Positions 1-64,000 of a stretch of DNA of 64,000 bases are shown piece by piece (within the stretch, counting starts at the first letter, position 1; each line of letters opens with the position of its first letter). The notes under the pieces were generated by a model that ran no database searches, was not told the origin of the DNA, and saw nothing but the letters and a program-made list of their open reading frames with translations. The stretch is from Pyrococcus kukulkanii. Lineage in GTDB: Archaea; Methanobacteriota_B; Thermococci; Thermococcales; Thermococcaceae. The translations under genes and the position numbers were made by a program. The stretch is taken from assembly GCF_041647995.1 (NCBI RefSeq), contig NZ_JARRIB010000001.1, positions 248,001 to 312,000 of the forward strand. The letters are read 5' to 3'.

Positions 1-1
1 T

Positions 2-565
2 GAGGTTGTGGAGTTTATGAGGAAGTACATTGAAAAAGGAAAGGTTATGTGTGTAAGGGGAAATCATGACAATGCCATTGCCTTTGGAGCAGATTGGCAC
101 TTCAATCCTTACGCTAGGCAGGCTGTGAGATGGCATCAAAGGGTCATGACTCCAGAGAACTTGAAGTTCCTAAGACGACTTCCAGTTAGGTTGTTCTTCA
201 ACTACGGGGATAGATCGTATCACATGGTTCATGGCTCTCCCAGGGCTCCCCTTGATGAGTACCTTTTCCCTTGGCTTCCCGACTCGGAATTTGCAGATTG
301 CCTTAGGTATATAAGGGAAGATGATCTACTAGTAGGCCACACACACGTTCCAATGGTTAAAGACATCAACGGTAGGAGGATCATTAACCCAGGAGCTGTA
401 GGACAACCGAGAGATGGAGACTGGAGGGCAAGTTATGCCATCTTATATGAGGATGGTAAGGTTGAATTTTATAGGGTTGAGTATGATGTTGAAACTGCAG
501 CAAGCAAAATTATAGAGGCAGGTCTTCCCGTTTTCTTAGCAGAGAGACTATTTGAGGGGTATTAG
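2..565 (+). CDS. Metallophosphoesterase, calcineurin-like fold (5' end cut by window)
   Basis: The reading frame is open to the window edge, so the N-terminus with the first metal-binding aspartate and histidine is missing. The visible part has GNHD near residue 18 (counting from the GTG at base 8), VHGSPRAPLDEYLF, GHTHVP near residue 110, and NPGAVGQPRDGDWRAS, the usual order of the YfcE/MJ0936-like phosphodiesterase group (COG0639). Family members hydrolyse phosphodiesters with a pair of divalent metals in the cytoplasm; the substrate cannot be told here. Its last 18 bases overlap the 3' end of the convergent GH65 gene. Family assignment is firm, substrate unknown. Confidence 0.85.
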   Translation, partial: EVVEFMRKYIEKGKVMCVRGNHDNAIAFGADWHFNPYARQAVRWHQRVMTPENLKFLRRLPVRLFFNYGDRSYHMVHGSPRAPLDEYLFPWLPDSEFADCLRYIREDDLLVGHTHVPMVKDINGRRIINPGAVGQPRDGDWRASYAILYEDGKVEFYRVEYDVETAASKIIEAGLPVFLAERLFEGY

Positions 566-2647
566 TTCTAAATGTCCATTTTCGTAAATGGCTTTATATA
601 AGCGATCTCTATACTTGAATTTTAATGATATTCTTTTAATATTCCTAGGAACCCTTGGGAACGCTTTTAGTCTTCCCTCTTTAATGTCAATTCCAAGAAA
701 TCCAAAAAATATAATTTGCCAAACACCACCAGCAGTTGCTACATGAAAACCATCCTTCGTATTGCCATAAATATCTAATAGATCAACGTTAGCACACTTT
801 ACGAGGTATCTATATGCTATATCTTCATACCCAAGCCAAGCAGCCATTATTGCATAAGGTGGCATTGAAAGAGAAGATGCATGAGTTGTTCTCTTTATGT
901 AATAATTGAAGTTTTTCTCCATATCCTCTGGTGAGAATTTATCCTTTAATAGAACCATTCCCATAATAACGTCTGCCTGCTTCACAAGTTTAGTCTTACC
1001 AATTCTCTTAAGGACGTCCAAAGGAAGTCTCTTCTCACCAATTTCAAAAATATTATCGACTACACAATCTTCAAGATTAAAGTATCCATCAAATTCTTCG
1101 TACACTCCATTAATTTTTCGAGGAATGTAAAAGTTATGCACTATCTCCTTAAACTTCTCTATATCTTCTTTAGACACCTTCTTGATCACTACATCTCTAA
1201 ACTTTGGATCTTCGAAGTACTTCAAAACCAGATACAAGTTGTATTTTGCCATTATGTTAGTAAAAAAGTTATTGTTTACATGTTCATGATATTCGTCAGC
1301 TCCAATAACCCTTCTAATTACATACTTTTCCCCGTTCCACTCGACTCTACTTGCCCAAAACTTTGCCGTTTCTATTATAATTTCAAGTCCATACCTTCTC
1401 ATGAAATCTTCGTCTCCAGTGAATTGATAATACAAGTCAACAGCATATGCAATATCAGCTGTTATATGATGCTCTTCCTCTCCCGTGTAGATCCTAACTT
1501 TCTTCTTTCCACTAATGTCAAGTGGAATTTCTGAGGGTGTAGCTTCATATCCATCGTCCGCAGATTCCCAAGGATACTGAGCTCCATGAAATCCATTCCT
1601 CGATGCATTCTCTTTTGCTTCCTTTAGATGATTGTACCTATAGAGCAACATAATTTTTGCTTTTTCAGGAAATGTTGCAATGAAAAACGGCAAAGCATAA
1701 ATTTCAGTGTCCCAGAACACATGTCCTCTGTACCCAAAACCATGTAGTCCTCTAGCAGGAATTGATATTATAGGAGTTTGGGGAGCACTCTGCAATAAGT
1801 GGAAGATATTAAAATTTACGGCTCTCTCAAGTTCACTATCACTAGTATTAACCTTGGCTATTTCCCATAATTCTCTCCATGCATTCTCATGCTCCTTAAT
1901 GTTCTTATCGATGTTTACTTCTTTTACATTATTTAACCTTTTTTTAATATCTTCCCCAACAAATATTAACTTTGAAAACTCATAGCTCCTGTTCTTTTCC
2001 ACGTGTATCTTATAAACCTCCAAGAATTCTTCTCCCTTATTCAACACAACTCTCTCAAAATCACCCCTAAATAAAAGGGAGGATGCTAATTCTAATTCAT
2101 ATTTACCATCTAAAGTTCTAATTTTTGAGTATATGCCGGTTGGGTATTCTTTCAGCTTGACTATTTTATAATGTTTAACTCTGACTTCATCTATAAATGA
2201 AGGATTTGTTTGCTTAAATTCAATTGGATTATATATCGTTAGTAGTCCCTCTTCCTTTGGAACTATCGTAAATTTCAATATTGCTAAATTCCTATCCTTT
2301 ATGTGGACTATTCTGGTACTGGAATACTCTAAGACAGGAGACGAGATATAACTCTCAACTTTACCTTTCTCAATATTAAGTATTCTTTTAGTAAAAGCCC
2401 TTAGAGAAGAAGGTACAAATTCAATGCCATTTAAAAATATCCTAATACCAATGATCCTAGGCCCGTTGACTATTTCTCTATAAAAATATGGGGTATTATC
2501 ATAAAAACCATAAACCATTGTACCATACTCACTTGGTTCTACTTCGATGTCTCCTTTTATACCAAAATACCCATTTGCCAAGGTGAAGAGGGTTGATGTT
2601 TTTTCTTTATTTGGATCGGAACCTTCGTACTCAACTACGAACTTCAT
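548..2647 (-). CDS. GH65 disaccharide phosphorylase, probably kojibiose phosphorylase
   Basis: A 699-residue cytoplasmic enzyme of glycoside hydrolase family 65. These inverting phosphorylases split an alpha-glucobiose with phosphate into glucose and beta-glucose-1-phosphate. The general acid is expected at Glu452 in GADEYHEHV, followed by NNNFFTN; the phosphate site fits TTHASSLS (587-594); KQADV (556-560) is the conserved substrate-loop motif; GHVFWDTEIY (308-317) is the family's aromatic/acid motif. It is the third gene of a leftward unit with a TrmB-like regulator and a beta-phosphoglucomutase, whose 3' end overlaps its start by 17 bases. The same enzyme pair is described for kojibiose use in Pyrococcus sp. 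ST04; specificity for kojibiose over maltose, nigerose or trehalose is inferred from that context. The gene is clearly more AT-rich than the ribosomal genes in this window. Confidence 0.88.
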   Translation of the reverse strand: MKFVVEYEGSDPNKEKTSTLFTLANGYFGIKGDIEVEPSEYGTMVYGFYDNTPYFYREIVNGPRIIGIRIFLNGIEFVPSSLRAFTKRILNIEKGKVESYISSPVLEYSSTRIVHIKDRNLAILKFTIVPKEEGLLTIYNPIEFKQTNPSFIDEVRVKHYKIVKLKEYPTGIYSKIRTLDGKYELELASSLLFRGDFERVVLNKGEEFLEVYKIHVEKNRSYEFSKLIFVGEDIKKRLNNVKEVNIDKNIKEHENAWRELWEIAKVNTSDSELERAVNFNIFHLLQSAPQTPIISIPARGLHGFGYRGHVFWDTEIYALPFFIATFPEKAKIMLLYRYNHLKEAKENASRNGFHGAQYPWESADDGYEATPSEIPLDISGKKKVRIYTGEEEHHITADIAYAVDLYYQFTGDEDFMRRYGLEIIIETAKFWASRVEWNGEKYVIRRVIGADEYHEHVNNNFFTNIMAKYNLYLVLKYFEDPKFRDVVIKKVSKEDIEKFKEIVHNFYIPRKINGVYEEFDGYFNLEDCVVDNIFEIGEKRLPLDVLKRIGKTKLVKQADVIMGMVLLKDKFSPEDMEKNFNYYIKRTTHASSLSMPPYAIMAAWLGYEDIAYRYLVKCANVDLLDIYGNTKDGFHVATAGGVWQIIFFGFLGIDIKEGRLKAFPRVPRNIKRISLKFKYRDRLYKAIYENGHLELIPLK

Positions 2648-3320
2648 CCTCTATCACCCCAAGGATATCCTTCAAAGATAAATCAGAAAATGAAGAGAAC
2701 GTTATATCAGCATTTAACTTCCAGTCCCTTTCATACCCTAGCGTTATAGCGCCAAGCTCCTTTGCCGCTTCTATACCAGCAGGTGCATCTTCTATTACTA
2801 GCACCTTTTTGACTGAAAATTTTTTCTGTAACTCTTTTATTGCTAGTTTAAAGACTTCTTTTTTACTTGGGGCTTTTCCACTAACATTAATGTCAAAAAG
2901 ATCCAATAATGTTCTACTACCCACCTTAATTTTTCTAGCTAATTTAGTGGCATTTTTAGAGGCAGAAGCCAGAGCATTTTTTACTCCTTTTCTTTTAGCC
3001 TCTAGTAAAAACTCAATAGCCTCCCAATTAACCTCATATTCACCCCGATCAAACATTTCATTAACAATTCTGTTCTTTAGTTCTGCAAATTCTCTGAGTA
3101 CCTTTTCCTTTTCCTCTACTGTATAAGCTCCAACTTTTTCATAGATCCCTAATCTTTCCAGAATATTTCTAGCTCCTTCATATCTAGGTTTCCCTGAAAC
3201 ATATCTCACAAAAAAATCATGGGTCAAATAACCACCGTACATTTCCGTTGCCATTTTCCAAGCTTTCTCATGAGGTGTGAAAACTAAAACACCATCAAAG
3301 TCCCAAACAATTCCAATCAT
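2631..3320 (-). CDS. pgmB: Beta-phosphoglucomutase, HAD superfamily
   Basis: Converts beta-glucose-1-phosphate released by the adjacent GH65 enzyme into glucose-6-phosphate. HAD motif I is WDFDGVLVF at the N-terminus (nucleophile and acid/base aspartates), motif II is ALASASKN, the conserved lysine is in GKAPSKKEVF, and motif IV is VIEDAPAGIEAAKELGA. About 229 residues, normal for the family. I start at ATG 3320 because AGGTGA lies six bases upstream; an in-frame GTG at 3329 would overlap the regulator's stop as GTGA but leaves the ribosome site inside the gene. The partnership with GH65 is typical of phosphorolytic disaccharide pathways and makes the mutase call stronger than a generic HAD hydrolase. 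Confidence 0.88.
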   Translation of the reverse strand: MIGIVWDFDGVLVFTPHEKAWKMATEMYGGYLTHDFFVRYVSGKPRYEGARNILERLGIYEKVGAYTVEEKEKVLREFAELKNRIVNEMFDRGEYEVNWEAIEFLLEAKRKGVKNALASASKNATKLARKIKVGSRTLLDLFDINVSGKAPSKKEVFKLAIKELQKKFSVKKVLVIEDAPAGIEAAKELGAITLGYERDWKLNADITFSSFSDLSLKDILGVIEDEVRS

Positions 3321-3325
3321 AAAGC

Positions 3326-4381
3326 TCACCTTGCCTCTTTTATCACAACCTTCTGGGCCTCAATATCCTCTATCTCAGCATCAAAACCTCCCACAGTGTA
3401 CAAACCGTTCTCACTTTCAATTATAAAATTACTAATGACTTCAGATCTGTTGACCCTTCTAACAACTCCCTCAATCCTAACTGGAGTTCTTTCTTTCACA
3501 TCTATCCCTTCGACCTCAACAACGGGCTGCTTCCCTAATCTCAACAAAGATTCCAACTCATCTAAAACTAAAGAGAATTCAAGAAATGTTTTCGGATACA
3601 CATTACTCCCAGGTTCCCAACCTATAATCTCTTTTGACTTTCTCCATAGGATATTATGAATGTTCAGGAGTCTAAGGAGGAGATCTTTTTCGTGAATTTC
3701 ATACCCATAAACTTCCGTGGGGAGTGGTGGTACTTTGTTTGGACTAAAGAATCTTCTCTTTGAATATACTGCTGTTGATAGATCCCCTATCACTAAAAGG
3801 AAGTTACCTAAATTCGATGTTCTAATCTTTACATTTTCCTTAAACTTTCTAAACTCGCCAACTCCACTTATCTTTTCAGGATATACTAATAGATAAACAT
3901 TTACTTCTCGCCTTAAAGCGTTGAGAAGATAAGGTTCTATACTCTTAAACACCTGATAAGGAACTTCGGCCCTTATTTCAACTTCACTTGAATTTATAAC
4001 CTCAATTATACTTGCGGTTATCCCTTCTAACCCCCTAATTATAGATATATAAGGCTCTTCTCCAACATTGCTCCTAAGTTGAGTTAACTCCTCTAGAAGG
4101 AAAGTTTTAAGGGAATCAAGTTTCATCTTTTGAACGTCTATTATCGCACTGATATCGGTAGCAGTATAAACCCTTGGTCTTCCAGCAGAGGCCTTTATGA
4201 AGCCTTTTCGAATTAGACTCTGGATTATATTGTAAAGTTGGGGCTGGTGAATGTCCAATGTGTCCAAAAGATCCTTTACTGTAGCTCCATTCTTACTCCA
4301 TATTGCCAGATATACTTCTGCTTCTCTCTTTGTTAATCCAAGTTCCTGAAGTTTTTCGATGATCGTTGCTGTTGAAAACAT
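3326..4381 (-). CDS. TrmB-family sugar-responsive transcription regulator
   Basis: 351 residues. The N-terminal winged helix-turn-helix spans about residues 8-75 (LTKREAEVYLAIW, then LDIHQPQLYNIIQSLIRKGF and the wing GRPRVYTATD), and the remainder fits the TrmB C-terminal sugar-binding domain. TrmB proteins of Thermococcales repress sugar ABC transporter operons and release DNA when they bind the sugar. The gene is divergent from a sugar ABC operon and is first in the phosphorylase unit, so it most likely controls both. The ligand is inferred to be the disaccharide carried by the transporter. The start ATG has GGGGATC upstream and faces the shared control region. Confidence 0.88.
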   Translation of the reverse strand: MFSTATIIEKLQELGLTKREAEVYLAIWSKNGATVKDLLDTLDIHQPQLYNIIQSLIRKGFIKASAGRPRVYTATDISAIIDVQKMKLDSLKTFLLEELTQLRSNVGEEPYISIIRGLEGITASIIEVINSSEVEIRAEVPYQVFKSIEPYLLNALRREVNVYLLVYPEKISGVGEFRKFKENVKIRTSNLGNFLLVIGDLSTAVYSKRRFFSPNKVPPLPTEVYGYEIHEKDLLLRLLNIHNILWRKSKEIIGWEPGSNVYPKTFLEFSLVLDELESLLRLGKQPVVEVEGIDVKERTPVRIEGVVRRVNRSEVISNFIIESENGLYTVGGFDAEIEDIEAQKVVIKEAR

Positions 4382-4405
4382 CTTGATCCCCCTATACTTA
4401 TGGCG

Positions 4406-4472
4406 GTTTTACTATATAAATATTGTTATAACTAATTCAGAAAAGTTTATATAAAATTATTATAGTATAAAC
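4406..4472. promoter_or_regulatory. Divergent promoter pair with inverted operator half-sites
   Basis: Between the regulator and the binding-protein gene, GTTTTACTATATAA (4406-4419) is mirrored by TTATAGTATAAAC (4460-4472). A TATA box for the rightward operon is TTTATATAAA (4446-4455), and a leftward TATA box is the complement of 4412-4420. The left element overlaps the leftward TATA box; the right one lies between the rightward TATA box and its expected start. The TACT/AGTA cores resemble the TGM-type sites bound by TrmB. That these are operators for the adjacent regulator is inference. Confidence 0.6.
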
Positions 4473-4498
4473 TTTGAGAACATACAGGGGTGATCCCT

Positions 4499-5857
4499 AT
4501 GAAAAAAGTGCATCTTGGTATGCTTCTCCTATTGTTGCTTTTTGTTAGCATTGGAAGTGGATGCATTGGAGGACAACAAACTGTTACCGTTACACAGACT
4601 CAAACCCAAGTACAAACTCAGACACAGACAAAAACAGAGACAAAAATACAAGAAAAGATTTTTATTAGATTCGCTGGTTGGAGCGCTGGAGAAACGGAAA
4701 TGAAAAATTACGAGAAGATAATAAGCGAGTTTGAGGAGAAGTATCCCAATATTAAAGTTAAATATGAAGTAATACCCCAGATGTTCCATGAGAACATTCT
4801 TGCATCCTTTGGTGCTGGAGTTGCTCCTGATGTATTCTATGTAGACAGTTCTTGGGCACCAATATTTATTGAAAAAGGAGCATTACATCCAATATCTGAA
4901 TTTGCAAGCAAAGACTTCATAAACCAGTTTTATCCATTCCTCCTCAAGCCCTTCGAAAAAAATGGTAAGTTATATGGACTACCAAAAGATTGGAGCATGT
5001 TAGCATTATTCTACAATAAGAAACTTTTTGAAAAAGCAGGACTTACAAAGCCTCCAGAAACTTGGGATGAATTGCTTGAATATGCAAAGATCATTACTGA
5101 AAAGACAGGGGTACCTGGACTAGCAATATACCTTGGAGGATTTAATAGGTATGTTCCGGTAGCCGTTAGCAACGGTGCGCCTAGACCTTGGTTTGAAAAA
5201 CCCGAAGATGCATCATGGTTTGATAACCCAATAGTCAAAGAGACTTTAAAGTGGTACATTGACCTCTATAGAATTGGTCATGTACAGATGGTAAAAGAAG
5301 GAAAGAAACCATATGTTGTACAACCAAGTGACGTCGGGGCCGGATGGCTAGGAGATGCATTTGGTCAGCAAAAAGTAGCTATGGTAATAAGCGGAAATTG
5401 GATGATTCCATTCTTAGCTGACCAGTTCCCCAACTTTAAATACGGTGAAGACTGGGACATAGCACCACTTCCAGCCGGTAAAGCAGGAAGAGTCACCATG
5501 GCTTATACAGTGATCTTGGGTATAAACTCAAAGAGTAAGCACGTAAAGGAAGCTTGGGAATTTGTAAAATTCGTTGTTGGACCTGAAGGACAGAAAGAAC
5601 TTGTAGTTAAGGCAGGTCATACTCTTCCAAGTATAAATGGATTTGAAAATGACCCAGATCTATGGCCACAACACAAGAAGACACTCTCATTTATTCCGAT
5701 GTACAATGACTTGATAGTATTCCTATGGGGTTCGAAGTCTGGAATTTTAGAGAATAAGTTTAGTGACGCCATGGCATCGGCAATGAGAGGAGAGATTACT
5801 GTAGATGAAGCCATTGAAATAATGAAACAAGTCGTGAAGGAGGAACTTGGGGGATGA
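4499..5857 (+). CDS. Sugar ABC transporter substrate-binding lipoprotein (MalE-like)
   Basis: About 452 residues. A hydrophobic signal peptide ends in a lipobox with Cys22 (SIGSGC), so the mature protein should be lipid-anchored on the outer face of the membrane. A Thr/Gln-rich tether (QTQTQVQTQTQTKT) follows, then a family 1 extracellular solute-binding domain (FAGWSAGETEMKNYEKI, GAGVAPDVFYVDSSWAP, GKLYGLPKDWSMLALFYNKKLF, WDELLEYAKII). The start is ATG 4499, preceded by GGGGTGAT; the upstream in-frame GTG 4490 is part of that ribosome site. First gene of a four-gene transporter operon. The presumed ligand is kojibiose or a related alpha-glucobiose, judged only from the divergent phosphorylase genes. 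Confidence 0.88.
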   Translation: MKKVHLGMLLLLLLFVSIGSGCIGGQQTVTVTQTQTQVQTQTQTKTETKIQEKIFIRFAGWSAGETEMKNYEKIISEFEEKYPNIKVKYEVIPQMFHENILASFGAGVAPDVFYVDSSWAPIFIEKGALHPISEFASKDFINQFYPFLLKPFEKNGKLYGLPKDWSMLALFYNKKLFEKAGLTKPPETWDELLEYAKIITEKTGVPGLAIYLGGFNRYVPVAVSNGAPRPWFEKPEDASWFDNPIVKETLKWYIDLYRIGHVQMVKEGKKPYVVQPSDVGAGWLGDAFGQQKVAMVISGNWMIPFLADQFPNFKYGEDWDIAPLPAGKAGRVTMAYTVILGINSKSKHVKEAWEFVKFVVGPEGQKELVVKAGHTLPSINGFENDPDLWPQHKKTLSFIPMYNDLIVFLWGSKSGILENKFSDAMASAMRGEITVDEAIEIMKQVVKEELGG

Positions 5858-5860
5858 TCT

Positions 5861-6802
5861 ATGCATTTTTCTTTTTCCTCAATTTATGAGAAAACTAAGA
5901 CAAAAGAACTGATAGCAGGATTGGCACTCGTTTCTGTAGCTGTTTTATTGAATATGGTTTTTGGATATTTTGCAATGGCATTTGCATTTTACCTAAGCTT
6001 CTTTAAGTGGGATTATATAGGAAGCATGAAATTCGTTGGCCTAAGTAATTATAAAATAGTCTTTGAGGACATAATAAGAGGAATTCATGGTGCTCCATAC
6101 TTGCTATCTCCATTCTATACAGGTCTTAAAAACATCCTGATTTATACGGCAATTGTGGTTCCCATACAGACATTTCTAGCTATAGTACTGGCCGCATTTG
6201 CAAACCAAAAGATAAAAGGACAACAATTCTTTAAAGTCTCATATTTTCTTCCCGCAACAACATCCTCCGTTATTGTAGCCCTTATATTTGTCTGGTTGTT
6301 CATGAGGAATGGTTTTATTAATTATATCCTAACTCATCTCATTCCTGGATTTCAGCCTATAGATTGGTTAAATAATAGGAATTACCTACTTTTAGCAATA
6401 GCCATGGTTGCAATATGGGGGACTAGTGGACATTTCATGGTTTCATTCCTGGCTGCAATGCAAGCAATACCAAAAGAAATTTATGAAGCTGCAATGCTTG
6501 ATGGCGCTGGGCCAATTAAGAGGTTCTTTTACATTACGATCCCAATGCTAAAACCAATGATAACATATGTTGTTGTAATGGGGCTTATAGGAGCTCTCCA
6601 AATGTTTGATTTAGCATGGGTTATGGCAGGAGCAAACGGTGGGCCAGGAGGAGCAGGATACACAGTAGCCCTGGACATATACAATGAAGCTTTTACAAGA
6701 ATCAGACCAGGAGTTGCAGCAGCAAAGAGTTGGGTTCTTTTTGCTATAATCTTCACAACAACTTATATTTTCCAGAGAAAGTATGGGAGGGCCGTTAGAT
6801 GA
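5861..6802 (+). CDS. Sugar ABC transporter permease, MalF type
   Basis: 313-residue inner-membrane permease with about six hydrophobic segments, the first at about residues 15-48. The cytoplasmic EAA loop that contacts the ATPase is EAAMLDGAGPIKRFFYITIP (around residues 207-226). It starts three bases after the binding-protein stop and its last four bases overlap the next permease as ATGA. Together with the neighbours it forms a CUT1-type carbohydrate importer. The specific sugar is inferred from context. Confidence 0.9.
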   Translation: MHFSFSSIYEKTKTKELIAGLALVSVAVLLNMVFGYFAMAFAFYLSFFKWDYIGSMKFVGLSNYKIVFEDIIRGIHGAPYLLSPFYTGLKNILIYTAIVVPIQTFLAIVLAAFANQKIKGQQFFKVSYFLPATTSSVIVALIFVWLFMRNGFINYILTHLIPGFQPIDWLNNRNYLLLAIAMVAIWGTSGHFMVSFLAAMQAIPKEIYEAAMLDGAGPIKRFFYITIPMLKPMITYVVVMGLIGALQMFDLAWVMAGANGGPGGAGYTVALDIYNEAFTRIRPGVAAAKSWVLFAIIFTTTYIFQRKYGRAVR

Positions 6803-7629
6803 ATATAAAGAAGATATCTTGGTTGACTATAACCTATTTAGTCTTAGTGGCATTTGCATTAGTGTACTTAATGCCCTTCATAAGATCATTGGTAGCTTCG
6901 TTTATGACATGGGAGCAAGCTTCCAAGTACCCTCCAGAATGGATTCCAAACCCCTTTACCTTAGATAATTACAGAAAGCTCTTCAGATTGGAGCTTTTCC
7001 CTAGGTGGATATTAAACACCTCTCTATATGCAGGAATTATAGTGACTGGAAATGTAATTTTTTCGAGTATGGCTGGATACGCATTTGCAAGACTGAGATT
7101 TCCTGGAAGAGATGCTTTGTTTTCAGCGCTTCTCTCCCTATTAATGATTCCTATGTTTGTAACACTTGTTCCAAATTATATCATCATTTACAAGCTTGGA
7201 CTGATAGACAACATCCTCGGACTTTCATTACTTGGTCTTACTAATGTTTCAAGCATATTCCTAATGAGGCAGTATTTCCTCTCGATCTCCAATGAAATAT
7301 TTGAGGCAGCTAGGCTAGATGGGTGTGGGCCAATAAAGTCATTTTTCTACATAGCTCTCCCACTAGCTAAGCCAGCTCTAGGAGCAATAGCTGTCTACCA
7401 ATTCTTGGGTTCTTGGAACGCATTCATAGGCCCATTGATATTCTTAAGAAGTCCTGAAAACTTCACTTTGCCAGTCGGATTAACTTTTGCATTCCATAGA
7501 TCAATGTGGACTGAGTATACTCCTATAATCGCTGGATCACTCGTTGCTTCTGCCCCAACAATAATCCTGTTTATCGTCCTTAACAAGTATTTAATTAGAG
7601 GAATCGTAGTTACGGGAGGGAAGGGATAA
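6799..7629 (+). CDS. Sugar ABC transporter permease, MalG type
   Basis: 276 residues with six hydrophobic segments and an EAA loop EAARLDGCGPIKSFFYIALP about residues 170-190. It is the partner of the preceding MalF-type permease. The ATG overlaps the upstream stop by four bases, and its own stop overlaps the ATPase start by one base, so the three membrane-complex genes should be translationally coupled. Confidence 0.9.
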   Translation: MNIKKISWLTITYLVLVAFALVYLMPFIRSLVASFMTWEQASKYPPEWIPNPFTLDNYRKLFRLELFPRWILNTSLYAGIIVTGNVIFSSMAGYAFARLRFPGRDALFSALLSLLMIPMFVTLVPNYIIIYKLGLIDNILGLSLLGLTNVSSIFLMRQYFLSISNEIFEAARLDGCGPIKSFFYIALPLAKPALGAIAVYQFLGSWNAFIGPLIFLRSPENFTLPVGLTFAFHRSMWTEYTPIIAGSLVASAPTIILFIVLNKYLIRGIVVTGGKG

Positions 7630-8693
7630 TGGCTAGAGTTCTTCTAAGGAATGTTACAAAAGTTTTTGGAAAAGTAGTTGCGGTTGATAATTTAACCTTA
7701 GAAGTTAAAGATGGCGAGTTCATGGTTCTTTTAGGGCCTTCAGGATGCGGTAAATCTACTACACTCAGAATGATAGCAGGGTTAGAAACTCCAAGCAAAG
7801 GAGAGATATGGATAGGCGATACGCTTGTTAATGACATAGACCCAACAAAAAGGAATGTTGCTATGGTTTTTCAATCTTATGCATTATATCCCCATATGAC
7901 GGTTTTTGGGAATATAGAGTTTCCTCTGAAGATGATGAGAGTACCAAAATCTGAGAGGAAAAGAAAAGTAATAGAAATTGCAAAATTCTTGGGAATAGAT
8001 GATCTACTTAATAGGAAACCCCACCAACTGAGTGGAGGTCAGCAACAGAGAGTTGCCCTCGCTAGAGCTCTCGTTAGAGAGCCTGAAGTTTTCTTACTAG
8101 ATGAGCCACTTAGTAACCTTGATGCAAAAATACGAACCCAGATGAGATTTGAGCTAAAGAAATTACTAAGTCACGAACTTGGAATAACAACAATATATGT
8201 CACCCACGACCAAGTTGAAGCAATGACAATGGCCGACAGGATAGCTGTAATGAATAAAGGCAGACTTCAACAAGTTGGAACTCCAGAAGAGATATTCTAT
8301 AAACCAAAGAATACTTTCGTAGCAACATTTGTTGGAAGCCCTCAGATGAACATTATTAAGGGGGAAGTTATAAGCAAAAATAATAAAAAGTTCTTTGTAA
8401 CTTCCTTCTTTGAGATTCCTGTCCCGGAAGATACACCAGAGGGAGAGATACTAATAGGATTTAGGCCTCAGCATGTTATAGTATCAACAGCTCCCATGAA
8501 AGGATTCATTGAAGGAAAAATAATTGGAATAGAGAAGCTAGGAGTTGAGAATTACGTTCATGTAGACTATGGAGAATTTGAGATAATAATAAAAGCCCCT
8601 GAAAACATAGCCATAAAAGAAAGGATCTACTGGAAGCCAGAAAGTGGGAAAATGTACTTTTTTAATCCCAAGACAAAAACAGCAATTTATTAG
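7629..8693 (+). CDS. Sugar ABC transporter ATPase, MalK/MsmX type
   Basis: 354 residues. Walker A GPSGCGKST (residues about 36-44), Q-loop VFQSYALYPHMTV, signature LSGGQQQR, Walker B VFLLDEPLSNLDAK and the switch histidine in VTHDQ are all intact. A C-terminal OB-type regulatory extension (from about residue 235, including IGFRPQHV) is present as in MalK and related CUT1 ATPases. It powers the two preceding permeases. No clear oligo-T terminator follows; the next gene has its own TATA-like element (CATATTTAACA, near 8741). Confidence 0.92.
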   Translation: MARVLLRNVTKVFGKVVAVDNLTLEVKDGEFMVLLGPSGCGKSTTLRMIAGLETPSKGEIWIGDTLVNDIDPTKRNVAMVFQSYALYPHMTVFGNIEFPLKMMRVPKSERKRKVIEIAKFLGIDDLLNRKPHQLSGGQQQRVALARALVREPEVFLLDEPLSNLDAKIRTQMRFELKKLLSHELGITTIYVTHDQVEAMTMADRIAVMNKGRLQQVGTPEEIFYKPKNTFVATFVGSPQMNIIKGEVISKNNKKFFVTSFFEIPVPEDTPEGEILIGFRPQHVIVSTAPMKGFIEGKIIGIEKLGVENYVHVDYGEFEIIIKAPENIAIKERIYWKPESGKMYFFNPKTKTAIY

Positions 8694-8786
8694 AGCCATT
8701 TTCCCTAAACTCCCTTAATTTATCGTTATTTTCGACGAAACATATTTAACATCCTTGTCACATAAATTACATATTGGTGAGGTAAA

Positions 8787-9260
8787 ATGAAGTGGGCATT
8801 AGTGGTAATCCTCTCATTAGTATTTGTCGGTATGTTCTTAGGGGGGATGTTCAGCATAACCCAAAATCTTACCAATAAGGCTAGCGAGGTCACTAAAATA
8901 AGCGAGAGAGTTAACAAAATACAACTTAATATCTCACAGCAAAACTATACCATGCAGGAGAATGGAGGCTTGAACCTCACCAGAGGGGTATACAACGTTA
9001 CTGCAATAGACGAGGATCTAAAGAAGAAGCTTCTAGATCCAACCCAATGGTACGTCACTAACACTAGTTTAAGTTATGAATATGCGCAAAAGATATACAA
9101 CGAAACTCTTAAGATCGTAGAGAACTCTACAAAGCAATCGGAATCAATAATAGAAAGGTTCCTTGGAATATTTAGAGGAAACGAATCAAGGGAAATTAAA
9201 AACACACTTGATAAGTTAATAGAAAGAGTGGAGAACGTGACAAAGATGCTTAAGAGATAA
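8787..9260 (+). CDS. Unknown secreted/membrane-anchored protein rich in N-glycosylation sequons
   Basis: 157 residues of no family I recognise. Residues 1-24 form one membrane anchor or uncleaved signal, and the rest is a hydrophilic, probably helical, external domain. I count ten Asn-X-Ser/Thr sequons (for example NLT, NIS, NYT, NLT, NVT, NTS, NET, NST, NES, NVT), which is very dense. Archaeal AglB oligosaccharyltransferase would be able to glycosylate these. GGTGAGG sits just before the ATG. It converges on wecB with an 11-base overlap. The proximity to UDP-ManNAcA genes may be chance. Confidence 0.7.
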   Translation: MKWALVVILSLVFVGMFLGGMFSITQNLTNKASEVTKISERVNKIQLNISQQNYTMQENGGLNLTRGVYNVTAIDEDLKKKLLDPTQWYVTNTSLSYEYAQKIYNETLKIVENSTKQSESIIERFLGIFRGNESREIKNTLDKLIERVENVTKMLKR

Positions 9261-10386
9261 AGTTTGAAGAAGGGACTTTTAGCTTACCTTCCTCCCATAG
9301 AGCGAGTAGAATATTAACTATTCTCTCGCCTGCCTTTCCATCGCCAAATGGATTTCTTGCTGAAGCCATTTTTTGATAGAACTTCTCATCTTCAAGCAAC
9401 TTTCTAACGTACATTAGAGCTAACTCCTTTTCAACCCCGACCAATATATTCCCTCCGGCTTTCACTGTTTCCGGCCTTTCTGTATTATACCTAAGGGTTA
9501 AGCATGGTACCCCAAGGATTATTGCCTCTTCCTGTATCCCCCCAGAATCAGTCATTATTACCTTAGCATTCTTTTCTAACTTTAAAAAGTCAAGGTATCC
9601 TAAGGGTTTTGTCAATATTATATGCTCAGCTTTCTCAAGTTTTTCCCATAGTCCAAACTCCTTCAACTTTTTTTCGGCCCTTGGATGAACGGGATACACT
9701 GTAGTCAACGGAAGAGATAATAATATGTCAACTAATTTTGTGAGTCTGTCTCTGTTATCGACATTTTCCTTTCGGTGGGCTGTAACTAATATATATTCCT
9801 TTGGAGATAAGTCTAACTCCGACAAAATCTTGCTTTTCTTCTCAGCTATTTCAGAATTTTGAAGCACCGCATCAACGATCGTATTCCCGACGACATATAC
9901 ATGTCTTCTTATACCTTCCCGCTCTAAGTTTTCTTTAGCCTCAAGGGTAGGCGCAAAAAGAACCTCACTGGCATGGTCAGCTAGTATCCTGTTTATCTCC
10001 TCAGGCATTGTTCTATCGTGGCTCCTCAACCCCGCTTCTACATGAGCTACGGGAATTAATAACTTAACACTCGCCAACGCCCCCGCAAGCACGGTATTTG
10101 TGTCTCCCTGAACTATGCTAACGTCAGGTCTCTCATTAATGAGGACTTTCTCTATTTTTATCATGGCGAATCCCGTCTGTTCAGCCTGAGTGCCAGATCC
10201 AACCTCCAAGTGATAGTCTATTTCTGGGAGTTCCAATTCCTCTAAGAATATCTGGCTCATCTCGTAATCATAATGCTGACCAGTATGGATTAGCATAGGC
10301 TGAATTCCCTTATTTAAAAAAGCTCTTATCACTGGAGAAAGCTTGATTATCTCAGGCCGAGTCCCAAATATTATCGCTGGCCTCAA
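9250..10386 (-). CDS. wecB: UDP-N-acetylglucosamine 2-epimerase (non-hydrolysing)
   Basis: 378 residues, GT-B-like fold. Interconverts UDP-GlcNAc and UDP-ManNAc. Diagnostic motifs are FGTRPEIIKLSPVIRAF at the N-terminus, QGDTNTVLAGALAS, HVEAGLRSHDR, TAHRKENVDNR and MTDSGGIQEEA. Its start overlaps the stop of wecC by four bases, so the two steps to UDP-ManNAcA are made from one transcript. The product feeds archaeal surface glycans or N-glycans. Confidence 0.93.
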   Translation of the reverse strand: MRPAIIFGTRPEIIKLSPVIRAFLNKGIQPMLIHTGQHYDYEMSQIFLEELELPEIDYHLEVGSGTQAEQTGFAMIKIEKVLINERPDVSIVQGDTNTVLAGALASVKLLIPVAHVEAGLRSHDRTMPEEINRILADHASEVLFAPTLEAKENLEREGIRRHVYVVGNTIVDAVLQNSEIAEKKSKILSELDLSPKEYILVTAHRKENVDNRDRLTKLVDILLSLPLTTVYPVHPRAEKKLKEFGLWEKLEKAEHIILTKPLGYLDFLKLEKNAKVIMTDSGGIQEEAIILGVPCLTLRYNTERPETVKAGGNILVGVEKELALMYVRKLLEDEKFYQKMASARNPFGDGKAGERIVNILLALWEEGKLKVPSSNFIS

Positions 10387-11639
10387 ACGTCACCCCTCCC
10401 TATTCCTTTAAACAAAAATCCCCTTGGAGGCCGGTCTATGATACCCCTCCCGTCAATCAAGACTTTAGTTCTCATTAGTTTTCCTATCTTGTCCCAATCA
10501 AGCTCCTTAAATTCCCTATGATCCGTTGCTATTATTATCGCGTCAGACCCCATTATGGCATCTTCCAAGTTATCATGAGTCCCTGGAACATAGGGATCAT
10601 AAGTTCTAACCTCTAGCACTTTTCCTCCTAGAAGCTCCTTCAGTTTTAAAGCCGGGGAGTTTCTAGTATCGTCTGTGTCTCCCTTATAGGCCAATCCAAG
10701 GATAGTAACAATTGAGGTTGCCGGATCGATGTTTAATTGTTCAAAAGCTTCAAATAACAATGCCAACGCTATTTTGGGCATTCCTTCATTTATCCTTCTA
10801 GCAAGCCTTATTAAACCAAAGTCTCTTTCTGCATTTGATAATAATAAATATGGATCCTTGGGTAAACAGTGACCTCCAACTCCAATCCCGGGAATATGGA
10901 TGTTAACCCTTGGGTGTGTATTCGCTAATCTTATTGCCTCAAAGACATTAACTCCATATTGTTGAGCCAAGTATGCAAATTCATTAGCTAGGGCTATATT
11001 AACGTCCCTAAATGTATTTTCCATAAGCTTGACCATTTCAGCGGTAGTTGCATCTGTTATGTGAATTTCTCCTTTAACGAACGATCTGTATAGCCTCTCA
11101 GCTAAGATTGCACTCTTGGAACTGACTCCTCCAATTATCCTTGAGTTATATACCAGCTCTCGGAATATTCTCCCAGGCATTACGCGTTCTGGAGCATGGG
11201 CAACATAAAAGTCAATCCCCTCCCTCATTCCAGTCAAAGTCTCAAGTAACCTTGCCATCTTGACTGTTGTTCCTGGGGGCACTGTGCTCTCAATGACCAC
11301 TAGGGCCCCTCTATCCATAACTTCGGCTATTGTCCTAATTGCATTCTCCACGTAACTTAGATCCGGCTTGTCTCCCACTAAAGGCGTCTGAACACAAACT
11401 ATAAATGCATCCATCCCCCTCAAATCTTCTGGCCTAGTGGTTGCATGAAATCTTTCCTCTGCCATAACAGCTTTGAGCCTTTCGTTAATTTCTGGCTCTA
11501 TTATGTGAGCATTTCCAGAGTTTATCTTTCTCACAACATCTTCTCTTATTTCAAGTCCCACAACTTGGTGACCAGATGAAGCAAACATGATTGCCGTGGG
11601 TAGACCTATATAGCCAAGGCCTATAACTCCAATTCTCAT
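10383..11639 (-). CDS. wecC: UDP-N-acetyl-D-mannosamine dehydrogenase
   Basis: 418 residues of the UDP-glucose/GDP-mannose dehydrogenase family. The NAD-binding motif GVIGLGYIGLPTAIMFASSG opens the protein; the catalytic cysteine is in GVGGHCLPKDPYL; LGLAYKGDTDDTRNSPAL marks the C-terminal domain. It oxidises UDP-ManNAc from WecB to UDP-ManNAcA with two NAD+. First gene of a two-gene leftward operon; a TATA-like TTTAA (complement within 11674-11686) lies at a suitable distance upstream. Confidence 0.92.
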   Translation of the reverse strand: MRIGVIGLGYIGLPTAIMFASSGHQVVGLEIREDVVRKINSGNAHIIEPEINERLKAVMAEERFHATTRPEDLRGMDAFIVCVQTPLVGDKPDLSYVENAIRTIAEVMDRGALVVIESTVPPGTTVKMARLLETLTGMREGIDFYVAHAPERVMPGRIFRELVYNSRIIGGVSSKSAILAERLYRSFVKGEIHITDATTAEMVKLMENTFRDVNIALANEFAYLAQQYGVNVFEAIRLANTHPRVNIHIPGIGVGGHCLPKDPYLLLSNAERDFGLIRLARRINEGMPKIALALLFEAFEQLNIDPATSIVTILGLAYKGDTDDTRNSPALKLKELLGGKVLEVRTYDPYVPGTHDNLEDAIMGSDAIIIATDHREFKELDWDKIGKLMRTKVLIDGRGIIDRPPRGFLFKGIGRGDV

Positions 11640-11900
11640 TACCCCCTCACCACCCTCTGGGATATCTAAGGAAGGAATTTAAGGGTTCCTAACTGTAGAT
11701 TCTTTTGGAATAAAACATTCACGGAAACAGGCTGATATTAAAATCAGGGGAAATAGAGCAACAATTACCCTAAACTAATTATTATGTCAAGATTTAACGC
11801 TTAAGAAATCGTGAGAAAGGTTTACAAATCATCAAAGAAAGCTATCTTCGAAAAACCCTTATAACGAGCATTGTAGGGATTTAGAATAGGTGCCAAATGT
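11640..11900. promoter_or_regulatory. Divergent intergenic region between wecC and the DUF354 gene
   Basis: 261 bases without a gene. A leftward TATA-like element (complement of GGAATTTAAGGG, about 11674) serves wecC, and CCCTTATAACG (about 11857-11867) fits a box for the rightward gene, about 35 bases before its ATG. A short inverted repeat CTGAT-ATTAAA-ATCAG lies at 11732-11747; its role is unknown. I found no C/D box RNA or tRNA here. Confidence 0.45.
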
Positions 11901-13013
11901 ATGAAGGTGTGGATAGACATAACAAATTCACCTCATGCTCACTTCTTCAAAGGGGTGATTAAGGAACTTGAAGCGAGGGGATTTGAAATCTTAGTAACTA
12001 CGCGTGAATTCGATGGATTAACAAGTGTCCTTGATATGTTGGGGATAGATTACATTTCCGTGGGAAAGCACGGAGGAGCAACATTAGAGGGAAAGCTACT
12101 GGCAAGTACGGAGAGGGTGTACAAGCTCTCCAAGCTCATTATAGAAGAGAAACCTGACATCGCATTATATAAAAATAATCCAGAAGCTCCCAGGATAGCT
12201 TTTGGATTAAAAATACCCTCCATAGGGTTTGTAGACAATGAAACTGCCACACCCCAGAATAAGCTAATGTTTCCTTTTACTACCAGGTTGATATATCCAA
12301 GCGTGATAGATGTTTATGAACTATTGAAATGCGGAGCAAACCCAAATTCCCTTAGAGGCATCGAAGGAATAGCTGAAATAGCTAATGTCTATGGGTTTAC
12401 GCCAAATAAGAGTGTCCTGAAAGAATTAGGGCTTAAAGAGTACTCATATATAGTTATGCGGCCAGAGCCAATAAAGGCTAACTACTTTAACGGAGATAAA
12501 GAGAGGAGCATACTTGAAGATATAATACCTCTGCTCCCCGACATGCCTATAGTCTTATTCCCCAGAACTGAAGAGCAGAAGAAGGTATTTGAAAGATTCG
12601 AGAATGTAATAATACCCGAAAATGTTGTTGACACGCTAACCCTCCTGTTCTATGCAAAATTAATGATTGGGGCCGGCGGAACTATGAATAGGGAGGCTCT
12701 CGCCTTAGGAACCCCAGCAATCTCAACATATCCAGGGAGATTACTAGCAGTTACTAAGTGGTTAATAGAACTCGGAGTTAAATTCCATTCTACAAATCCA
12801 GTAGAGGTAGCAACGAAGGCTTGGGAAATTATACGGAAGAATAACATATACAGGAAGCACATCAGAATGATCATGAGCTCAATGGAAAACCCAGTTGATG
12901 TTATAGTTGAAGAAGTAGAAAGGCTATCCTATTCCAGCAATCTTAGGGGTTATGAAGGCCTCTACAAGCGCAGCTACGAAGAGAAGGAGTATAGCCACGA
13001 ACAAAAGCTTTAA
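11901..13013 (+). CDS. DUF354 family protein, GT-B-like
   Basis: 370 residues, COG1817/DUF354. MKVWIDITNSPHAHFFKGVI at the N-terminus and GAGGTMNREALALGTPAIS (about residues 254-272) are the family hallmarks; the fold is related to GT-B glycosyltransferases and UDP-GlcNAc epimerase. No reaction is established, but the WecB/WecC neighbours suggest a glycan role. The last 30 residues are encoded antisense to the 3' end of the next gene (90-base overlap) and look like an added tail rather than part of the conserved domain. Confidence 0.85.
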   Translation: MKVWIDITNSPHAHFFKGVIKELEARGFEILVTTREFDGLTSVLDMLGIDYISVGKHGGATLEGKLLASTERVYKLSKLIIEEKPDIALYKNNPEAPRIAFGLKIPSIGFVDNETATPQNKLMFPFTTRLIYPSVIDVYELLKCGANPNSLRGIEGIAEIANVYGFTPNKSVLKELGLKEYSYIVMRPEPIKANYFNGDKERSILEDIIPLLPDMPIVLFPRTEEQKKVFERFENVIIPENVVDTLTLLFYAKLMIGAGGTMNREALALGTPAISTYPGRLLAVTKWLIELGVKFHSTNPVEVATKAWEIIRKNNIYRKHIRMIMSSMENPVDVIVEEVERLSYSSNLRGYEGLYKRSYEEKEYSHEQKL

Positions 13014-13481
13014 CATCTCCTTAAATCCTCTCTTAAATCTCTCAGAGAAATCACCTTCTCCAAGAACTAATTCTGCAAACCAATTCATTCCCCCGACACC
13101 CGCAATTACTAAGGCAGGAACTTCAAGAATCCCGTGAGGAACTATTGCCAATATGACTTTCCTTAATGGTTCTCCCATACTTGAGACATGGTACCCAACT
13201 ATCCCCACAACAGCACCATTAAAGAGTAAGATAAGTGGGGGGAGTATTCCAAAAACAAGGCCACCAAAGGCCATTATTATGGCAACCCTTGTATTATTCA
13301 AGAAGATTAAGAGAAACAAACTGAATCCACTAGGAAGTCTTCCCTCCCCAAAGACTTCCCTAAGAAATTTAAAAAGATACTCAGCTGCGGAAGGGTTCAT
13401 TTTCGCTATGATAACACCTACGAATACTCCTAAAAAGAAAGTGCCTAACAAGAATGTAAAGAACTTTAATTTCCTTCCCAT
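12924..13481 (-). CDS. SpoIIM/DUF95-like integral membrane protein
   Basis: 185 residues with about five hydrophobic segments (around residues 7-27, 55-75, 80-105, 110-135, 158-178). The central sequence LIFLNNTRVAIIMAFGGLVFGILP and the motif IVPHGILEVPALVIAG place it in the stage II sporulation protein M-related family (COG1300), which is widespread in non-sporulating prokaryotes and is thought to affect membrane shape or transport. The ATG overlaps the preceding gene's end by 16 bases, with GGAGGAATGTAA as the ribosome site. Function in archaea is not known. Confidence 0.85.
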   Translation of the reverse strand: MGRKLKFFTFLLGTFFLGVFVGVIIAKMNPSAAEYLFKFLREVFGEGRLPSGFSLFLLIFLNNTRVAIIMAFGGLVFGILPPLILLFNGAVVGIVGYHVSSMGEPLRKVILAIVPHGILEVPALVIAGVGGMNWFAELVLGEGDFSERFKRGFKEMLKLLFVAILLLFVAALVEAFITPKIAGIG

Positions 13482-13813
13482 TTACATTCCTCCAAAGCTT
13501 TTCTAAGGGCTATTTTAAAGTCTTCAACGTTTAGATAAGGCATCTCAACATCGTGTCTTACTGAAAAGAAATCTTCTATTGTGGCCTCAAGACTCTCAAG
13601 CCTTTTTCCTACTAAATGTTTTTCAAGTTCTTCAATGATGTCCTCCGGATATATAAAGAAATCTCCACTTATTACAATGTTTTTAACTATTCCATGCTCT
13701 TCTTCAATTTCCATCCTTATTAATCCCTTCTTAGCCTTGTGCTCGCCAACCAACTTCATGAATTCCCCCGAGATAACATCCCCCCATACTCTCAAAAGCC
13801 TTTTGTCACCCAT
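13466..13813 (-). CDS. Lipoate-protein ligase C-terminal-domain protein (LplB-like)
   Basis: About 115 residues. The pattern IRMEIEEEHGIVKNIVISGD, then FFIYPEDIIEELEKHLVGK, matches the small accessory domain of lipoate-protein ligase A, which many archaea encode as a separate subunit needed for lipoate adenylation. The catalytic LplA partner is not in this window. I prefer ATG 13813 over the upstream ATG 13852 because a TATA-like sequence (complement of about 13844-13856, TATTTGTATACA) sits where a promoter for 13813 would be. It is followed by the SpoIIM-like gene with a 16-base overlap. Confidence 0.72.
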   Translation of the reverse strand: MGDKRLLRVWGDVISGEFMKLVGEHKAKKGLIRMEIEEEHGIVKNIVISGDFFIYPEDIIEELEKHLVGKRLESLEATIEDFFSVRHDVEMPYLNVEDFKIALRKALEECKWEGN

Positions 13814-13926
13814 AGTTTTTCTTCTAACAAGCAGATGTATCCATGTATACAAATATTACAGTGAAGAACAAAAAGTTAAGGAACGACTTTTAAATACATG
13901 AAATTAAGGTAAAGTGAGGGATATCC

Positions 13927-16836
<2,910 letters not shown>

Positions 16837-16840
<4 letters not shown>

Positions 16841-17838
16841 TTTATGACCTCCTCTATCCTCAATCCTTCCCTGCTGATCTCTGTTATCATCGGGGTTCCT
16901 CCTGCTATCGTGATTGCAGTTGCAACTTCTCGTTGCTTTCCTGGGGCCAGAGCGTACATACATCCCCCTCCTCCCGCCCCGGTTATCTTGGCACCAAGCG
17001 CCCCAGCGGTTCTTGCTGCATAAACGAGCTCACTGAGCTTTTTAGTTGAAACTCCCAAGGCATCCAGAAGGCCGTGATTTATGTTCATTAGTTCCCCAAG
17101 CTTAGCGAACTTCTCCTCCTCATCGAGTTCCGATATTATTATATCCCTCGCTTTCTCCACTAGCTTTCCCATCGCGTTAAGTATTGGAACTATTAACTCA
17201 GGCATACTCTCGTATCTTCTCCTCACCATTGCCACTAACTCCTTGGTTGAGCCACTTGAGCCTGTGTATCCAACGACTATTGGTAGCTCCATGAAAGGAA
17301 GATGCTTAAAATTGCCCTTTTCGTAATACAAGAAACCGCCCATGGCGGAAACCGTTGGGTCAATGCCGCTCGAAGCCCCCTGAACTAAGAGCTCAACTTT
17401 GTGGCCTAACCTGGCCACTTCTTCCCGCGTGAGTTCCAAACCTAAAAGCTTTGAAACTGCACCAATAGTTGCCACGGCAACGGCCGCTGAAGAGCCTAAA
17501 CCGGCACCAACGGGAATTTGGGAGGTTATCGAAACATTAATCCCCTTCCTAACTCCAGCTTCCTCCATGGCCAATTCTATCGCCTGCCTCACATAGCTGA
17601 GGACTTCGGCGGCTTTACCGTAATCGCTCTCGAAGTATATCTCGTTCTCCGAGAAAGAGACAGTAAGCCCAGGGACCTTAATGTCATGGGCCTCTATCCT
17701 TATTCTATCATCCCTCCTCAGCTCGGCCTCAACGTACGTCCTTAAATTTATAGCTGCGGCTATCGCGGGCTTCCCGTAGACGACACTGTGCTCGCCAAAC
17801 AAGATTATTTTAGCGGGAGCCGAGACCAGAACCCTCAA
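16837..17838 (-). CDS. mvk: Mevalonate kinase
   Basis: 333 residues, GHMP kinase family. [19 protein letters not shown] opens the protein; the ATP loop is [15 protein letters not shown]; the C-terminal motif is [14 protein letters not shown]. Phosphorylates mevalonate for isoprenoid lipid synthesis. It overlaps the isopentenyl phosphate kinase start by four bases and follows the MEMO gene with a five-base gap, so three genes read as one leftward operon. Confidence 0.95.
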
Positions 17839-17843
17839 CTCCC

Positions 17844-18719
17844 TTACCTCCTCATAACTATGCTAGCGTAGCCAACTATTGCATCTGTGCTCCTGCTAAC
17901 TTCAAAGCTAGTGGTATAGTGGAGTAGCTCAGCCTCAACTGCATCCATCAGCTTTGAGTACACTATTCCAACCCCAACTCCCCCAGGGCCGCACATGGTG
18001 TGATTCATGGCCCTAATCTCCTCGAACATCCCCTTAACGTCAAAGTCGAGGATTCTCCTTATGACTCTCATGTCCCATTCTTTGACCATGTTTGGTAGCT
18101 CTTCGGCCCTCCCAGTGAAGGGAACGTAGCCGTAGAAGTAGCCGTAGTGCATGAAGTCTGTGGAGGCTATTACAATAACATCCCTTCCTAAGGACTGAGA
18201 TGCTTCATAAACGGCCTTACCTAGGGTTTCCGCAATATCCTCATCCTGAATTCCCAAAGTTATGGGGACTATAGTGAAATCCTTCCCAGCCAAATCCGCA
18301 AGGTACTGGATGAAGGGTAGCTGAACTTCAATCGAATGCTCATAGCGGTGGGCCAGATCATCAAGATCCGCAATGTTTGAGAGTTCAACGATGGCCTTTG
18401 CCATCTCATCGTCCACCTTAACCCTCCCTAGGGGGGTCTCCCACTCTCCTTCAGGGTAAACTGCTATCGGAGAGCCCATACCCGTATGGTTCGGCCCCAG
18501 GATTACGAAAGTCTCCGGAAGGCCATCCTCATATATGGCCTTGTACGTTCTCGAAGCAGTATAGCCTGAAAAAACATAGCCAGCGTGAGGGACAACCCCT
18601 GCGGTGATCCTTCTCTTGCTTCCCTCCTCGCCGAGATCGCTGAAGAACCTCTCAAGCATCTCTGTTAACTCGTCACCTGTAGGGTAAAATTGGCCGGCTA
18701 CAGCTGGATACCTTATCAT
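17844..18719 (-). CDS. MEMO1 family protein
   Basis: About 291 residues, MEMO/AMMECR-associated family (COG1355) with a fold related to class III extradiol dioxygenases. [12 protein letters not shown] at the start, [38 protein letters not shown] and [11 protein letters not shown] are intact, including the His/His/Cys set that binds metal in the human homologue. The archaeal role is unknown, but the gene commonly sits next to mevalonate pathway genes, as here. I start at ATG 18719; the GTGGTGAGG before it supplies the ribosome site. Confidence 0.9.
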
Positions 18720-18760
18720 CCTCACCACCAGAAAATGCTTAGAAGAGGAGGTTTATAGAA

Positions 18761-19798
18761 TTACCTCTTAACGCCAGTTAAGAGTATTAAAGAATTCTCC
18801 GCCGCAATACCCTCCTCCTTAGCCTTCCAGTATCCCGCAAGAGCAGTAGCTGATGTTTCCTCGACTAAAAGCCCTCTCATCTTAAGCCAGTGATATGCTG
18901 CTAGAGTATCATCTTCCCCAACACTTATACAATAACCCCCAGTTTCTTTAAGAGCCCTTCTCATTTCCTCAAGCCTTGGAGGGTTTGGAATTGCTATTCC
19001 ATCGGCAAGCTTATTAATCCTGGGCGATCTTGGACAGAGGCTCTCGAAGCCCTCCGCCTGAACTGCAATGAGTTTTGGGAGCCTGTCTATCTCTCCCATC
19101 TCCATAAGCTCCTTAAATCCTTTCCATACTCCCAGGAAGGCCGTTCCACTTCCAGTTGGTATGAAGATTTCCTCAGGAACCCCAATTTCCTCGTATATTT
19201 CAAAAGCTATAGTCTTAGTACCTTCAATGAAGTAGGGATTTAGCCAGTGGCTCACATAGGGAATTCCCGTGGCCTTAGAGAATTCAACTGCGCTCTCATG
19301 AACCTCCATTCTGTCACCTTCAACGAAGTGAACTTTCGCGTTTAGATTCATCAAGGCTGAAATTTTCCCAGGCTTTGCATCATAGGAAAGGAATATGTGA
19401 GCCTTAATCCCAGAGATCATAGAGTAAAATGCCAAGCTAAGTGCGGCATTCCCAGAACTGTCTAGGACTACCTCACCTATTCCTTCCTCTTTGAGCTTCG
19501 CTATTGTAACGAAGGTCCCCCTGTCTTTGAATGAACCTGTGGGGTGGAGGTAATCCAGCTTAAATTTTATTCCTTCAATTTCAACAACTGGAGTTATAAT
19601 TGGCGGTATTTTGGGCAAGAAACTAACATCAACTGGAAGGTATTTTAAGTACCTTCTAATATCAAAGAATCTAGAATCTGGAAGAAATGCATTATACTTC
19701 CTTTCAACGAACAACGTTCCCCCACACTCACACTGCAGAAGAAATTTTTCCTCAAATTTTCTCCCGCACTTAGTACAGACAAGCAATTTCAACACCAA
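18761..19798 (-). CDS. thrC: Threonine synthase-like PLP enzyme
   Basis: About 345 residues, fold type II PLP family. An N-terminal zinc ribbon (CTKCGRKF then CECGG) precedes the catalytic region, with the Schiff-base lysine in HPTGSFKDRGTF, the asparagine loop SSGNAALSLAFY and the phosphate-binding glycines PTGSGTAFLGV. Threonine synthase turns O-phosphohomoserine into threonine; close relatives make cysteate or act on other substrates, so the reaction is probable rather than sure. The first codon is unclear (TTG 19798, GTG 19795 or TTG 19792). Located 22 bases after rpsB, same strand. Confidence 0.8.
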   Translation of the reverse strand: MVLKLLVCTKCGRKFEEKFLLQCECGGTLFVERKYNAFLPDSRFFDIRRYLKYLPVDVSFLPKIPPIITPVVEIEGIKFKLDYLHPTGSFKDRGTFVTIAKLKEEGIGEVVLDSSGNAALSLAFYSMISGIKAHIFLSYDAKPGKISALMNLNAKVHFVEGDRMEVHESAVEFSKATGIPYVSHWLNPYFIEGTKTIAFEIYEEIGVPEEIFIPTGSGTAFLGVWKGFKELMEMGEIDRLPKLIAVQAEGFESLCPRSPRINKLADGIAIPNPPRLEEMRRALKETGGYCISVGEDDTLAAYHWLKMRGLLVEETSATALAGYWKAKEEGIAAENSLILLTGVKR

Positions 19799-19820
19799 GA
19801 ATAGAATAATAGAGAGGGAG

Positions 19821-20429
19821 TCATCTCCTGACTATCTTCATCTCAAACTCCTCAACTGGCACTTTAAAGTCTTCTCTGCTCTGTATCTCCCCCCTGTTGT
19901 AGAGTATCTCCCTGGCTAGGATCCAGTATATTAAAGCCAAGGCCTTTCTACCCTTGTTGTTTGTTGGTATTGCAAGATCAACATAGCTCAGGAGGTTCTC
20001 AGTATCAACGAGGGCAACTATTGGAATGCCAACCTCTACGGCCTCTTTCATTGCCTGGTGATCTGCTCTGGGATCTGTAATAATTATCACATCGGGCTCA
20101 AAGAAGTTCTTTACTGCAGGATTTGTCATTGTCCCAGGGAGAAATCTTCCGGGCATTGCCCTAGCTCCTGTAACCTCCCCGAACTTCTTCACGGGCTTCT
20201 GGCCATAAAGCCTAACGCTTACTGCAAGTATGCTCTGGGGCTCGAACTTTGCCAAGAATTTGCCCGCTACTTTAAGCCTCTCATCAGTCTTCCTAACATC
20301 AAGGACGTAGAGGCCGTCCTGTCTGACTCTGTAGATGAACTTTTTCATGTCCTTGGTTTTCTGCTGTGTCCCTATATGGACTCCAGCTGCTAGATATTGG
20401 TCAAGTGGAACGAGATACTCATCAGCCAT
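19821..20429 (-). CDS. rpsB: 30S ribosomal protein S2
   Basis: About 202 residues, archaeal S2 (Sa). [40 protein letters not shown] and [11 protein letters not shown] are family-specific, and [20 protein letters not shown] follows. Binds the head-body junction of the small subunit. ATG 20429 has AGGAGGTGG six bases upstream, better than the TTG at 20435. Last of the RNAP/ribosomal run, directly after the enolase-like gene. Confidence 0.96.
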
Positions 20430-20443
20430 CTCCAACCACCTCC

Positions 20444-21469
20444 TTACTCTTCAAACGTTATTATCCTACCCCTTTCACCCAACTCTTCAGCTATCCTATT
20501 CAGCTCGTTAATTTTCTCGACTGAGTTCCAATTTATTAACATAGCCGGGCACCTAAGGCCCAGCGCCACGTGAGGGAGAGTTTCATCAGCCGGCTCGTAC
20601 TTAGCCTCAGCCAAAATTGGGGTTATTTTTTCGGCCTTCACATCGTTCACGAAGTTATACAAGTCGGTGAGCGTTCCAAGGTTTATAGGTTTTATTGATA
20701 GTGCGTTGTAATACCTCCTATCCAATATGTTCTTGGTTCTGAAGAGATATTCTCCATCTATAAATACTCCATGAGTGCCCGCTATAAGCTCAAGGAAGAG
20801 TTCTGGCTCTCCTATGGGTTTTATGTACGCTATGTTATTGTCTTCCACTAAGTTAAGAACCGATTCTATGTCCATTTCTTTTTTCATCGTAATTCCAAGG
20901 GCTACCTCAAGACCAAGCTCCATCCCCACTTCCTCAGAAGCCTTGGAAAGTGATTCCAAGCTCAGCTCCGAGGATTTCTCCAATATCTTGCTTATTGCGT
21001 CAATTATATCCGTGACCTCGAGGAGATCTCTAACAATCAAATGATATTCAAACTTCTCATCCCCAGCGAACGTAAGTATTGGAACTGGGAGTTCTGTTGT
21101 GAATGTGCCTCCAATGTACGAGTATAGGGAGAGGTCCCTAGAGCTTGCAGCGGCTTTTGCTATAGCAACAGAAACCGCTAAGGCCGTATTTGCCCCTATA
21201 TGGCTTAGGTCGTCAGTTCCATCAATTTCCCATAGGTAGCTGTCAATAAGTTCCTGTTCAACGGCGTCAAAGCCAATGAGCTCAGGCCCAATTATTTCGT
21301 CAACTTCACTCACAGCCCTTCTCGCCTCGGCAATGTGAAGAAGAGGGTTTTCTTCAATAGGAGAAGCAAACCTACCAAAACCGTCATCGGTTACAACATC
21401 TACTTCAACCGAATACTTTCCCCCTCTCAATACTATAACCCTTCCTATAACGTTCTGTATGACGCTCAT
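20444..21469 (-). CDS. Enolase-like protein, probably catalytically inactive
   Basis: 341 residues, about 90 shorter than true archaeal enolase. The order of enolase features is recognisable: [48 protein letters not shown] where enolase has GDDLFVTN, and [13 protein letters not shown] where enolase has the KPNQIGTLTE lysine. The SHRSGE active-site loop is replaced by AEAKYEPAD and the metal ligands look altered, so 2-phosphoglycerate dehydration seems unlikely. Its fixed place between rpsB and rpoK in Pyrococcus suggests a role tied to ribosome or RNA polymerase, which is inference. Confidence 0.85.
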
Positions 21470-21475
21470 CCCGCA

Positions 21476-21649
21476 TCAGCTCGGCCTAATTACTGTTATT
21501 GGTATCACACCCTTTTCAAACTCCATGATTGCCGCATCCAAAGGTGTTATTCCTTCGGGAACGTCTATAAGGACCGGTGCCCCCATTGCTATCTGGAGAG
21601 CCCTTGCACCTATAATCCTAGCTTTTTCAAATCTCGTGTACTTGAACAC
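21476..21649 (-). CDS. rpoK: DNA-directed RNA polymerase subunit K (Rpo6)
   Basis: 57 residues. [20 protein letters not shown] and [19 protein letters not shown] match Rpo6/RPB6, which clamps the largest subunit. The start is GTG 21649, with GAGGTG six bases before it and the family's usual length; a longer open frame runs back into the tRNA-Pro gene and is not coding. It lies six bases before the enolase-like start, so both are on one transcript. Confidence 0.95.
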
Positions 21650-21669
21650 GGACACCACCTCTAAAATTT

Positions 21670-21746
21670 TGGTGGGGCCGCCGGGATTTGAACCCGGGTC
21701 ACCGGCGCCCCAGGCCGGGAGGATAGCCAAGCTACCCCACGGCCCC
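21670..21746 (-). tRNA. tRNA-Pro (anticodon GGG)
   Basis: Reads GGGGCCG at the 5' end and CGGCCCC-A-CCA at the 3' end, seven paired acceptor bases with CCA encoded. The T-arm is GGGTTCAAATCCC and the anticodon loop is CTGGGGC, giving GGG. No intron is seen. It sits between rpoN and rpoK on the same strand. Confidence 0.96.
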
Positions 21747-21770
21747 ACCTAAACAAAGAAAGGCTGGTTT

Positions 21771-21968
21771 TTAATAAACCCTATAGTGCATTATCTCATC
21801 GATTAACTCAACGTGACTGAGGAGCATCCTCCTGCAACAGTACCTCTCAAGGCCAAGATCATCAAGCACCTTCTCGGGATCCTCCCCTGCCTCGACTCTT
21901 CTCTTGAACTCGTAATACTTATCGCCAATTACCTTCCCACAGGTAAAGCATCTCACGGGAATTATCAA
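21771..21968 (-). CDS. rpoN: DNA-directed RNA polymerase subunit N (Rpo10)
   Basis: 65 residues. Zinc ligands are CFTC near the N-terminus and the paired cysteines of [14 protein letters not shown], as in RPB10. I choose TTG 21968, which gives [10 protein letters not shown] as in other Pyrococcus proteins and has GGGGTG seven bases upstream; the GTG at 21983 would add five residues and lose the ribosome site. Confidence 0.94.
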
Positions 21969-22027
21969 CGGCTTACACCCCACTCGCTTTTCGATAATAA
22001 AGAGTTTTTAAAATTAACGGAGGAAGA

Positions 22028-22435
22028 TCAACGATAGCTCTTCTGCCTCTTCGCTCTTGGACCCTTGGTTGACCTGTTGGGCTTGTGGGGCTCTGTCCTT
22101 CTGGGATCTCCAACGAGCATTGTCCTGTCGTACTTCATGAACTTCTCCTTAAGGTTCATATCCCCAGTCCACTCTACCAGTGCCCTAGCTATTGCAATTC
22201 TAGCGGCCTCGGCCTGACCCATGAAACCTCCGCCCTGAACCTTAACGTCAATGTCAACGCTGTTCCATATCTCCTCCCCGGCAAGGATCAGGGGCTCAAG
22301 GATCGTGAACCTTGCGATCTCTGGCTCGATAATTTCAACGGGCTTCCCGTTGATCCTAACCCTACCCTTACCTTCCCTAATAACCGCCCTCGCGATAGCG
22401 GTCTTCCTCTTACCAGTAGTCTGGATAATCCTCAT
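22028..22435 (-). CDS. rpsI: 30S ribosomal protein S9
   Basis: 135 residues. [20 protein letters not shown] opens the S9 fold, with [19 protein letters not shown] in the middle and the basic tail ending KRQKSYR that reaches the P-site tRNA. Lies ten bases after rplM and about 60 before rpoN on the minus strand. Confidence 0.97.
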
Positions 22436-22445
22436 TCACACCACC

Positions 22446-22874
22446 TCAGAACTTTCCTCCCAAGAACTTGGCAACCTCACCAACTGTGACATATTTTGGC
22501 CTTGAGAGCCTTGAAACGTGGGCCTCCATTATCGTCTCGAGCTGCTTCCCCTGGAACTCCTTTGGAACGCCGACGTACACCTTAAGCCTCTTGAAGGCCT
22601 TCCTTCCCCTGTCGGTCTTCCATGGGAGCATTCCTCTGATAGTCCTCCTCACAATTTCATCGCTCCTTTTTGGATAGAAGGGACCTCTCCTGGGATTTGT
22701 CAAGGTTCTGAGTTCTGTCCTTTGCTTGTACTTCTTGAATATAACATCCCTGTTGCCCGTTATTACAGCCTTCTCAGCGTTGACTATTACAACCTCCTCG
22801 CCCTCAAGGAGCATCTTTGCAACTTTTGAAGCAAGCCTTCCAAGGATTAAACCATCAGCGTTAATAATCCTCAT
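22446..22874 (-). CDS. rplM: 50S ribosomal protein L13
   Basis: 142 residues. [52 protein letters not shown] and VYVGVPKEF are L13 landmarks. One of the first proteins in large-subunit assembly. Seven bases separate it from the L18e stop. Confidence 0.97.
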
Positions 22875-22880
22875 GGCTCA

Positions 22881-23243
22881 TCACTCCATTATCCTTACTC
22901 CACTTCCCTTCGGATTCCTCTCGACGAGCTCCTCAATTGTTATTGCCTCTCCCCCAGCTTCAATGATCTTCCTCCTTGCGGTCTCACTGAACTTCCATGC
23001 CGCAACAATAACCTTCTTCTCGAGCCTTCCAGCACCAAGGACGCTCCCAGGAACTACTATCATTTCACCCTCCCTTGCGTACCTGTTTATCTTACTGACG
23101 TTGACTTCTGCCCTCTGCCTTCTGGGCCTTTCGAGCCTCCAAGCTATGTCCTTCCAGATCTTTACACCCTGCTCATTTGACTTCTTCCTTAGGAAGCGAA
23201 TGAGCCTTCTAAGGTTTGGATCAGTTGGACCAGTCCTCTTCAT
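22881..23243 (-). CDS. rpl18e: 50S ribosomal protein L18e
   Basis: 120 residues of the archaeal/eukaryotic L18e family. [20 protein letters not shown] at the N-terminus, [20 protein letters not shown], and [20 protein letters not shown] are diagnostic. First ribosomal gene downstream of tRNA-Leu in the S9-L13-L18e set. Confidence 0.97.
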
Positions 23244-23312
23244 AAAGCCATCCTCCTTAAGCTATTATCTCGCCGCAGGGAAACCGACAAGGGCGGGGTG
23301 AGCGTGAAAGTG

Positions 23313-23400
23313 TGGTGCGGGGGCGGGGATTTGAACCCCGGAACCCCTACGGGACGGGACCCTAAATCCCGCGCCTTTGGCCAGGCTCGGCAACCCCCGC
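23313..23400 (-). tRNA. tRNA-Leu (anticodon UAG)
   Basis: 88 bases with CCA encoded. The acceptor ends are GCGGGGG and CCCCCGC-A-CCA; the T-arm is CGGGGTTCAAATCCCCG; the anticodon loop TTTAGGG gives UAG. A long variable arm (CCCGTAGGGG region) is present as expected for leucine. Placed between rpoD and the L18e gene. Confidence 0.96.
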
Positions 23401-23405
23401 TCAGG

Positions 23406-24185
23406 TCATCCAGCTAATCTTTGAAGTTCATTTATAAACCTATCGGCCTTCCTCATGAGTATCTTGAGCGCAATGCTAACTATCTCCTCAACGGGAAGTT
23501 CTCCATTAGTTTCAACCGTGAAAACGTACGTGTCGGGCACTATCTCTTCCCAAATCTTATCTCCTTCGTATTCTTCAAATTCCTTTGGAATGTAGAAGGG
23601 CTTTATTGTAGTTACTATAACCTCAGAATCCGTCTCCTCTACGGGTAACCCCCTCTTCTTAGCGAGCTTCTTCAGCTTTTCCCAGCCCTCGATCTCCTTG
23701 CTTATGTGGATCTTAGTGTAGTACTTGTAGTACACAAAGCCCGGCTGCCACTTTGCGTGATCCTTTCCCCTTCCAAGCTTTGCATATGCATTGAACACGA
23801 GCCTCTGACCCTTGGCCAGCTTAACTATTGGAATATCTGGAGTCACGGGCTTAACATCAGGATCATCGCTCTTTAAGTCACCAGAATAAACTATTGCTGG
23901 GCCCTCAGCTTCAAGGGAAAGAGTTACTGTATAATCGTCAAGCTCAAGGGCATCGAGCTCAAACCTGTCAACCGGGGTTGTGAGCGGGATCATGGCGAGC
24001 CTGTGGGCTATAATCTCATCAAAGAGTGCAGAATCATTCTCATAGAACTCAACCTCATCCACGGCAAACGTTGGAACCTCAGCAAGAATAGTTCTTCTTA
24101 GGGCGTTTGCAAAGGCAACGTGAACACCTTTTAGAATGAACTTAATTGAATCGTCCCTCTTTTCGAGAATCTCAACCTCAACCAT
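23406..24185 (-). CDS. rpoD: DNA-directed RNA polymerase subunit D (Rpo3)
   Basis: 259 residues, the alpha/RPB3-like assembly subunit. [20 protein letters not shown] and [15 protein letters not shown] are the dimerisation motifs, with [19 protein letters not shown] at the C-terminus. No cysteine occurs anywhere, so the domain-3 iron-sulfur cluster found in some archaea cannot form. ATG 24185 has GGAGG seven bases upstream. Confidence 0.95.
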
Positions 24186-24217
24186 TTTCACTCCTCCACG
24201 AAAATAAAATAGAGGAA

Positions 24218-24631
24218 TCAGACACGCCTACCTCTCCTACCGCCCTTAGGCCTAGTACCATCGTGTGGAATTGGAGTAACATCCTCAACCCTACCTATCT
24301 TAAGGCCAGCCCTAGCGAGAGCTCTAATCGCTGCCTGGGCTCCGGGCCCAGGAGTCTTGCTCTTACTTCCTCCTGGGGCCCTTACCCTTATGTGAACCCC
24401 AATGATTCCCTTCTCAAGGGCCTCCTCAGCGGCCCTCTTTGCTGCAATCATAGCTGCATAAGGTGAAGGCTCATCCCTGTCAGCCTTAACCACCATACCA
24501 CCGCTCCACCTGCTTATCGTTTCAGCCCCGGTGATGTCGGTGATGTGGATTATCGTGTTGTTGTAGCTTGAGTATATGTGGGCTATACCCCACTTCTCCT
24601 TCTTCTTGATGTTAACCTGCTCCTCGCTCAT
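24218..24631 (-). CDS. rpsK: 30S ribosomal protein S11
   Basis: 137 residues. [20 protein letters not shown] and [20 protein letters not shown] with the basic end [12 protein letters not shown] are typical archaeal S11, which sits near the mRNA exit site. Overlaps rpsD by four bases. Confidence 0.97.
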
Positions 24632-25170
24632 GCCTCACCACCCTGCTTAGCCTTCTCAATCATCATCCTCTCGGGGTGCTGTGGGTTCGCGAAAGGTGAT
24701 GTTCTTGCATAGGTAATCGTGTCCTCCTCTTCCTTAAGGACAAGGTAGCTCGGTGATCTTATTATCTGGCCGTTGACCTCAATGTGACCATGGACTATGA
24801 GCTGCCTAGCCTGCCTCATTGTCCTAGCCAGTCCCTTCTTGTAGACTATCGTCTGTAGCCTCCTCTCAAGGATGTCCTCGATTGTCAGGGAGAGAACGTC
24901 ATCGAGGACGGCATCCTCAGGAAGGAGGCCAAGCCTCTTAAGTCTGGCGAGCAACTGTTGTCTCTCGATCTCGGCCTGCTTACCTCTTGCAGCTAGCAGC
25001 CTTCTCGCCCTTCTTCTGAAGTTCTTAAGCTGAGTCTCGTGCTTCCAGAGCTCCTTCTTGTTCTTCAGCTCGTACTTGTCCATTAGCACCCTTTCCCTGT
25101 CGAGCCTCTCCTTAATCCATGGGTGAGGCGGAGTCTCGTACTTCTTCCTCTGCCTCTTAGGATCTCCCAT
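24628..25170 (-). CDS. rpsD: 30S ribosomal protein S4
   Basis: 180 residues. [17 protein letters not shown] begins the archaeal/eukaryotic form (S9e in eukaryotes); the S4 RNA-binding domain is seen in [20 protein letters not shown] and [19 protein letters not shown]. Primary 16S rRNA binder. Fourteen bases downstream of rpsM. Confidence 0.97.
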
Positions 25171-25184
25171 TTCTCACCACCCCA

Positions 25185-25631
25185 TCACTTCTTCTTCCTG
25201 CTCACACCAACTGTCTGACCTCTCCTGAAGTTGGATCTAGTTCTCTGACCTCTAACTGGTAGACCAAGCTCGTGCCTGATACCCCTGTAGGCCCTTATCC
25301 TCCTGAGCCTCATGATGTCCTCTCTTATCGCCATGTCAAGCTTGGCAGTAATGAGGTGCATATCCCTACCCGTCTCGTAGTCCTTCGGCCTGTTAACTGC
25401 CCACCGTGGGATTCCATGGGCAACTGGATCGACGAGTATTTCCTCTATCTTCTTGACCTGCTCATCCGTAAGATAGCCTGCTTTCATGAAAGGGTCGAGC
25501 CCTGCAACTCTGCAGACCATTGTGGCGAAGTTAATGCCGACTCCCTTGATAGCGGTGAGCGCCCACCTTAATTGCTTGTGTCCATCCAAATCAACTCCCG
25601 CAACACGAACTATGTGCCTGAAATCAGCCAT
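25185..25631 (-). CDS. rpsM: 30S ribosomal protein S13
   Basis: 148 residues from ATG 25631, the normal Pyrococcus length. [20 protein letters not shown] and [15 protein letters not shown] hold the helix-two-turn-helix, and the basic tail has [19 protein letters not shown]. The frame is open further upstream into the tRNA-Ser gene, but GAGGGGTGG ahead of 25631 marks the start. Contacts the head of 16S rRNA and the B1 bridges. Confidence 0.96.
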
Positions 25632-25662
25632 TTTACCACCCCTCAAATTATAAGGATAATTC

Positions 25663-25749
25663 TGGCGCCGGGACGGGGATTTGAACCCCGGCGGGCAAAC
25701 GCCCACGGGCTCTCAAGGCCCGCGCCCTACCAGGCTGGGCTATCCCGGC
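25663..25749 (-). tRNA. tRNA-Ser (anticodon UGA)
   Basis: 87 bases with CCA encoded. Acceptor ends GCCGGGA and TCCCGGC-G-CCA pair; discriminator is G as expected for serine; T-arm is CGGGGTTCAAATCCCCG; the loop CTTGAGA gives UGA. A long variable arm is present. Just upstream of rpsM. Confidence 0.96.
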
Positions 25750-25830
25750 ACTCCCACTCGGTGAAGGTGTCCTGCATTAAGCCTTTAATAAACTTTACCC
25801 TCGATACCATTCAACGTGATGCGTTTATAA

Positions 25831-26418
25831 CTATTTCTTCCCAGCGTAAACCCTGTAGCCACTACCCTTAGCAAGTTCAACAACCTCGCTAAAAGTACCT
25901 TCCATGACTTCTTTCACCCACTTAGCTCCTTGCTTCGTCTTTACAACTATTTGCAGAAGACCATCATCTTCAAGATAAAGGGGAGCCCCCCTAATAATCC
26001 TTTCAAGAACATCCTTTCCCGCATGAACTGGAGGATTTGTAATTATTGAATTGAACTTTTCTCCCTTAACGGGCTCGTACAGATCGCCATACCTAACTTC
26101 AGCGTTTTTAACGTTGTTCAGCTTTAGATTCTTCTTTGCTATCATCACCGCCCTCTTGTTTATGTCGGTCATGACAACGTACTCAACGAATCTCGATGCT
26201 ACTATCCCTATTGCACCGTAGCCACAGCCTAAGTCGAGAACTCGCCATCGTGGATCAAGGAACATGCTCTCTATTAATAATTCAGTTCCCCTGTCAAGCT
26301 TGCCAAAGGAAAAGACGCCGCTAGCCGTTATAAATCTAAAGCAATGACCTCTAATGCAAACTTCAATCGTTTTGGTTTTCAGAGGAGTTTGAGGTTCCCG
26401 CGAGTAATAGTGAGGCAT
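25831..26418 (-). CDS. Class I SAM-dependent methyltransferase, RsmC/Trm-like
   Basis: 195 residues. The SAM motif is VLDLGCGYGAIGIVAS, followed by MTDINKRAV, and the catalytic motif ITNPPVHAG, typical of N2-guanine RNA methyltransferases (COG2813, RsmC-like). The family modifies 16S rRNA guanines; the archaeal target is not certain. It lies next to tRNA-Ser and the ribosomal cluster on the same strand. Confidence 0.88.
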   Translation of the reverse strand: MPHYYSREPQTPLKTKTIEVCIRGHCFRFITASGVFSFGKLDRGTELLIESMFLDPRWRVLDLGCGYGAIGIVASRFVEYVVMTDINKRAVMIAKKNLKLNNVKNAEVRYGDLYEPVKGEKFNSIITNPPVHAGKDVLERIIRGAPLYLEDDGLLQIVVKTKQGAKWVKEVMEGTFSEVVELAKGSGYRVYAGKK

Positions 26419-26437
26419 GGTCTAGCATCTGCCAGAA

Positions 26438-26468
26438 GTTATTTAAGGATTTGTGGATATTTTTACCC
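26438..26468 (+). promoter_or_regulatory. TATA box deciding the lipoprotein start
   Basis: AGTTATTTAAGGA (26438-26450) is a good archaeal TATA box. It places transcription start near 26465-26470, so the message is almost leaderless and translation should begin at ATG 26469 rather than the in-frame TTG at 26451, which would lie upstream of the RNA. Confidence 0.55.
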
Positions 26469-26972
26469 ATGAGGGTTAGTTCGCTATTCCTAATAGCGTT
26501 AGTTGTACTAATGGCGGGATGCATAGGACAGGAACAAACAACAATGCCTTCAAAGTTCAGGGTGATTGATCTGAAAGTTGAGTTGCACTACGATAAGAAC
26601 AACCAGTACTTGGCCAAGATAGAAGTCACAAATATCGGTAATAAGACGATTAGAGTTGCGAGGCCGATCTACTTTATAACGGTGAAGTACAAGCTGTTCA
26701 AGGGCAGTGAAGAGTTAAAGTTTATGGGACGGGTTCCAACTTACCTGTCCTTAGGAAATGAAAGCGTCGTTGACTTAAAGCCTGGGGAGAGCGTGAGCAC
26801 GGAATATAGAATTGACCTGTGCTGGTGGAACGTCACAAAGGGAGGAAAGTACAGGCTCGAGGTAATCTATGATACTAGAGGAGTTGCAAGTAAAGATGTG
26901 GATTTCTGGAGGGGAATATTAAAGAAAGAGTTTGAGGTAGAAGTAAAGGAGAACTGTCAGAACTCCAGATAG
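26469..26972 (+). CDS. Small lipoprotein of unknown function
   Basis: 167 residues. A signal peptide ends in the lipobox VLMAGC (Cys18), so it should be anchored outside the membrane. The remainder is beta-rich (FRVIDLKVELHYDKN, IEVTNIGNKTIRVARPIYFI, LKPGESVSTEYRIDLC) and resembles an Ig-like or DUF4352-type fold, though I cannot name a family. Its 3' end overlaps the convergent DUF3783 gene by 98 bases, an unusually long antisense overlap. Confidence 0.75.
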   Translation: MRVSSLFLIALVVLMAGCIGQEQTTMPSKFRVIDLKVELHYDKNNQYLAKIEVTNIGNKTIRVARPIYFITVKYKLFKGSEELKFMGRVPTYLSLGNESVVDLKPGESVSTEYRIDLCWWNVTKGGKYRLEVIYDTRGVASKDVDFWRGILKKEFEVEVKENCQNSR

Positions 26973-27321
26973 GGCCCCTTCTCCTTAAGTTTTTGAAGTA
27001 CTCATCCTCCCTTATTAGCTCGTTGAGCAGGTGTTCAAGCCTCCAAGTAAGTGAAGTCGGCGTGATTGTTGCAAATATAACGTTGTCAAACTTCTGCTTT
27101 ACAGCCTCCAAGATTTTCTTTATTTCTTCATTCGTGGCCTCGTGGATTATTATAAACCTCCTGAAGTGCCAATCACACCTTCCCTCAAGCTTTTCCTGGG
27201 ATACTATTGAAGCGAGAGCCCAATCCCTGCAGTACTCTGGGATGCATAAAACTTCCATTCCCAGGATTTTCTTTAACTCTTCAACTTCCTGGGGAGTGAA
27301 ACCTATTGCGTAAGCCTTCAA
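26875..27321 (-). CDS. DUF3783 family protein
   Basis: 148 residues. The conserved part is about 1-108: MKAYAIGFTPQEVEELKKIL, then IIIHEATNEEIKKILEAVKQ and FATITPTSLTWRLEHLLNEL, a small alpha/beta domain of unknown role found in methanogens and Thermococcales. The last 35 or so residues (from GPIWSSDSSP) are rich in Leu/Pro/Ser, lie antisense to the neighbouring lipoprotein gene, and look like run-on past a lost stop. The start codon overlaps the upstream zinc-ribbon gene by four bases. Confidence 0.75.
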   Translation of the reverse strand: MKAYAIGFTPQEVEELKKILGMEVLCIPEYCRDWALASIVSQEKLEGRCDWHFRRFIIIHEATNEEIKKILEAVKQKFDNVIFATITPTSLTWRLEHLLNELIREDEYFKNLRRRGPIWSSDSSPLLLPQTLSLIFPSRNPHLYLQLL

Positions 27322-27578
27322 GTCTGGGCACCTTTCAGCTTTTCTTCTTCGAACTCTTCCCTTAGGATTTGAAGTTTTTCATCCTCAATATAAGCTATCA
27401 CAGCCCCGCAATCAAGGCAAAGCCAAGGAGTTGCTTCCAAAACAGGTCTTAAAAGCCCAGTGGTCTTGCTCTTCCATGGAGGTTGCCAAAAGTAACGGGC
27501 ATGACCTGCATATTTGCCCCTGCTTTTGACCATGGTTCCACCACATAAAGGACACTTCCGGGTTTCCACTCTAATCAC
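27318..27578 (-). CDS. Zinc-ribbon protein of unknown function
   Basis: 86 residues. Two cysteine pairs, CPLCGGTM near the N-terminus and CLDCGAV near residue 55, form a zinc ribbon split by an aromatic-rich insert (ARYFWQPPWKSKTTG). A charged helix with IEDEKLQILREEFEEEKLK ends the protein. It overlaps the DUF3783 start by four bases, so the two are probably co-translated. No function can be assigned. Confidence 0.75.
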   Translation of the reverse strand: MIRVETRKCPLCGGTMVKSRGKYAGHARYFWQPPWKSKTTGLLRPVLEATPWLCLDCGAVIAYIEDEKLQILREEFEEEKLKGAQT

Positions 27579-27641
27579 CTAGGGTAGGATACATGGCCAA
27601 ATTTATTACCTTTCCCTCTTTGGATCAGCGCGCTCTCCCCC

Positions 27642-27728
27642 ATATAAATAATAAATTAACCCTCCGGGAGGAGGGAATTATTGATCATAACTACAATAAA
27701 ATTTATATACCCGGAGGGAGGAGGGAAT
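27642..27728 (+). promoter_or_regulatory. Promoter region with a 13-base direct repeat
   Basis: GGGAGGAGGGAAT occurs at 27666-27678 and again at 27716-27728, where it is the ribosome site and start of the next gene. Two TATA-like boxes exist: TATAAATA (27642-27649) and TTTATATAC (27700-27708). Only a start from the first keeps the second copy in the mRNA; from the second the message would be leaderless. The duplicated element may be a remnant of local duplication or a regulatory repeat. Confidence 0.45.
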
Positions 27729-27918
27729 GGCCCTAGTTTGTTCCATATGTGGAAGAAAGAAGGGATTTTTCGGCCCAGCATTCTACCAGTGCAAAAATTG
27801 TGGAACAGTGTACTGTGCTGACTGCATAAGAAACTTCAAGCGAAAGGGAGGGTTGCTTGGAATAGGCTCAAGGCCAGTCTGTCCCAAATGCGGAGGTACC
27901 GAGTGGAGGAAGGTATAA
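27727..27918 (+). CDS. Small double zinc-finger protein
   Basis: 63 residues with three CxxC pairs: CSICGRK, CKNCGTVYCADC and CPKCGGTEW, enough for two zinc sites in a ribbon/RING-like array. A basic patch (RNFKRKGG) lies between them. The stop TAA shares its last base with the next ATG (TAATG), so it is coupled to the PH-domain gene. Function unknown; nucleic acid or protein binding is plausible. Confidence 0.82.
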   Translation: MALVCSICGRKKGFFGPAFYQCKNCGTVYCADCIRNFKRKGGLLGIGSRPVCPKCGGTEWRKV

Positions 27919-28235
27919 TGGCCCTAGAAGACTACCTCCTCCCAGGTGAAGAAATAAAATTTCAAAGTAAGACCCAGGTAACCTATGGAGATAAACTCTA
28001 CACGCTGGTCGTGACCAATAAGAGAATAATCCTCTACGCCCGAAGGGGCCTGGTATTTAAGAGCGATGATGTCGTGACGTTTAAACTTGACGAGCTTCAG
28101 GGGATAAAATACAGGGAGACGGGAATAATAAGCAAAAAGGGAGTAATTGAGATACAGGGGAAAACGAAGGCAACCTTAGAAGGCCCAGCCAAGGAAATGA
28201 AAACTTTATATCAGCAACTCCTGCAGTTCCTTTGA
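27918..28235 (+). CDS. Bacterial-type PH-domain protein
   Basis: 105 residues from ATG 27918. LLPGEEIKFQSKTQVTYGDK, LYTLVVTNKRIILYARRG and TFKLDELQGIKYRETG, with the closing helix KEMKTLYQQLLQF, make a single bPH domain (a seven-strand sandwich plus helix). Open frame upstream of 27918 overlaps the zinc-finger gene and is not used. Family members bind lipids or proteins at the membrane, but no archaeal role is known. Confidence 0.82.
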   Translation: MALEDYLLPGEEIKFQSKTQVTYGDKLYTLVVTNKRIILYARRGLVFKSDDVVTFKLDELQGIKYRETGIISKKGVIEIQGKTKATLEGPAKEMKTLYQQLLQFL

Positions 28236-29861
28236 CTATCCCGCCTCGAGCAACCTATCCTTAGAATCCCTTATGCTATACGTCATATCGTTGTAGGCAT
28301 GGATGTTGTTCAGTGCCCTATCATCGGTAGCTATGATTGCGAAAATCAGTGAATCTCCACTCCATGGGTTCCTAACAACCTCAAAGATCCTTAGAGATCC
28401 CGAGTAATATTTTTTGCTTTTCCTACTGTAAACCCTCGTTCCATTAATCACCATCGGTCCCTTGATTTCCTGAACTAGGGGATTGCTTGAGAGCATAACC
28501 AGGAGCAAGTTCCGCTCCTTATCTTTCCCATTTAACTCTGAGATGGGCTTTATCTCAACTTTCAGCCCCATAGATTTAAATCTATCATAAATCCAAAACG
28601 CCAGCTTCCTTGCATGCTCACCGTAATCATAAGCCACTATCCCACCCTTATCTTTAAGGGCCATTAAAAAGTCACTAACCGTTAGGGGAACCTCAACGTT
28701 CTTTCCCCCATCGGTCTCATTGTAAACTTCTCCAATGACTTCGGCAAGCCTGGGCATGAAGTCTTCGAATGTCCTGTACTTGTCCCTGTGGTTCATATAA
28801 TCATTTACGTAGGCATGATACACTTTATCTATGAAGTAAAATGTCTTCTTCTCCGAATTGAGCTTTAGAGTTGCAGCTTTTTCGTTTCCCGTGGCGTTGA
28901 GGTAGTAAACTTCAAACGCCCTAACGAACGTTTCGTAGAGCATTGTCTTAAAGTCAGAATAAGCCATTGCCTTTAGTTTATTCGAAACGGGATCAAAAAG
29001 CGACTCATAGGGCTCAAAGAGACCGTAGTATTTATCAACGGCGGGATTTACGAAGCTGTGAGCAAATTCATGGGCCAAAAAGCTTGACCCCATAGCGGTG
29101 GCCGGCACCACGGGAATCCCATTTTTCAGCCCTCTAAAGCCTAGGAAAGCGTATATTACAACTCCGTTCTTCCCCCGAAGGTAGTACCCGTGCCCGTGGC
29201 AGCAGAAAACAGTCATCGGAATAATGTGCCATGCCGATGCATTCTCACCGAAGAACTCCTCTTCAATATTTACCAGCTCGGGGATCCCGGGATTGTCCTC
29301 AACGAACTCCCCCAAAGTTCTGTTGTAAAATTCTTCATGATCCCTATAGAACTCCCAGAAGTTCGTTTTGTTGGCGAATTCAGCGATAGCACTCGCAAAC
29401 TCGTCAAGCTTTTTCGTGTCCAAGAACGGCCTCAGCTCGAGCATGTCATCCCACTCCACGGCCTTAGAGAAGTTTACAGGGTCGAGGTGAATTGCGAATT
29501 CCGGAATGGCATCGTAGGTTAAGCCCATCGAGATCATTTCATTAACCATTTTAACGGCTTTCATGTTCCTGTATTGAGTGAAGTACTCGTCAACGTCTTT
29601 GATGTATGAATATTTTTCGGAAGTTATTCCTATCTTTTTTGGGTCAACGTGCTCCCTATACCAGCTTGAATCGGAAATCCTATACAAGATCTGCAATAGT
29701 TCAAGCCTCGGATCTATCTCAACGTAGACCCTATCAGAAACTTGCATTCGGATAAACTCATTGTGGATTGTTTGGGTAGACGTGGTGGTGGGCGTTGTTT
29801 GAATGCACCCCTGAGCTATTACAACCATTAGCAGTAAAATAACTACGGGATATTTCTTCAT
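28236..29861 (-). CDS. DUF4932-type lipoprotein with HExxH metallopeptidase motif
   Basis: 541 residues. Signal peptide with lipobox IAQGC (Cys19) and a Thr-rich tether (TTPTTTSTQ) put it on the outside of the membrane. HEFAHSF (264-270) is a zinc HExxH site, and YETFVRAFEVYY about 45 residues later could supply the third ligand glutamate, as in gluzincins. The C-terminal 150 residues (PLTVSDFLMALKDKGGIVAY onward) form a separate alpha/beta region. Substrate unknown. Begins 55 bases before the Cbf5 gene stop on the same strand. Confidence 0.8.
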   Translation of the reverse strand: MKKYPVVILLLMVVIAQGCIQTTPTTTSTQTIHNEFIRMQVSDRVYVEIDPRLELLQILYRISDSSWYREHVDPKKIGITSEKYSYIKDVDEYFTQYRNMKAVKMVNEMISMGLTYDAIPEFAIHLDPVNFSKAVEWDDMLELRPFLDTKKLDEFASAIAEFANKTNFWEFYRDHEEFYNRTLGEFVEDNPGIPELVNIEEEFFGENASAWHIIPMTVFCCHGHGYYLRGKNGVVIYAFLGFRGLKNGIPVVPATAMGSSFLAHEFAHSFVNPAVDKYYGLFEPYESLFDPVSNKLKAMAYSDFKTMLYETFVRAFEVYYLNATGNEKAATLKLNSEKKTFYFIDKVYHAYVNDYMNHRDKYRTFEDFMPRLAEVIGEVYNETDGGKNVEVPLTVSDFLMALKDKGGIVAYDYGEHARKLAFWIYDRFKSMGLKVEIKPISELNGKDKERNLLLVMLSSNPLVQEIKGPMVINGTRVYSRKSKKYYSGSLRIFEVVRNPWSGDSLIFAIIATDDRALNNIHAYNDMTYSIRDSKDRLLEAG

Positions 29862-29915
29862 CTAACCACCAATAAGCCAACGCATATACACTTTAAAAAA
29901 TTGTTTGAAATGTAA

Positions 29916-30920
29916 TTACCACATCTTTGGATACCAGTCCCTGGGCATGAACACTTTTTCTACGTCCACAGCTATCCCCTTGCTCTTCTGAAGCATCTCC
30001 TGACTTGTCATCATAGCCTTTCCTAAGGCCACCAACTCATCCTTGAGCGTCATTATGGCAACTAGATCCCCCTTCTTTATCCCAGCGTTAAGCTTGGCTA
30101 TCCCAGGAACCGCTAGGTCAGCGCCGTGCGTTACAGCGGCAACGGCTGAATCCTTTATCCACACCTTAGGCAGATGCTCAACGGCCTTCTCCATGGGTTG
30201 GATTGCCTTCCTGAAGTACTCCTCAATTCCATCCTCCTTCCAGAAGTGGTAGTAGTCCACGAGATCGTGGAGTGTTACGAGGGTTTCATCCTCCTTGAAG
30301 GGACCGCTCCTAGTTCTCCTAAGCTCGGCCATGTGAGCTCCAACACCCAAAGCTAGCCCTATGTGGTGAATAAGCGATCTTATGTAAGTTCCAGCCTCCA
30401 CTCCAACCCTAAACAGTACATCCCTGCCCTCTATTTCGAGGATCTCAATGTAGTAAACCTTCCTAGTCCTCAGCCTCCTCTTGACTGCACTCCTAAGGGG
30501 AGGCCTCTGGATTATCTCACCCTCAAACTCCTTCATCACCCTGATTATCTTATCCTCCGGAACGTCACCGTGGAGGTGCATCAAAGCTACGTACTCCTTT
30601 CCAGCCGGAAGTAAGGCCTGAACTACCCTTGTTGCCTTTTCTAAAGCTACGGGCAGGACTCCACTTACCTTAGGATCCAATGTTCCACCGTGGCCCGCCT
30701 TCTCCAAGTTGAATAACTTCTTTATCCAAGCAACGACCTCGTGACTCGTTGGTCCTGGAGGTTTATCCAAGTTTATAACTCCAAACTGCATGTGTAACTC
30801 TATAGGTCTCTTGTCCGGAGGAAAGCCCCACTTTGGATTGGTTTCAGCTTTCTCATCCTTGATGAGCACTTCCCTCTTAATATCAGCGGGAAGAATTCTC
30901 CTAACTTCATCCCTCGCCAT
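29916..30920 (-). CDS. cbf5: tRNA/rRNA pseudouridine synthase Cbf5
   Basis: 334 residues. The catalytic aspartate is Asp82 in GHGGTLDPKVSGVLP; FGVINLDKPPGPTSHEV and the PUA domain (from about residue 250, VTHGADLAVPGIAKLNAG) follow. It is the catalytic subunit of H/ACA guide RNPs and also makes psi55 in tRNA. ATG 30920 has GGTGAGG upstream and matches the known Pyrococcus N-terminus (MARDEVRRILPADIKRE). The C-terminus ends right after RDWYPKMW, a few residues shorter than in P. furiosus. Confidence 0.95.
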   Translation of the reverse strand: MARDEVRRILPADIKREVLIKDEKAETNPKWGFPPDKRPIELHMQFGVINLDKPPGPTSHEVVAWIKKLFNLEKAGHGGTLDPKVSGVLPVALEKATRVVQALLPAGKEYVALMHLHGDVPEDKIIRVMKEFEGEIIQRPPLRSAVKRRLRTRKVYYIEILEIEGRDVLFRVGVEAGTYIRSLIHHIGLALGVGAHMAELRRTRSGPFKEDETLVTLHDLVDYYHFWKEDGIEEYFRKAIQPMEKAVEHLPKVWIKDSAVAAVTHGADLAVPGIAKLNAGIKKGDLVAIMTLKDELVALGKAMMTSQEMLQKSKGIAVDVEKVFMPRDWYPKMW

Positions 30921-31032
30921 GAGCCTCACCAACTGGACACTTCTCGGCACCCTACTTTATAAATGAGTTGAAAAAGTTTTTAAAGGATTGCACGATTGTC
31001 TTGTGATTAAATAACACTGTAGGTGATATATC

Positions 31033-32397
31033 ATGCTCGAGGAAGTAAGGAAGCTTAGCGCGTATACAGCGTACAACGCTAACGTTGATGCTATAGTGAA
31101 TTTAAGAGCTGGAATCGTCCAAAACTTAATTGACTCTTTTGGAGCAGATGAAATCAGGAGGAGAATTGAAGAATATCCTAGGGAAATTAAAGAACCGTTA
31201 GACTTCGTTGCAAGGCTAATACATGCCCTCAAGACTGGAAAACCCATGGCCGTTCCCCTAACAAATGAGGAGATGCACAGGTGGTTTGATGAGACGTTCA
31301 AGTACGATATGGAGAGGATAGGGGGGCAGGCCGGAATAATAGCCAACTTAATGGCCGGGTTAAAGGTAAAAAAGGTCATAGCATATACCCCGTTCCTGCC
31401 AAAGAGGCTAGCAGAACTCTTCCGAAAAGGTGTCTTATACCCAGTAGTTGAGGATGGAAAGCTTAAGTTAAAGCCGATCCAAGAGGCATACAGGGAGGGG
31501 GATCCCCTTAAGGTCAACAGGATCTTCGAGTTCAGGAAGGGAATGAAGTTCAAGCTTGGGGACGAAGTTATAGAGGTTCCCCACTCCGGAAGGTTTATAG
31601 TGTCTTCAAGGTTCGAGAGCATAAGCAGGATCGAAACTAAAGATGAGCTCAGGCCCTTCCTCCCCGAGATAGGCAGGCAAGTTGATGGGGCAATCCTCTC
31701 CGGGTACCAGGGATTAAGGCTCCAGTACTCGGATGGAAAGGACGCGAACTACTATTTGAGGAAGGCGAAGGAAGATATAATGGCCCTCAAAGAGGCCGAC
31801 ATAAAGGTTCACGTAGAGTTTGCCTCAATCCAAGACAGGAAGCTTAGAAAGAAAGTAGTGACAAACGTATTCCCGCTCGTTGACAGCGTTGGAATGGACG
31901 AAGCTGAGATTGCATACATACTCAGCGTTCTCGGCTATAGGGATCTCGCGGATAGGATATTCACGTACAATAGGATTGAAGATGCAATCCTAGGTGGAAT
32001 GATAATACTCGACGAGCTCAACTTCGAGGTACTTCAGGTTCACACGATCTACTACCTTATGTACATAACCCACAGGGATAACCCCCTAAGTGAGGAGGAG
32101 CTTGCAAAAAGCCTAGAGTTTGGAGCAATCTTGGCCGCGACAAGGGCGTCCCTCGGAGATATAACGAAGCCGGAGGACTATGAAGTTGGACTCAAGGTTC
32201 CTTTCAATGAGAGGAGTGATTACATTAGGCTAAGGTTCGAAGAGGCGAAGAGGAAACTCAGGATGAGGGAGTATAAGGTTGTTGTCGTGCCCACAAGGCT
32301 AGTTCCAAACCCAGTTTCAACGGTTGGACTTGGAGATACAATTTCAACTGGAACATTTCTCAGTTATATTGCCCTTCTCAAGAAGCACTCCAAGTAA
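31033..32397 (+). CDS. glkA: ADP-dependent glucokinase
   Basis: 454 residues, ribokinase-like fold specific to the modified archaeal Embden-Meyerhof pathway. Phosphorylates glucose with ADP. YNANVDAIVNLRAGIVQ, GGQAGIIANLMAGL and the catalytic NPVSTVGLGDTISTGTF at the C-terminus are intact. TATA-like GTTTTTAAAGG lies about 55 bases upstream. It would take glucose released by the phosphorylase at the left of the window. Confidence 0.96.
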   Translation: MLEEVRKLSAYTAYNANVDAIVNLRAGIVQNLIDSFGADEIRRRIEEYPREIKEPLDFVARLIHALKTGKPMAVPLTNEEMHRWFDETFKYDMERIGGQAGIIANLMAGLKVKKVIAYTPFLPKRLAELFRKGVLYPVVEDGKLKLKPIQEAYREGDPLKVNRIFEFRKGMKFKLGDEVIEVPHSGRFIVSSRFESISRIETKDELRPFLPEIGRQVDGAILSGYQGLRLQYSDGKDANYYLRKAKEDIMALKEADIKVHVEFASIQDRKLRKKVVTNVFPLVDSVGMDEAEIAYILSVLGYRDLADRIFTYNRIEDAILGGMIILDELNFEVLQVHTIYYLMYITHRDNPLSEEELAKSLEFGAILAATRASLGDITKPEDYEVGLKVPFNERSDYIRLRFEEAKRKLRMREYKVVVVPTRLVPNPVSTVGLGDTISTGTFLSYIALLKKHSK

Positions 32398-32440
32398 CTT
32401 TTTAACTCCCTGGTACTTTTTTCACGATCAGGTGGTGCCA

Positions 32441-33625
32441 TTGGAGTTCAAGAAGTTGACTCCATACAAGGAGGCCCTCAAGATCCTTCTGGACGACGTT
32501 GAAGAAGTTGAGAGTGAGATCGTGCCCCTTGAAAAAGCTCTCGGAAGGGTACTTGCTGAGGATATAGTTTCCAGATTCATGGTACCTCCATTTGATAGGT
32601 CAGCAGTTGATGGGTATGCAGTTAGGGCTGAAGACACGTTTCCAGCTAGAGAGTACAGCCCAGTTGAGCTCGAGGTTGTAGAGGAAGTTCCAGCAGGAAT
32701 GACCCCAAAAAAGGAAGTAACCCCAGGAAAGGCCATTAAGGTTCTTACTGGGGCTAAGATTCCCAAGGGAGCTAATGCCGTGATAATGCAGGAGATCGCG
32801 AAGAGGGAGAAAAATAAGATATACGTGCTTAGACCCGTAGCCCCTGGCCAAAACATAGCATTTGCAGGAGAAGACGTAAAGGAAGGAGAGGTTGTAATGA
32901 AGAAGGGCCAAATCTTAAGGCCCCAGGATCTTGCAATGCTGAAAGCTCTCGGAATTAAAGAGGTTAAAGTTAAGAAGAGGCCCAAGGTTGGGATAATAAT
33001 CACCGGAAGCGAGCTTGTTGAGGAGCCAAGTGAAAAGGCCTTTGAAGAAGGGAAGATAGTTGAGACAAATTCAATAATGCTCATAGGCCTTGTAGAGAGG
33101 TACTTTGGGGAGCCCGTATTTTACGGGCTTGTATCCGATGATGAAGAGAAGATCGGGAAAGCAATTAAGAGGGCAAGAGAAGAGTGTGACCTAGTTCTAG
33201 TTACAGGAGGATCTGCCTTCGGGGACAGAGACTATGCCCACAAGTTCGTAAATCTGAAGTTTCATGGAACCACGATAAAGCCCGGAAGACCCATTGGCTA
33301 CGGTGAGAAGATCTTCATAATGAGCGGTTATCCAGCTGCAGTATTTGCCCAGTTCCACCTATTTGTCAAGCACGCACTAGCCAAGATGGTCGGAGCGAGG
33401 GATTACGAGGTGAAGGTTAGGGCAATACTGGAAGATGATGTACCCAGCCAGCTGGGAAGGTATGAGTTCGTGAAGGTTTACTATAAGGACGGAAGGGCAA
33501 GAGTCATGAAGAAGAAGGGAAGCGGAATAATCAGCTCCCTCGTCAAGAGTAACGCCTACCTTGAGGTTCCAGAAGACAGCGAAGGCTACAGGCGGGGGGA
33601 GGAAGTTTGGATTACTCTATACTAA
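32441..33625 (+). CDS. moeA: Molybdopterin molybdotransferase MoeA
   Basis: About 394 residues. FDRSAVDGYAVRAEDTF, VLTGAKIPKGANAVIMQE, TGSELVE and VTGGSAFGDRDYAHKF are MoeA/gephyrin motifs; the C-terminal domain IV runs from about residue 320. Inserts Mo or W into molybdopterin, needed for the tungsten enzymes of Pyrococcus. I start at TTG 32441 (MEFKKLTPYKEAL), with AGGTGG five bases upstream; GTG 32435 would overlap that site. The frame runs upstream into the glucokinase gene without family match. Confidence 0.9.
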   Translation: MEFKKLTPYKEALKILLDDVEEVESEIVPLEKALGRVLAEDIVSRFMVPPFDRSAVDGYAVRAEDTFPAREYSPVELEVVEEVPAGMTPKKEVTPGKAIKVLTGAKIPKGANAVIMQEIAKREKNKIYVLRPVAPGQNIAFAGEDVKEGEVVMKKGQILRPQDLAMLKALGIKEVKVKKRPKVGIIITGSELVEEPSEKAFEEGKIVETNSIMLIGLVERYFGEPVFYGLVSDDEEKIGKAIKRAREECDLVLVTGGSAFGDRDYAHKFVNLKFHGTTIKPGRPIGYGEKIFIMSGYPAAVFAQFHLFVKHALAKMVGARDYEVKVRAILEDDVPSQLGRYEFVKVYYKDGRARVMKKKGSGIISSLVKSNAYLEVPEDSEGYRRGEEVWITLY

Positions 33626-35148
33626 AAAGGAGATGGAGGGGGATAGTGTTTTTTTCTTACTTAATCCTTCTCATTGGAGGCTCAACGTACTACATGATCG
33701 AATGGGCTAAAGTTGAAGATTATATGGGAGATGAGGTCTGGTACGTCTCAGCAACTAGAAATATGCTCTCCCTTCTTGGTGTCAAGGTCAAATACATAGA
33801 GAACGACACCGGCGGGGTTAACGTGATCTATAATGAACCCCTGTACGCGGGAAAGGTTATAGTCTACTTCCACGGCCTCAAGTTCGAGGGGCTCTATAGG
33901 GAATATCCCCAACTCCCCGAGTTCGCAAGGAAGCTTGGAGTGAGGATTAAAGTCATACCTTTTAATTATACGAGAAATGAAAGTGAATGGGAAAATTTAA
34001 AGCTAAAAATCTGGGAAATCGCTTATAGAAATTCTTTTACAAGCTATACAACGTACTCCGAGTTCCCTGGTGTTTACTACGAAATCCCAGAAGAGTACCT
34101 AAAAAACTTCACAAAAGAAACCGAAGGGATCAAGGGAGTGAGGATTGTGCCGGGGTATAGGTATCCTGACAAGGAGAACATCCACAAGTACTTGAACACC
34201 GAACACCCCTTCCTGGGAAAAGACCTGATAGCCTTGGGGATGCTCATAAACGATAAGCCCTTCTACTGGAGGATTCCCGGGATAGTGGAGCACGCCCTTA
34301 TAGTTATGGTAGTAGTATTCGTAACTTACAGGCTAACGAAGAGTTATCTTGCATCAGCAATAGCCGCGACCTTTTCAGCTCTAGATCCATTGTTATTCGC
34401 AACGGGGATCGTTGCGATGCTTGACATACACGTCGCATTCTTCGTGGCATTGTTCATGCTTACGATAGCCCTCAACAGGATTAGACTTTCCGGGTTTACT
34501 TTAGGACTAGCTGCGGCAACTAAGCTGAGCGGGGCCTTCGTATTTCCAATCTTATGGATCAAGATATTGAGGAAGAAGGACTGGAAGGAATTCATACTTT
34601 CTGGAGTCGTGCTGCCAATCGTGGGATTCATGATTCCGGAGATCCCAATAATAAAAGCGATAGGCTTTATTCCATGGTTCCAAGAGTTCCTGGGAAGCTT
34701 CGCCTGGCATTTAAGCTTCAAAGGTGAGCACCCCGCAGAAGCTCCCTTCTGGATGTGGTTCATCTCATTAAAACCCTTCCCGTTCCACTACAATCCAGAT
34801 GTCTATGCGGTTACCGATCCGATACTAATGCTTGCGATGGTTGTCTTCATATTCGCCGTGCCGTACGTTGCTACAAGGAGGAGAGGGTTGCACGAAATAT
34901 TCTGGATGTTCTGGTCCATAGTGGGGTTCTTTGCACTACACTACATTCTAGGGGGAAAGACCCAGTTCATATTCTATGCAACTCCACTCGTACCTCCGGC
35001 GGCAGTGGCCTTAGGCGTTATAGGTTACGACATCATCAAGTGGGAGTACTTCGAGAAGTCCCTGAGGATGTACTGGAAGTGGATAAAGGAGTACTTCGAA
35101 GGCTGGCTCGAAATTCTAAGACTTCTTAAAAAACTTGTCAAGCGTTAG
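33607..35148 (+). CDS. Membrane glycosyltransferase, PMT-like (GT-C fold)
   Basis: 513 residues with around nine hydrophobic segments. An N-terminal anchor is followed by an external loop containing the acidic pair in YMGDEVWYVSATRNML, typical of dolichyl-phosphate-mannose-dependent transferases; EHPFLGKDLIALGM and the later transmembrane block (IVEHALIVMVVVFVTYRL onward) match the PMT/ArnT group. Acts on a lipid-linked sugar donor at the outer membrane face. Overlaps moeA by 19 bases and starts at TTG 33607, preceded by GGGGGGAGGAAGT. Its 3' end overlaps rnhB by 33 bases. Confidence 0.8.
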   Translation: MDYSILKRRWRGIVFFSYLILLIGGSTYYMIEWAKVEDYMGDEVWYVSATRNMLSLLGVKVKYIENDTGGVNVIYNEPLYAGKVIVYFHGLKFEGLYREYPQLPEFARKLGVRIKVIPFNYTRNESEWENLKLKIWEIAYRNSFTSYTTYSEFPGVYYEIPEEYLKNFTKETEGIKGVRIVPGYRYPDKENIHKYLNTEHPFLGKDLIALGMLINDKPFYWRIPGIVEHALIVMVVVFVTYRLTKSYLASAIAATFSALDPLLFATGIVAMLDIHVAFFVALFMLTIALNRIRLSGFTLGLAAATKLSGAFVFPILWIKILRKKDWKEFILSGVVLPIVGFMIPEIPIIKAIGFIPWFQEFLGSFAWHLSFKGEHPAEAPFWMWFISLKPFPFHYNPDVYAVTDPILMLAMVVFIFAVPYVATRRRGLHEIFWMFWSIVGFFALHYILGGKTQFIFYATPLVPPAAVALGVIGYDIIKWEYFEKSLRMYWKWIKEYFEGWLEILRLLKKLVKR

Positions 35149-35784
35149 CTGCTCCCCTTTATACTTCTCTTCAATCCTCTTTACAGTATCCCACGTTCTC
35201 CTAACTATCGGAGGAAAGCTCCTGTGAACCTTAAACCACCCTTCAAGCCACATCCTCGTTCTAGGATCGCTTGGATAGCCGGAGCCAAAGTCACCGTACT
35301 CTTCCTTTAACTTCTCCACCTCCTCATCCCTCGTCACCTTCGCGAGGATTGATGCGGCTGAAACTATTGGGTACTTAGCATCGGCCTTATGCTCGGCAAT
35401 GACATCGGCCTCATAGGAGAGCCTAGCCTTTATTGCCTTAGCGAACCCCTCGGCCTTAACATCGGCGGCATCGGCATATATTATCTGGGGTCTCACATTA
35501 AGAGAGTTTAAAGCCTGAGCGAACTTCTCAACCTCAAGCTCGTTCATACTTCCCTTTCTAGAGTCTATTTCCTGGGGCCACACCTTTAGGATAAAGTAGT
35601 CATCAAGGATAGAAGTTATTTTATTAAACAATTCTCTCCTTCTCTCGGGAGTTAATTGCTTCGAATCCCTAACACCAATGCCCCTAAGCCTCTCAAGTTT
35701 ATCCTCGCTAGCCACGGCCACCGCTATGACGAGCGGCCCAATTGCCGGCCCTCTTCCAGCTTCATCTATTCCTGCCATTATCAT
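35116..35784 (-). CDS. rnhB: Ribonuclease HII
   Basis: 222 residues. GIDEAGRGPAIGPLVIAVAV holds the Asp-Glu pair and GRG motif, IYADAADVKAEGFAK another acid, and HKADAKYPIVSAASILAKV the last aspartate. Removes RNA and single ribonucleotides from DNA. The ATG overlaps the stop of the upstream metal permease by four bases, and its 3' end overlaps the convergent glycosyltransferase. Confidence 0.95.
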   Translation of the reverse strand: MIMAGIDEAGRGPAIGPLVIAVAVASEDKLERLRGIGVRDSKQLTPERRRELFNKITSILDDYFILKVWPQEIDSRKGSMNELEVEKFAQALNSLNVRPQIIYADAADVKAEGFAKAIKARLSYEADVIAEHKADAKYPIVSAASILAKVTRDEEVEKLKEEYGDFGSGYPSDPRTRMWLEGWFKVHRSFPPIVRRTWDTVKRIEEKYKGEQLTLDKFFKKS

Positions 35785-36611
35785 GCCAGCTTCCTCCTAA
35801 CCATTAACGCCCCATAGAGGGTTCCAAGGAAGACAGTTGCCAAACCACTCGGCGGAACGTCTAAAAGGTACCCGAGGATTACGGAGGAAACCTGGGTTAA
35901 AAGGGTTATACCCAAGCTAAGGCCAATTAACCCGCGGAGATCCTTTGAAAGTGTTAAGGCTATGGCCCCAGGGAGAACGGCGAGGACTTGAAGGGTTATC
36001 AGCCCAACGGTTTTAACTATCAAACCACCGATTGCACCCACTAAGAAGTAGAGGATCATGAGGTAGAGCCTCACGTTTCCTCCATGGCTTTCAAGACCTT
36101 CAGGATCGAAGCTCAGGTAGATGAAGTCCCTGTAAAAGGCAAGCATTATCGCGAAGGCTATAACTCCACCAAGGACGAGCATCCAGAGGTCATTCAAAGT
36201 TATGAGAAATATCTCACCGGTGAGGTAAGTTACGATGCTCTCGGAAAGGCCGAAGTAAGGCTTAGAAGCCATGACCTTGTAAAGAATTCCAAAGCCAAGA
36301 ACAGTTAAACCAGCAACTAGTCCTGCAGTAGCCCCAACCGCCGTATCCGAGGAGTAGCCCCTTATCTCCATCTCGGCTATTATCATAACAACGACTATCG
36401 CAACGATTAGGGATATCCAAAATATCAGGGAGAGGTTACCAACCATTAATCCGAGGATCATCCCCAAAACCGCCCCGAAAAGGAGGGCATGAAAAGTTGC
36501 GTGGGTGAGGAAGGCTATCCCCTTAACGTTTATGAGAGGGCTTAATAAGCCAAGGAGAGTTCCAACCATCAAACTCGCTAGTATTGCTCTGAATAAATAT
36601 TCCTCTATCAT
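35781..36611 (-). CDS. Metal ABC transporter permease (ABC-3 family)
   Basis: 276 residues with about eight hydrophobic segments. FLTHATFHALLFGAVLGM, DTAVGATAGLVAGLTVLG and KTVGLITLQVLAVLPGAIAL are the ZnuB/MntB-type family markers. Membrane half of a zinc or manganese importer with the ATPase just upstream (one-base gap). The binding protein is not in this operon. Confidence 0.9.
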   Translation of the reverse strand: MIEEYLFRAILASLMVGTLLGLLSPLINVKGIAFLTHATFHALLFGAVLGMILGLMVGNLSLIFWISLIVAIVVVMIIAEMEIRGYSSDTAVGATAGLVAGLTVLGFGILYKVMASKPYFGLSESIVTYLTGEIFLITLNDLWMLVLGGVIAFAIMLAFYRDFIYLSFDPEGLESHGGNVRLYLMILYFLVGAIGGLIVKTVGLITLQVLAVLPGAIALTLSKDLRGLIGLSLGITLLTQVSSVILGYLLDVPPSGLATVFLGTLYGALMVRRKLA

Positions 36612-36612
36612 T

Positions 36613-37395
36613 TTACCTCACCCTCAAATGTACGTCACCTATTATGCAGTACAACCTCTCTCCAACCTTCACAGTTCTCGATGCCGGTCCATAAACACTC
36701 CCTATTATCTCATCCCTCAGAACCTCTTCGGGCGTTCCAAAAGCCACCAGTCTTCTGTCTATTAACATTACCTTGTCTCCTATTTCGATCAGCGGATTAA
36801 CGTCGTGAGTCGTTATAATCATTGTAAGCCCGATCTCAGCCTTTATCTTTGAAAGGGTGGAAGTTGCATCTATCCTGGCCTTGGGGTCTAAAGCTGACAG
36901 GGGTTCGTCCAAGAGCAACAACTCAGGGTTCGACATTAGGGCTCGGGCAATTAAAACTCTCTGCCTCTGACCACCGCTGAGCTCCCTAAACGGTCTTTCG
37001 GCAAGGTACTTAAGCCCCAGGAAGTCCAGAACCTCCAGAGCCCTATCTATGATATCCCTGGGAACATTAAAGTGAACTATGCCCTTCCTATAAAGGGCAC
37101 CCATCGCGACGACATCGAGAACACTTAAGGGAACTCTCGTGTTAAGGGAGAAGGTCTGAGGGACGTAAGCTACCCTATCTTTTACCTCGAGTGGAGGCCT
37201 CCCAAACACCAAGATCTTTCCCCTATATTCGGTGTGAAATCCAGCAAGAACCCTGAGTAGAGTTGTTTTACCTGCACCGTTAGGGCCAAGCAAGAGCATC
37301 GTCTCGCCTTTTTTAAGTTTAAACGTCAAATCTTTCACGGCCTCATAACCATTATAGGTTATCGTGAGGTTTTCTGCCTCTATAACGTACTCCAT
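36613..37395 (-). CDS. Metal ABC transporter ATPase (ZnuC/MntA-like)
   Basis: 260 residues. Walker A GPNGAGKTT, Q-loop YVPQTFSL, signature LSGGQRQR, Walker B LLLLDEPLSALDP and switch histidine TTHDVN are all present. Belongs to the zinc/manganese importer ATPase group and pairs with the next permease. First gene of the unit znuC-permease-rnhB; an operator-like palindrome overlaps its promoter. Confidence 0.9.
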   Translation of the reverse strand: MEYVIEAENLTITYNGYEAVKDLTFKLKKGETMLLLGPNGAGKTTLLRVLAGFHTEYRGKILVFGRPPLEVKDRVAYVPQTFSLNTRVPLSVLDVVAMGALYRKGIVHFNVPRDIIDRALEVLDFLGLKYLAERPFRELSGGQRQRVLIARALMSNPELLLLDEPLSALDPKARIDATSTLSKIKAEIGLTMIITTHDVNPLIEIGDKVMLIDRRLVAFGTPEEVLRDEIIGSVYGPASRTVKVGERLYCIIGDVHLRVR

Positions 37396-37408
37396 GTGGC
37401 CTCGCCGG

Positions 37409-37436
37409 AATTTGGTTCGCCTAATTCAGTTAAAAG
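37409..37436 (-). promoter_or_regulatory. Putative metal-regulator operator and promoter of the metal ABC operon
   Basis: AATTTGGTTCGCCTAATT (37409-37426) is an imperfect palindrome with arms AATTTGG and CCTAATT. It resembles the TTAGGxxxxCCTAA sites of DtxR/MntR-type metal regulators. On the minus strand a TATA-like CTTTTAACTG (37427-37436) lies directly upstream, so the palindrome falls around the transcription start, where a repressor would act. The regulator gene is not in the window. Confidence 0.45.
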
Positions 37437-37461
37437 GATTTTCATTAGGGGACAGTTCTGT

Positions 37462-37517
37462 GTATCAGCTATGAGCGCCCTCATCACCAGCTCAGCGGGT
37501 CCATCTTCATCATGCGA
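37462..37517 (-). ncRNA. C/D box sRNA (2'-O-methylation guide)
   Basis: Read on the minus strand it has C box ATGATGA (37507-37513), an 11-base guide AGATGGACCCG, D' box CTGA (37492-37495), four bases, C' box GTGATGA (37481-37487), a 12-base guide GGGCGCTCATAG, and D box CTGA (37465-37468). This is the exact compact geometry of archaeal C/D sRNAs assembled with L7Ae, Nop5 and fibrillarin. By the box-plus-five rule the targets would be methylated at the U of CGGG-U-CCAUCU and the G of CUAU-G-AGCGCCC. A TATA-like box (complement of 37539-37550) lies upstream. Confidence 0.85.
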
Positions 37518-37556
37518 ACCACTTTGGTACTAATGCGAGCTTTTAATACTTTTAGG

Positions 37557-37633
37557 CTTTCCGCACTATTCCGTCTCTAGCTATACGAGAAGCCACACAT
37601 ATTAGCTGTTTAGATTTCTACACTATTCGATGG
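37557..37633 (-). repeat. Two decayed CRISPR repeat remnants beyond the trailer end
   Basis: CTTTCCGCACTATTCCGT (37557-37574) and TTTCTACACTATTCGATGG (37615-37633) match the first half of the array repeat (CTTTCCACACTATTCAG) with a few changes but lose the second half. They lie 57 bases apart and just before the first recognisable repeat, as expected for the old, degrading end of an array. Confidence 0.6.
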
Positions 37634-37655
37634 TTTTTATTTACAACAATTCAAA

Positions 37656-38179
37656 ATTCCACACTATTCAGTTCTACGGAAACTGCTATGATGTGAGAAT
37701 TTATAGGTGCGGTTGGCCAGAGTTATTCTTTCCACACTATTCAGTTCTACGGAAACGTTGGGAACCTGGGGGCGTATACAGTGCTTGCTGATGCAGCAAG
37801 AACCGCTTTCCACACTATTCAGTTCTACGGAAACAATAAGGTTGAGGTCAAATCTGATAAGGGGGTTCCGGCTTTCCACACTATTCAGTTCTACGGAAAC
37901 TAGGGTCGTCCTGACCGAGGCCGTCCCGACGGCGGCGGTGGACGCTTTCCACACTATTCAGTTCTACGGAAACGGGAAGGTATCCGCAATTACCGGGCTC
38001 CCAATAGGGGAGGTCACTTTCCACACTATTCAGTTCTACGGAAACCCCCCACTGATACGCCCAGACCTGAAGACGACCCCAGCGGGTTTCCACACTATTC
38101 AGTTCTACGGAAACGCAACAGGAAGGCAAGCAAGTTCGGCATGTTCGTCAGTTTCCACACTATTCAGTTCTACGGAAAC
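37656..38179 (-). CRISPR. CRISPR array, 8 repeats and 7 spacers
   Basis: Repeats of 28 bases (29 with a variable last G) read GTTTCCGTAGAACTG plus AATAGTGTGGAAA on the minus strand. They end at 37683, 37756, 37834, 37900, 37973, 38045, 38114 and 38179 on the plus strand. The repeats in between are identical; the one at 37656 has one change at its outer base, marking the trailer end. Spacers are 45, 50, 38, 45, 44, 41 and 37 bases. The orientation (GTTTCC first, decayed repeats at the low end) puts the leader at higher coordinates. No cas gene is in the window, so processing must use Cas proteins encoded elsewhere. Confidence 0.97.
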
Positions 38180-38738
38180 TTTGGGTGTTTTGGCTTTTTT
38201 CGTTTGGTACTCTCTTGTGAGGGCTTAAATAATTTACCCTCGCAAGAAACCGGTAGCACCACCCTTCCTTTATAAACTTACCCTGAAAATAATGGAGGAA
38301 GTAGAGAGTAATAAACCATTAACTAAGAATTTCAAACTAGTAAAACAAGTTTTCGAACGGTCGAAACTCGACAAACACGATAAAAGTTCGAGCCGTCAAA
38401 TTAACTCAAGAACGCGAGTTAACTAGAACTCCTAGACTATCTACTTCTGGGGTTTTAGGGCTTTAAATCTGAAACAGGGGGAGGAGGGGTTATAACTCAC
38501 GAGTCAACCAAAACATCCAATAAATTACCACTGATGAGATAATCCAAAAACAAAAATCGATAATATTGGATTAAAACCAATATTATCCTGATCAAGCTCT
38601 TAAATTGGAATTCTAGACCCGAGCAGGTCTTTAACACCACAAAACAAGGCTAGAAAAACCAAAACACACGAATGAAAAAATTAACATGACAAAAAATGAT
38701 ACGAAAAAGGAAAACAGTAATACTGCCAAAATGTCAAC
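38180..38738 (-). promoter_or_regulatory. CRISPR leader, long and structured
   Basis: About 560 non-coding bases adjoin the newest repeat. A minus-strand TATA box (complement of GGGCTTAAATAATTT, 38221-38235) would start the pre-crRNA about 25 bases before the first repeat. Inverted repeats include TTTCGA-ACGG-TCGAAA (38351-38366), TTAACTC-8 bases-GAGTTAA (38401-38422) and GATAATATTGG-7 bases-CCAATATTATC (38559-38587). Long leaders are normal in Pyrococcus; whether the inverted repeats serve adaptation, transcription or SHMT regulation is unknown. I see no gene in it. Confidence 0.7.
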
Positions 38739-38804
38739 TTGAAATGTGAGCAATCCAACCTCCCGGATTCTCTTTTCAAAGAACTGCCCCTATTTTCAAG
38801 CAAA

Positions 38805-38849
38805 GGTTTAAATTATATGCACATGAAATATAAATCCGAGGTGGCTTCT
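38805..38849 (+). promoter_or_regulatory. glyA promoter and ribosome site
   Basis: GGTTTAAATTATATGC (38804-38819) contains a TATA box, and GAGGTG (38839-38844) sits seven bases before ATG 38850. This supports the shorter SHMT start over any upstream in-frame ATG such as 38739 or those at 38819-38825. Confidence 0.6.
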
Positions 38850-40133
38850 ATGACCTACAGGGAGTATAGGGATAAGGTTCTGAACTTTATTGAGGAGCAC
38901 GAAAAGTGGAGGAGCCATACCATAAACCTGATCGCGAGTGAGAACATAACTTCCCCAAGCGTTAATAGGGCAGTGGCTTCAGGTTTCATGCACAAGTACG
39001 CAGAGGGGTGGCCAAGGCAGAGGTACTATCAGGGATGTAAGTACGTTGACGAGGTCGAGCTCATTGGTGTCGAGCTCTTCACTAAGTTATTCAAGAGCGA
39101 CTTTGCCGATCTAAGGCCAATCTCAGGAACTAATGCTAATCAAGCAGTATTCTTCGGCCTCGGCCAGCCTGGGGATAAGGTAATCGTCCTCCACACGAGC
39201 CATGGAGGGCATATAAGCCACATGCCATTCGGTGCTGCAGGAATGCGCGGCTTAGAAGTACATACCTGGCCCTTCGATAATGAGTCATTCAACATCGACG
39301 TTGACAAGGCCGAGAAGATGATAAGGGAACTTGAGCCAAAGATAGTCATGTTCGGCGGCTCACTCTTCCCGTTCCCGCACCCAGTCAAGGAGCTCGCTCC
39401 AGTTGCAAAGGAAGTTGGGGCATTCGTCGTTTACGATGCAGCCCACGTCCTCGGTCTAATCGCTGGAGGAGAGTTCCAAGATCCACTTAGGGAAGGAGCG
39501 GACATAATGACTGCTTCAACCCACAAGACCTTCCCAGGACCCCAGGGTGGAGTCATACTCTACAAGAAGTTTGCCGACGATGAAACCATAGCAAAGCTCC
39601 AGGGGGCGATCTTCCCAGGAGTGCTGAGCAACCACCACCTCCACCACATGGCCGGTAAGGTAATTACGGCTGCAGAGATGCTGGAGTACGGTGAAGCCTA
39701 CGCAAAGCAGATCGTGAAGAACGCTAAGGCCTTGGCTGAAGCATTGGCAGAAGAAGGATTTAAGGTCATCGGTGAAGACCAGGGATACACGAAGAGCCAC
39801 CAGGTAATAGTCGATGTCAGCGACCTACACCCGGCTGGAGGAGGTTGGGCAGCTCCACTCCTCGAGGAGGCTGGGATAATTCTCAACAAGAACCTCCTGC
39901 CGTGGGATCCGCTCGAGAAGGTCAACGAGCCTAGTGGATTGAGAATCGGAGTTCAGGAGATGACCAGGGTCGGAATGATGGAGGATGACATGAAGGAGAT
40001 AGCCCACTTCATGAAGAGGGTTCTCTTGGACAAGGAGGATCCAAAGAAGGTCAGGAGAGACGTGTACTACTTCAGGCTTGAGTTCCAGAAGGTCTACTAT
40101 TCGTTCGACTATGGTCTCCCAATGAAGAAGTAA
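38850..40133 (+). CDS. glyA: Serine hydroxymethyltransferase
   Basis: 427 residues, standard archaeal length. Interconverts serine and glycine with a pterin one-carbon carrier using PLP. RSHTINLIASENITSPSVNRA, ADLRPISGTNANQAVFFGL, VVYDAAHVLGLIAGG and the PLP lysine in ASTHKTFPGPQGG are conserved. The upstream open frame of 37 codons is AT-rich leader sequence and is not part of the protein. Confidence 0.95.
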   Translation: MTYREYRDKVLNFIEEHEKWRSHTINLIASENITSPSVNRAVASGFMHKYAEGWPRQRYYQGCKYVDEVELIGVELFTKLFKSDFADLRPISGTNANQAVFFGLGQPGDKVIVLHTSHGGHISHMPFGAAGMRGLEVHTWPFDNESFNIDVDKAEKMIRELEPKIVMFGGSLFPFPHPVKELAPVAKEVGAFVVYDAAHVLGLIAGGEFQDPLREGADIMTASTHKTFPGPQGGVILYKKFADDETIAKLQGAIFPGVLSNHHLHHMAGKVITAAEMLEYGEAYAKQIVKNAKALAEALAEEGFKVIGEDQGYTKSHQVIVDVSDLHPAGGGWAAPLLEEAGIILNKNLLPWDPLEKVNEPSGLRIGVQEMTRVGMMEDDMKEIAHFMKRVLLDKEDPKKVRRDVYYFRLEFQKVYYSFDYGLPMKK

Positions 40134-40207
40134 ACTCCTTCTATTTTCCCTTTCCCTCTTGATAATAATGTTTTTATTCCCCTTTAGAGATTCTCTTAAG
40201 GGTAGAT

Positions 40208-40921
40208 ATGATAAGGGTAGTATTTTTCGACCTTGATGATACGCTTGCCGATACAAGTAAGTTAGCCGAGATGGCGAGAAGGAACGCCATAGAGAATATG
40301 ATCAGACATGGTCTCCCAGTTGATTTTGACACTGCATATTCCGAACTCATGGAGTTGATAAAGGAGTACGGAAGCAACTTCCCCCACCACTTTGATTACC
40401 TCCTCAGGAGACTTGACATCCCCTATGATCCAAAGCTTGTTGCGGCGGGGGTTATAGCTTACCATAACACGAAGTTCGCATACCTGAGGGAGGTTCCCGG
40501 AGCAAGAAAAACCCTAATAAGGCTGAGGGAGCTCGGCTACAGACTAGGGATAATTACAGACGGGAATCCAATAAAGCAGTGGGAGAAAATCCTAAGGCTT
40601 GAAATGGATGACTTCTTTGAGCACGTCGTAATCTCGGACTTTGAAGGAGTTAAGAAGCCGCATCCAAAGATATTTAAGAAGGCATTAAAGGCATTCAATG
40701 TCAAGCCTAGCGAGGCCATAATGGTTGGTGACAGGCTTTATTCGGACATATACGGGGCTAAGAAAGTTGGAATGAAAACCGTGTGGTTCAGGTACGGCAA
40801 GTATTCTGATAAAGAGGTCGAATACAGGGAGTACGCGGACTACGAGATCACTAAATTACAGCAGTTACTGGAGGTGCTTGAGCGTGAAAACGGTTCAGAT
40901 AAGGAGGTTCATTCTACTTGA
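40208..40921 (+). CDS. HAD superfamily phosphatase
   Basis: 237 residues. Motif [13 protein letters not shown], motif II IITDGNP, lysine in [17 protein letters not shown], and motif [20 protein letters not shown] make a complete HAD phosphatase with a helical cap (about residues 17-90). Similar to the crystallised magnesium-dependent PH1421 group; substrate unknown. It overlaps the next gene's start. Confidence 0.9.
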
Positions 40922-41459
40922 CAACAAGTATAAGACCAAAATAATAAGCGGGAAGAAAGTAACGACTGTTAGGTATGGAAAGTACGAGGCTAAACCAGGA
41001 AGTGAAGTGTACATAGTCATAACCCCAAGCGACACCGCAATAGCCAAGGCCAAAATCAAGGAGATTCGAACTAAAAGGGTTAAGGAGCTTACAAATGAGG
41101 ACGCGAAGCTTGATGGCTTTTCGAATGTAAAAGAGCTAGTTCGCGAGCTTTCAAGGATATACGGAGAGCTATATGGGGACGATGAGGTTACAATAATTGA
41201 GTTTGAGGACGTTAAACCATTAAGAGAGGGCATTCCACTTAAGTGGCTGAAAGGGCTAAACTATAGGGATCCGTATGAGATTGTGGAACTGGCCCTTGAT
41301 AATTTTAGCAGTTTGAAATTAACCCAGGATGTAGAGATAATACTCAAGAGAATCAAGGAACGAGGAGTAAGAGAGGCCGCCAAGAATTTTGGGCCAAAGA
41401 GAGTGCAGCAGGCCCTACTTAGGGCATACCATGCCCTCTACGATAGGGGGTTACTGTAA
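40884..41459 (+). CDS. ASCH-domain protein
   Basis: About 191 residues. An N-terminal ASCH/PUA-like beta barrel ([40 protein letters not shown]) is followed by two helical segments ending [21 protein letters not shown] domains bind RNA or modified nucleosides; the specific role is unknown. GTG 40884 is preferred because GGAGGTG lies eight bases upstream; it overlaps the HAD gene by 38 bases. Confidence 0.8.
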
Positions 41460-41546
41460 AATCCTTGCGTGGAGCTTGGAGTAGCAGAGGTTATAAAGCC
41501 CCCAGGAGAATATCGGCAAAACGATAACGATAAGGATGGTGATAAA

Positions 41547-42014
41547 ATGAGCTTCTTAGAGGTTTTAATATTATCCCTAATTCCAACCTTTGAAGGGAGG
41601 TACGCCGTCGTTTATGGGCTTGGAAGGGGATATCCCCCAATAGAAACAATAATAGCCTCAATTGTTGGAGTTCTTCTTTTGTCAATCGTGCTCCCCGTAT
41701 CTCTGCCTCTGATAGACAGGATCATGCTAAGCTTAGAGGGCTCCCCATTTTTACTGGGAAAGATTGCCAAGTTTTACCTAAAATACCTAAAAAAGACAAG
41801 AAGAAAAGCAAAGCCGTACGTAGAGAAGTGGGGATTCATTGGTCTAACGATCTTTGTTGCCATACCACTCCCAGGAACTGGAGTTTGGACGGGAGCCCTG
41901 GCGGCTTACGTTCTCGGTATAGAGAGGAAAATCACAATGCCTGCATTAATACTTGGGGGTTTAATAAGCATAGCAATAACGGCACTACCAACCCTGGGAC
42001 TGCTAAAAATTTAA
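41547..42014 (+). CDS. COG2426 small membrane protein (small multidrug-export family)
   Basis: 155 residues with about four hydrophobic segments. IPTFEGRYAVVYGLGRGYPP near the start and FVAIPLPGTGVWTGALAAYV (about 110-130) are the PF06695 signature. The family is named after proposed drug export, but there is little direct proof. ATG 41547 has GGTGAT upstream; an in-frame codon at 41469 would add unrelated sequence. Confidence 0.82.
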   Translation: MSFLEVLILSLIPTFEGRYAVVYGLGRGYPPIETIIASIVGVLLLSIVLPVSLPLIDRIMLSLEGSPFLLGKIAKFYLKYLKKTRRKAKPYVEKWGFIGLTIFVAIPLPGTGVWTGALAAYVLGIERKITMPALILGGLISIAITALPTLGLLKI

Positions 42015-42022
42015 AAATTTAA

Positions 42023-43057
42023 TCAGGAGGAGACAGCGCAGGCTTTTGGCTGGTAGGCGTAGTTGAAGGCCTCAGGGTGGATGAAGTAGGCTATTTCCTC
42101 GAGGCCAAGAACTATCCTGGGGCCAGGCCTCGAAACTAAGTTATCATCGCTGATCACATAGACCCTACCGTTCTTGAAAGCGTTTGTCTTCGCTAGGGGA
42201 GTATTGCAGAGATCTCCGGGCTTAATACCAGCGTGATAAGAGATTATTACAATATCAGGATTCCTAGCGACTATATCTTCAGCACTCACGGTCTTCCAGC
42301 CTTCAATATCATGGAAGATGTTTTCTCCACCGGCGATGCTTATTAAGCTGTCCATGAATGTGCCCCTTCCAGCGGTCCAGTAGCCGTTCCAGTAGCCGAC
42401 CAAGTAGAATACCTTAGGCCTTGAGGAGTTTGCAACCTTGGCTTGAACGCTTTCCACAATTGCTTTCATGTAGTTAACAACTCCTTCAGCCTCTTTTTCT
42501 CTGTTGACGACTTTACCGAGCTTTATTATCCACTCGTAGATTTCGCTCATGTTCTTTGGATCAACTATGATAACGGGAGCTATCTGCTGAAGCTTGTCTA
42601 GGTACTTAAGATGCATGCTAGTCCCGATTATGAGGTCGGGCTTCAGTGAAGCTATGACCTCAAGGTTAGGATTAGAGAAGTCACCGATTACTGCCCTCCC
42701 CTTCTGAACCTCAGGCGGGAAGTCATCGAACTTTGTAACTCCAACGACCTTGTCGAGGGCACCTATGAAGTACAGGGTCTCAGTAATTGAGGGGGCCAGC
42801 GAGACTATCCTTCGGGGTTCTTTCTTTATTGTAACTTTCCTTCCCACGGAATCAACGATCGTCAGAGGATAGTGAGCTGGTGTCGTCGTGGTTGTTATGG
42901 TCTGAGTAATGGTAATAGTGGTGACCTTACCCTGGGTTTCCGTGACGGTTATGGTCTTTGCAGGGGCCATTGTTGTTACCGTGGTTGTCTTAGTGCTTAT
43001 GCACCCGCTCATGAAGACTATTAAAGCTAAGAACAGGACAATTGGGATCCTTTTCAT
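42023..43057 (-). CDS. Cobalamin/iron-siderophore-type ABC substrate-binding lipoprotein
   Basis: 344 residues. Lipobox FMSGC (Cys19) and a Thr/Val-rich tether (residues about 22-60) precede a class III binding domain: DSVGRKVTIKKEPRRIVSLA, PSITETLYFIGALDKVVGVT, LKPDLIIGT and WKTVSAEDIVARNPDIVIIS. Similar to BtuF/FhuD proteins that deliver cobamides or ferric chelates. The permease and ATPase are not adjacent, so it must join a transporter encoded elsewhere. Confidence 0.86.
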   Translation of the reverse strand: MKRIPIVLFLALIVFMSGCISTKTTTVTTMAPAKTITVTETQGKVTTITITQTITTTTTPAHYPLTIVDSVGRKVTIKKEPRRIVSLAPSITETLYFIGALDKVVGVTKFDDFPPEVQKGRAVIGDFSNPNLEVIASLKPDLIIGTSMHLKYLDKLQQIAPVIIVDPKNMSEIYEWIIKLGKVVNREKEAEGVVNYMKAIVESVQAKVANSSRPKVFYLVGYWNGYWTAGRGTFMDSLISIAGGENIFHDIEGWKTVSAEDIVARNPDIVIISYHAGIKPGDLCNTPLAKTNAFKNGRVYVISDDNLVSRPGPRIVLGLEEIAYFIHPEAFNYAYQPKACAVSS

Positions 43058-43117
43058 TCTAGACCCTCCACTGGACTATTCATCCAGTCTATTTGAAAAT
43101 AGCTTTAAAAGGTTTTG

Positions 43118-43145
43118 GATAAAAATACCAAGATAAAAATACCAA
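43118..43145 (-). terminator. Tandem T-rich terminator after the oxidoreductase operon
   Basis: GATAAAAATACCAA occurs twice in direct tandem (43118-43131, 43132-43145). Read leftwards, the direction of the operon that ends at 43153, it gives two TTGGTATTTTTATC units just past the stop codon, matching oligo-T termination in archaea. A TATA-like GCTTTAAAAGG for the next leftward gene lies beyond it (about 43102). Confidence 0.5.
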
Positions 43146-43152
43146 AGAAAAA

Positions 43153-43698
43153 TCAGAACTTCTTGGCAAGTTCAAAGCCCTTATGAAGAGCCTTGAGGTT
43201 TATCTGTTCCGTTCCTTTGGGGACTGCATCTAAAACAGCCTTTTCTATGCTCTCCTTCTTAACGATGTCAGTGAGACCAACGAACAGGCCAAGGGTTAGT
43301 ATGTTCATCGTCAAACTTAAGCCGGTAGTTTCTTCAGCTATCTTCGTCAGAGGATAAGCGTAAACCTTCTTTCCGCTCTCAAGTTCCTCGTTCCTGTGGG
43401 GGATTAAGTCCTCTTCAATAATTACCAAGCCTCCATCCTTAACCAAGGGAAGGTACTTATCGTAAGCCTGCTGGCTCAAAAGGATTGCATATTCAGGTTT
43501 TATCACCTTAGGGTAATCTATGGGCTCGTCACTTATCACGACCTCAGCTCTACTAGCCCCACCCCTTGACTCAGGCCCGTAAACTTGAGTCTGAACTGCG
43601 TGCAAGCCTTCGTAAACTGCAGCGGCCCTCCCCAGGATCACGCTGGCTAAGATGACACCCTGCCCTCCAAAGCCACCGATTAGAATTTCCTTCCTCAT
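43153..43698 (-). CDS. 2-oxoacid:ferredoxin oxidoreductase, gamma subunit (second enzyme)
   Basis: About 181 residues. GGFGGQGVILASVILGRAAA at the N-terminus and QTQVYGPESRGGASRAEVVI are gamma-domain markers; TGLSLTMNILTLGLFVGL ends the domain. Completes the alpha/beta/gamma set just upstream. ATG 43698 overlaps the beta stop as ATGA; a GTG at 43707 also exists but sits over the ribosome site. Confidence 0.9.
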   Translation of the reverse strand: MRKEILIGGFGGQGVILASVILGRAAAVYEGLHAVQTQVYGPESRGGASRAEVVISDEPIDYPKVIKPEYAILLSQQAYDKYLPLVKDGGLVIIEEDLIPHRNEELESGKKVYAYPLTKIAEETTGLSLTMNILTLGLFVGLTDIVKKESIEKAVLDAVPKGTEQINLKALHKGFELAKKF

Positions 43699-44540
43699 TC
43701 CTCCCACCCCATGATCTTCTTAGCTCTCTTTATGTACTCCCTGTACTCCCTAACGAGCCCAGGCCTATCCCTATCAACGAATTCCCCTATGACTATCTTA
43801 CCCTCAAGCTCTTCTGGAGACATCTTTTTGGCCTTGTTGAGCGGGACGGTTATCTTCTGGTACCACCTTATGAGTTCTGGAGCCGTCTTCATTTTATTCC
43901 TCCTTCCGAAGCTTATAGGACACGGGGATAGGAACTCCACCAGCGTGAAACCCTCCTTGCTCAAGGCCTTCTTTATGCTGTTTATCCCCTGAATGTAGTT
44001 GAAGACGGTCCACCTTGCAACGTAATTTGCCCCGGCAGCAACCGCTAACTGAGCTATATCAAATGGGTTCTCGAACTGCCCGTATGGGGCCGTAGTGCCT
44101 CTAAGTCCTTTTGGAGTCGTTGGAGCCACTTGACCCCCGGTCATTCCATATGTGAAGTTGTTGATTAGAATGACGGTCACGTCAAGGTTCCTCCTTATCG
44201 CGTGGATGAGGTGATTTCCCCCTATAGCCGCAGCGTCACCATCTCCCATAAATGCAATTATCTTCAGCTCTGGATTCGCGAGCTTTATTCCAGTTGCAAA
44301 TGCTAAGGCTCTCCCGTGAGTCGTGTGAAGGCCATCGAAGTTAACGAAGCCCGGAACTCTAGAGCTACAACCTATCCCACTCACCCACACTATCTTGTCA
44401 GGATCGAGGCCGAGCTCGTCAATCGCCCTAAGCGTAAACTGGAGGACGCTACCTATCCCACATCCCGGACAGAAGATAGTGGGAAGCATGTCCTTCCTCA
44501 GGTACTTGTCCCTTATCTCATAAGCAGAAACGAGCCTCAC
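43695..44540 (-). CDS. 2-oxoacid:ferredoxin oxidoreductase, beta subunit (second enzyme)
   Basis: 281 residues. Thiamine-diphosphate site GDGDAAAIGGNHLIHAIRRN with INNFTYGMTGGQ, and 4Fe-4S cysteines in FCPGCGIGSVLQ, WVSGIGCSSRVPGF and FLSPCPISFGRR. Catalytic half with the alpha subunit. GTG start overlaps the alpha stop (GTGA), after AGGAGGGATATGAA. Confidence 0.92.
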   Translation of the reverse strand: MRLVSAYEIRDKYLRKDMLPTIFCPGCGIGSVLQFTLRAIDELGLDPDKIVWVSGIGCSSRVPGFVNFDGLHTTHGRALAFATGIKLANPELKIIAFMGDGDAAAIGGNHLIHAIRRNLDVTVILINNFTYGMTGGQVAPTTPKGLRGTTAPYGQFENPFDIAQLAVAAGANYVARWTVFNYIQGINSIKKALSKEGFTLVEFLSPCPISFGRRNKMKTAPELIRWYQKITVPLNKAKKMSPEELEGKIVIGEFVDRDRPGLVREYREYIKRAKKIMGWEE

Positions 44541-45694
44541 TTCATATCCCTCCTTATAAACTCAGTGATCTCCATTGGAGTGTGAGCCTCCCCACCGATC
44601 TTACTTATCAGCTTAACTGGAGCCTTTCCATTAGCTCCCTCCTTGACGAGATGGTAGAGCTGGCCAAGGTTCATCTCCGGGACGTACATCGCCTCGACTT
44701 TCTCAGCAATTCTTTCCATTAAGTCGAAGTCAAAGGGCCATATCGTATTTATCTTTACCAGCCCAGCTTTAATACCTTCATCTCTGAGCATCCTGACGGC
44801 TCTTAATGCCGATCTGGCAACTATGCCCGTAGCAACAACCGCGATTTCAGCATCCTCAAGCTCATAAGCCTGATAATCGAAGATGTCCTTCTTGTTCCTC
44901 TCAATCTTCTCAACTATCCTCCTGATTAGCCTCTCGTGAACTTCCCTCTCCACGGTTCTTGGCCTTCCCCTCTCATCATGAGTTAAGCCGGTAACGTACG
45001 TCTTGAAGCCCTTTCCGAATATCGGCATTGGGGGGACTAGGTCGCCGTGTGGATCTCCGAAGGGAAGCTTTACCTCCTCCTCGTTCTGGGGCAACTTCCT
45101 GTTCACGATCTCTATTTCTTCTGGGTTCGGGATGTAGATCCTCTCTCTCATGTGGCCAACTTCGGCATCCGTGAGGAGGATAACTGGGGTCCTGTACTTC
45201 TCGGCCAAATTAAAGGCCCTAATCGTGAAGTCAAACGCCTCTTGAACCGTGGAGGGGCTTAGAACTATGAGGGAGTGATCGCCGTGGGTTCCCCATATTG
45301 CCTGCATTATATCCCCTTGGGATGGCAGGGTGGGTTGACCTGTCGATGGCCCTCCCCTCTGAACGTCAACGACCACAATAGGAGTTTCGGTCATTACAGC
45401 ATATCCAATGTTCTCCTGCATTAAGCTGAATCCTGGACCTGAAGTGGCAGTCATTGCCTTAGCTCCAGCCCAGGAAGCCCCTATTACCGCGGCTATGCTC
45501 GCTATCTCATCCTCCATTTGAATTACCACACCATCAATCAGGGGCATGTAGAGGGCCATCGCCTCAAATATCTCGCTTGCTGGAGTTATTGGATAGCCGG
45601 CGTAGAACCTGCAGCCTGCCAAAATTGCCGCTCTTGCTATAGCCTCATCACCCTGAATGAAGTCTACCTTACCCACGGGAAATGGAAACTTCAT
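44537..45694 (-). CDS. 2-oxoacid:ferredoxin oxidoreductase, alpha subunit (second enzyme)
   Basis: 385 residues. QGDEAIARAAILAGCRFYAG, YPITPASEIFEAMALYMP, MQMEDEIASIAAVIGASWAG-like block with TSGPGFSLMQENIGYAVMTE, and RGGPSTGQPTLPSQGD are conserved alpha features. Binds the oxoacid and CoA side of the reaction. Substrate of this second enzyme is not known; P. furiosus has a matching uncharacterised set next to 2-oxoglutarate oxidoreductase. ATG overlaps the gamma stop. Confidence 0.92.
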   Translation of the reverse strand: MKFPFPVGKVDFIQGDEAIARAAILAGCRFYAGYPITPASEIFEAMALYMPLIDGVVIQMEDEIASIAAVIGASWAGAKAMTATSGPGFSLMQENIGYAVMTETPIVVVDVQRGGPSTGQPTLPSQGDIMQAIWGTHGDHSLIVLSPSTVQEAFDFTIRAFNLAEKYRTPVILLTDAEVGHMRERIYIPNPEEIEIVNRKLPQNEEEVKLPFGDPHGDLVPPMPIFGKGFKTYVTGLTHDERGRPRTVEREVHERLIRRIVEKIERNKKDIFDYQAYELEDAEIAVVATGIVARSALRAVRMLRDEGIKAGLVKINTIWPFDFDLMERIAEKVEAMYVPEMNLGQLYHLVKEGANGKAPVKLISKIGGEAHTPMEITEFIRRDMK

Positions 45695-46203
45695 TTAGAA
45701 CCAACCTCCAGCCCTTTTTTGAAGGCCTTAATGTTTATCTCCTCCGTTCCCTTCGGAACTCTCCTTCTAATGGCCTCTTCGACGCTCTCTGGCTTTACAA
45801 CTCCGGTCTTAGCGATTAGATAACCTAAAGCAACCATATTTACTGTTAGAGCTAGTCCAGTTGTCTCTTCGGCTATCCTAGTGAACGGAGCTCCAACATA
45901 GTCCCTATCCGGCTTAACTAGGTCAGTATCGATGATGAGTAGTCCATCGGGCTTCAGCTTTGGCTTTGCAGTTTCATAGCCGAGCTGATGGAGGGCAACG
46001 AGAACATCAGCGTTTGTAACCATTAAATCGTAGATCTCGCCCTCAGATATTATCACGTCCGCTATGGAGTGGCCTCCCCTTGATGCCGAACTATAATCCT
46101 GGGTTTGGAGAACCTTCAATCCCTCAATAGCGGCCGCCTCTCCCAATATTACGCCTGCAAGCACAACACCCTGCCCGCCAATTCCCGCGAATCTAATCTG
46201 CAT
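45691..46203 (-). CDS. korC: 2-oxoacid:ferredoxin oxidoreductase, gamma subunit (first enzyme)
   Basis: 170 residues from ATG 46203. GIGGQGVVLAGVILGEAAA and QTQDYSSASRGGHSIADVI are the gamma-domain motifs. This gene normally follows the beta subunit directly, but here an MNT/HEPN pair lies between. Its ribosome site GGGAGGT (about 46211-46217) is inside the last codons of the HEPN gene, and its ATG overlaps the HEPN stop by 11 bases. The frame is open further upstream in HEPN, without gamma-domain homology. Confidence 0.9.
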   Translation of the reverse strand: MQIRFAGIGGQGVVLAGVILGEAAAIEGLKVLQTQDYSSASRGGHSIADVIISEGEIYDLMVTNADVLVALHQLGYETAKPKLKPDGLLIIDTDLVKPDRDYVGAPFTRIAEETTGLALTVNMVALGYLIAKTGVVKPESVEEAIRRRVPKGTEEINIKAFKKGLEVGSK

Positions 46204-46585
46204 TTTCAATACCTCCCAGGTATTTCTTAGCAAATTTCAAAAACTCATTAGCCCCGTTTAAAATATCTAAAGCATCTTCTTTGCTGTATTCAATAAATAC
46301 ATCATAGTCAGCTACGTGTCTCATATTAAGAGCCTTTGAGTATATTGTATAGAGAGCCATTGGCATTTCTTTAGTTTTAACGAACTCCCTTCCAAGCAGA
46401 GAATGAACGCCTGCATGGCTTTTTGGTGATATTCCTTTAGCTAAGAGTAAAGCACGAGCCCAGTAATACATTGAATAATATGCATTCGAAATGGCAAAAT
46501 TGTAGTATCCTTTTAGATATAATTCCCAAGCAGCTTCTAGTCTCTCCTTAGCCCTTTTCAGTAAAGCGTTGATTTCTTCCCTCAT
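46193..46585 (-). CDS. HEPN-domain protein, putative toxin of an MNT/HEPN pair
   Basis: 130 residues, all-helical COG1895 HEPN. REEINALLKRAKERLEAAWE, GYYNFAISNAYYSMYYWARA and ALLLAKGISPKSHAGVHSLL are characteristic, with RHVADYD (about residues 89-95) near the usual active region. The RX4-6H RNase motif of HepT is not plain, so nuclease activity is uncertain. It overlaps the MNT gene by four bases (ATGA) and ends inside the ribosome site of the korC-like gamma gene. Confidence 0.85.
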   Translation of the reverse strand: MREEINALLKRAKERLEAAWELYLKGYYNFAISNAYYSMYYWARALLLAKGISPKSHAGVHSLLGREFVKTKEMPMALYTIYSKALNMRHVADYDVFIEYSKEDALDILNGANEFLKFAKKYLGGIENAD

Positions 46586-46878
46586 ATAAGCATGCCCTCC
46601 TTCACTGCAATTCTGTACAAAAGATCCCTCCTTGTATGGAGGACTATCATCACCGAAATTCCCAGTCTGAGAGTAAGCTCCGCACTAAGCTTTCCTACTA
46701 TGTCCCAGTCAGTGGACCTAATCTCATCAACCACCACCAGCACGTCGAGATCACTCTCTGGAGTAGAGTCTCCTCTAGCCCTAGAACCGAAGACTATGAT
46801 TTCTTTAACTCGGTCACCAAATGCCCTTCTTATTTCCCCTCCTACCTCTTCAAACACTTTTACCACCATCAAGCCCAT
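46582..46878 (-). CDS. MNT-type minimal nucleotidyltransferase, putative antitoxin
   Basis: 98 residues from ATG 46878 (ATG 46869 and TTG 46899 are alternatives). The pol-beta fold motif GSRARGDSTPESDLDVLVVV has the GS-x-DxD catalytic set. MntA-type proteins neutralise HEPN toxins by attaching AMP to them. The start lies inside the last 10 codons of the upstream beta-subunit gene, so the pair is transcribed with the oxidoreductase operon. Confidence 0.87.
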   Translation of the reverse strand: MGLMVVKVFEEVGGEIRRAFGDRVKEIIVFGSRARGDSTPESDLDVLVVVDEIRSTDWDIVGKLSAELTLRLGISVMIVLHTRRDLLYRIAVKEGMLI

Positions 46879-47710
46879 ACTTCTTCTGAACCTCCTCAAT
46901 CAGCTTGTTGAGTTCCTCTGTAAACTCAGGCCTCTTCCTGTGGACGAACTCGCCGATTACGAACTTGCCTTCAAGCTCCTCCTCGCTCATCTTCTTTGCC
47001 TTGCTTACTGGGACTGAATTCTTCAAGAACCAGCGAAGCATCTCGGCAGGCTCCTTCATCCTGTTTCTCCTTCCGAACTGGACTGGACACTGAGAGATTA
47101 CCTCAACGAGCGAGAAGCCCTTCGTCGTTAAGGCTTTCTTTATGCTCTCTATAAGCTGGTAGACATGGGCAGTGGTCCACCTTGCAACGTAGCTTGCCCC
47201 AGCTGCTGCAACGGTTTCCGCTATTTTTAACGGATGTTCAACGTTCCTGTAAGGTGTTGTCGTTGTTATAGCTCCAAAAGGAGTCGTTGGGGCCACCTGA
47301 CCACCCGTCATGCCATAGACGAAGTTGTTAACTAAGATCACAGTTATATCTATATTCCTCCTCGCCGCATGGATCAAGTGGTTTCCACCTATGCTCGCCA
47401 GATCACCGTCACCGCTTATCACTACCACGTACTTATCCGGTAACCCAACCTTAACGCCAGTTGCGAAGGCTATTGCTCTCCCATGGGTCGTGTGAAGGGT
47501 GTCAGCCAGGAAGTAGGGTGAGGCTATCCAAGCTGAACAGCCTATACCACTCACCACTATAAGATCCCTGGGATCGATCTTGAGTTGATCAATGGCATTG
47601 GCAAATGCGTTCAGAACTGTACCACCACCACATCCCGGGCATAGAGCAGTTGGCAAGGCTTCCTGCCTCAGATACTTGACCATAGGATACTTAGAATAGA
47701 TCTTAACCAT
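46850..47710 (-). CDS. korB: 2-oxoacid:ferredoxin oxidoreductase, beta subunit (first enzyme)
   Basis: 286 residues. CPGCGGGTVLNAFANAI, VVSGIGCSAWIASPYF and VISQCPVQFGRR carry the 4Fe-4S cysteines; GDGDLASIGGNHLIHAARRN with VNNFVYGMTGGQ binds thiamine diphosphate. ATG 47710 overlaps the alpha stop (TGATG). Probably part of 2-oxoglutarate:ferredoxin oxidoreductase, by gene order with the ferredoxin-like delta subunit. Confidence 0.92.
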   Translation of the reverse strand: MVKIYSKYPMVKYLRQEALPTALCPGCGGGTVLNAFANAIDQLKIDPRDLIVVSGIGCSAWIASPYFLADTLHTTHGRAIAFATGVKVGLPDKYVVVISGDGDLASIGGNHLIHAARRNIDITVILVNNFVYGMTGGQVAPTTPFGAITTTTPYRNVEHPLKIAETVAAAGASYVARWTTAHVYQLIESIKKALTTKGFSLVEVISQCPVQFGRRNRMKEPAEMLRWFLKNSVPVSKAKKMSEEELEGKFVIGEFVHRKRPEFTEELNKLIEEVQKKYGLDGGKSV

Positions 47711-48900
47711 CAAGCAACACCCCTAATCTCCCTCAAAATTTCCTCAACCGTTAATGGAACTCCCCCGATCTTATTAACTCCTCTCAGAATCACGTCATCG
47801 TTAACGAACCTCTGAACCTCGAGGATCATCTGGCCAAGGTTCATCTCAGGAACGAGAATGGCCCTCACTTTCTTCCCGAGCTCTCTCATTCTCTTCCCAG
47901 GGAAGGGATGAACGGTCTTGGGGACAAACAAGCCCGCCTTTATGCCCTCTTCTCTAGCCTTCAAAACTGCTCCAAGCGAGGGTCTAGCTGAAACTCCCCA
48001 GCTCACCACCAATATTTCTGCATCGTCAGTGTAGTACTCCTCGTACTTTTCATACACACCTTTATTCTTCTCTATCTTCCTGTGAATCCTCCTTACGAGC
48101 CTATCATGCACCTCCGGAGTGTAAACATCCCTAAGGCCATTCTCCTTGTGAGTTGAACCTGTAACGTGGGTGAAGTAGCCGTGGCCGAAGAGGGGCATCG
48201 GCGGTACCCCATCACCGTGTGGATCCCCAAAGGGGAGCTTTGCCTCCTCCTCATTCTGAGGCAACTTCCTATAAGTTATTTCCACCTCATCGGGATCAGG
48301 AATCCTTATCTGCTCCCTAGTGTGTCCGAGTATTCCATCAAACAAAACAACAACTGGAGTTCTAAGCCTTTCAGCAATGTTGAAGGCCCTTATCGTCTCC
48401 CAGAAGGCATCCTCAACGCTTATAGGGGAGAGAGCAACGATCGGATGATCACCATGAGTGCCCCACCTCGCCTGGAAGAAGTCTCCCTGGGCACCCTTCG
48501 TTGCTTGACCTGTGGATGGACCGCTCCTCTGAACATCAACCAAAACGAGAGGAGTTTCAGTCATTACAGCGTAGCCAAGATTTTCCTGCATTAAGCTGAA
48601 TCCTGGACCAGAGGTAGCTGTCATGACCTTAAAGCCAGTCCAAGAAGCACCTATCATTGCGGCGATGCTCGCAATCTCGTCCTCCATCTGAAGGTAGTAA
48701 CCCCCAACTTTAGGTAGCTCTCTGGCCATGGTTTCAGCTATCTCACTCGAGGGGGTTATTGGATAGCCGGCGTAGAACCTACAGCCAGCGAAGATCGCAC
48801 CGTAAGCTACAGCTTCATCTCCCATCATGAAGTAGTTGCCCGGCTTGTATAGCTTCCTCAACAACTCCTTTTGCTCAGGCTCGTCACCCCTAATTATCAT
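47710..48900 (-). CDS. korA: 2-oxoacid:ferredoxin oxidoreductase, alpha subunit (first enzyme)
   Basis: 396 residues. MMGDEAVAYGAIFAGCRFYA, YPITPSSEIAETMARELP, TSGPGFSLMQENLGYAVMTE and RSGPSTGQATKGAQGD mark the alpha subunit. Assignment as the 2-oxoglutarate enzyme rests on gene order with a separate delta subunit, as in P. furiosus, and is not proven by the sequence. ATG 48900 has GGTGG upstream and lies two bases after the delta stop. Confidence 0.9.
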   Translation of the reverse strand: MIIRGDEPEQKELLRKLYKPGNYFMMGDEAVAYGAIFAGCRFYAGYPITPSSEIAETMARELPKVGGYYLQMEDEIASIAAMIGASWTGFKVMTATSGPGFSLMQENLGYAVMTETPLVLVDVQRSGPSTGQATKGAQGDFFQARWGTHGDHPIVALSPISVEDAFWETIRAFNIAERLRTPVVVLFDGILGHTREQIRIPDPDEVEITYRKLPQNEEEAKLPFGDPHGDGVPPMPLFGHGYFTHVTGSTHKENGLRDVYTPEVHDRLVRRIHRKIEKNKGVYEKYEEYYTDDAEILVVSWGVSARPSLGAVLKAREEGIKAGLFVPKTVHPFPGKRMRELGKKVRAILVPEMNLGQMILEVQRFVNDDVILRGVNKIGGVPLTVEEILREIRGVA

Positions 48901-48902
48901 CT

Positions 48903-49172
48903 CTACCACCTTACCGCAATAGCAAAGTCTGGGCAGAGTAGCTCACAGAGCTTACACCGAACGCACTTCTCGGCATGAACCGGGACTGGATAGTGCACTC
49001 CCTTCTCGCTGAGCTCCTTGCTCCACTCGAAAACCTTCCTGGGGCACATCTCAACGCATATTCCGCAACCCTTGCAGAGAAAAGTATCGACACTTATCTC
49101 AACATTCTGAGCCTTCCCTATGACAAGGTACCCCTCCTTAGTAACCCGGGTTGAACCTTCGACGTTTGCCAT
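48903..49172 (-). CDS. korD: 2-oxoacid oxidoreductase delta subunit, 2[4Fe-4S] ferredoxin
   Basis: 89 residues. CKGCGICVEMCP and CVRCKLCELLCP each bind a 4Fe-4S cluster that carries electrons to soluble ferredoxin. First gene of the operon. ATG 49172 is preferred (AGGTGAT four to five bases upstream) over the TTG at 49187. Confidence 0.93.
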   Translation of the reverse strand: MANVEGSTRVTKEGYLVIGKAQNVEISVDTFLCKGCGICVEMCPRKVFEWSKELSEKGVHYPVPVHAEKCVRCKLCELLCPDFAIAVRW

Positions 49173-49187
49173 ATCGATCACCTGCAA

Positions 49188-49445
49188 TCCCCTAACAGCT
49201 TTTACATTTGTAAACCATTTAAATCTTTCGTGAGTGAACCGAACGTTTAGAAAATAAAGTTGTTAGCTTTTCAATAGGCCAGAATTCATGAAACTTTAGC
49301 AATTTTTTGTTTTATTCTGCCAAGGGGTTCGAACTATTTGACCAAAATTAGTCAAGATTACTTAGATGTTCCAGATACATTTGAATGCATTTTCTTGAAC
49401 TTAAATCCTTATATACGGATGGGGAAATCTCAGAGGGGGAAAGAC
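49188..49445. promoter_or_regulatory. Divergent promoter region of the kor operon and ftsY
   Basis: On the minus strand AGATTTAAATGG (complement of 49215-49226) is a TATA box for the oxidoreductase operon. CCTTATATACGG (about 49407-49418) serves ftsY. A small inverted repeat TTGAC-8 bases-GTCAA lies at about 49339-49356 and could be a regulator site. No RNA gene is seen. Confidence 0.5.
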
Positions 49446-50414
49446 ATGTTCGGAAAGCTTAAGGAAAAATTAAGGTCATTTGTAAAGAGGGTTGAGGAGA
49501 ACGTCGAAAAGGAGGAGAAAGAAGCTGAGAAAAAGGGATTACTGGATAAGCTATTAATGGTTGAAATAAAGGAGAAAGATGTCGATGAGGCACTGGATGA
49601 GCTGGAACTCGAGCTTTTAGAGGCAGATGTAGCCCTAGAAGTAGTTGACGCCCTTAGGGAGAAGATAAAAGAGAAATTAGTTGGCAGGAAAGTTAGGATA
49701 GGAACCAACAAGGAAAAAATCATCGAAGAAGCCGTCAGAGAGGCCATATCCGAAATACTTGAGACGTCTAGAAGGATAGACCTGATAGAAGAGATAAAGA
49801 AGGCCGAGAAGCCGTACGTAATAATGTTCGTCGGATTTAATGGCTCAGGAAAAACGACCACAATAGCGAAGATAGCGAACTGGCTCAAGAAGAACGGCTT
49901 CAGCGTTGTGATAGCGGCAAGCGACACCTTCAGGGCTGGAGCAATCGAACAGTTAGAGGAACACGCCAAGAGAGTTGGAGTTAGGGTTATAAAGCACTCC
50001 TACGGCGCGGATCCGGCTGCAGTTGCCTATGATGCAATTCAACACGCCAAAGCTAGAGGTATTGACGTTGTCCTCATAGATACCGCTGGAAGGAGCGAGA
50101 CTAACAGGAATCTTATGGATGAGATGAAGAAGATAGCAAGGGTTACAAAGCCGAACTTGGTGGTCTTTGTGGGCGATGCACTAGCTGGAAACGCAATAGT
50201 TGAGCAGGCGAGGCAGTTCAACGAGGCGGTAAAGATAGATGCTGTGGTGCTCACAAAGCTAGATGCAGATGCAAGGGGAGGGGCGGCGTTAAGCATAAGC
50301 CACGTCATAAATGCACCAATAATATTCGTCGGCGTTGGTCAGGGGTATGACGATTTAATGCCATTCGATAAAAACTGGTTCCTTGAAAGGATATTTGGTG
50401 AGGCCAATGCTTAA
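49446..50414 (+). CDS. ftsY: Signal recognition particle receptor FtsY
   Basis: 322 residues. A charged helical N-terminal region precedes the NG domain; G1 [50 protein letters not shown] are intact. Docks SRP-ribosome complexes to the membrane translocon. ATG 49446 follows GAGGGGG; the frame is open for 36 more codons upstream without homology. Confidence 0.95.
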
Positions 50415-50682
50415 AGAAACTGGAAAAGGAACGATTATTCAGGTTATAGTTAAACCAAATGCAAAAGAAAACAAAGTAGAAGGCATAGATCCATGGAGAA
50501 ATAGGCTGAAAGTAAGCGTTAAAGCCCCTCCAGTAGGAGGGAAGGCCAACAAAGAACTAGTCAAGTTTCTCTCAAAATTCTTTGGTGCGGAAGTCAAGAT
50601 AGTAAGGGGGGAAACCTCAAGAGAAAAAGACTTGCTCGTGAAGCTAGGAATAGAAGAAGTTAAGAGGAAATTAAAGCTCTAA
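50407..50682 (+). CDS. DUF167/YggU family protein
   Basis: 91 residues. [40 protein letters not shown] and [19 protein letters not shown] are the family signature. Small alpha/beta protein of unknown role. Its ATG overlaps the ftsY end by eight bases, with GGTGAGG upstream, and its 3' end overlaps the next, convergent gene by 12 bases. Confidence 0.88.
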
Positions 50683-51348
50683 CTCTTCTCCAGGTTTTAG
50701 TATGACTACCTTTGCCTTTTCCCCCACCAACTTCTTAAACTCCTCTGGGTCAGCAGCAATTGGTGGCCAGGTGTTGTAGTGCATTGGAACTACATACTTT
50801 GGCTTGAGCAACTCAACGGCCTTAGCGGCCTCCTTTGGACCCATAGTAAAGTGTCCACCTATTGGAAGTAAGGCAACGTCAATTGGCCCGTAGAGCTCGG
50901 CGAAGAGCTCCATATCCTTAAACACAAAGGTGTCTCCAGCGTGGTAAATCTTTACTCCATCGATCTCAACTATGTAACCACAGGCATTTCCTATGCTGTA
51001 CTTTCCGTCGCTACTTGAGTGCCACGCTGGAACCTGAACGATTTTAACGCCATCAACCTCTGTGGGACCATAGTTCATGCCAACGGTCTCAACTCCCCTG
51101 TACTTCTCGCTGATGTAGTTCGCTATATCGTACATTGCAACTACCTTTGCCCCGCTGAGCTTGGCTATCTCCCCCGCATCTCCGAGGTGGTCTCCGTGGG
51201 CGTGCGTAACTAAGATTAGGTCAACATCCCTAAAGTCTTCAGGCTTGGCCGCGGCCTGTGGGTTACCGTTCAGAAATGGATCGATGAGTATCTTCTTGCT
51301 TCCCTCAATGTAAAAGGCTGCATGCCCCAGGAACTTCACCTTTACCAT
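50671..51348 (-). CDS. Metallo-beta-lactamase-fold hydrolase (UPF0173)
   Basis: 225 residues. VTHAHGDHLGDAGE supplies the metal histidines and aspartate; VPAWHSSSDGKYSIGNACGY, YHAGDTF, LLPIGGHFTMGPKEAAKAVE and PMHYNTWPPI complete the site. The family acts on phosphoesters or lactone-like substrates; the archaeal substrate is unknown. ATG 51348 is preferred over GTG 51357 because of the GGGGTG before it. Confidence 0.88.
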   Translation of the reverse strand: MVKVKFLGHAAFYIEGSKKILIDPFLNGNPQAAAKPEDFRDVDLILVTHAHGDHLGDAGEIAKLSGAKVVAMYDIANYISEKYRGVETVGMNYGPTEVDGVKIVQVPAWHSSSDGKYSIGNACGYIVEIDGVKIYHAGDTFVFKDMELFAELYGPIDVALLPIGGHFTMGPKEAAKAVELLKPKYVVPMHYNTWPPIAADPEEFKKLVGEKAKVVILKPGEELEL

Positions 51349-51443
51349 GCTCCTCACCCCAGGATATAATAACCAAAGCTTACTTTAAACTTTTCGACCT
51401 CAATTTTATAAAACCGATCGGGAAAGAGAGTTCGGGAGCAGAG

Positions 51444-52607
51444 ATGCCAACGAACGTTACGGCAGAGTATCTAGCGGCTGAAGAGGAGTATAGGAACGCC
51501 AAGACTATTCCAGAAAAGATCAGGGCACTTGAGAAGATGTATGCCTTAGTTCCAAAGCACAAGGGGACTGAAAAGCTCAGACTGCAGATAAAGAGGAAGC
51601 TGGCAGAGCTGAGGAAAGAGCTGGAGAAGCAGAGACAGCAGAAAAAAGGAGGAGGTTATTCTTTAGCGGTGAAGAAGGAAGGAGCTGCCCAGATAGTCCT
51701 AGTGGGCCTGCCGAACGTTGGGAAATCAGAGCTCTTAAGAGCCTTAACAGGAGTAGATGTTGAGAGCGCAGATTACCCCTTCACGACAACGGAGCCAATT
51801 CCGGCAATGATGAACTACAAGGACGTGCAGATACAGCTTGTAGAGGTTCCCGGGCTACTGGAAGGAGCAGCGTTAGGGAAGGGAATGGGACCGCAACTTC
51901 TAGCTGTGATAAGGAACGCGGACGCGATAGCTATAGTCGTTGATCTGAGTGAAGACCCAATTAGGCAGATGGAAATCTTACTCAGAGAATTCGAGAGGGC
52001 TGGAATAAAGATCAACAAGAGGAGGCCAAGGGTGGAGGTCAGAAAAACGCCGAGGGGAGGAATAGTAATTAACGGAGCGGAGAACATTAAAGGGGACATC
52101 AACGAAGTCATGAAAATGCTGAGGGAAGAGAAAATACATTCTGCGGAGATAACGGTTAAAGAGCCCGTGACACTGGAGGAATTTGCCGATGCCCTTGACG
52201 ATAGCTTGGTCTGGAGGAAGGCAATAATAATAGCCAATAAGGGAGATGCCCCAGGGAGTAGGAAGAATTATGAAAGGCTCGTGAAGGCCTATGGAGAGAA
52301 GTTCAGGATAATCCCCGTCTCAGCTAAGAAGAGGATAAACTTAGAGGCAGTTAAGGAAGCATTATACAATGTCGCAGACATAATAAGGGTATTCACAAAG
52401 AGCCCAGGAGAAGAGCCAGCTTATCCACCGATAGCGCTGAAGAAGGGGTCAACTGTCCTAGATGTAGCAGAGAGAATTCACAAAGAGTTCGTGAAGAACT
52501 TTAAGTATGCGAGAGTTTGGGGAAAAAGCGTAAAGTTCCCAGGTCAGAGAGTTGGCCCGGATCACGTTCTAGAGGATGGGGATATCGTGGAAATTCACGC
52601 GAGGTAG
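51444..52607 (+). CDS. DRG/OBG-like GTPase with TGS domain
   Basis: 387 residues. G1 GLPNVGKSELLRALTG, G2 region SADYPFTTTEPIP, G3 VEVPGLLEGA, G4 NKGD and SAKKRINL; the C-terminal TGS domain runs from about 312 (GEEPAYPPIALKKGSTVLD) to the end. Developmentally-regulated-GTP-binding proteins in eukaryotes and archaea bind ribosomes. An N-terminal helical hairpin (residues 1-75) precedes the G domain. One base before the convergent next gene's stop. Confidence 0.93.
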   Translation: MPTNVTAEYLAAEEEYRNAKTIPEKIRALEKMYALVPKHKGTEKLRLQIKRKLAELRKELEKQRQQKKGGGYSLAVKKEGAAQIVLVGLPNVGKSELLRALTGVDVESADYPFTTTEPIPAMMNYKDVQIQLVEVPGLLEGAALGKGMGPQLLAVIRNADAIAIVVDLSEDPIRQMEILLREFERAGIKINKRRPRVEVRKTPRGGIVINGAENIKGDINEVMKMLREEKIHSAEITVKEPVTLEEFADALDDSLVWRKAIIIANKGDAPGSRKNYERLVKAYGEKFRIIPVSAKKRINLEAVKEALYNVADIIRVFTKSPGEEPAYPPIALKKGSTVLDVAERIHKEFVKNFKYARVWGKSVKFPGQRVGPDHVLEDGDIVEIHAR

Positions 52608-52608
52608 T

Positions 52609-53715
52609 TTAGTGCTTAGGACCATGATTTAGATGAGCTCTACCATTTTCACCGTGTCCCCTAGTCTTCTCCCTTATTAGTTTCATTGCCATCTCCACGT
52701 AATTCATTGCCTCTCCAACGTTGCCACTCTCAAGCGCAGATTCTGCCTTTTCAATCAGTGGCAAGATATTACTTACGTCAATTCCCCTTGCCTTTAACCT
52801 TATTACCGTGATCTCAAGCATTTTAATTCTCCTCGATATTTCAAGACCAGGACCCTTCTCTCCAGCCCTGGCAAGAACTATTGCTCTTTCAGCTCTTATT
52901 TTTGCATTTTTAGCGTACTCATATGCCTTGATATAGTCCCCTTCTTCGTATGAGCTTTTCGCTTTCTTGAGATATCCCTTTGCAGCATCTAGGAAAACCC
53001 AAGCTCTAGCTCCCATACTACCTATTGATTCCACTTCTCTCAACACTTCTTCAGCCCTAGAAATTACGATGGAAGATTCTTCTATTGTCTCTTTAGCAAC
53101 TTCTTGAGTTATGACAACCCTCATCCTGCTCCCCACCCTAAACTTCCCCGTTATTTTTTCCATAATCTCCTCGGAGTCTCTACTCATAATTGCAACCACA
53201 TCTTCCTCCGGTATCGTAATGTTGACTGGATTATAACCAATAAATATTGGGATCACTCCCTTCATGCTTCTAACCTTCATAATGGCTCCAAAGTCCCAGC
53301 CATAGACAACTGCAAACTTTATATCTTTGAATAAATCTGGATAGTCTTTTTTGATCCAATTTATAACAACCTGGGCTGTTTCAACTCTAGTTGAACCATA
53401 GAGCCTGGTATGTGGGATGCCCAAGTCCTCAAGGTCTTTTTCATATTCCTCAGGAACTGCCATAGGACCACCAATTATTAAAACGAAAGAAGGATCTGCA
53501 TCTAAAATTTTTGGCACTACAGACTCATTGTAAATACCCCAGGGAGAAACTATAACTTTAGCATCCAACACTACCGCGATCTTTTGAGCCAGAGTTAGAT
53601 CGGCTTCGTTATCGCTAACTAGAATTACAAAATCCCTAACTTGAGCATTTATATAACCTGGAAGTGCAATTGTAAGCAACAAAAGTGACAAAAAGATTGA
53701 AAATAGGGCTCTCAT
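52609..53715 (-). CDS. Secreted CW_binding_2-like protein with helical C-terminal region
   Basis: About 368 residues. A signal peptide (LLLLTIALPGYINAQ) leads to one CW_binding_2-type unit: FVILVSDNEADLTLAQKIAV, VLIIGGPMAVPEEY, TRLYGSTRVETAQVVINW, then a shorter second unit VVYGWDFGAIMKVRSMKGV. From about residue 225 it is a helical, charge-rich region with VSNILPLIEKAESALESGN. No family function is known in archaea. Very similar in layout to the next gene; 5-base gap. Confidence 0.8.
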   Translation of the reverse strand: MRALFSIFLSLLLLTIALPGYINAQVRDFVILVSDNEADLTLAQKIAVVLDAKVIVSPWGIYNESVVPKILDADPSFVLIIGGPMAVPEEYEKDLEDLGIPHTRLYGSTRVETAQVVINWIKKDYPDLFKDIKFAVVYGWDFGAIMKVRSMKGVIPIFIGYNPVNITIPEEDVVAIMSRDSEEIMEKITGKFRVGSRMRVVITQEVAKETIEESSIVISRAEEVLREVESIGSMGARAWVFLDAAKGYLKKAKSSYEEGDYIKAYEYAKNAKIRAERAIVLARAGEKGPGLEISRRIKMLEITVIRLKARGIDVSNILPLIEKAESALESGNVGEAMNYVEMAMKLIREKTRGHGENGRAHLNHGPKH

Positions 53716-53720
53716 AATTA

Positions 53721-54827
53721 TCACCTCACATAACTCTTTAATTTATTAACCCTTTTTTCTTTGATTTTCTTTCTTAAACCTTTTTCGATTTCCTCTATGA
53801 GCATCTTCGCCTTCTCTACGTCCCCATTCTTTAGTGCCATTTTTGCCTGCTCCAAGATATCCTTTTCAATAGAGACGTTAGCTCCACCCGCTTCAAGTCT
53901 TAGCATTACCCTCTCAAGAAGCCTTATCCTAAGCCTGAGCCTCATAACATGGTTCATCCTCATGTTTCTTTCAAATTCCTTAGTCGAATAACTGATAACC
54001 ACTTCAGCGAGCCTCCTTGATGCAACGGCCAAGCCAAACGCTTCCCCATACTTGCCCTCTTCATAGGCCTTCTTCGCAAGTTCAAGCTTTTCCTTGGCTA
54101 GCTTTACTAGCCTCTCAGCACTTGGATTAGTTACGTTACCAAGTATGCTTTCCGCAAGGGCGACTTTTTCCTGGGCCACCTCAATGGCTTCCTTGGCCTC
54201 TTCAGAGGTAACGTTAGCAATTACCTCCCTGACTTTTACCCTTACCTTTTCCTTAACCTTCTTCATTATTCTCTCACTGAACTTACTCCTAACTATCTCC
54301 ACATTCCTGAACTGCTTCACTATGGTTTCGTTTACTGTGTCGTTCTTTACAAGGATCGGGATTATGCAACCCTTGTTTCTAAGATGTAGCATTGCAGCAT
54401 AGTCCCATCCATAAGCTATTGCAGCGGTTACGTTGTTAAGTAAGTCAGGATAGTTCTCCAGCAGGAACTCAATGAGACCCTGGTTAGTCTCAACTCTATC
54501 TCGTCCCCCTATCCTCGTAACGTTAATTCCAAGGTTCTCCAGCTCATCTTCATATACTGAAACCACTGCAAGAGGCCCGCCTATTATAAGAACAATGTCC
54601 GGACTAAGGCCGACTATCTGGGAGATCACTGACTCGTTAAACATACCCCACTTTGTTACAACGACTGTCGCATTTAGCAACTCACCAACCTTTTGAGCAA
54701 GCGTTAGATCAGCCTCATTGTCACTCACTAAGATTACCAAGCTCTGTGTCTCGGCACTTACTTGGGCAACCCCAATTCCGCTCAGTACTAACAATACTGA
54801 AACTAATATACCAAGCACCTTCCTCAT
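53721..54827 (-). CDS. Secreted CW_binding_2-like protein, tandem paralogue
   Basis: About 368 residues. Signal peptide (VLLVLSGIGVAQVSAE) then VILVSDNEADLTLAQKVGEL, LIIGGPLAVVSVY, TRIGGRDRVETNQGLIEFL and AIAYGWDYAAMLHLRNKG, the same order as in its neighbour, with several sequons. A long alpha-helical segment follows. Because both share SDNEADLTLAQK, duplication is the simplest origin. ATG 54827 has GGTGAT upstream; the longer open frame upstream is not supported. Confidence 0.8.
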   Translation of the reverse strand: MRKVLGILVSVLLVLSGIGVAQVSAETQSLVILVSDNEADLTLAQKVGELLNATVVVTKWGMFNESVISQIVGLSPDIVLIIGGPLAVVSVYEDELENLGINVTRIGGRDRVETNQGLIEFLLENYPDLLNNVTAAIAYGWDYAAMLHLRNKGCIIPILVKNDTVNETIVKQFRNVEIVRSKFSERIMKKVKEKVRVKVREVIANVTSEEAKEAIEVAQEKVALAESILGNVTNPSAERLVKLAKEKLELAKKAYEEGKYGEAFGLAVASRRLAEVVISYSTKEFERNMRMNHVMRLRLRIRLLERVMLRLEAGGANVSIEKDILEQAKMALKNGDVEKAKMLIEEIEKGLRKKIKEKRVNKLKSYVR

Positions 54828-54940
54828 ATCCATCACCAACACAACATAAAAGCCCAACAAAAATAAGGAATACCATGTTCCGTAGGCATTTCTAAGTGTT
54901 TCTCCGTGTTTCGTTACAAAAATTACTATTCTATATGTCC

Positions 54941-56068
54941 CTAAATTACTTTTACAAGCCTCTCTATCCACGGAGACACTCTAACCCGTATGTAACCTCT
55001 GAATTTTTTATCAACTTCTTTATCCCCAGTATAGACCCTAACGATCCCTTCCCTAATCTTTGAGGGTGTGGCAACCACTATAACGTCATCCTTGCTAATC
55101 TCGCTAAGCACCCTTGGGGAGAACTGCTGATTTCCCCTTCCAAATAGGAAGTTAAGGCCACCAATAACCGTTACAACTACTTTAGGCCTCTCCTTAAGGA
55201 ATGACAATAGATCTTTCTCGGAAGCATCCTTAACTAACAGCCTAACCCTACCATTCCTCACCCTGATCACGTCAACTCCCAACAACGTGCCATCTATGCC
55301 AAGTCTATCCTTGATCCTCTTTATCGTCGATCCAGCCCCTAAGAAGTAAATCCCATCATTATCCAAGATATCTTCAGCAACGGCTTCAGCTAAAGCCTCT
55401 AAATCTTCCTCTTCATCTGTCCTAACGGCCTCTTTGCTACCCTGAACTAACGTTTCAACGACAGGTGTTAAAACTTCATAAAATTTCCTCGCCTTTAGCT
55501 CATCCCTCCTGTAAGCATCTTCATCAAGATCCAATATAGGCCTTTTCTCAATACTTGCATTTCCCTTTAGAAATTCCACAAGAACCCTTGCCGCATCCTC
55601 CGGAGATGTTGCAAAAACCCCAGAGAACATTTTCACACCCGTAGGGATGCCTAAGATGGGAACTTTTAGATCAACGACTTCAGCTATATCCCTCGCCGTT
55701 CCATCTCCGCCAGCAAATACTATGAGATCCACCTTGCCAAGCATTTCCTTGACAAGCTTCTTAGTATCTTCTGCCGTCGTATCAGGAACTTTTACTCCAT
55801 AGATGTCCCTAAATCCGACCTCTCTATGTCTAATTACCTCATAAGGGAAATTAAATTTCCTCAGATAATCCTCCCCCAGGGGACCTGGGCCCGTTAGGAA
55901 TTTTATCTCAATATTGTAATTCTTAAGCTCGCTTAAGAATAACTTTGCCAGTTCAGGAGTTACAGGCCTCGCCCCTCTTCTTATTGCCTCCTCAAGGACA
56001 CCGTCCGTACCCTTGAGGGCTACTCTACCACCCATTCCAGCGATTGGATTCACTATGAAGCCTATCAT
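54941..56068 (-). CDS. COG3199 ATP-NAD kinase-like protein
   Basis: 375 residues. GFIVNPIAGMGGRVALKGTD opens the fold, FAGGDGTARDIAEVVDLKVP is the NAD/diacylglycerol-kinase GGDGT motif, then ILGIPTGVKMFSGVFATSP. Distinct from true archaeal NAD kinase (COG0061), and the substrate is not settled. ATG 56068 follows AGGTGAGAATT and lies five bases after the channel gene stop, so it is co-transcribed with two potassium genes. Confidence 0.82.
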   Translation of the reverse strand: MIGFIVNPIAGMGGRVALKGTDGVLEEAIRRGARPVTPELAKLFLSELKNYNIEIKFLTGPGPLGEDYLRKFNFPYEVIRHREVGFRDIYGVKVPDTTAEDTKKLVKEMLGKVDLIVFAGGDGTARDIAEVVDLKVPILGIPTGVKMFSGVFATSPEDAARVLVEFLKGNASIEKRPILDLDEDAYRRDELKARKFYEVLTPVVETLVQGSKEAVRTDEEEDLEALAEAVAEDILDNDGIYFLGAGSTIKRIKDRLGIDGTLLGVDVIRVRNGRVRLLVKDASEKDLLSFLKERPKVVVTVIGGLNFLFGRGNQQFSPRVLSEISKDDVIVVATPSKIREGIVRVYTGDKEVDKKFRGYIRVRVSPWIERLVKVI

Positions 56069-56073
56069 AATTC

Positions 56074-57516
56074 TCACCTCATATACTTCCTTGCAAAGAC
56101 CGTAAGGAAGACCGCCCACATGAACATTCCAAAGATTGCTTCAATCGAAGCAATGACCTTCCCTACACCAACTGGATGTAGATCACCGTACCCCAGAGTT
56201 GTTGCCGTAACTATGCTGAAATACATATAGTCAAAGCTTGAATTAACGGGGGTTACTGAAGAGGTTAGGGCATAGAGAACGGGAAAGCCAAATATAACTA
56301 AAGCCAACCAAAGGAATACCGGCCTCTTCCAGTCCGTTCCATATTTGCACGTTAAGTCGGCAAAAAAGAACTCGAAGAGCACCTCAAGAAGTCTGAATGT
56401 CTTTTTAAGTGTCCTGGGGCCTTTTCTATAGTGTTGAAGAACCCTCTTTCTCCTAGCAAGCATCTCCAGGTAGTAGTACTCATCTGCCTTCTCCTTATCA
56501 CCGCTTTCCTCCCAGGTGGTTCTGGCTATTCTATAGAAGACTTCAGCTAGGTAAGGATTGTTAAACTGGCAGTTCTCTATAACTATAAAGCCGTAAACTT
56601 CAAGTTCAGCCAATAAGTTCGGTAGATAAGCCAAGTTCCAGTTTTCATCACTGTAGAGCTTGGAATTCCTGAGGACAAGGTTATTGTATATCGTGACATG
56701 AACGAATTCAGGGTACCGGACCTTACTACTCACAACTTCAACGTGCCCAAGAACAGCAAGGTTCTCAACTAGCAACTGACCTGAGAACCTGTTAATGTAT
56801 ATCCTAACCTGTCTCTTGAACCTGGGGCTTTCATCAAACTTTATGGCCCCTAAGTACAAGATATGAGCCCTAACCGGTCTCTTAGTAACGTTAAACTGGA
56901 TTCCAAGCTCCTTACTTAGCCTTTCTATTAGGGGGTATCTCGAATTCACGGCGATCCTCCTTACACCGCTAAGATTTGAAATCTCGATTCTTCCCGCCAT
57001 TCTTCCGAGCTCACCAAACTCCTCCTCTGCTGTAACTTCCTCAGGCCTGAATTCCGTGGAGTTTATCATCACGTACTTAACCGAAGAGTTCCTAATGAGT
57101 ATTGACGACCTGAAGTCAACTGAACAAATACTTATCCCATAACTGTTAACCCCGGTAACGTAAAGAAAATCTATCGTTGATTCAACGATCACGAGGGAAT
57201 CAACTTCGGAGTTTATAAGGGTAAGGTTCTTCAGCTTCGATTTTCCTATTATGAGTCTCTTGATCTTGGAATTTCTAAATATTAGGGCCTCTTTAAGCTC
57301 CTTCTCTATAATTACGACGTCATACAGCTGAACTCCCTCAAAGTGCCTGACTCCTCTCTCAAGTGCTCTCTCGAAAGCTCTCCTCTTTATCTCCTTAATC
57401 TTCTCACCATAGAGCAATTCACCTTCCTCAAATGGGATGTGAAGTGAGCAGTACTTCGAACCCTTAAGGGCCTTTCTCCTACACTTCTTACCACTAGAAT
57501 AGACGTACTCACACAC
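56074..57516 (-). CDS. Potassium channel-like protein with N-terminal CxnCxnCxxH motif
   Basis: 480 residues. The C-terminal two-helix pore has the selectivity filter TTLGYGDLHPVG (about 438-449), with hydrophobic segments on both sides. Residues 1-30 hold a cysteine/histidine cluster (Cys2, Cys12, Cys23, His26) that could bind zinc. The long middle region (about 60-380) has no family I recognise, though part of it looks like beta-helix or Ig-type strands (LRNSKLYSDENWNLAYLPN). Starts inside the last codons of the RCK-type gene by eight bases. Confidence 0.8.
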   Translation of the reverse strand: MCEYVYSSGKKCRRKALKGSKYCSLHIPFEEGELLYGEKIKEIKRRAFERALERGVRHFEGVQLYDVVIIEKELKEALIFRNSKIKRLIIGKSKLKNLTLINSEVDSLVIVESTIDFLYVTGVNSYGISICSVDFRSSILIRNSSVKYVMINSTEFRPEEVTAEEEFGELGRMAGRIEISNLSGVRRIAVNSRYPLIERLSKELGIQFNVTKRPVRAHILYLGAIKFDESPRFKRQVRIYINRFSGQLLVENLAVLGHVEVVSSKVRYPEFVHVTIYNNLVLRNSKLYSDENWNLAYLPNLLAELEVYGFIVIENCQFNNPYLAEVFYRIARTTWEESGDKEKADEYYYLEMLARRKRVLQHYRKGPRTLKKTFRLLEVLFEFFFADLTCKYGTDWKRPVFLWLALVIFGFPVLYALTSSVTPVNSSFDYMYFSIVTATTLGYGDLHPVGVGKVIASIEAIFGMFMWAVFLTVFARKYMR

Positions 57517-58288
57517 CTACCCCAGCCTCCTTCTCTTCCTGCATCCTTCTAACTTCTGCCATCTTAATTGCCTCCTCGTGCTCCCTCTCACCCTTAACCC
57601 CCCTCATCCTCTTAGATAGAGAAGTGAGAACTTCTTCTGGGCCATACAGAACTACCACATCCCCAGGGAGTATTACGGTGTCACCGTGGGGAGCGCCTAA
57701 GTAGACTTCCCTACCTTCAACCTTCCTGTATATGCCCAAGACTAGTATTCCCTCCTTGTCCAGCTGAAGTTCTTTCAGCGACCTGTTCGCAAGCCAGCTC
57801 GTCTTTTTAACTTTTATCTGGGCTATGGAATAACCCCTAGTTATACCCAGGAGCTGGGAGTAATCGAGAACCCTAAGTGAAGGTGCAAATCTCTTTAAAA
57901 TTCTTCTTATCGCTTTTCTCATTAACCTTTCAATGTACTTAGATCGGAAAAACAAGTATAGGGCAAAGAGGCCCACGATCAAAACTACTATCCTGTAACT
58001 CGCCTGCTCCCTAGTAATGCCGGTGAAGCTGAGAACGAGCGTGGCTATAGCTGAAGTTATCCCAGCACTCCCCAGGAGCATGAGTATCCTTATTATCTTC
58101 CTCCTAACGGGATGAGAAACAACGTATTCACTTTCACTAGTCGTAAACCCAACGCCTGAGAAAGCAGACTGAGCTTGAAAGGCGGCAACATCCTTTGATA
58201 ATCCGGTCATCTCCAACGCTACAGCCCCTATCCTAACTATTATCGCCGATACGAGTACAACCAGGAGGAAGGTGATTATCGGGATCAT
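57509..58288 (-). CDS. Membrane protein with TrkA-C (RCK C-terminal) domain
   Basis: 259 residues. Three or so hydrophobic segments at the N-terminus flank AFQAQSAFSGVGFTTSESE, a loop that resembles a potassium-pathway motif, followed by an RCK_C domain (about 150-235) with VKKTSWLANRSLKELQLDKE and HGDTVILPGDVVVLYGPEEV. Precedes the channel gene in an eight-base overlap and likely works with it, binding a small ligand that gates ion flow. ATG 58288 is chosen over the TTG at 58297. Confidence 0.82.
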   Translation of the reverse strand: MIPIITFLLVVLVSAIIVRIGAVALEMTGLSKDVAAFQAQSAFSGVGFTTSESEYVVSHPVRRKIIRILMLLGSAGITSAIATLVLSFTGITREQASYRIVVLIVGLFALYLFFRSKYIERLMRKAIRRILKRFAPSLRVLDYSQLLGITRGYSIAQIKVKKTSWLANRSLKELQLDKEGILVLGIYRKVEGREVYLGAPHGDTVILPGDVVVLYGPEEVLTSLSKRMRGVKGEREHEEAIKMAEVRRMQEEKEAGVGV

Positions 58289-58351
58289 CTCTACCAACTA
58301 TCCCTAGGTGGTTCATAAATGTTTATAAGTTGCAATACGATTAGACTAATC

Positions 58352-59692
58352 ATGTTTCAACAATTTGTTGATAGGAAAAGGGAGCTGGAGGAGTTGGAGA
58401 GAGCATGGGAAAGTGATAAGCCAGAGCTAATAGTGATATACGGTAGGAGGAGAGTAGGGAAGACGGCACTCGCCCTAAAGGCATTCGAAGACAAGCCCGT
58501 AATATACTTCCTGGCCGATGAAAGGGAAATTGATGAGAACCTAAAAGAGTTCAGAAGCAAAATTGCTGAATTCTTTAAAGATGAAATCCTCGCAAGGTCA
58601 AATTTAGACTGGATCGAGCTGTTCAAGTACGTAGGAAATAAAGGAAAAGTAGTTCTAATTATCGACGAACTCCCATACCTCGTGGAGAGTTATAAGGCTT
58701 TTCCATCATTACTTCAGAAAGCCTGGGACTTGTACCTTCAGCACTCTAAGGTAAAGCTAGTGTTAATCGGCTCTTCGGTAAGCATGATGGAAAAATTACT
58801 CGGGCGCAAAAGCCCCCTTTACGGAAGGAGAACCATGCAAATAAAACTCCACCCCCTCAAGTACTTCCACGTAAAAGAGTTCTTCCCTAAGTACTCCGAG
58901 GAAGATGCAATAAGGGTTTATGGAGTTGTTGACGGAATACCACTCTATTTAAAGCAGTTCACGGATGAGCTCAGCTTTTGGGATAACATTAGGTATAACT
59001 TCCTAAGGAAAGAGAGCTTCCTCTATACCGAAGCGGAGTTCCTCCTGAGACAAGAATTCAGGGAACCAAGGAGATACTTCTCGATATTGAAGGCAATATC
59101 AATGGGGAACACTAAGTTTGGAGAGATAGTGAACGCCACTGGCCTAGACAAAAGCACTGTATCGAAATACCTAGATAATCTAGGGGAAATTCACGTAGTC
59201 AGAAAATTGTATCCAGCTTTTGAGCCAGAGAAGAGGAGAAATTTGAGGTACGAGATAACCGACAACTACTTTAAGTTCTGGTTTAGGTTCATCTATCCCA
59301 ACAGGGAGCTAATCGAGAGGGAGCTCGAGGAGGAAGCGCTAGAAAAAATAAGGGAAGGATTTAGCCAATACATGGGGAGAGTTTTTGAAGAGGTGGCTAG
59401 GGATTTCCTGTGGAGCAAATTCAGATTCGAGGCTGGGGGACCATGGTGGAGGAAAGAAGAAGAGATCGACTTTGTGGGCGTTAAAGGAAACACAGCCTAC
59501 TTCTTCGAGGTTAAGTGGAGCAGACTTAAAGTAAGTGAAGTGCATGAAATCTTAGAAAACCTTGAAGAGAAAGCGGAGAAGGTTAACGTAAAAGCAAAGG
59601 AAAAGAAGTTTGGGGTTGTAGCTAAGGAGTTTAAGAAGAAAGAAGGACTTATGTTTGACTTGAAGGATATGTTTAATCCTAGGATTACTTAG
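58352..59692 (+). CDS. Archaeal ATPase with DUF234 nuclease-like domain
   Basis: 446 residues from ATG 58352. N-terminal STAND-type archaeal ATPase (PF01637): RKRELEELERAWES, Walker A YGRRRVGKTALAL, Walker B VVLIIDELPYL, sensor LVLIGSS. A wHTH lies around 260-310 (ATGLDKSTVSKYLDNLGEI), and the C-terminal DUF234 has EIDFVGV then YFFEVKW, the acid-ExK spacing of PD-(D/E)xK nucleases. TATA box TTTATAAG (58321-58328) implies a nearly leaderless mRNA. The family is common in archaea but its role is unproven; mobile or defence links are possible. Confidence 0.88.
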   Translation: MFQQFVDRKRELEELERAWESDKPELIVIYGRRRVGKTALALKAFEDKPVIYFLADEREIDENLKEFRSKIAEFFKDEILARSNLDWIELFKYVGNKGKVVLIIDELPYLVESYKAFPSLLQKAWDLYLQHSKVKLVLIGSSVSMMEKLLGRKSPLYGRRTMQIKLHPLKYFHVKEFFPKYSEEDAIRVYGVVDGIPLYLKQFTDELSFWDNIRYNFLRKESFLYTEAEFLLRQEFREPRRYFSILKAISMGNTKFGEIVNATGLDKSTVSKYLDNLGEIHVVRKLYPAFEPEKRRNLRYEITDNYFKFWFRFIYPNRELIERELEEEALEKIREGFSQYMGRVFEEVARDFLWSKFRFEAGGPWWRKEEEIDFVGVKGNTAYFFEVKWSRLKVSEVHEILENLEEKAEKVNVKAKEKKFGVVAKEFKKKEGLMFDLKDMFNPRIT

Positions 59693-59746
59693 CTTGTTAG
59701 TTAATTTTTTAGGTTAAGAAGGACTACTTATCAAAGGTGAGTTCGA

Positions 59747-61135
59747 ATGGAAAACCAAAATAACACAGAAGTTGATTTACTAACTTGGGCAAAAGACATT
59801 AGAATATGGGAGAAAGAGAGCTGGAATGATTTTGTAAGAGATTTAGAGGGATTATACTCACTGTTAATTCAGTTTAGGGAGTTTCAAAAATGGCTCAAGG
59901 AGACATTTAACAACAAGAAAATTTCAACACTCTCAGATGAGCTCAAAGATCCAGCAAGATTAATAGTGGCTGGAGGGGGATATGAAGAGAACGCATTTGC
60001 GAGAGCAATGTTCTCTTTATTTGACGTCAAGGTAGCTGGAAGCGACGACTATGAGACGAGCGTTGGAATATATGAGAGAAGGGGAGATAGCGTTAGAATA
60101 ATAGTCGGAGATAAAATCCTGGGCTTAGAGATTGAAGATTACGAAAGAATTATCCAACAAGTTGAAAAGCTCATTAAAAACTTCAAGGATGCAAAAAGGC
60201 CAAACATTACAGAGGATTTCAAGAAATGGATAGATCCAACAATTGAAACCCCAATATTGATTGAAAAACTTAACGAATTGATCAATAGAGGGCTCAGCTT
60301 ATTGGAACCGAGTAATAGGTATGTCCAATTCCTCACTTACTTCAGAGTTGCAACAACGATGATAATTATGGAGGCCCTTGAATGCACTCCTGCTCAAATT
60401 TCCCAACTTATTGAGATAGTAAAGCCCAGACTTTATGACAATCAGCTTCAACCAGCGGAATTTAAAGAAGATACAGAGCTAATATGGGTAATTAATGAAA
60501 GTTCACCATTGGCAAATGTCTACAGACTATTTTTAGATGAGGGGGATATTACAAAACTTGTAAGGGGTATCATAGGTAATCAACAGGTAATAAAGGAGTT
60601 ATTTGGGAATTATTGGAACAAGAAAAAAGAATCAATAATTAGGCTTATAAAAGAAGGAACATGGAGACCCCTACCACAGATTAAGGAGGCATTTTTGGAT
60701 AAAAGCAAAATATTATGGATAATATGCTCAAGAGATAACATCTATTTTGGATTGATCATTGCAGATACAGAGGGATTTAAGGATGGGGTTGGAGTAGACG
60801 TAATACCACTTGAGAACCAATTATGGAATTATCCCCCCTTAATTCGGGAACTCTTCCTCAAACATCGGTATATAAGTAGAGACGTTGTAAGAGATTATCA
60901 TAACTATATAAACGCATATAAGCCAGACACTTTCATTAGTGGATACACAATCAGTTTGATACTTGAAGATATATTTCCTCTAATTGCGACAAGGTTTTTA
61001 GAATTTAGTGGAGTTGGATATTCTACATTATGGGAGTATGGAACATTCAGATACATTCTTCTCAGGCCCAGCGATTGTGATAGATACTATAACCTTATTG
61101 AAGAATTAAGGTGGGAAAATGAGACAAGTTCATAA
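59747..61135 (+). CDS. Unknown protein, first gene of an overlapping pair
   Basis: 462 residues with no family I recognise. An N-terminal helical region (1-60, WNDFVRDLEGLYSLLIQF), a beta/alpha patch about 70-120 (RLIVAGGGYEENAFARAMFS, VGIYERRGDSVRIIVGDK), and a long helix-rich C-terminal part with KSKILWIICSRDNIYFGLII. No signal peptide or membrane segment. GGTGAG sits before the ATG. AT-rich compared with the neighbours. It ends 17 bases inside the next gene, suggesting co-translation. Confidence 0.75.
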   Translation: MENQNNTEVDLLTWAKDIRIWEKESWNDFVRDLEGLYSLLIQFREFQKWLKETFNNKKISTLSDELKDPARLIVAGGGYEENAFARAMFSLFDVKVAGSDDYETSVGIYERRGDSVRIIVGDKILGLEIEDYERIIQQVEKLIKNFKDAKRPNITEDFKKWIDPTIETPILIEKLNELINRGLSLLEPSNRYVQFLTYFRVATTMIIMEALECTPAQISQLIEIVKPRLYDNQLQPAEFKEDTELIWVINESSPLANVYRLFLDEGDITKLVRGIIGNQQVIKELFGNYWNKKKESIIRLIKEGTWRPLPQIKEAFLDKSKILWIICSRDNIYFGLIIADTEGFKDGVGVDVIPLENQLWNYPPLIRELFLKHRYISRDVVRDYHNYINAYKPDTFISGYTISLILEDIFPLIATRFLEFSGVGYSTLWEYGTFRYILLRPSDCDRYYNLIEELRWENETSS

Positions 61136-63332
61136 ACTTAAAGAAAAACCTATTCCACTTGAAACTAGTGAAGAACCAAGAAAACACCCTAAGAGAAAAA
61201 GACCAATAGTAAAGAAGCAGGGAGTCTTCCAAAAACAAAAACTACTACCCCTCCCAAAATTCTCCATTATTCAGCCTACTGGATATTCGATATCTCCGGT
61301 AAAGTCCCTACCTAAAAGGATTTCCCCATTCCCCCGATACACACCTCATGCTCCTCCCACTTTCCAAATGTCTCCAAGTCTTAAGATACCAACAAATATT
61401 CGTCCTTGTCCAAGGCTTAAACCAGTAAATGGCCTGAAAATTAACATTTCTCTCTTAACTCAAGAAGTATTGATCCAAAAACGAACTCCAAATGTGCTTC
61501 CAGCAACCCTTAAAATACCCACTTTGGAATTTACTAAAGAAGTTCTAGTTCCAAAGTCCCAAGTCCTGCTAGAGGATCTCCCAAGAATATTCCCTACCAA
61601 ATCTCCAGCAATAAAGAACATTAATTTTAACATGCAATACTTTGTTCATACTTTAACCCCACTACCCTCTATTACTCCATTTATGGAACCCAGAATAGAA
61701 CGCAGATACAGAACAGACATCTTAAAAGTTCAGTCAAAGGCAGTATATCCAACTATATCCTCAATAAAGCTAATTAAGCCACCTCTCACCTTTCAGATAT
61801 CTTTGATACAAAAAGATAGGAGAAATTCATTACCAACGATTCAATTACTTCAAACTCCAGCTAATATAGAGGTAATGCTAAAGACAGAAGTACCAAGCTC
61901 AACCTCCGTTTCGGGATTTCCTTTGATAAGACGGGGATATTCTGCACCGATATCTCTGAATACAACTACATATGTATTACGACACCCACCAGCACCCCTT
62001 ACACCTACAATCTTTCCTACATATGCACATCAGAAAACCTGGATTAACTTTAGCACTTCATTCTCTGGATTAGGTTATGAAGGGCTAGTTCAGGAGGAGG
62101 TTAGTAACATGGAAAGAGAGTCCCTCCTAGACGAATTATTGGGAATTAAAGGAGGATACATACCAAGGGGAGAGGGAGATTCAGGAGACAAGCCAATAAT
62201 TGTATTTTTATACGAAGATGAAGAAGAATGGCATCCCCAAGTATCATATATCTTGTCTGAATTGTACTCGGAGATTAGAGGTTCAAAACCTACACCTGCA
62301 CTACGGGAATTACCAAAAGATCCCACGGAAGAGAAATCTGTTGATTCTACGAAAGATCCATATCTATTAACACAATTTAAATTCGAAGGAAGGATTGAAA
62401 TTATTGATTGCAGAAAAACTACACCATACAATTTGCGGAAATTCTTGGAGATAGTAGAGAGCAGACTGAAAACGGGATACCTCCAAGGATTTGGATTCGT
62501 TGTCTTTGTACTGCCAAGAATCTATGCCTCAATAACTGAGGAAATTAAGAGGCTCAAAGAAGAAGTAGAGAAGATAAAGACCATAAAAGGCATTATAAAG
62601 GTCGAAATGGATCCGGAAAAGAGGGGAAACATACATCATGTCTACAGGGCACTAACTTATGCAATCCTTGGAATAGAGGACAAATATTCCGACTTTCTTC
62701 ATGAACTTGAAGCAATAACTCTAGAGTTCAAAAATGTTGTTAAGCTATTCTCCCCATTTGTACCCTACGAAGAAGCTGAAGATATAGAATTTGAATTCAA
62801 AGAGCGCGAGCATTACAGGTTAAAGGTCGCCACATTCTCTTATTTAGTTAGGAAGGAGATAGAGAAGTTAGAAAAGATCCCCAGGGGAATAGAGTTTTAC
62901 AAGTTCCTCCATAAATTAAAACAGGAAGGAGTAATAAAAACTGAGGAGCCTCTAACTGAAGGGATAATCCCAGACATAATCTACACAAGTCCTGAAGAAA
63001 AAGCGATAATAGAGATAGAAACCCTCATTGGAAGTGGAGAGCCAATGAAGAAAATAGACAAAACAGTCGGAAAATACATAAAGAAACTTGGTGGCAGAAT
63101 TCCTCCTGAGTATGAACTCTGGATAGTTCTGAAGCCTGTTTCTGCACTAATCCACTATGAAGAGATTAAGAGAAGGCTTGATATCTACCGAGAACTCTAC
63201 GAACTCCCAATAAAAGTCAAAGTTTTGGTATTGGATAAACCCGGCAGATGGGAGCTTGTAGATATTGAGGAATTTGCAGATAAGATAAGATCTGCCTTAA
63301 GAACTACAAAATCTTTAAGGAAGGCCATTTAA
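61119..63332 (+). CDS. Unknown protein with proline-rich N-terminus and nuclease-like C-terminus
   Basis: 737 residues, no family I recognise. Residues 1-330 are low in complexity, rich in Pro, Ser, Thr, Ile and Lys (for example PHAPPTFQMSPSLKIPTNIR), and probably disordered. A folded part begins around 355 (KPIIVFLYEDEEEWHPQVSY). Towards the C-terminus, PDIIYTSPEEKAIIEIETL (Pro618-Asp619 to Glu632-x-Glu634) has the spacing of the PD-(D/E)xK fold with Glu in place of Lys, so catalysis is in doubt. Overlaps the preceding gene by 17 bases. Confidence 0.75.
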   Translation: MRQVHKLKEKPIPLETSEEPRKHPKRKRPIVKKQGVFQKQKLLPLPKFSIIQPTGYSISPVKSLPKRISPFPRYTPHAPPTFQMSPSLKIPTNIRPCPRLKPVNGLKINISLLTQEVLIQKRTPNVLPATLKIPTLEFTKEVLVPKSQVLLEDLPRIFPTKSPAIKNINFNMQYFVHTLTPLPSITPFMEPRIERRYRTDILKVQSKAVYPTISSIKLIKPPLTFQISLIQKDRRNSLPTIQLLQTPANIEVMLKTEVPSSTSVSGFPLIRRGYSAPISLNTTTYVLRHPPAPLTPTIFPTYAHQKTWINFSTSFSGLGYEGLVQEEVSNMERESLLDELLGIKGGYIPRGEGDSGDKPIIVFLYEDEEEWHPQVSYILSELYSEIRGSKPTPALRELPKDPTEEKSVDSTKDPYLLTQFKFEGRIEIIDCRKTTPYNLRKFLEIVESRLKTGYLQGFGFVVFVLPRIYASITEEIKRLKEEVEKIKTIKGIIKVEMDPEKRGNIHHVYRALTYAILGIEDKYSDFLHELEAITLEFKNVVKLFSPFVPYEEAEDIEFEFKEREHYRLKVATFSYLVRKEIEKLEKIPRGIEFYKFLHKLKQEGVIKTEEPLTEGIIPDIIYTSPEEKAIIEIETLIGSGEPMKKIDKTVGKYIKKLGGRIPPEYELWIVLKPVSALIHYEEIKRRLDIYRELYELPIKVKVLVLDKPGRWELVDIEEFADKIRSALRTTKSLRKAI

Positions 63333-63378
63333 TCTTAGATCAAAACCTTTATTAGCAAACTGCAAGACTCAGGAAGCA

Positions 63379-63434
63379 AGGGATGATGACGGAGATTTCG
63401 GCCGAGCTGTGATGACACTCGCATGGGCTGACCT
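63379..63434 (+). ncRNA. C/D box sRNA (2'-O-methylation guide)
   Basis: C box ATGATGA (63383-63389), 12-base guide CGGAGATTTCGG, D' box CCGA (63402-63405), three bases, C' box GTGATGA (63409-63415), 12-base guide CACTCGCATGGG, D box CTGA (63428-63431). Both guides have the normal archaeal length; only the D' box is non-canonical. Predicted methylation sites are the second A of CCGA-A-AUCUCCG and the U of CCCA-U-GCGAGUG. A TATA-like TTTATTA lies about 30 bases upstream. Confidence 0.85.
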
Positions 63435-63467
63435 TAAGTTTAAAAGCCAACCCTTCTCTCCTCCTTC

Positions 63468-64000
63468 ATGGCCATGAAATGCTCAAGGTGCGGCAGGGAG
63501 GCAGTATACTTCGCGAGGTACGAGGGAAGGTATTACTGCCACAAGCACTTCAACGAGCTAGTCGAAGGTAAAGTAAAGAGGACGATCAGGAAGTACAGGA
63601 TGATCAAGAGGGGAGAGAGGATTGGAGTTGCAGTGAGCGGGGGCAAAGACAGCGTAGTCCTCCTCCATCTATTGGCTAAACTTAGAAAGAAGTTCCCTTT
63701 TGAGATAGTTGCAATAACGATAGATGAGGGAATAAAAGGGTACAGGGACAAGAGCGTTGAAGTTGCAAAGAAAAATGCCGAACTTTTGGGTGTTGAGCAC
63801 CACATATACAGGTTCAAGGACTACATAGGCTTTACCCTTGACGAAACCGTGGAAATAATGGGGGGAAGAGGAGAGAGGTTAGGGGCATGCTCATACTGTG
63901 GCGTCTGGAGGAGATGGCTCCTAAACAAGGCCGCAGAAGAGCTCAAAGTGGACAAGCTCGCCTTAGGATTGAACCTTGACGATGAGGTTCAGGTTTTCCT
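63468..64000 (+). CDS. TtuA/Ncs6-type tRNA 2-thiolation enzyme (3' end cut by window)
   Basis: The first 177 residues are visible. A zinc-ribbon (Cys5, Cys8, Cys24, His27: CSRCG...YYCHKH) leads to the PP-loop AVSGGKDSVVLLHLL, then the cluster ligand CSYCGVWRRWLLN and LALGLNLDDEVQ. These place it in the TtuA family that thiolates U54 or U34 of tRNA using a 4Fe-4S cluster. The C-terminal zinc finger lies beyond the window end. The promoter space also holds the C/D sRNA. Confidence 0.9.
   Translation, partial: MAMKCSRCGREAVYFARYEGRYYCHKHFNELVEGKVKRTIRKYRMIKRGERIGVAVSGGKDSVVLLHLLAKLRKKFPFEIVAITIDEGIKGYRDKSVEVAKKNAELLGVEHHIYRFKDYIGFTLDETVEIMGGRGERLGACSYCGVWRRWLLNKAAEELKVDKLALGLNLDDEVQVF

Follow-up and report, generated by a model that had tools for sequence, protein, structure and literature searches.

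A predicted enolase pseudoenzyme retained in the RNA polymerase/ribosomal operon of Thermococcales, with relatives trimmed of most of the catalytic barrel

A role for enolase in gene expression has long been suspected, from its presence in the bacterial degradosome and from its position in archaeal ribosomal operons. Partner binding in the degradosome occurs at the enolase dimer cleft, and the Escherichia coli enzyme remains active, unlike, judging by its residues, the protein described here. The second role of an active enolase is hard to study because glycolysis interferes. The degradosome enolase of E. coli (PDB 2fym and 5ohg) is a described case of an enolase acting as a protein binder in RNA metabolism. 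In archaea, Makarova et al. (2015; PMC4390880) reported operon enolase paralogues in Thermococci and Methanococci (arCOG01169/arCOG01170, branches 3 and 4), and proposed that they evolve fast, have lost the glycolytic role and serve an ancillary role tied to ribosome biogenesis. The core idea of an operon paralogue with a non-glycolytic, ancillary role has therefore been in print since 2015; neither another paper treating these paralogues nor an experimental study of the protein was found in searches of open-access full texts.

The accessible parts of that article do not deal with the state of the catalytic residues, with barrel-less forms in sister families or with the pattern in which the operon copy stays intact where it is the only enolase. 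As far as open-access searches show, barrel-less forms of 191-200 amino acids beside rpsB are not in print, and the operon-lineage residues, the intact operon copy in 23 of 23 one-enolase genomes, the shift of constraint and the doubled acidity relative to true enolase are likewise new. Here we describe this protein, EnoL, whose operon role appears separated from catalysis and whose half-size version points to the part that matters. We think it probable, with real room for doubt, that EnoL is a vertically inherited operon enolase, freed from catalysis and now serving in gene expression as a protein-binding factor. Since its relatives have been trimmed to about half the size of an enolase, the presumed non-enzymatic job can be tested on its own, and both Thermococcus kodakarensis and Methanococcus are genetically tractable.

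The window, that is, the whole stretch of DNA analysed, covers 64,000 nucleotides of Pyrococcus kukulkanii. An initial annotation, made from the sequence alone, had placed an enolase-like gene at 20444-21469, between rpsB and rpoK and close to both. These coordinates proved exact; the coding strand is the minus strand, the plus-strand reading of the same interval being riddled with stops. The features of the locus are listed below.

19821..20429, minus strand: rpsB, ribosomal protein uS2, with its ATG at 20429 (NCBIfam, sequence)
20436..20443, minus strand: GGAGGTGG, presumed ribosome-binding site of rpsB, immediately 3' of the EnoL stop (read from the sequence)
20444..21469, minus strand: EnoL, enolase-like predicted pseudoenzyme of 341 amino acids (Pfam, NCBIfam, alignments)
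20471..20521, minus strand: C-terminal helix, EnoL residues 317-333 (alignment, predicted model)
20585..20611, minus strand: AEAKYEPAD, EnoL residues 287-295, in place of the catalytic SHRSGE loop (sequence, alignment)
21107..21469, minus strand: N-terminal enolase domain, EnoL residues 1-121 (Pfam, 28-row alignment, model, rate comparison)
21476..21649, minus strand: rpoK, Rpb6-like RNA polymerase subunit, start codon unsettled (Pfam, NCBIfam)
21670..21746, minus strand: tRNA-Pro (GGG), between rpoN and rpoK (tRNA scan)
21771..21983, minus strand: rpoN, RNA polymerase subunit N, frame taken from its first start codon (ORF list, Pfam)

Along the minus strand the order is rpsI, rpoN, tRNA-Pro(GGG), rpoK, EnoL and rpsB, followed later by a MEMO-like gene and mevalonate kinase (we assigned the names rpsI and MEMO from sequence). 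The rpoK stop is separated from the EnoL ATG by 6 nt, and the EnoL stop from the rpsB ATG by 14 nt, with GGAGGTGG in between, a spacing that suggests co-translation of EnoL and uS2. The gap between rpoK and EnoL is 5-11 nt in every Thermococcales locus measured. With its rpo6/rpoK and rpsB neighbours and another enolase encoded outside the operon, EnoL corresponds to the genes and operon described, in the accessible text, by Makarova et al. (PMC4390880). In several distant archaea, too, tRNA-Pro(GGG) lies near these genes, a conserved placement of a tRNA within the operon, and it serves there as a marker of positional orthology.

Profile scores identify the window protein as an enolase by homology. 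Pfam Enolase_N is matched at 84.9 bits (cut-off 35; 7e-24), Enolase_C at 18.3 bits, below its cut-off of 21.5, and the enolase model TIGR01060 at 112.6 bits, below its cut-off of 300. By score the protein belongs to NCBIfam PRK08350 (NF006223), a family that carries the name 'hypothetical protein' (684 bits, cut-off 624). The initial annotation had seen in it a conserved inactive enolase, shorter than the true enzyme and with AEAKYEPAD instead of the SHRSGE loop. The replacement is found at residues 287-295 and the protein is about 90 residues shorter than true enolase. Aligned to the true enolase of the same organism, it matches at most 2 of the 12 catalytic positions, which are numbered here as in yeast enolase: K345 (K260 of EnoL) and E168 (an E, beside a gap). 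S39 is changed to N, H159 to F (F in one alignment, a gap in another), E295 to K, D320 to E, H373 to E, R374 to A and S375 to K, and E211, D246 and K396 have no equivalents. With D246 missing, K at E295 and E at D320, the enolase set of three metal ligands and catalytic Glu/Lys/His is lacking. All ten Thermococcales EnoL rows compared (10/10) share this pattern with small variation. At most 2 of 12 catalytic positions, in a protein that 92 of the order's 94 genomes encode, bear out the picture of a conserved, presumably inactive enolase in an RNA polymerase/ribosomal operon, and provide a residue-level confirmation, from sequence, of the Thermococcales case of the PMC4390880 paralogues.

The AlphaFold2 model of the window protein (mean pLDDT 87.5, pTM 0.88) is closest to enolase (Z 41.0, rmsd 2.0 over 337 residues; for 2pa6, Methanocaldococcus jannaschii MJ0232, Z 39.8, rmsd 2.0 over 332 residues), a likeness that is partly built in because the input alignments consist mostly of true enolases. 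The enolase barrel is present in the predicted model despite the sub-threshold Enolase_C score. Compared with canonical enolase (TIGR01060; MJ0232, 2pa6), EnoL would share the fold and has lost the catalytic residues.

The same genome encodes a second full-length enolase at G000:C5 149420-150280 (443-aa frame, Enolase_C 443 bits), which retains 12 of 12 catalytic residues; the absence of another enolase, which would have spoken against an inactive operon copy, was therefore not found. Most Thermococcales genomes contain both EnoL and a true enolase. In the accessible text of PMC3561251, PF1641 and TK1497 appear among enolase genes; TK1497 is the EnoL locus of Thermococcus kodakarensis.

EnoL was found in 92 of the 94 genomes of the order, including all 74 with at least 90% completeness; the two without a match, G083 and G085, are 77% and 61% complete. 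The listed EnoL frames contain no internal stops, and 88 of the 94 genomes exceed the PRK08350 cut-off. The presence of EnoL in the order is not due to chance. The gene had initially been called fixed in the operon, which is too strong a word outside Thermococcales: two genomes of the related family f5 (G113, G114) have the operon without EnoL and a single intact enolase outside it. A scan of viral contigs found no relatives of the Thermococcales form.

Selection was estimated in a sample of 16 genomes (120 possible pairs), of which 45 pairs with EnoL identity of 0.80-0.995 were listed. EnoL dN/dS was 0.022-0.107 in the 39 of 45 listed pairs with computable dS, many of them saturated, and in the four pairs with dS below 1 it was 0.022-0.045, against 0.027-0.085 for true enolase. 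Mean column identity in a 28-row alignment of Thermococcales EnoL is 84%. These values point to strong purifying selection on EnoL. Across the same Thermococcales pairs, dS in EnoL frequently amounts to two to three times the value for true enolase, a pattern that stronger codon bias and higher expression of the glycolytic gene could explain. An EnoL protein without function, whose frame is kept only for translational coupling to rpsB, is extremely unlikely: the tight spacing, a ribosome-binding site inside or just past the EnoL end and the TAATG overlaps of several short forms described below would fit, but the amino acids are under strong selection with 84% mean column identity over 28 rows, a coupling leader needs no 341 constrained residues, and the f5 genomes do without any such frame.

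The descent of EnoL was examined in a careful tree of 56 rows and 194 columns, in which the long, short and Methanococcales-like EnoL forms fall on the same side of a branch (97/94), beside the operon enolases and far from the glycolytic enolases that Thermococcales encode outside the operon. This tree was flagged for meeting long branches. Quick trees, each omitting one EnoL group and also six rows that are mostly long branches (L217, L222, L221, L208, L205 and L203), gave supports of 92, 78 and 38. The joining of the three EnoL groups may reflect long-branch attraction, and a single origin of all EnoL forms is not firm, because long branches meet and the support is 92, 78 and 38. A tree-independent comparison used 19 columns in which operon-resident and off-operon enolases differ. 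In Thermococcales EnoL, 8 of these columns carry the residue of the operon type and 1 that of the off-operon type, while 8 match neither and 2 are gaps; the Methanococcales-like forms are of operon type at 7 and off-operon type at 1, and the short forms at 2 and 1, with 10 gaps. EnoL thus appears, from its residues, to belong to the lineage of operon-resident enolases and not to the glycolytic one. Two candidate EnoL-specific residues, H300 and E322, were rejected as such since they are common to 23 of 24 operon enolases, and they therefore count as evidence for descent. D157, the sole column common to long and short forms and absent elsewhere, lies in a gappy stretch and was not trusted.

All 12 catalytic residues are kept in 19 operon-resident enolases of other archaea (L183-L202 without L197) and in 13 further ones (L203-L215). 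In a survey of one genome per family (80 genomes, with 23 others, mostly small, left out), rpsB was found in 80 of 80 and Enolase_N in 79 of 80. Among the 32 operon copies, 23 come from a surveyed genome with a single Enolase_N match, and the operon copy is intact (12/12) in all 23. Degenerate operon copies beside rpoK were found where another enolase exists, namely in the Methanococcales-like families f26 and f46 (L218, L219) and in genome G324 (L217). Family f46 has a second copy of 310-320 amino acids in 13 of 14 genomes; the order rpoN-rpoK-EnoL was read in nine f46 loci, with EnoL beside rpoK also in one f26 locus, and rpsB lies elsewhere in both f46 genomes in which its position was read (G135, G176). 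The off-operon enolase of f46 scores 860 bits to MJ0232, which places the family close to Methanocaldococcus and makes MJ0232 an enolase of the glycolytic, off-operon type.

The operon enolase after rpoK in G324 (L217/L312, G324:C31, 706-1903) is of full length, at 399 amino acids, yet has nearly all catalytic residues changed, in another family that also has a second, apparently full enolase; perhaps it is an independent pseudo-enolase. L221 (G167:C9), a second enolase, has E168 changed to N and E211 to D and keeps the remaining catalytic residues.

A profile built from 28 Thermococcales forms was searched against genomes of the same class. Its matches in three sister families, f2-f4 (f3 being, at a guess, Methanofastidiosales), cover the N-terminal domain and the last ~40 residues, and mostly not the part between. 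With a combined profile, this short form was found in 18 of the 19 genomes of these families, the exception being G096. The 13 short forms measured are 191-200 amino acids long and join the N-terminal domain through a short linker to the C-terminal helix (317-333 in EnoL), whose core they retain; well over 100 barrel residues are absent from them in the alignment. The short form is about half the size of a normal enolase, the greater part of the catalytic barrel being gone, and the barrel appears dispensable for EnoL function in these families. The predicted model of one of them, L224 (AlphaFold2, mean pLDDT 83.7, pTM 0.83), most closely resembles the corresponding portions of enolase (best Z 17.8, rmsd 2.2 over 192 residues), a likeness partly built in by an input alignment mostly of true enolases. 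Scores against PRK08350 are only 41-69 bits for three short and two Methanococcales-like forms.

Where both neighbours were read, short-form genes sit between rpoN and rpsB with no rpoK between, and their ends abut the rpsB start or overlap it by TAATG; tRNA-Pro(GGG) was present at nine of nine short-form loci scanned. EnoL is linked to the operon and not to a single gene, on the rpoK side in Methanococcales-like genomes and on the rpsB side in short-form genomes. This bears on whether EnoL is a part of RNA polymerase or an assembly helper acting via RpoK, rather than a ribosomal factor: its position 5-11 nt after rpoK in the Thermococcales loci measured, and beside rpoK and not rpsB in the nine f46 and one f26 loci, would suit such a role, but with the short forms lacking rpoK alongside and abutting or overlapping rpsB we consider it unlikely.

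No full enolase was matched in 6 of the 19 f2-f4 genomes, all six of which have EnoL (G097, G098, G099, G101, G108 and G109; completeness 69, 84, 87, 91, 91 and 94%). Incompleteness would account for 2.4 such cases (P = 0.02), and some of these genomes may be without a glycolytic enolase entirely. Two enolase frames in fragmented genomes, L091 (G102:C67) and L099 (G103:C6), carry in-frame stops, through sequencing error or decay.

The distribution of constraint was compared between EnoL and the true enolase, both taken from the same 16 genomes. The EnoL/true enolase rate ratio is 2.34 over the first 46 residues, 1.23 over the N-domain helices (47-121), 2.42 over the barrel (122-265) and 3.08 over the C-terminus (266-333), and 66 positions are fixed in both proteins yet different. 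Constraint in EnoL has thus shifted toward the N-domain helices, its most conserved part. An enzyme with a different activity in an altered barrel is very unlikely on these figures: K260, equivalent to K345, and several of its neighbours do not vary among the 28 aligned Thermococcales forms and the predicted barrel is intact, but the barrel is among the faster-changing parts and has largely been lost from sister families in which the gene persists, and of the metal ligands D246 has no counterpart and E295 and D320 are replaced by K and E.

R10, E22 and R325 are kept in all long and short EnoL rows and not in the Methanococcales-like forms; they correspond to the dimer contacts R8, E20 and R414 of yeast enolase. 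EnoL would probably act as a dimer in Thermococci. The retention of these residues in long and short forms, together with the presence of both proteins in most Thermococcales genomes, would also suit a regulatory subunit, one that pairs with the glycolytic enolase in mixed dimers to tune or tether it. We regard this as distinctly unlikely, since 6 of the 19 genomes of the short-form families keep EnoL without a full enolase match (2.4 expected, P = 0.02) and EnoL adjoins rpoK and rpsB, not glycolysis genes.

EnoL is also acidic. Its mean net charge per 100 residues is -9.0, against -4.4 for true enolase in the same 16 genomes, and it is the more acidic of the two in 16 of 16; the short forms range from -5.8 to -8.9. 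Acidity alone is not diagnostic, because intact operon enolases span -9.1 (op_L192) to +2.4. The adjoining uS2 has a pI of 9.3.

In the reading we favour, that of an operon enolase freed from catalysis, EnoL would descend vertically from the archaeal enolase encoded in the RNA polymerase/ribosomal superoperon. A second enolase elsewhere would have taken on glycolysis, after which the operon copy could have lost its active site. The retained job would need the N-terminal domain and the C-terminal helix, and would lie in binding another gene-expression protein made in step with uS2 and, in Thermococcales, also with RpoK. We infer that this job is protein binding, as a scaffold or chaperone, and concerns translation or transcription. 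The initial annotation, half of whose reading is borne out, had hinted at a part in ribosome assembly or RNA polymerase, and the data would agree with this. Because of the strongly acidic composition and the retained dimer-holding residues, we prefer to picture EnoL as a dimeric module that is acidic and serves in binding.

Yeast has dedicated acidic chaperones for basic ribosomal proteins, for which reason uS2 is the single partner we would favour. Specifically, EnoL might be dedicated to binding freshly synthesised uS2, or an assembly intermediate that contains uS2, as an exapted acidic N-domain chaperone or assembly factor stabilised by its own C-terminal helix; we offer this only tentatively, as a possibility with the odds against it. 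Were it true, the ~195-aa sister forms would be the minimal version, an enolase minus its catalytic barrel, and it would reveal why an archaeal enolase resides in the ribosomal superoperon.

The off-operon second enolases L151 (G110) and L152 (G096) have H159 changed to L and H373 to E and are otherwise intact; these two possibly represent a different activity of the enolase superfamily.
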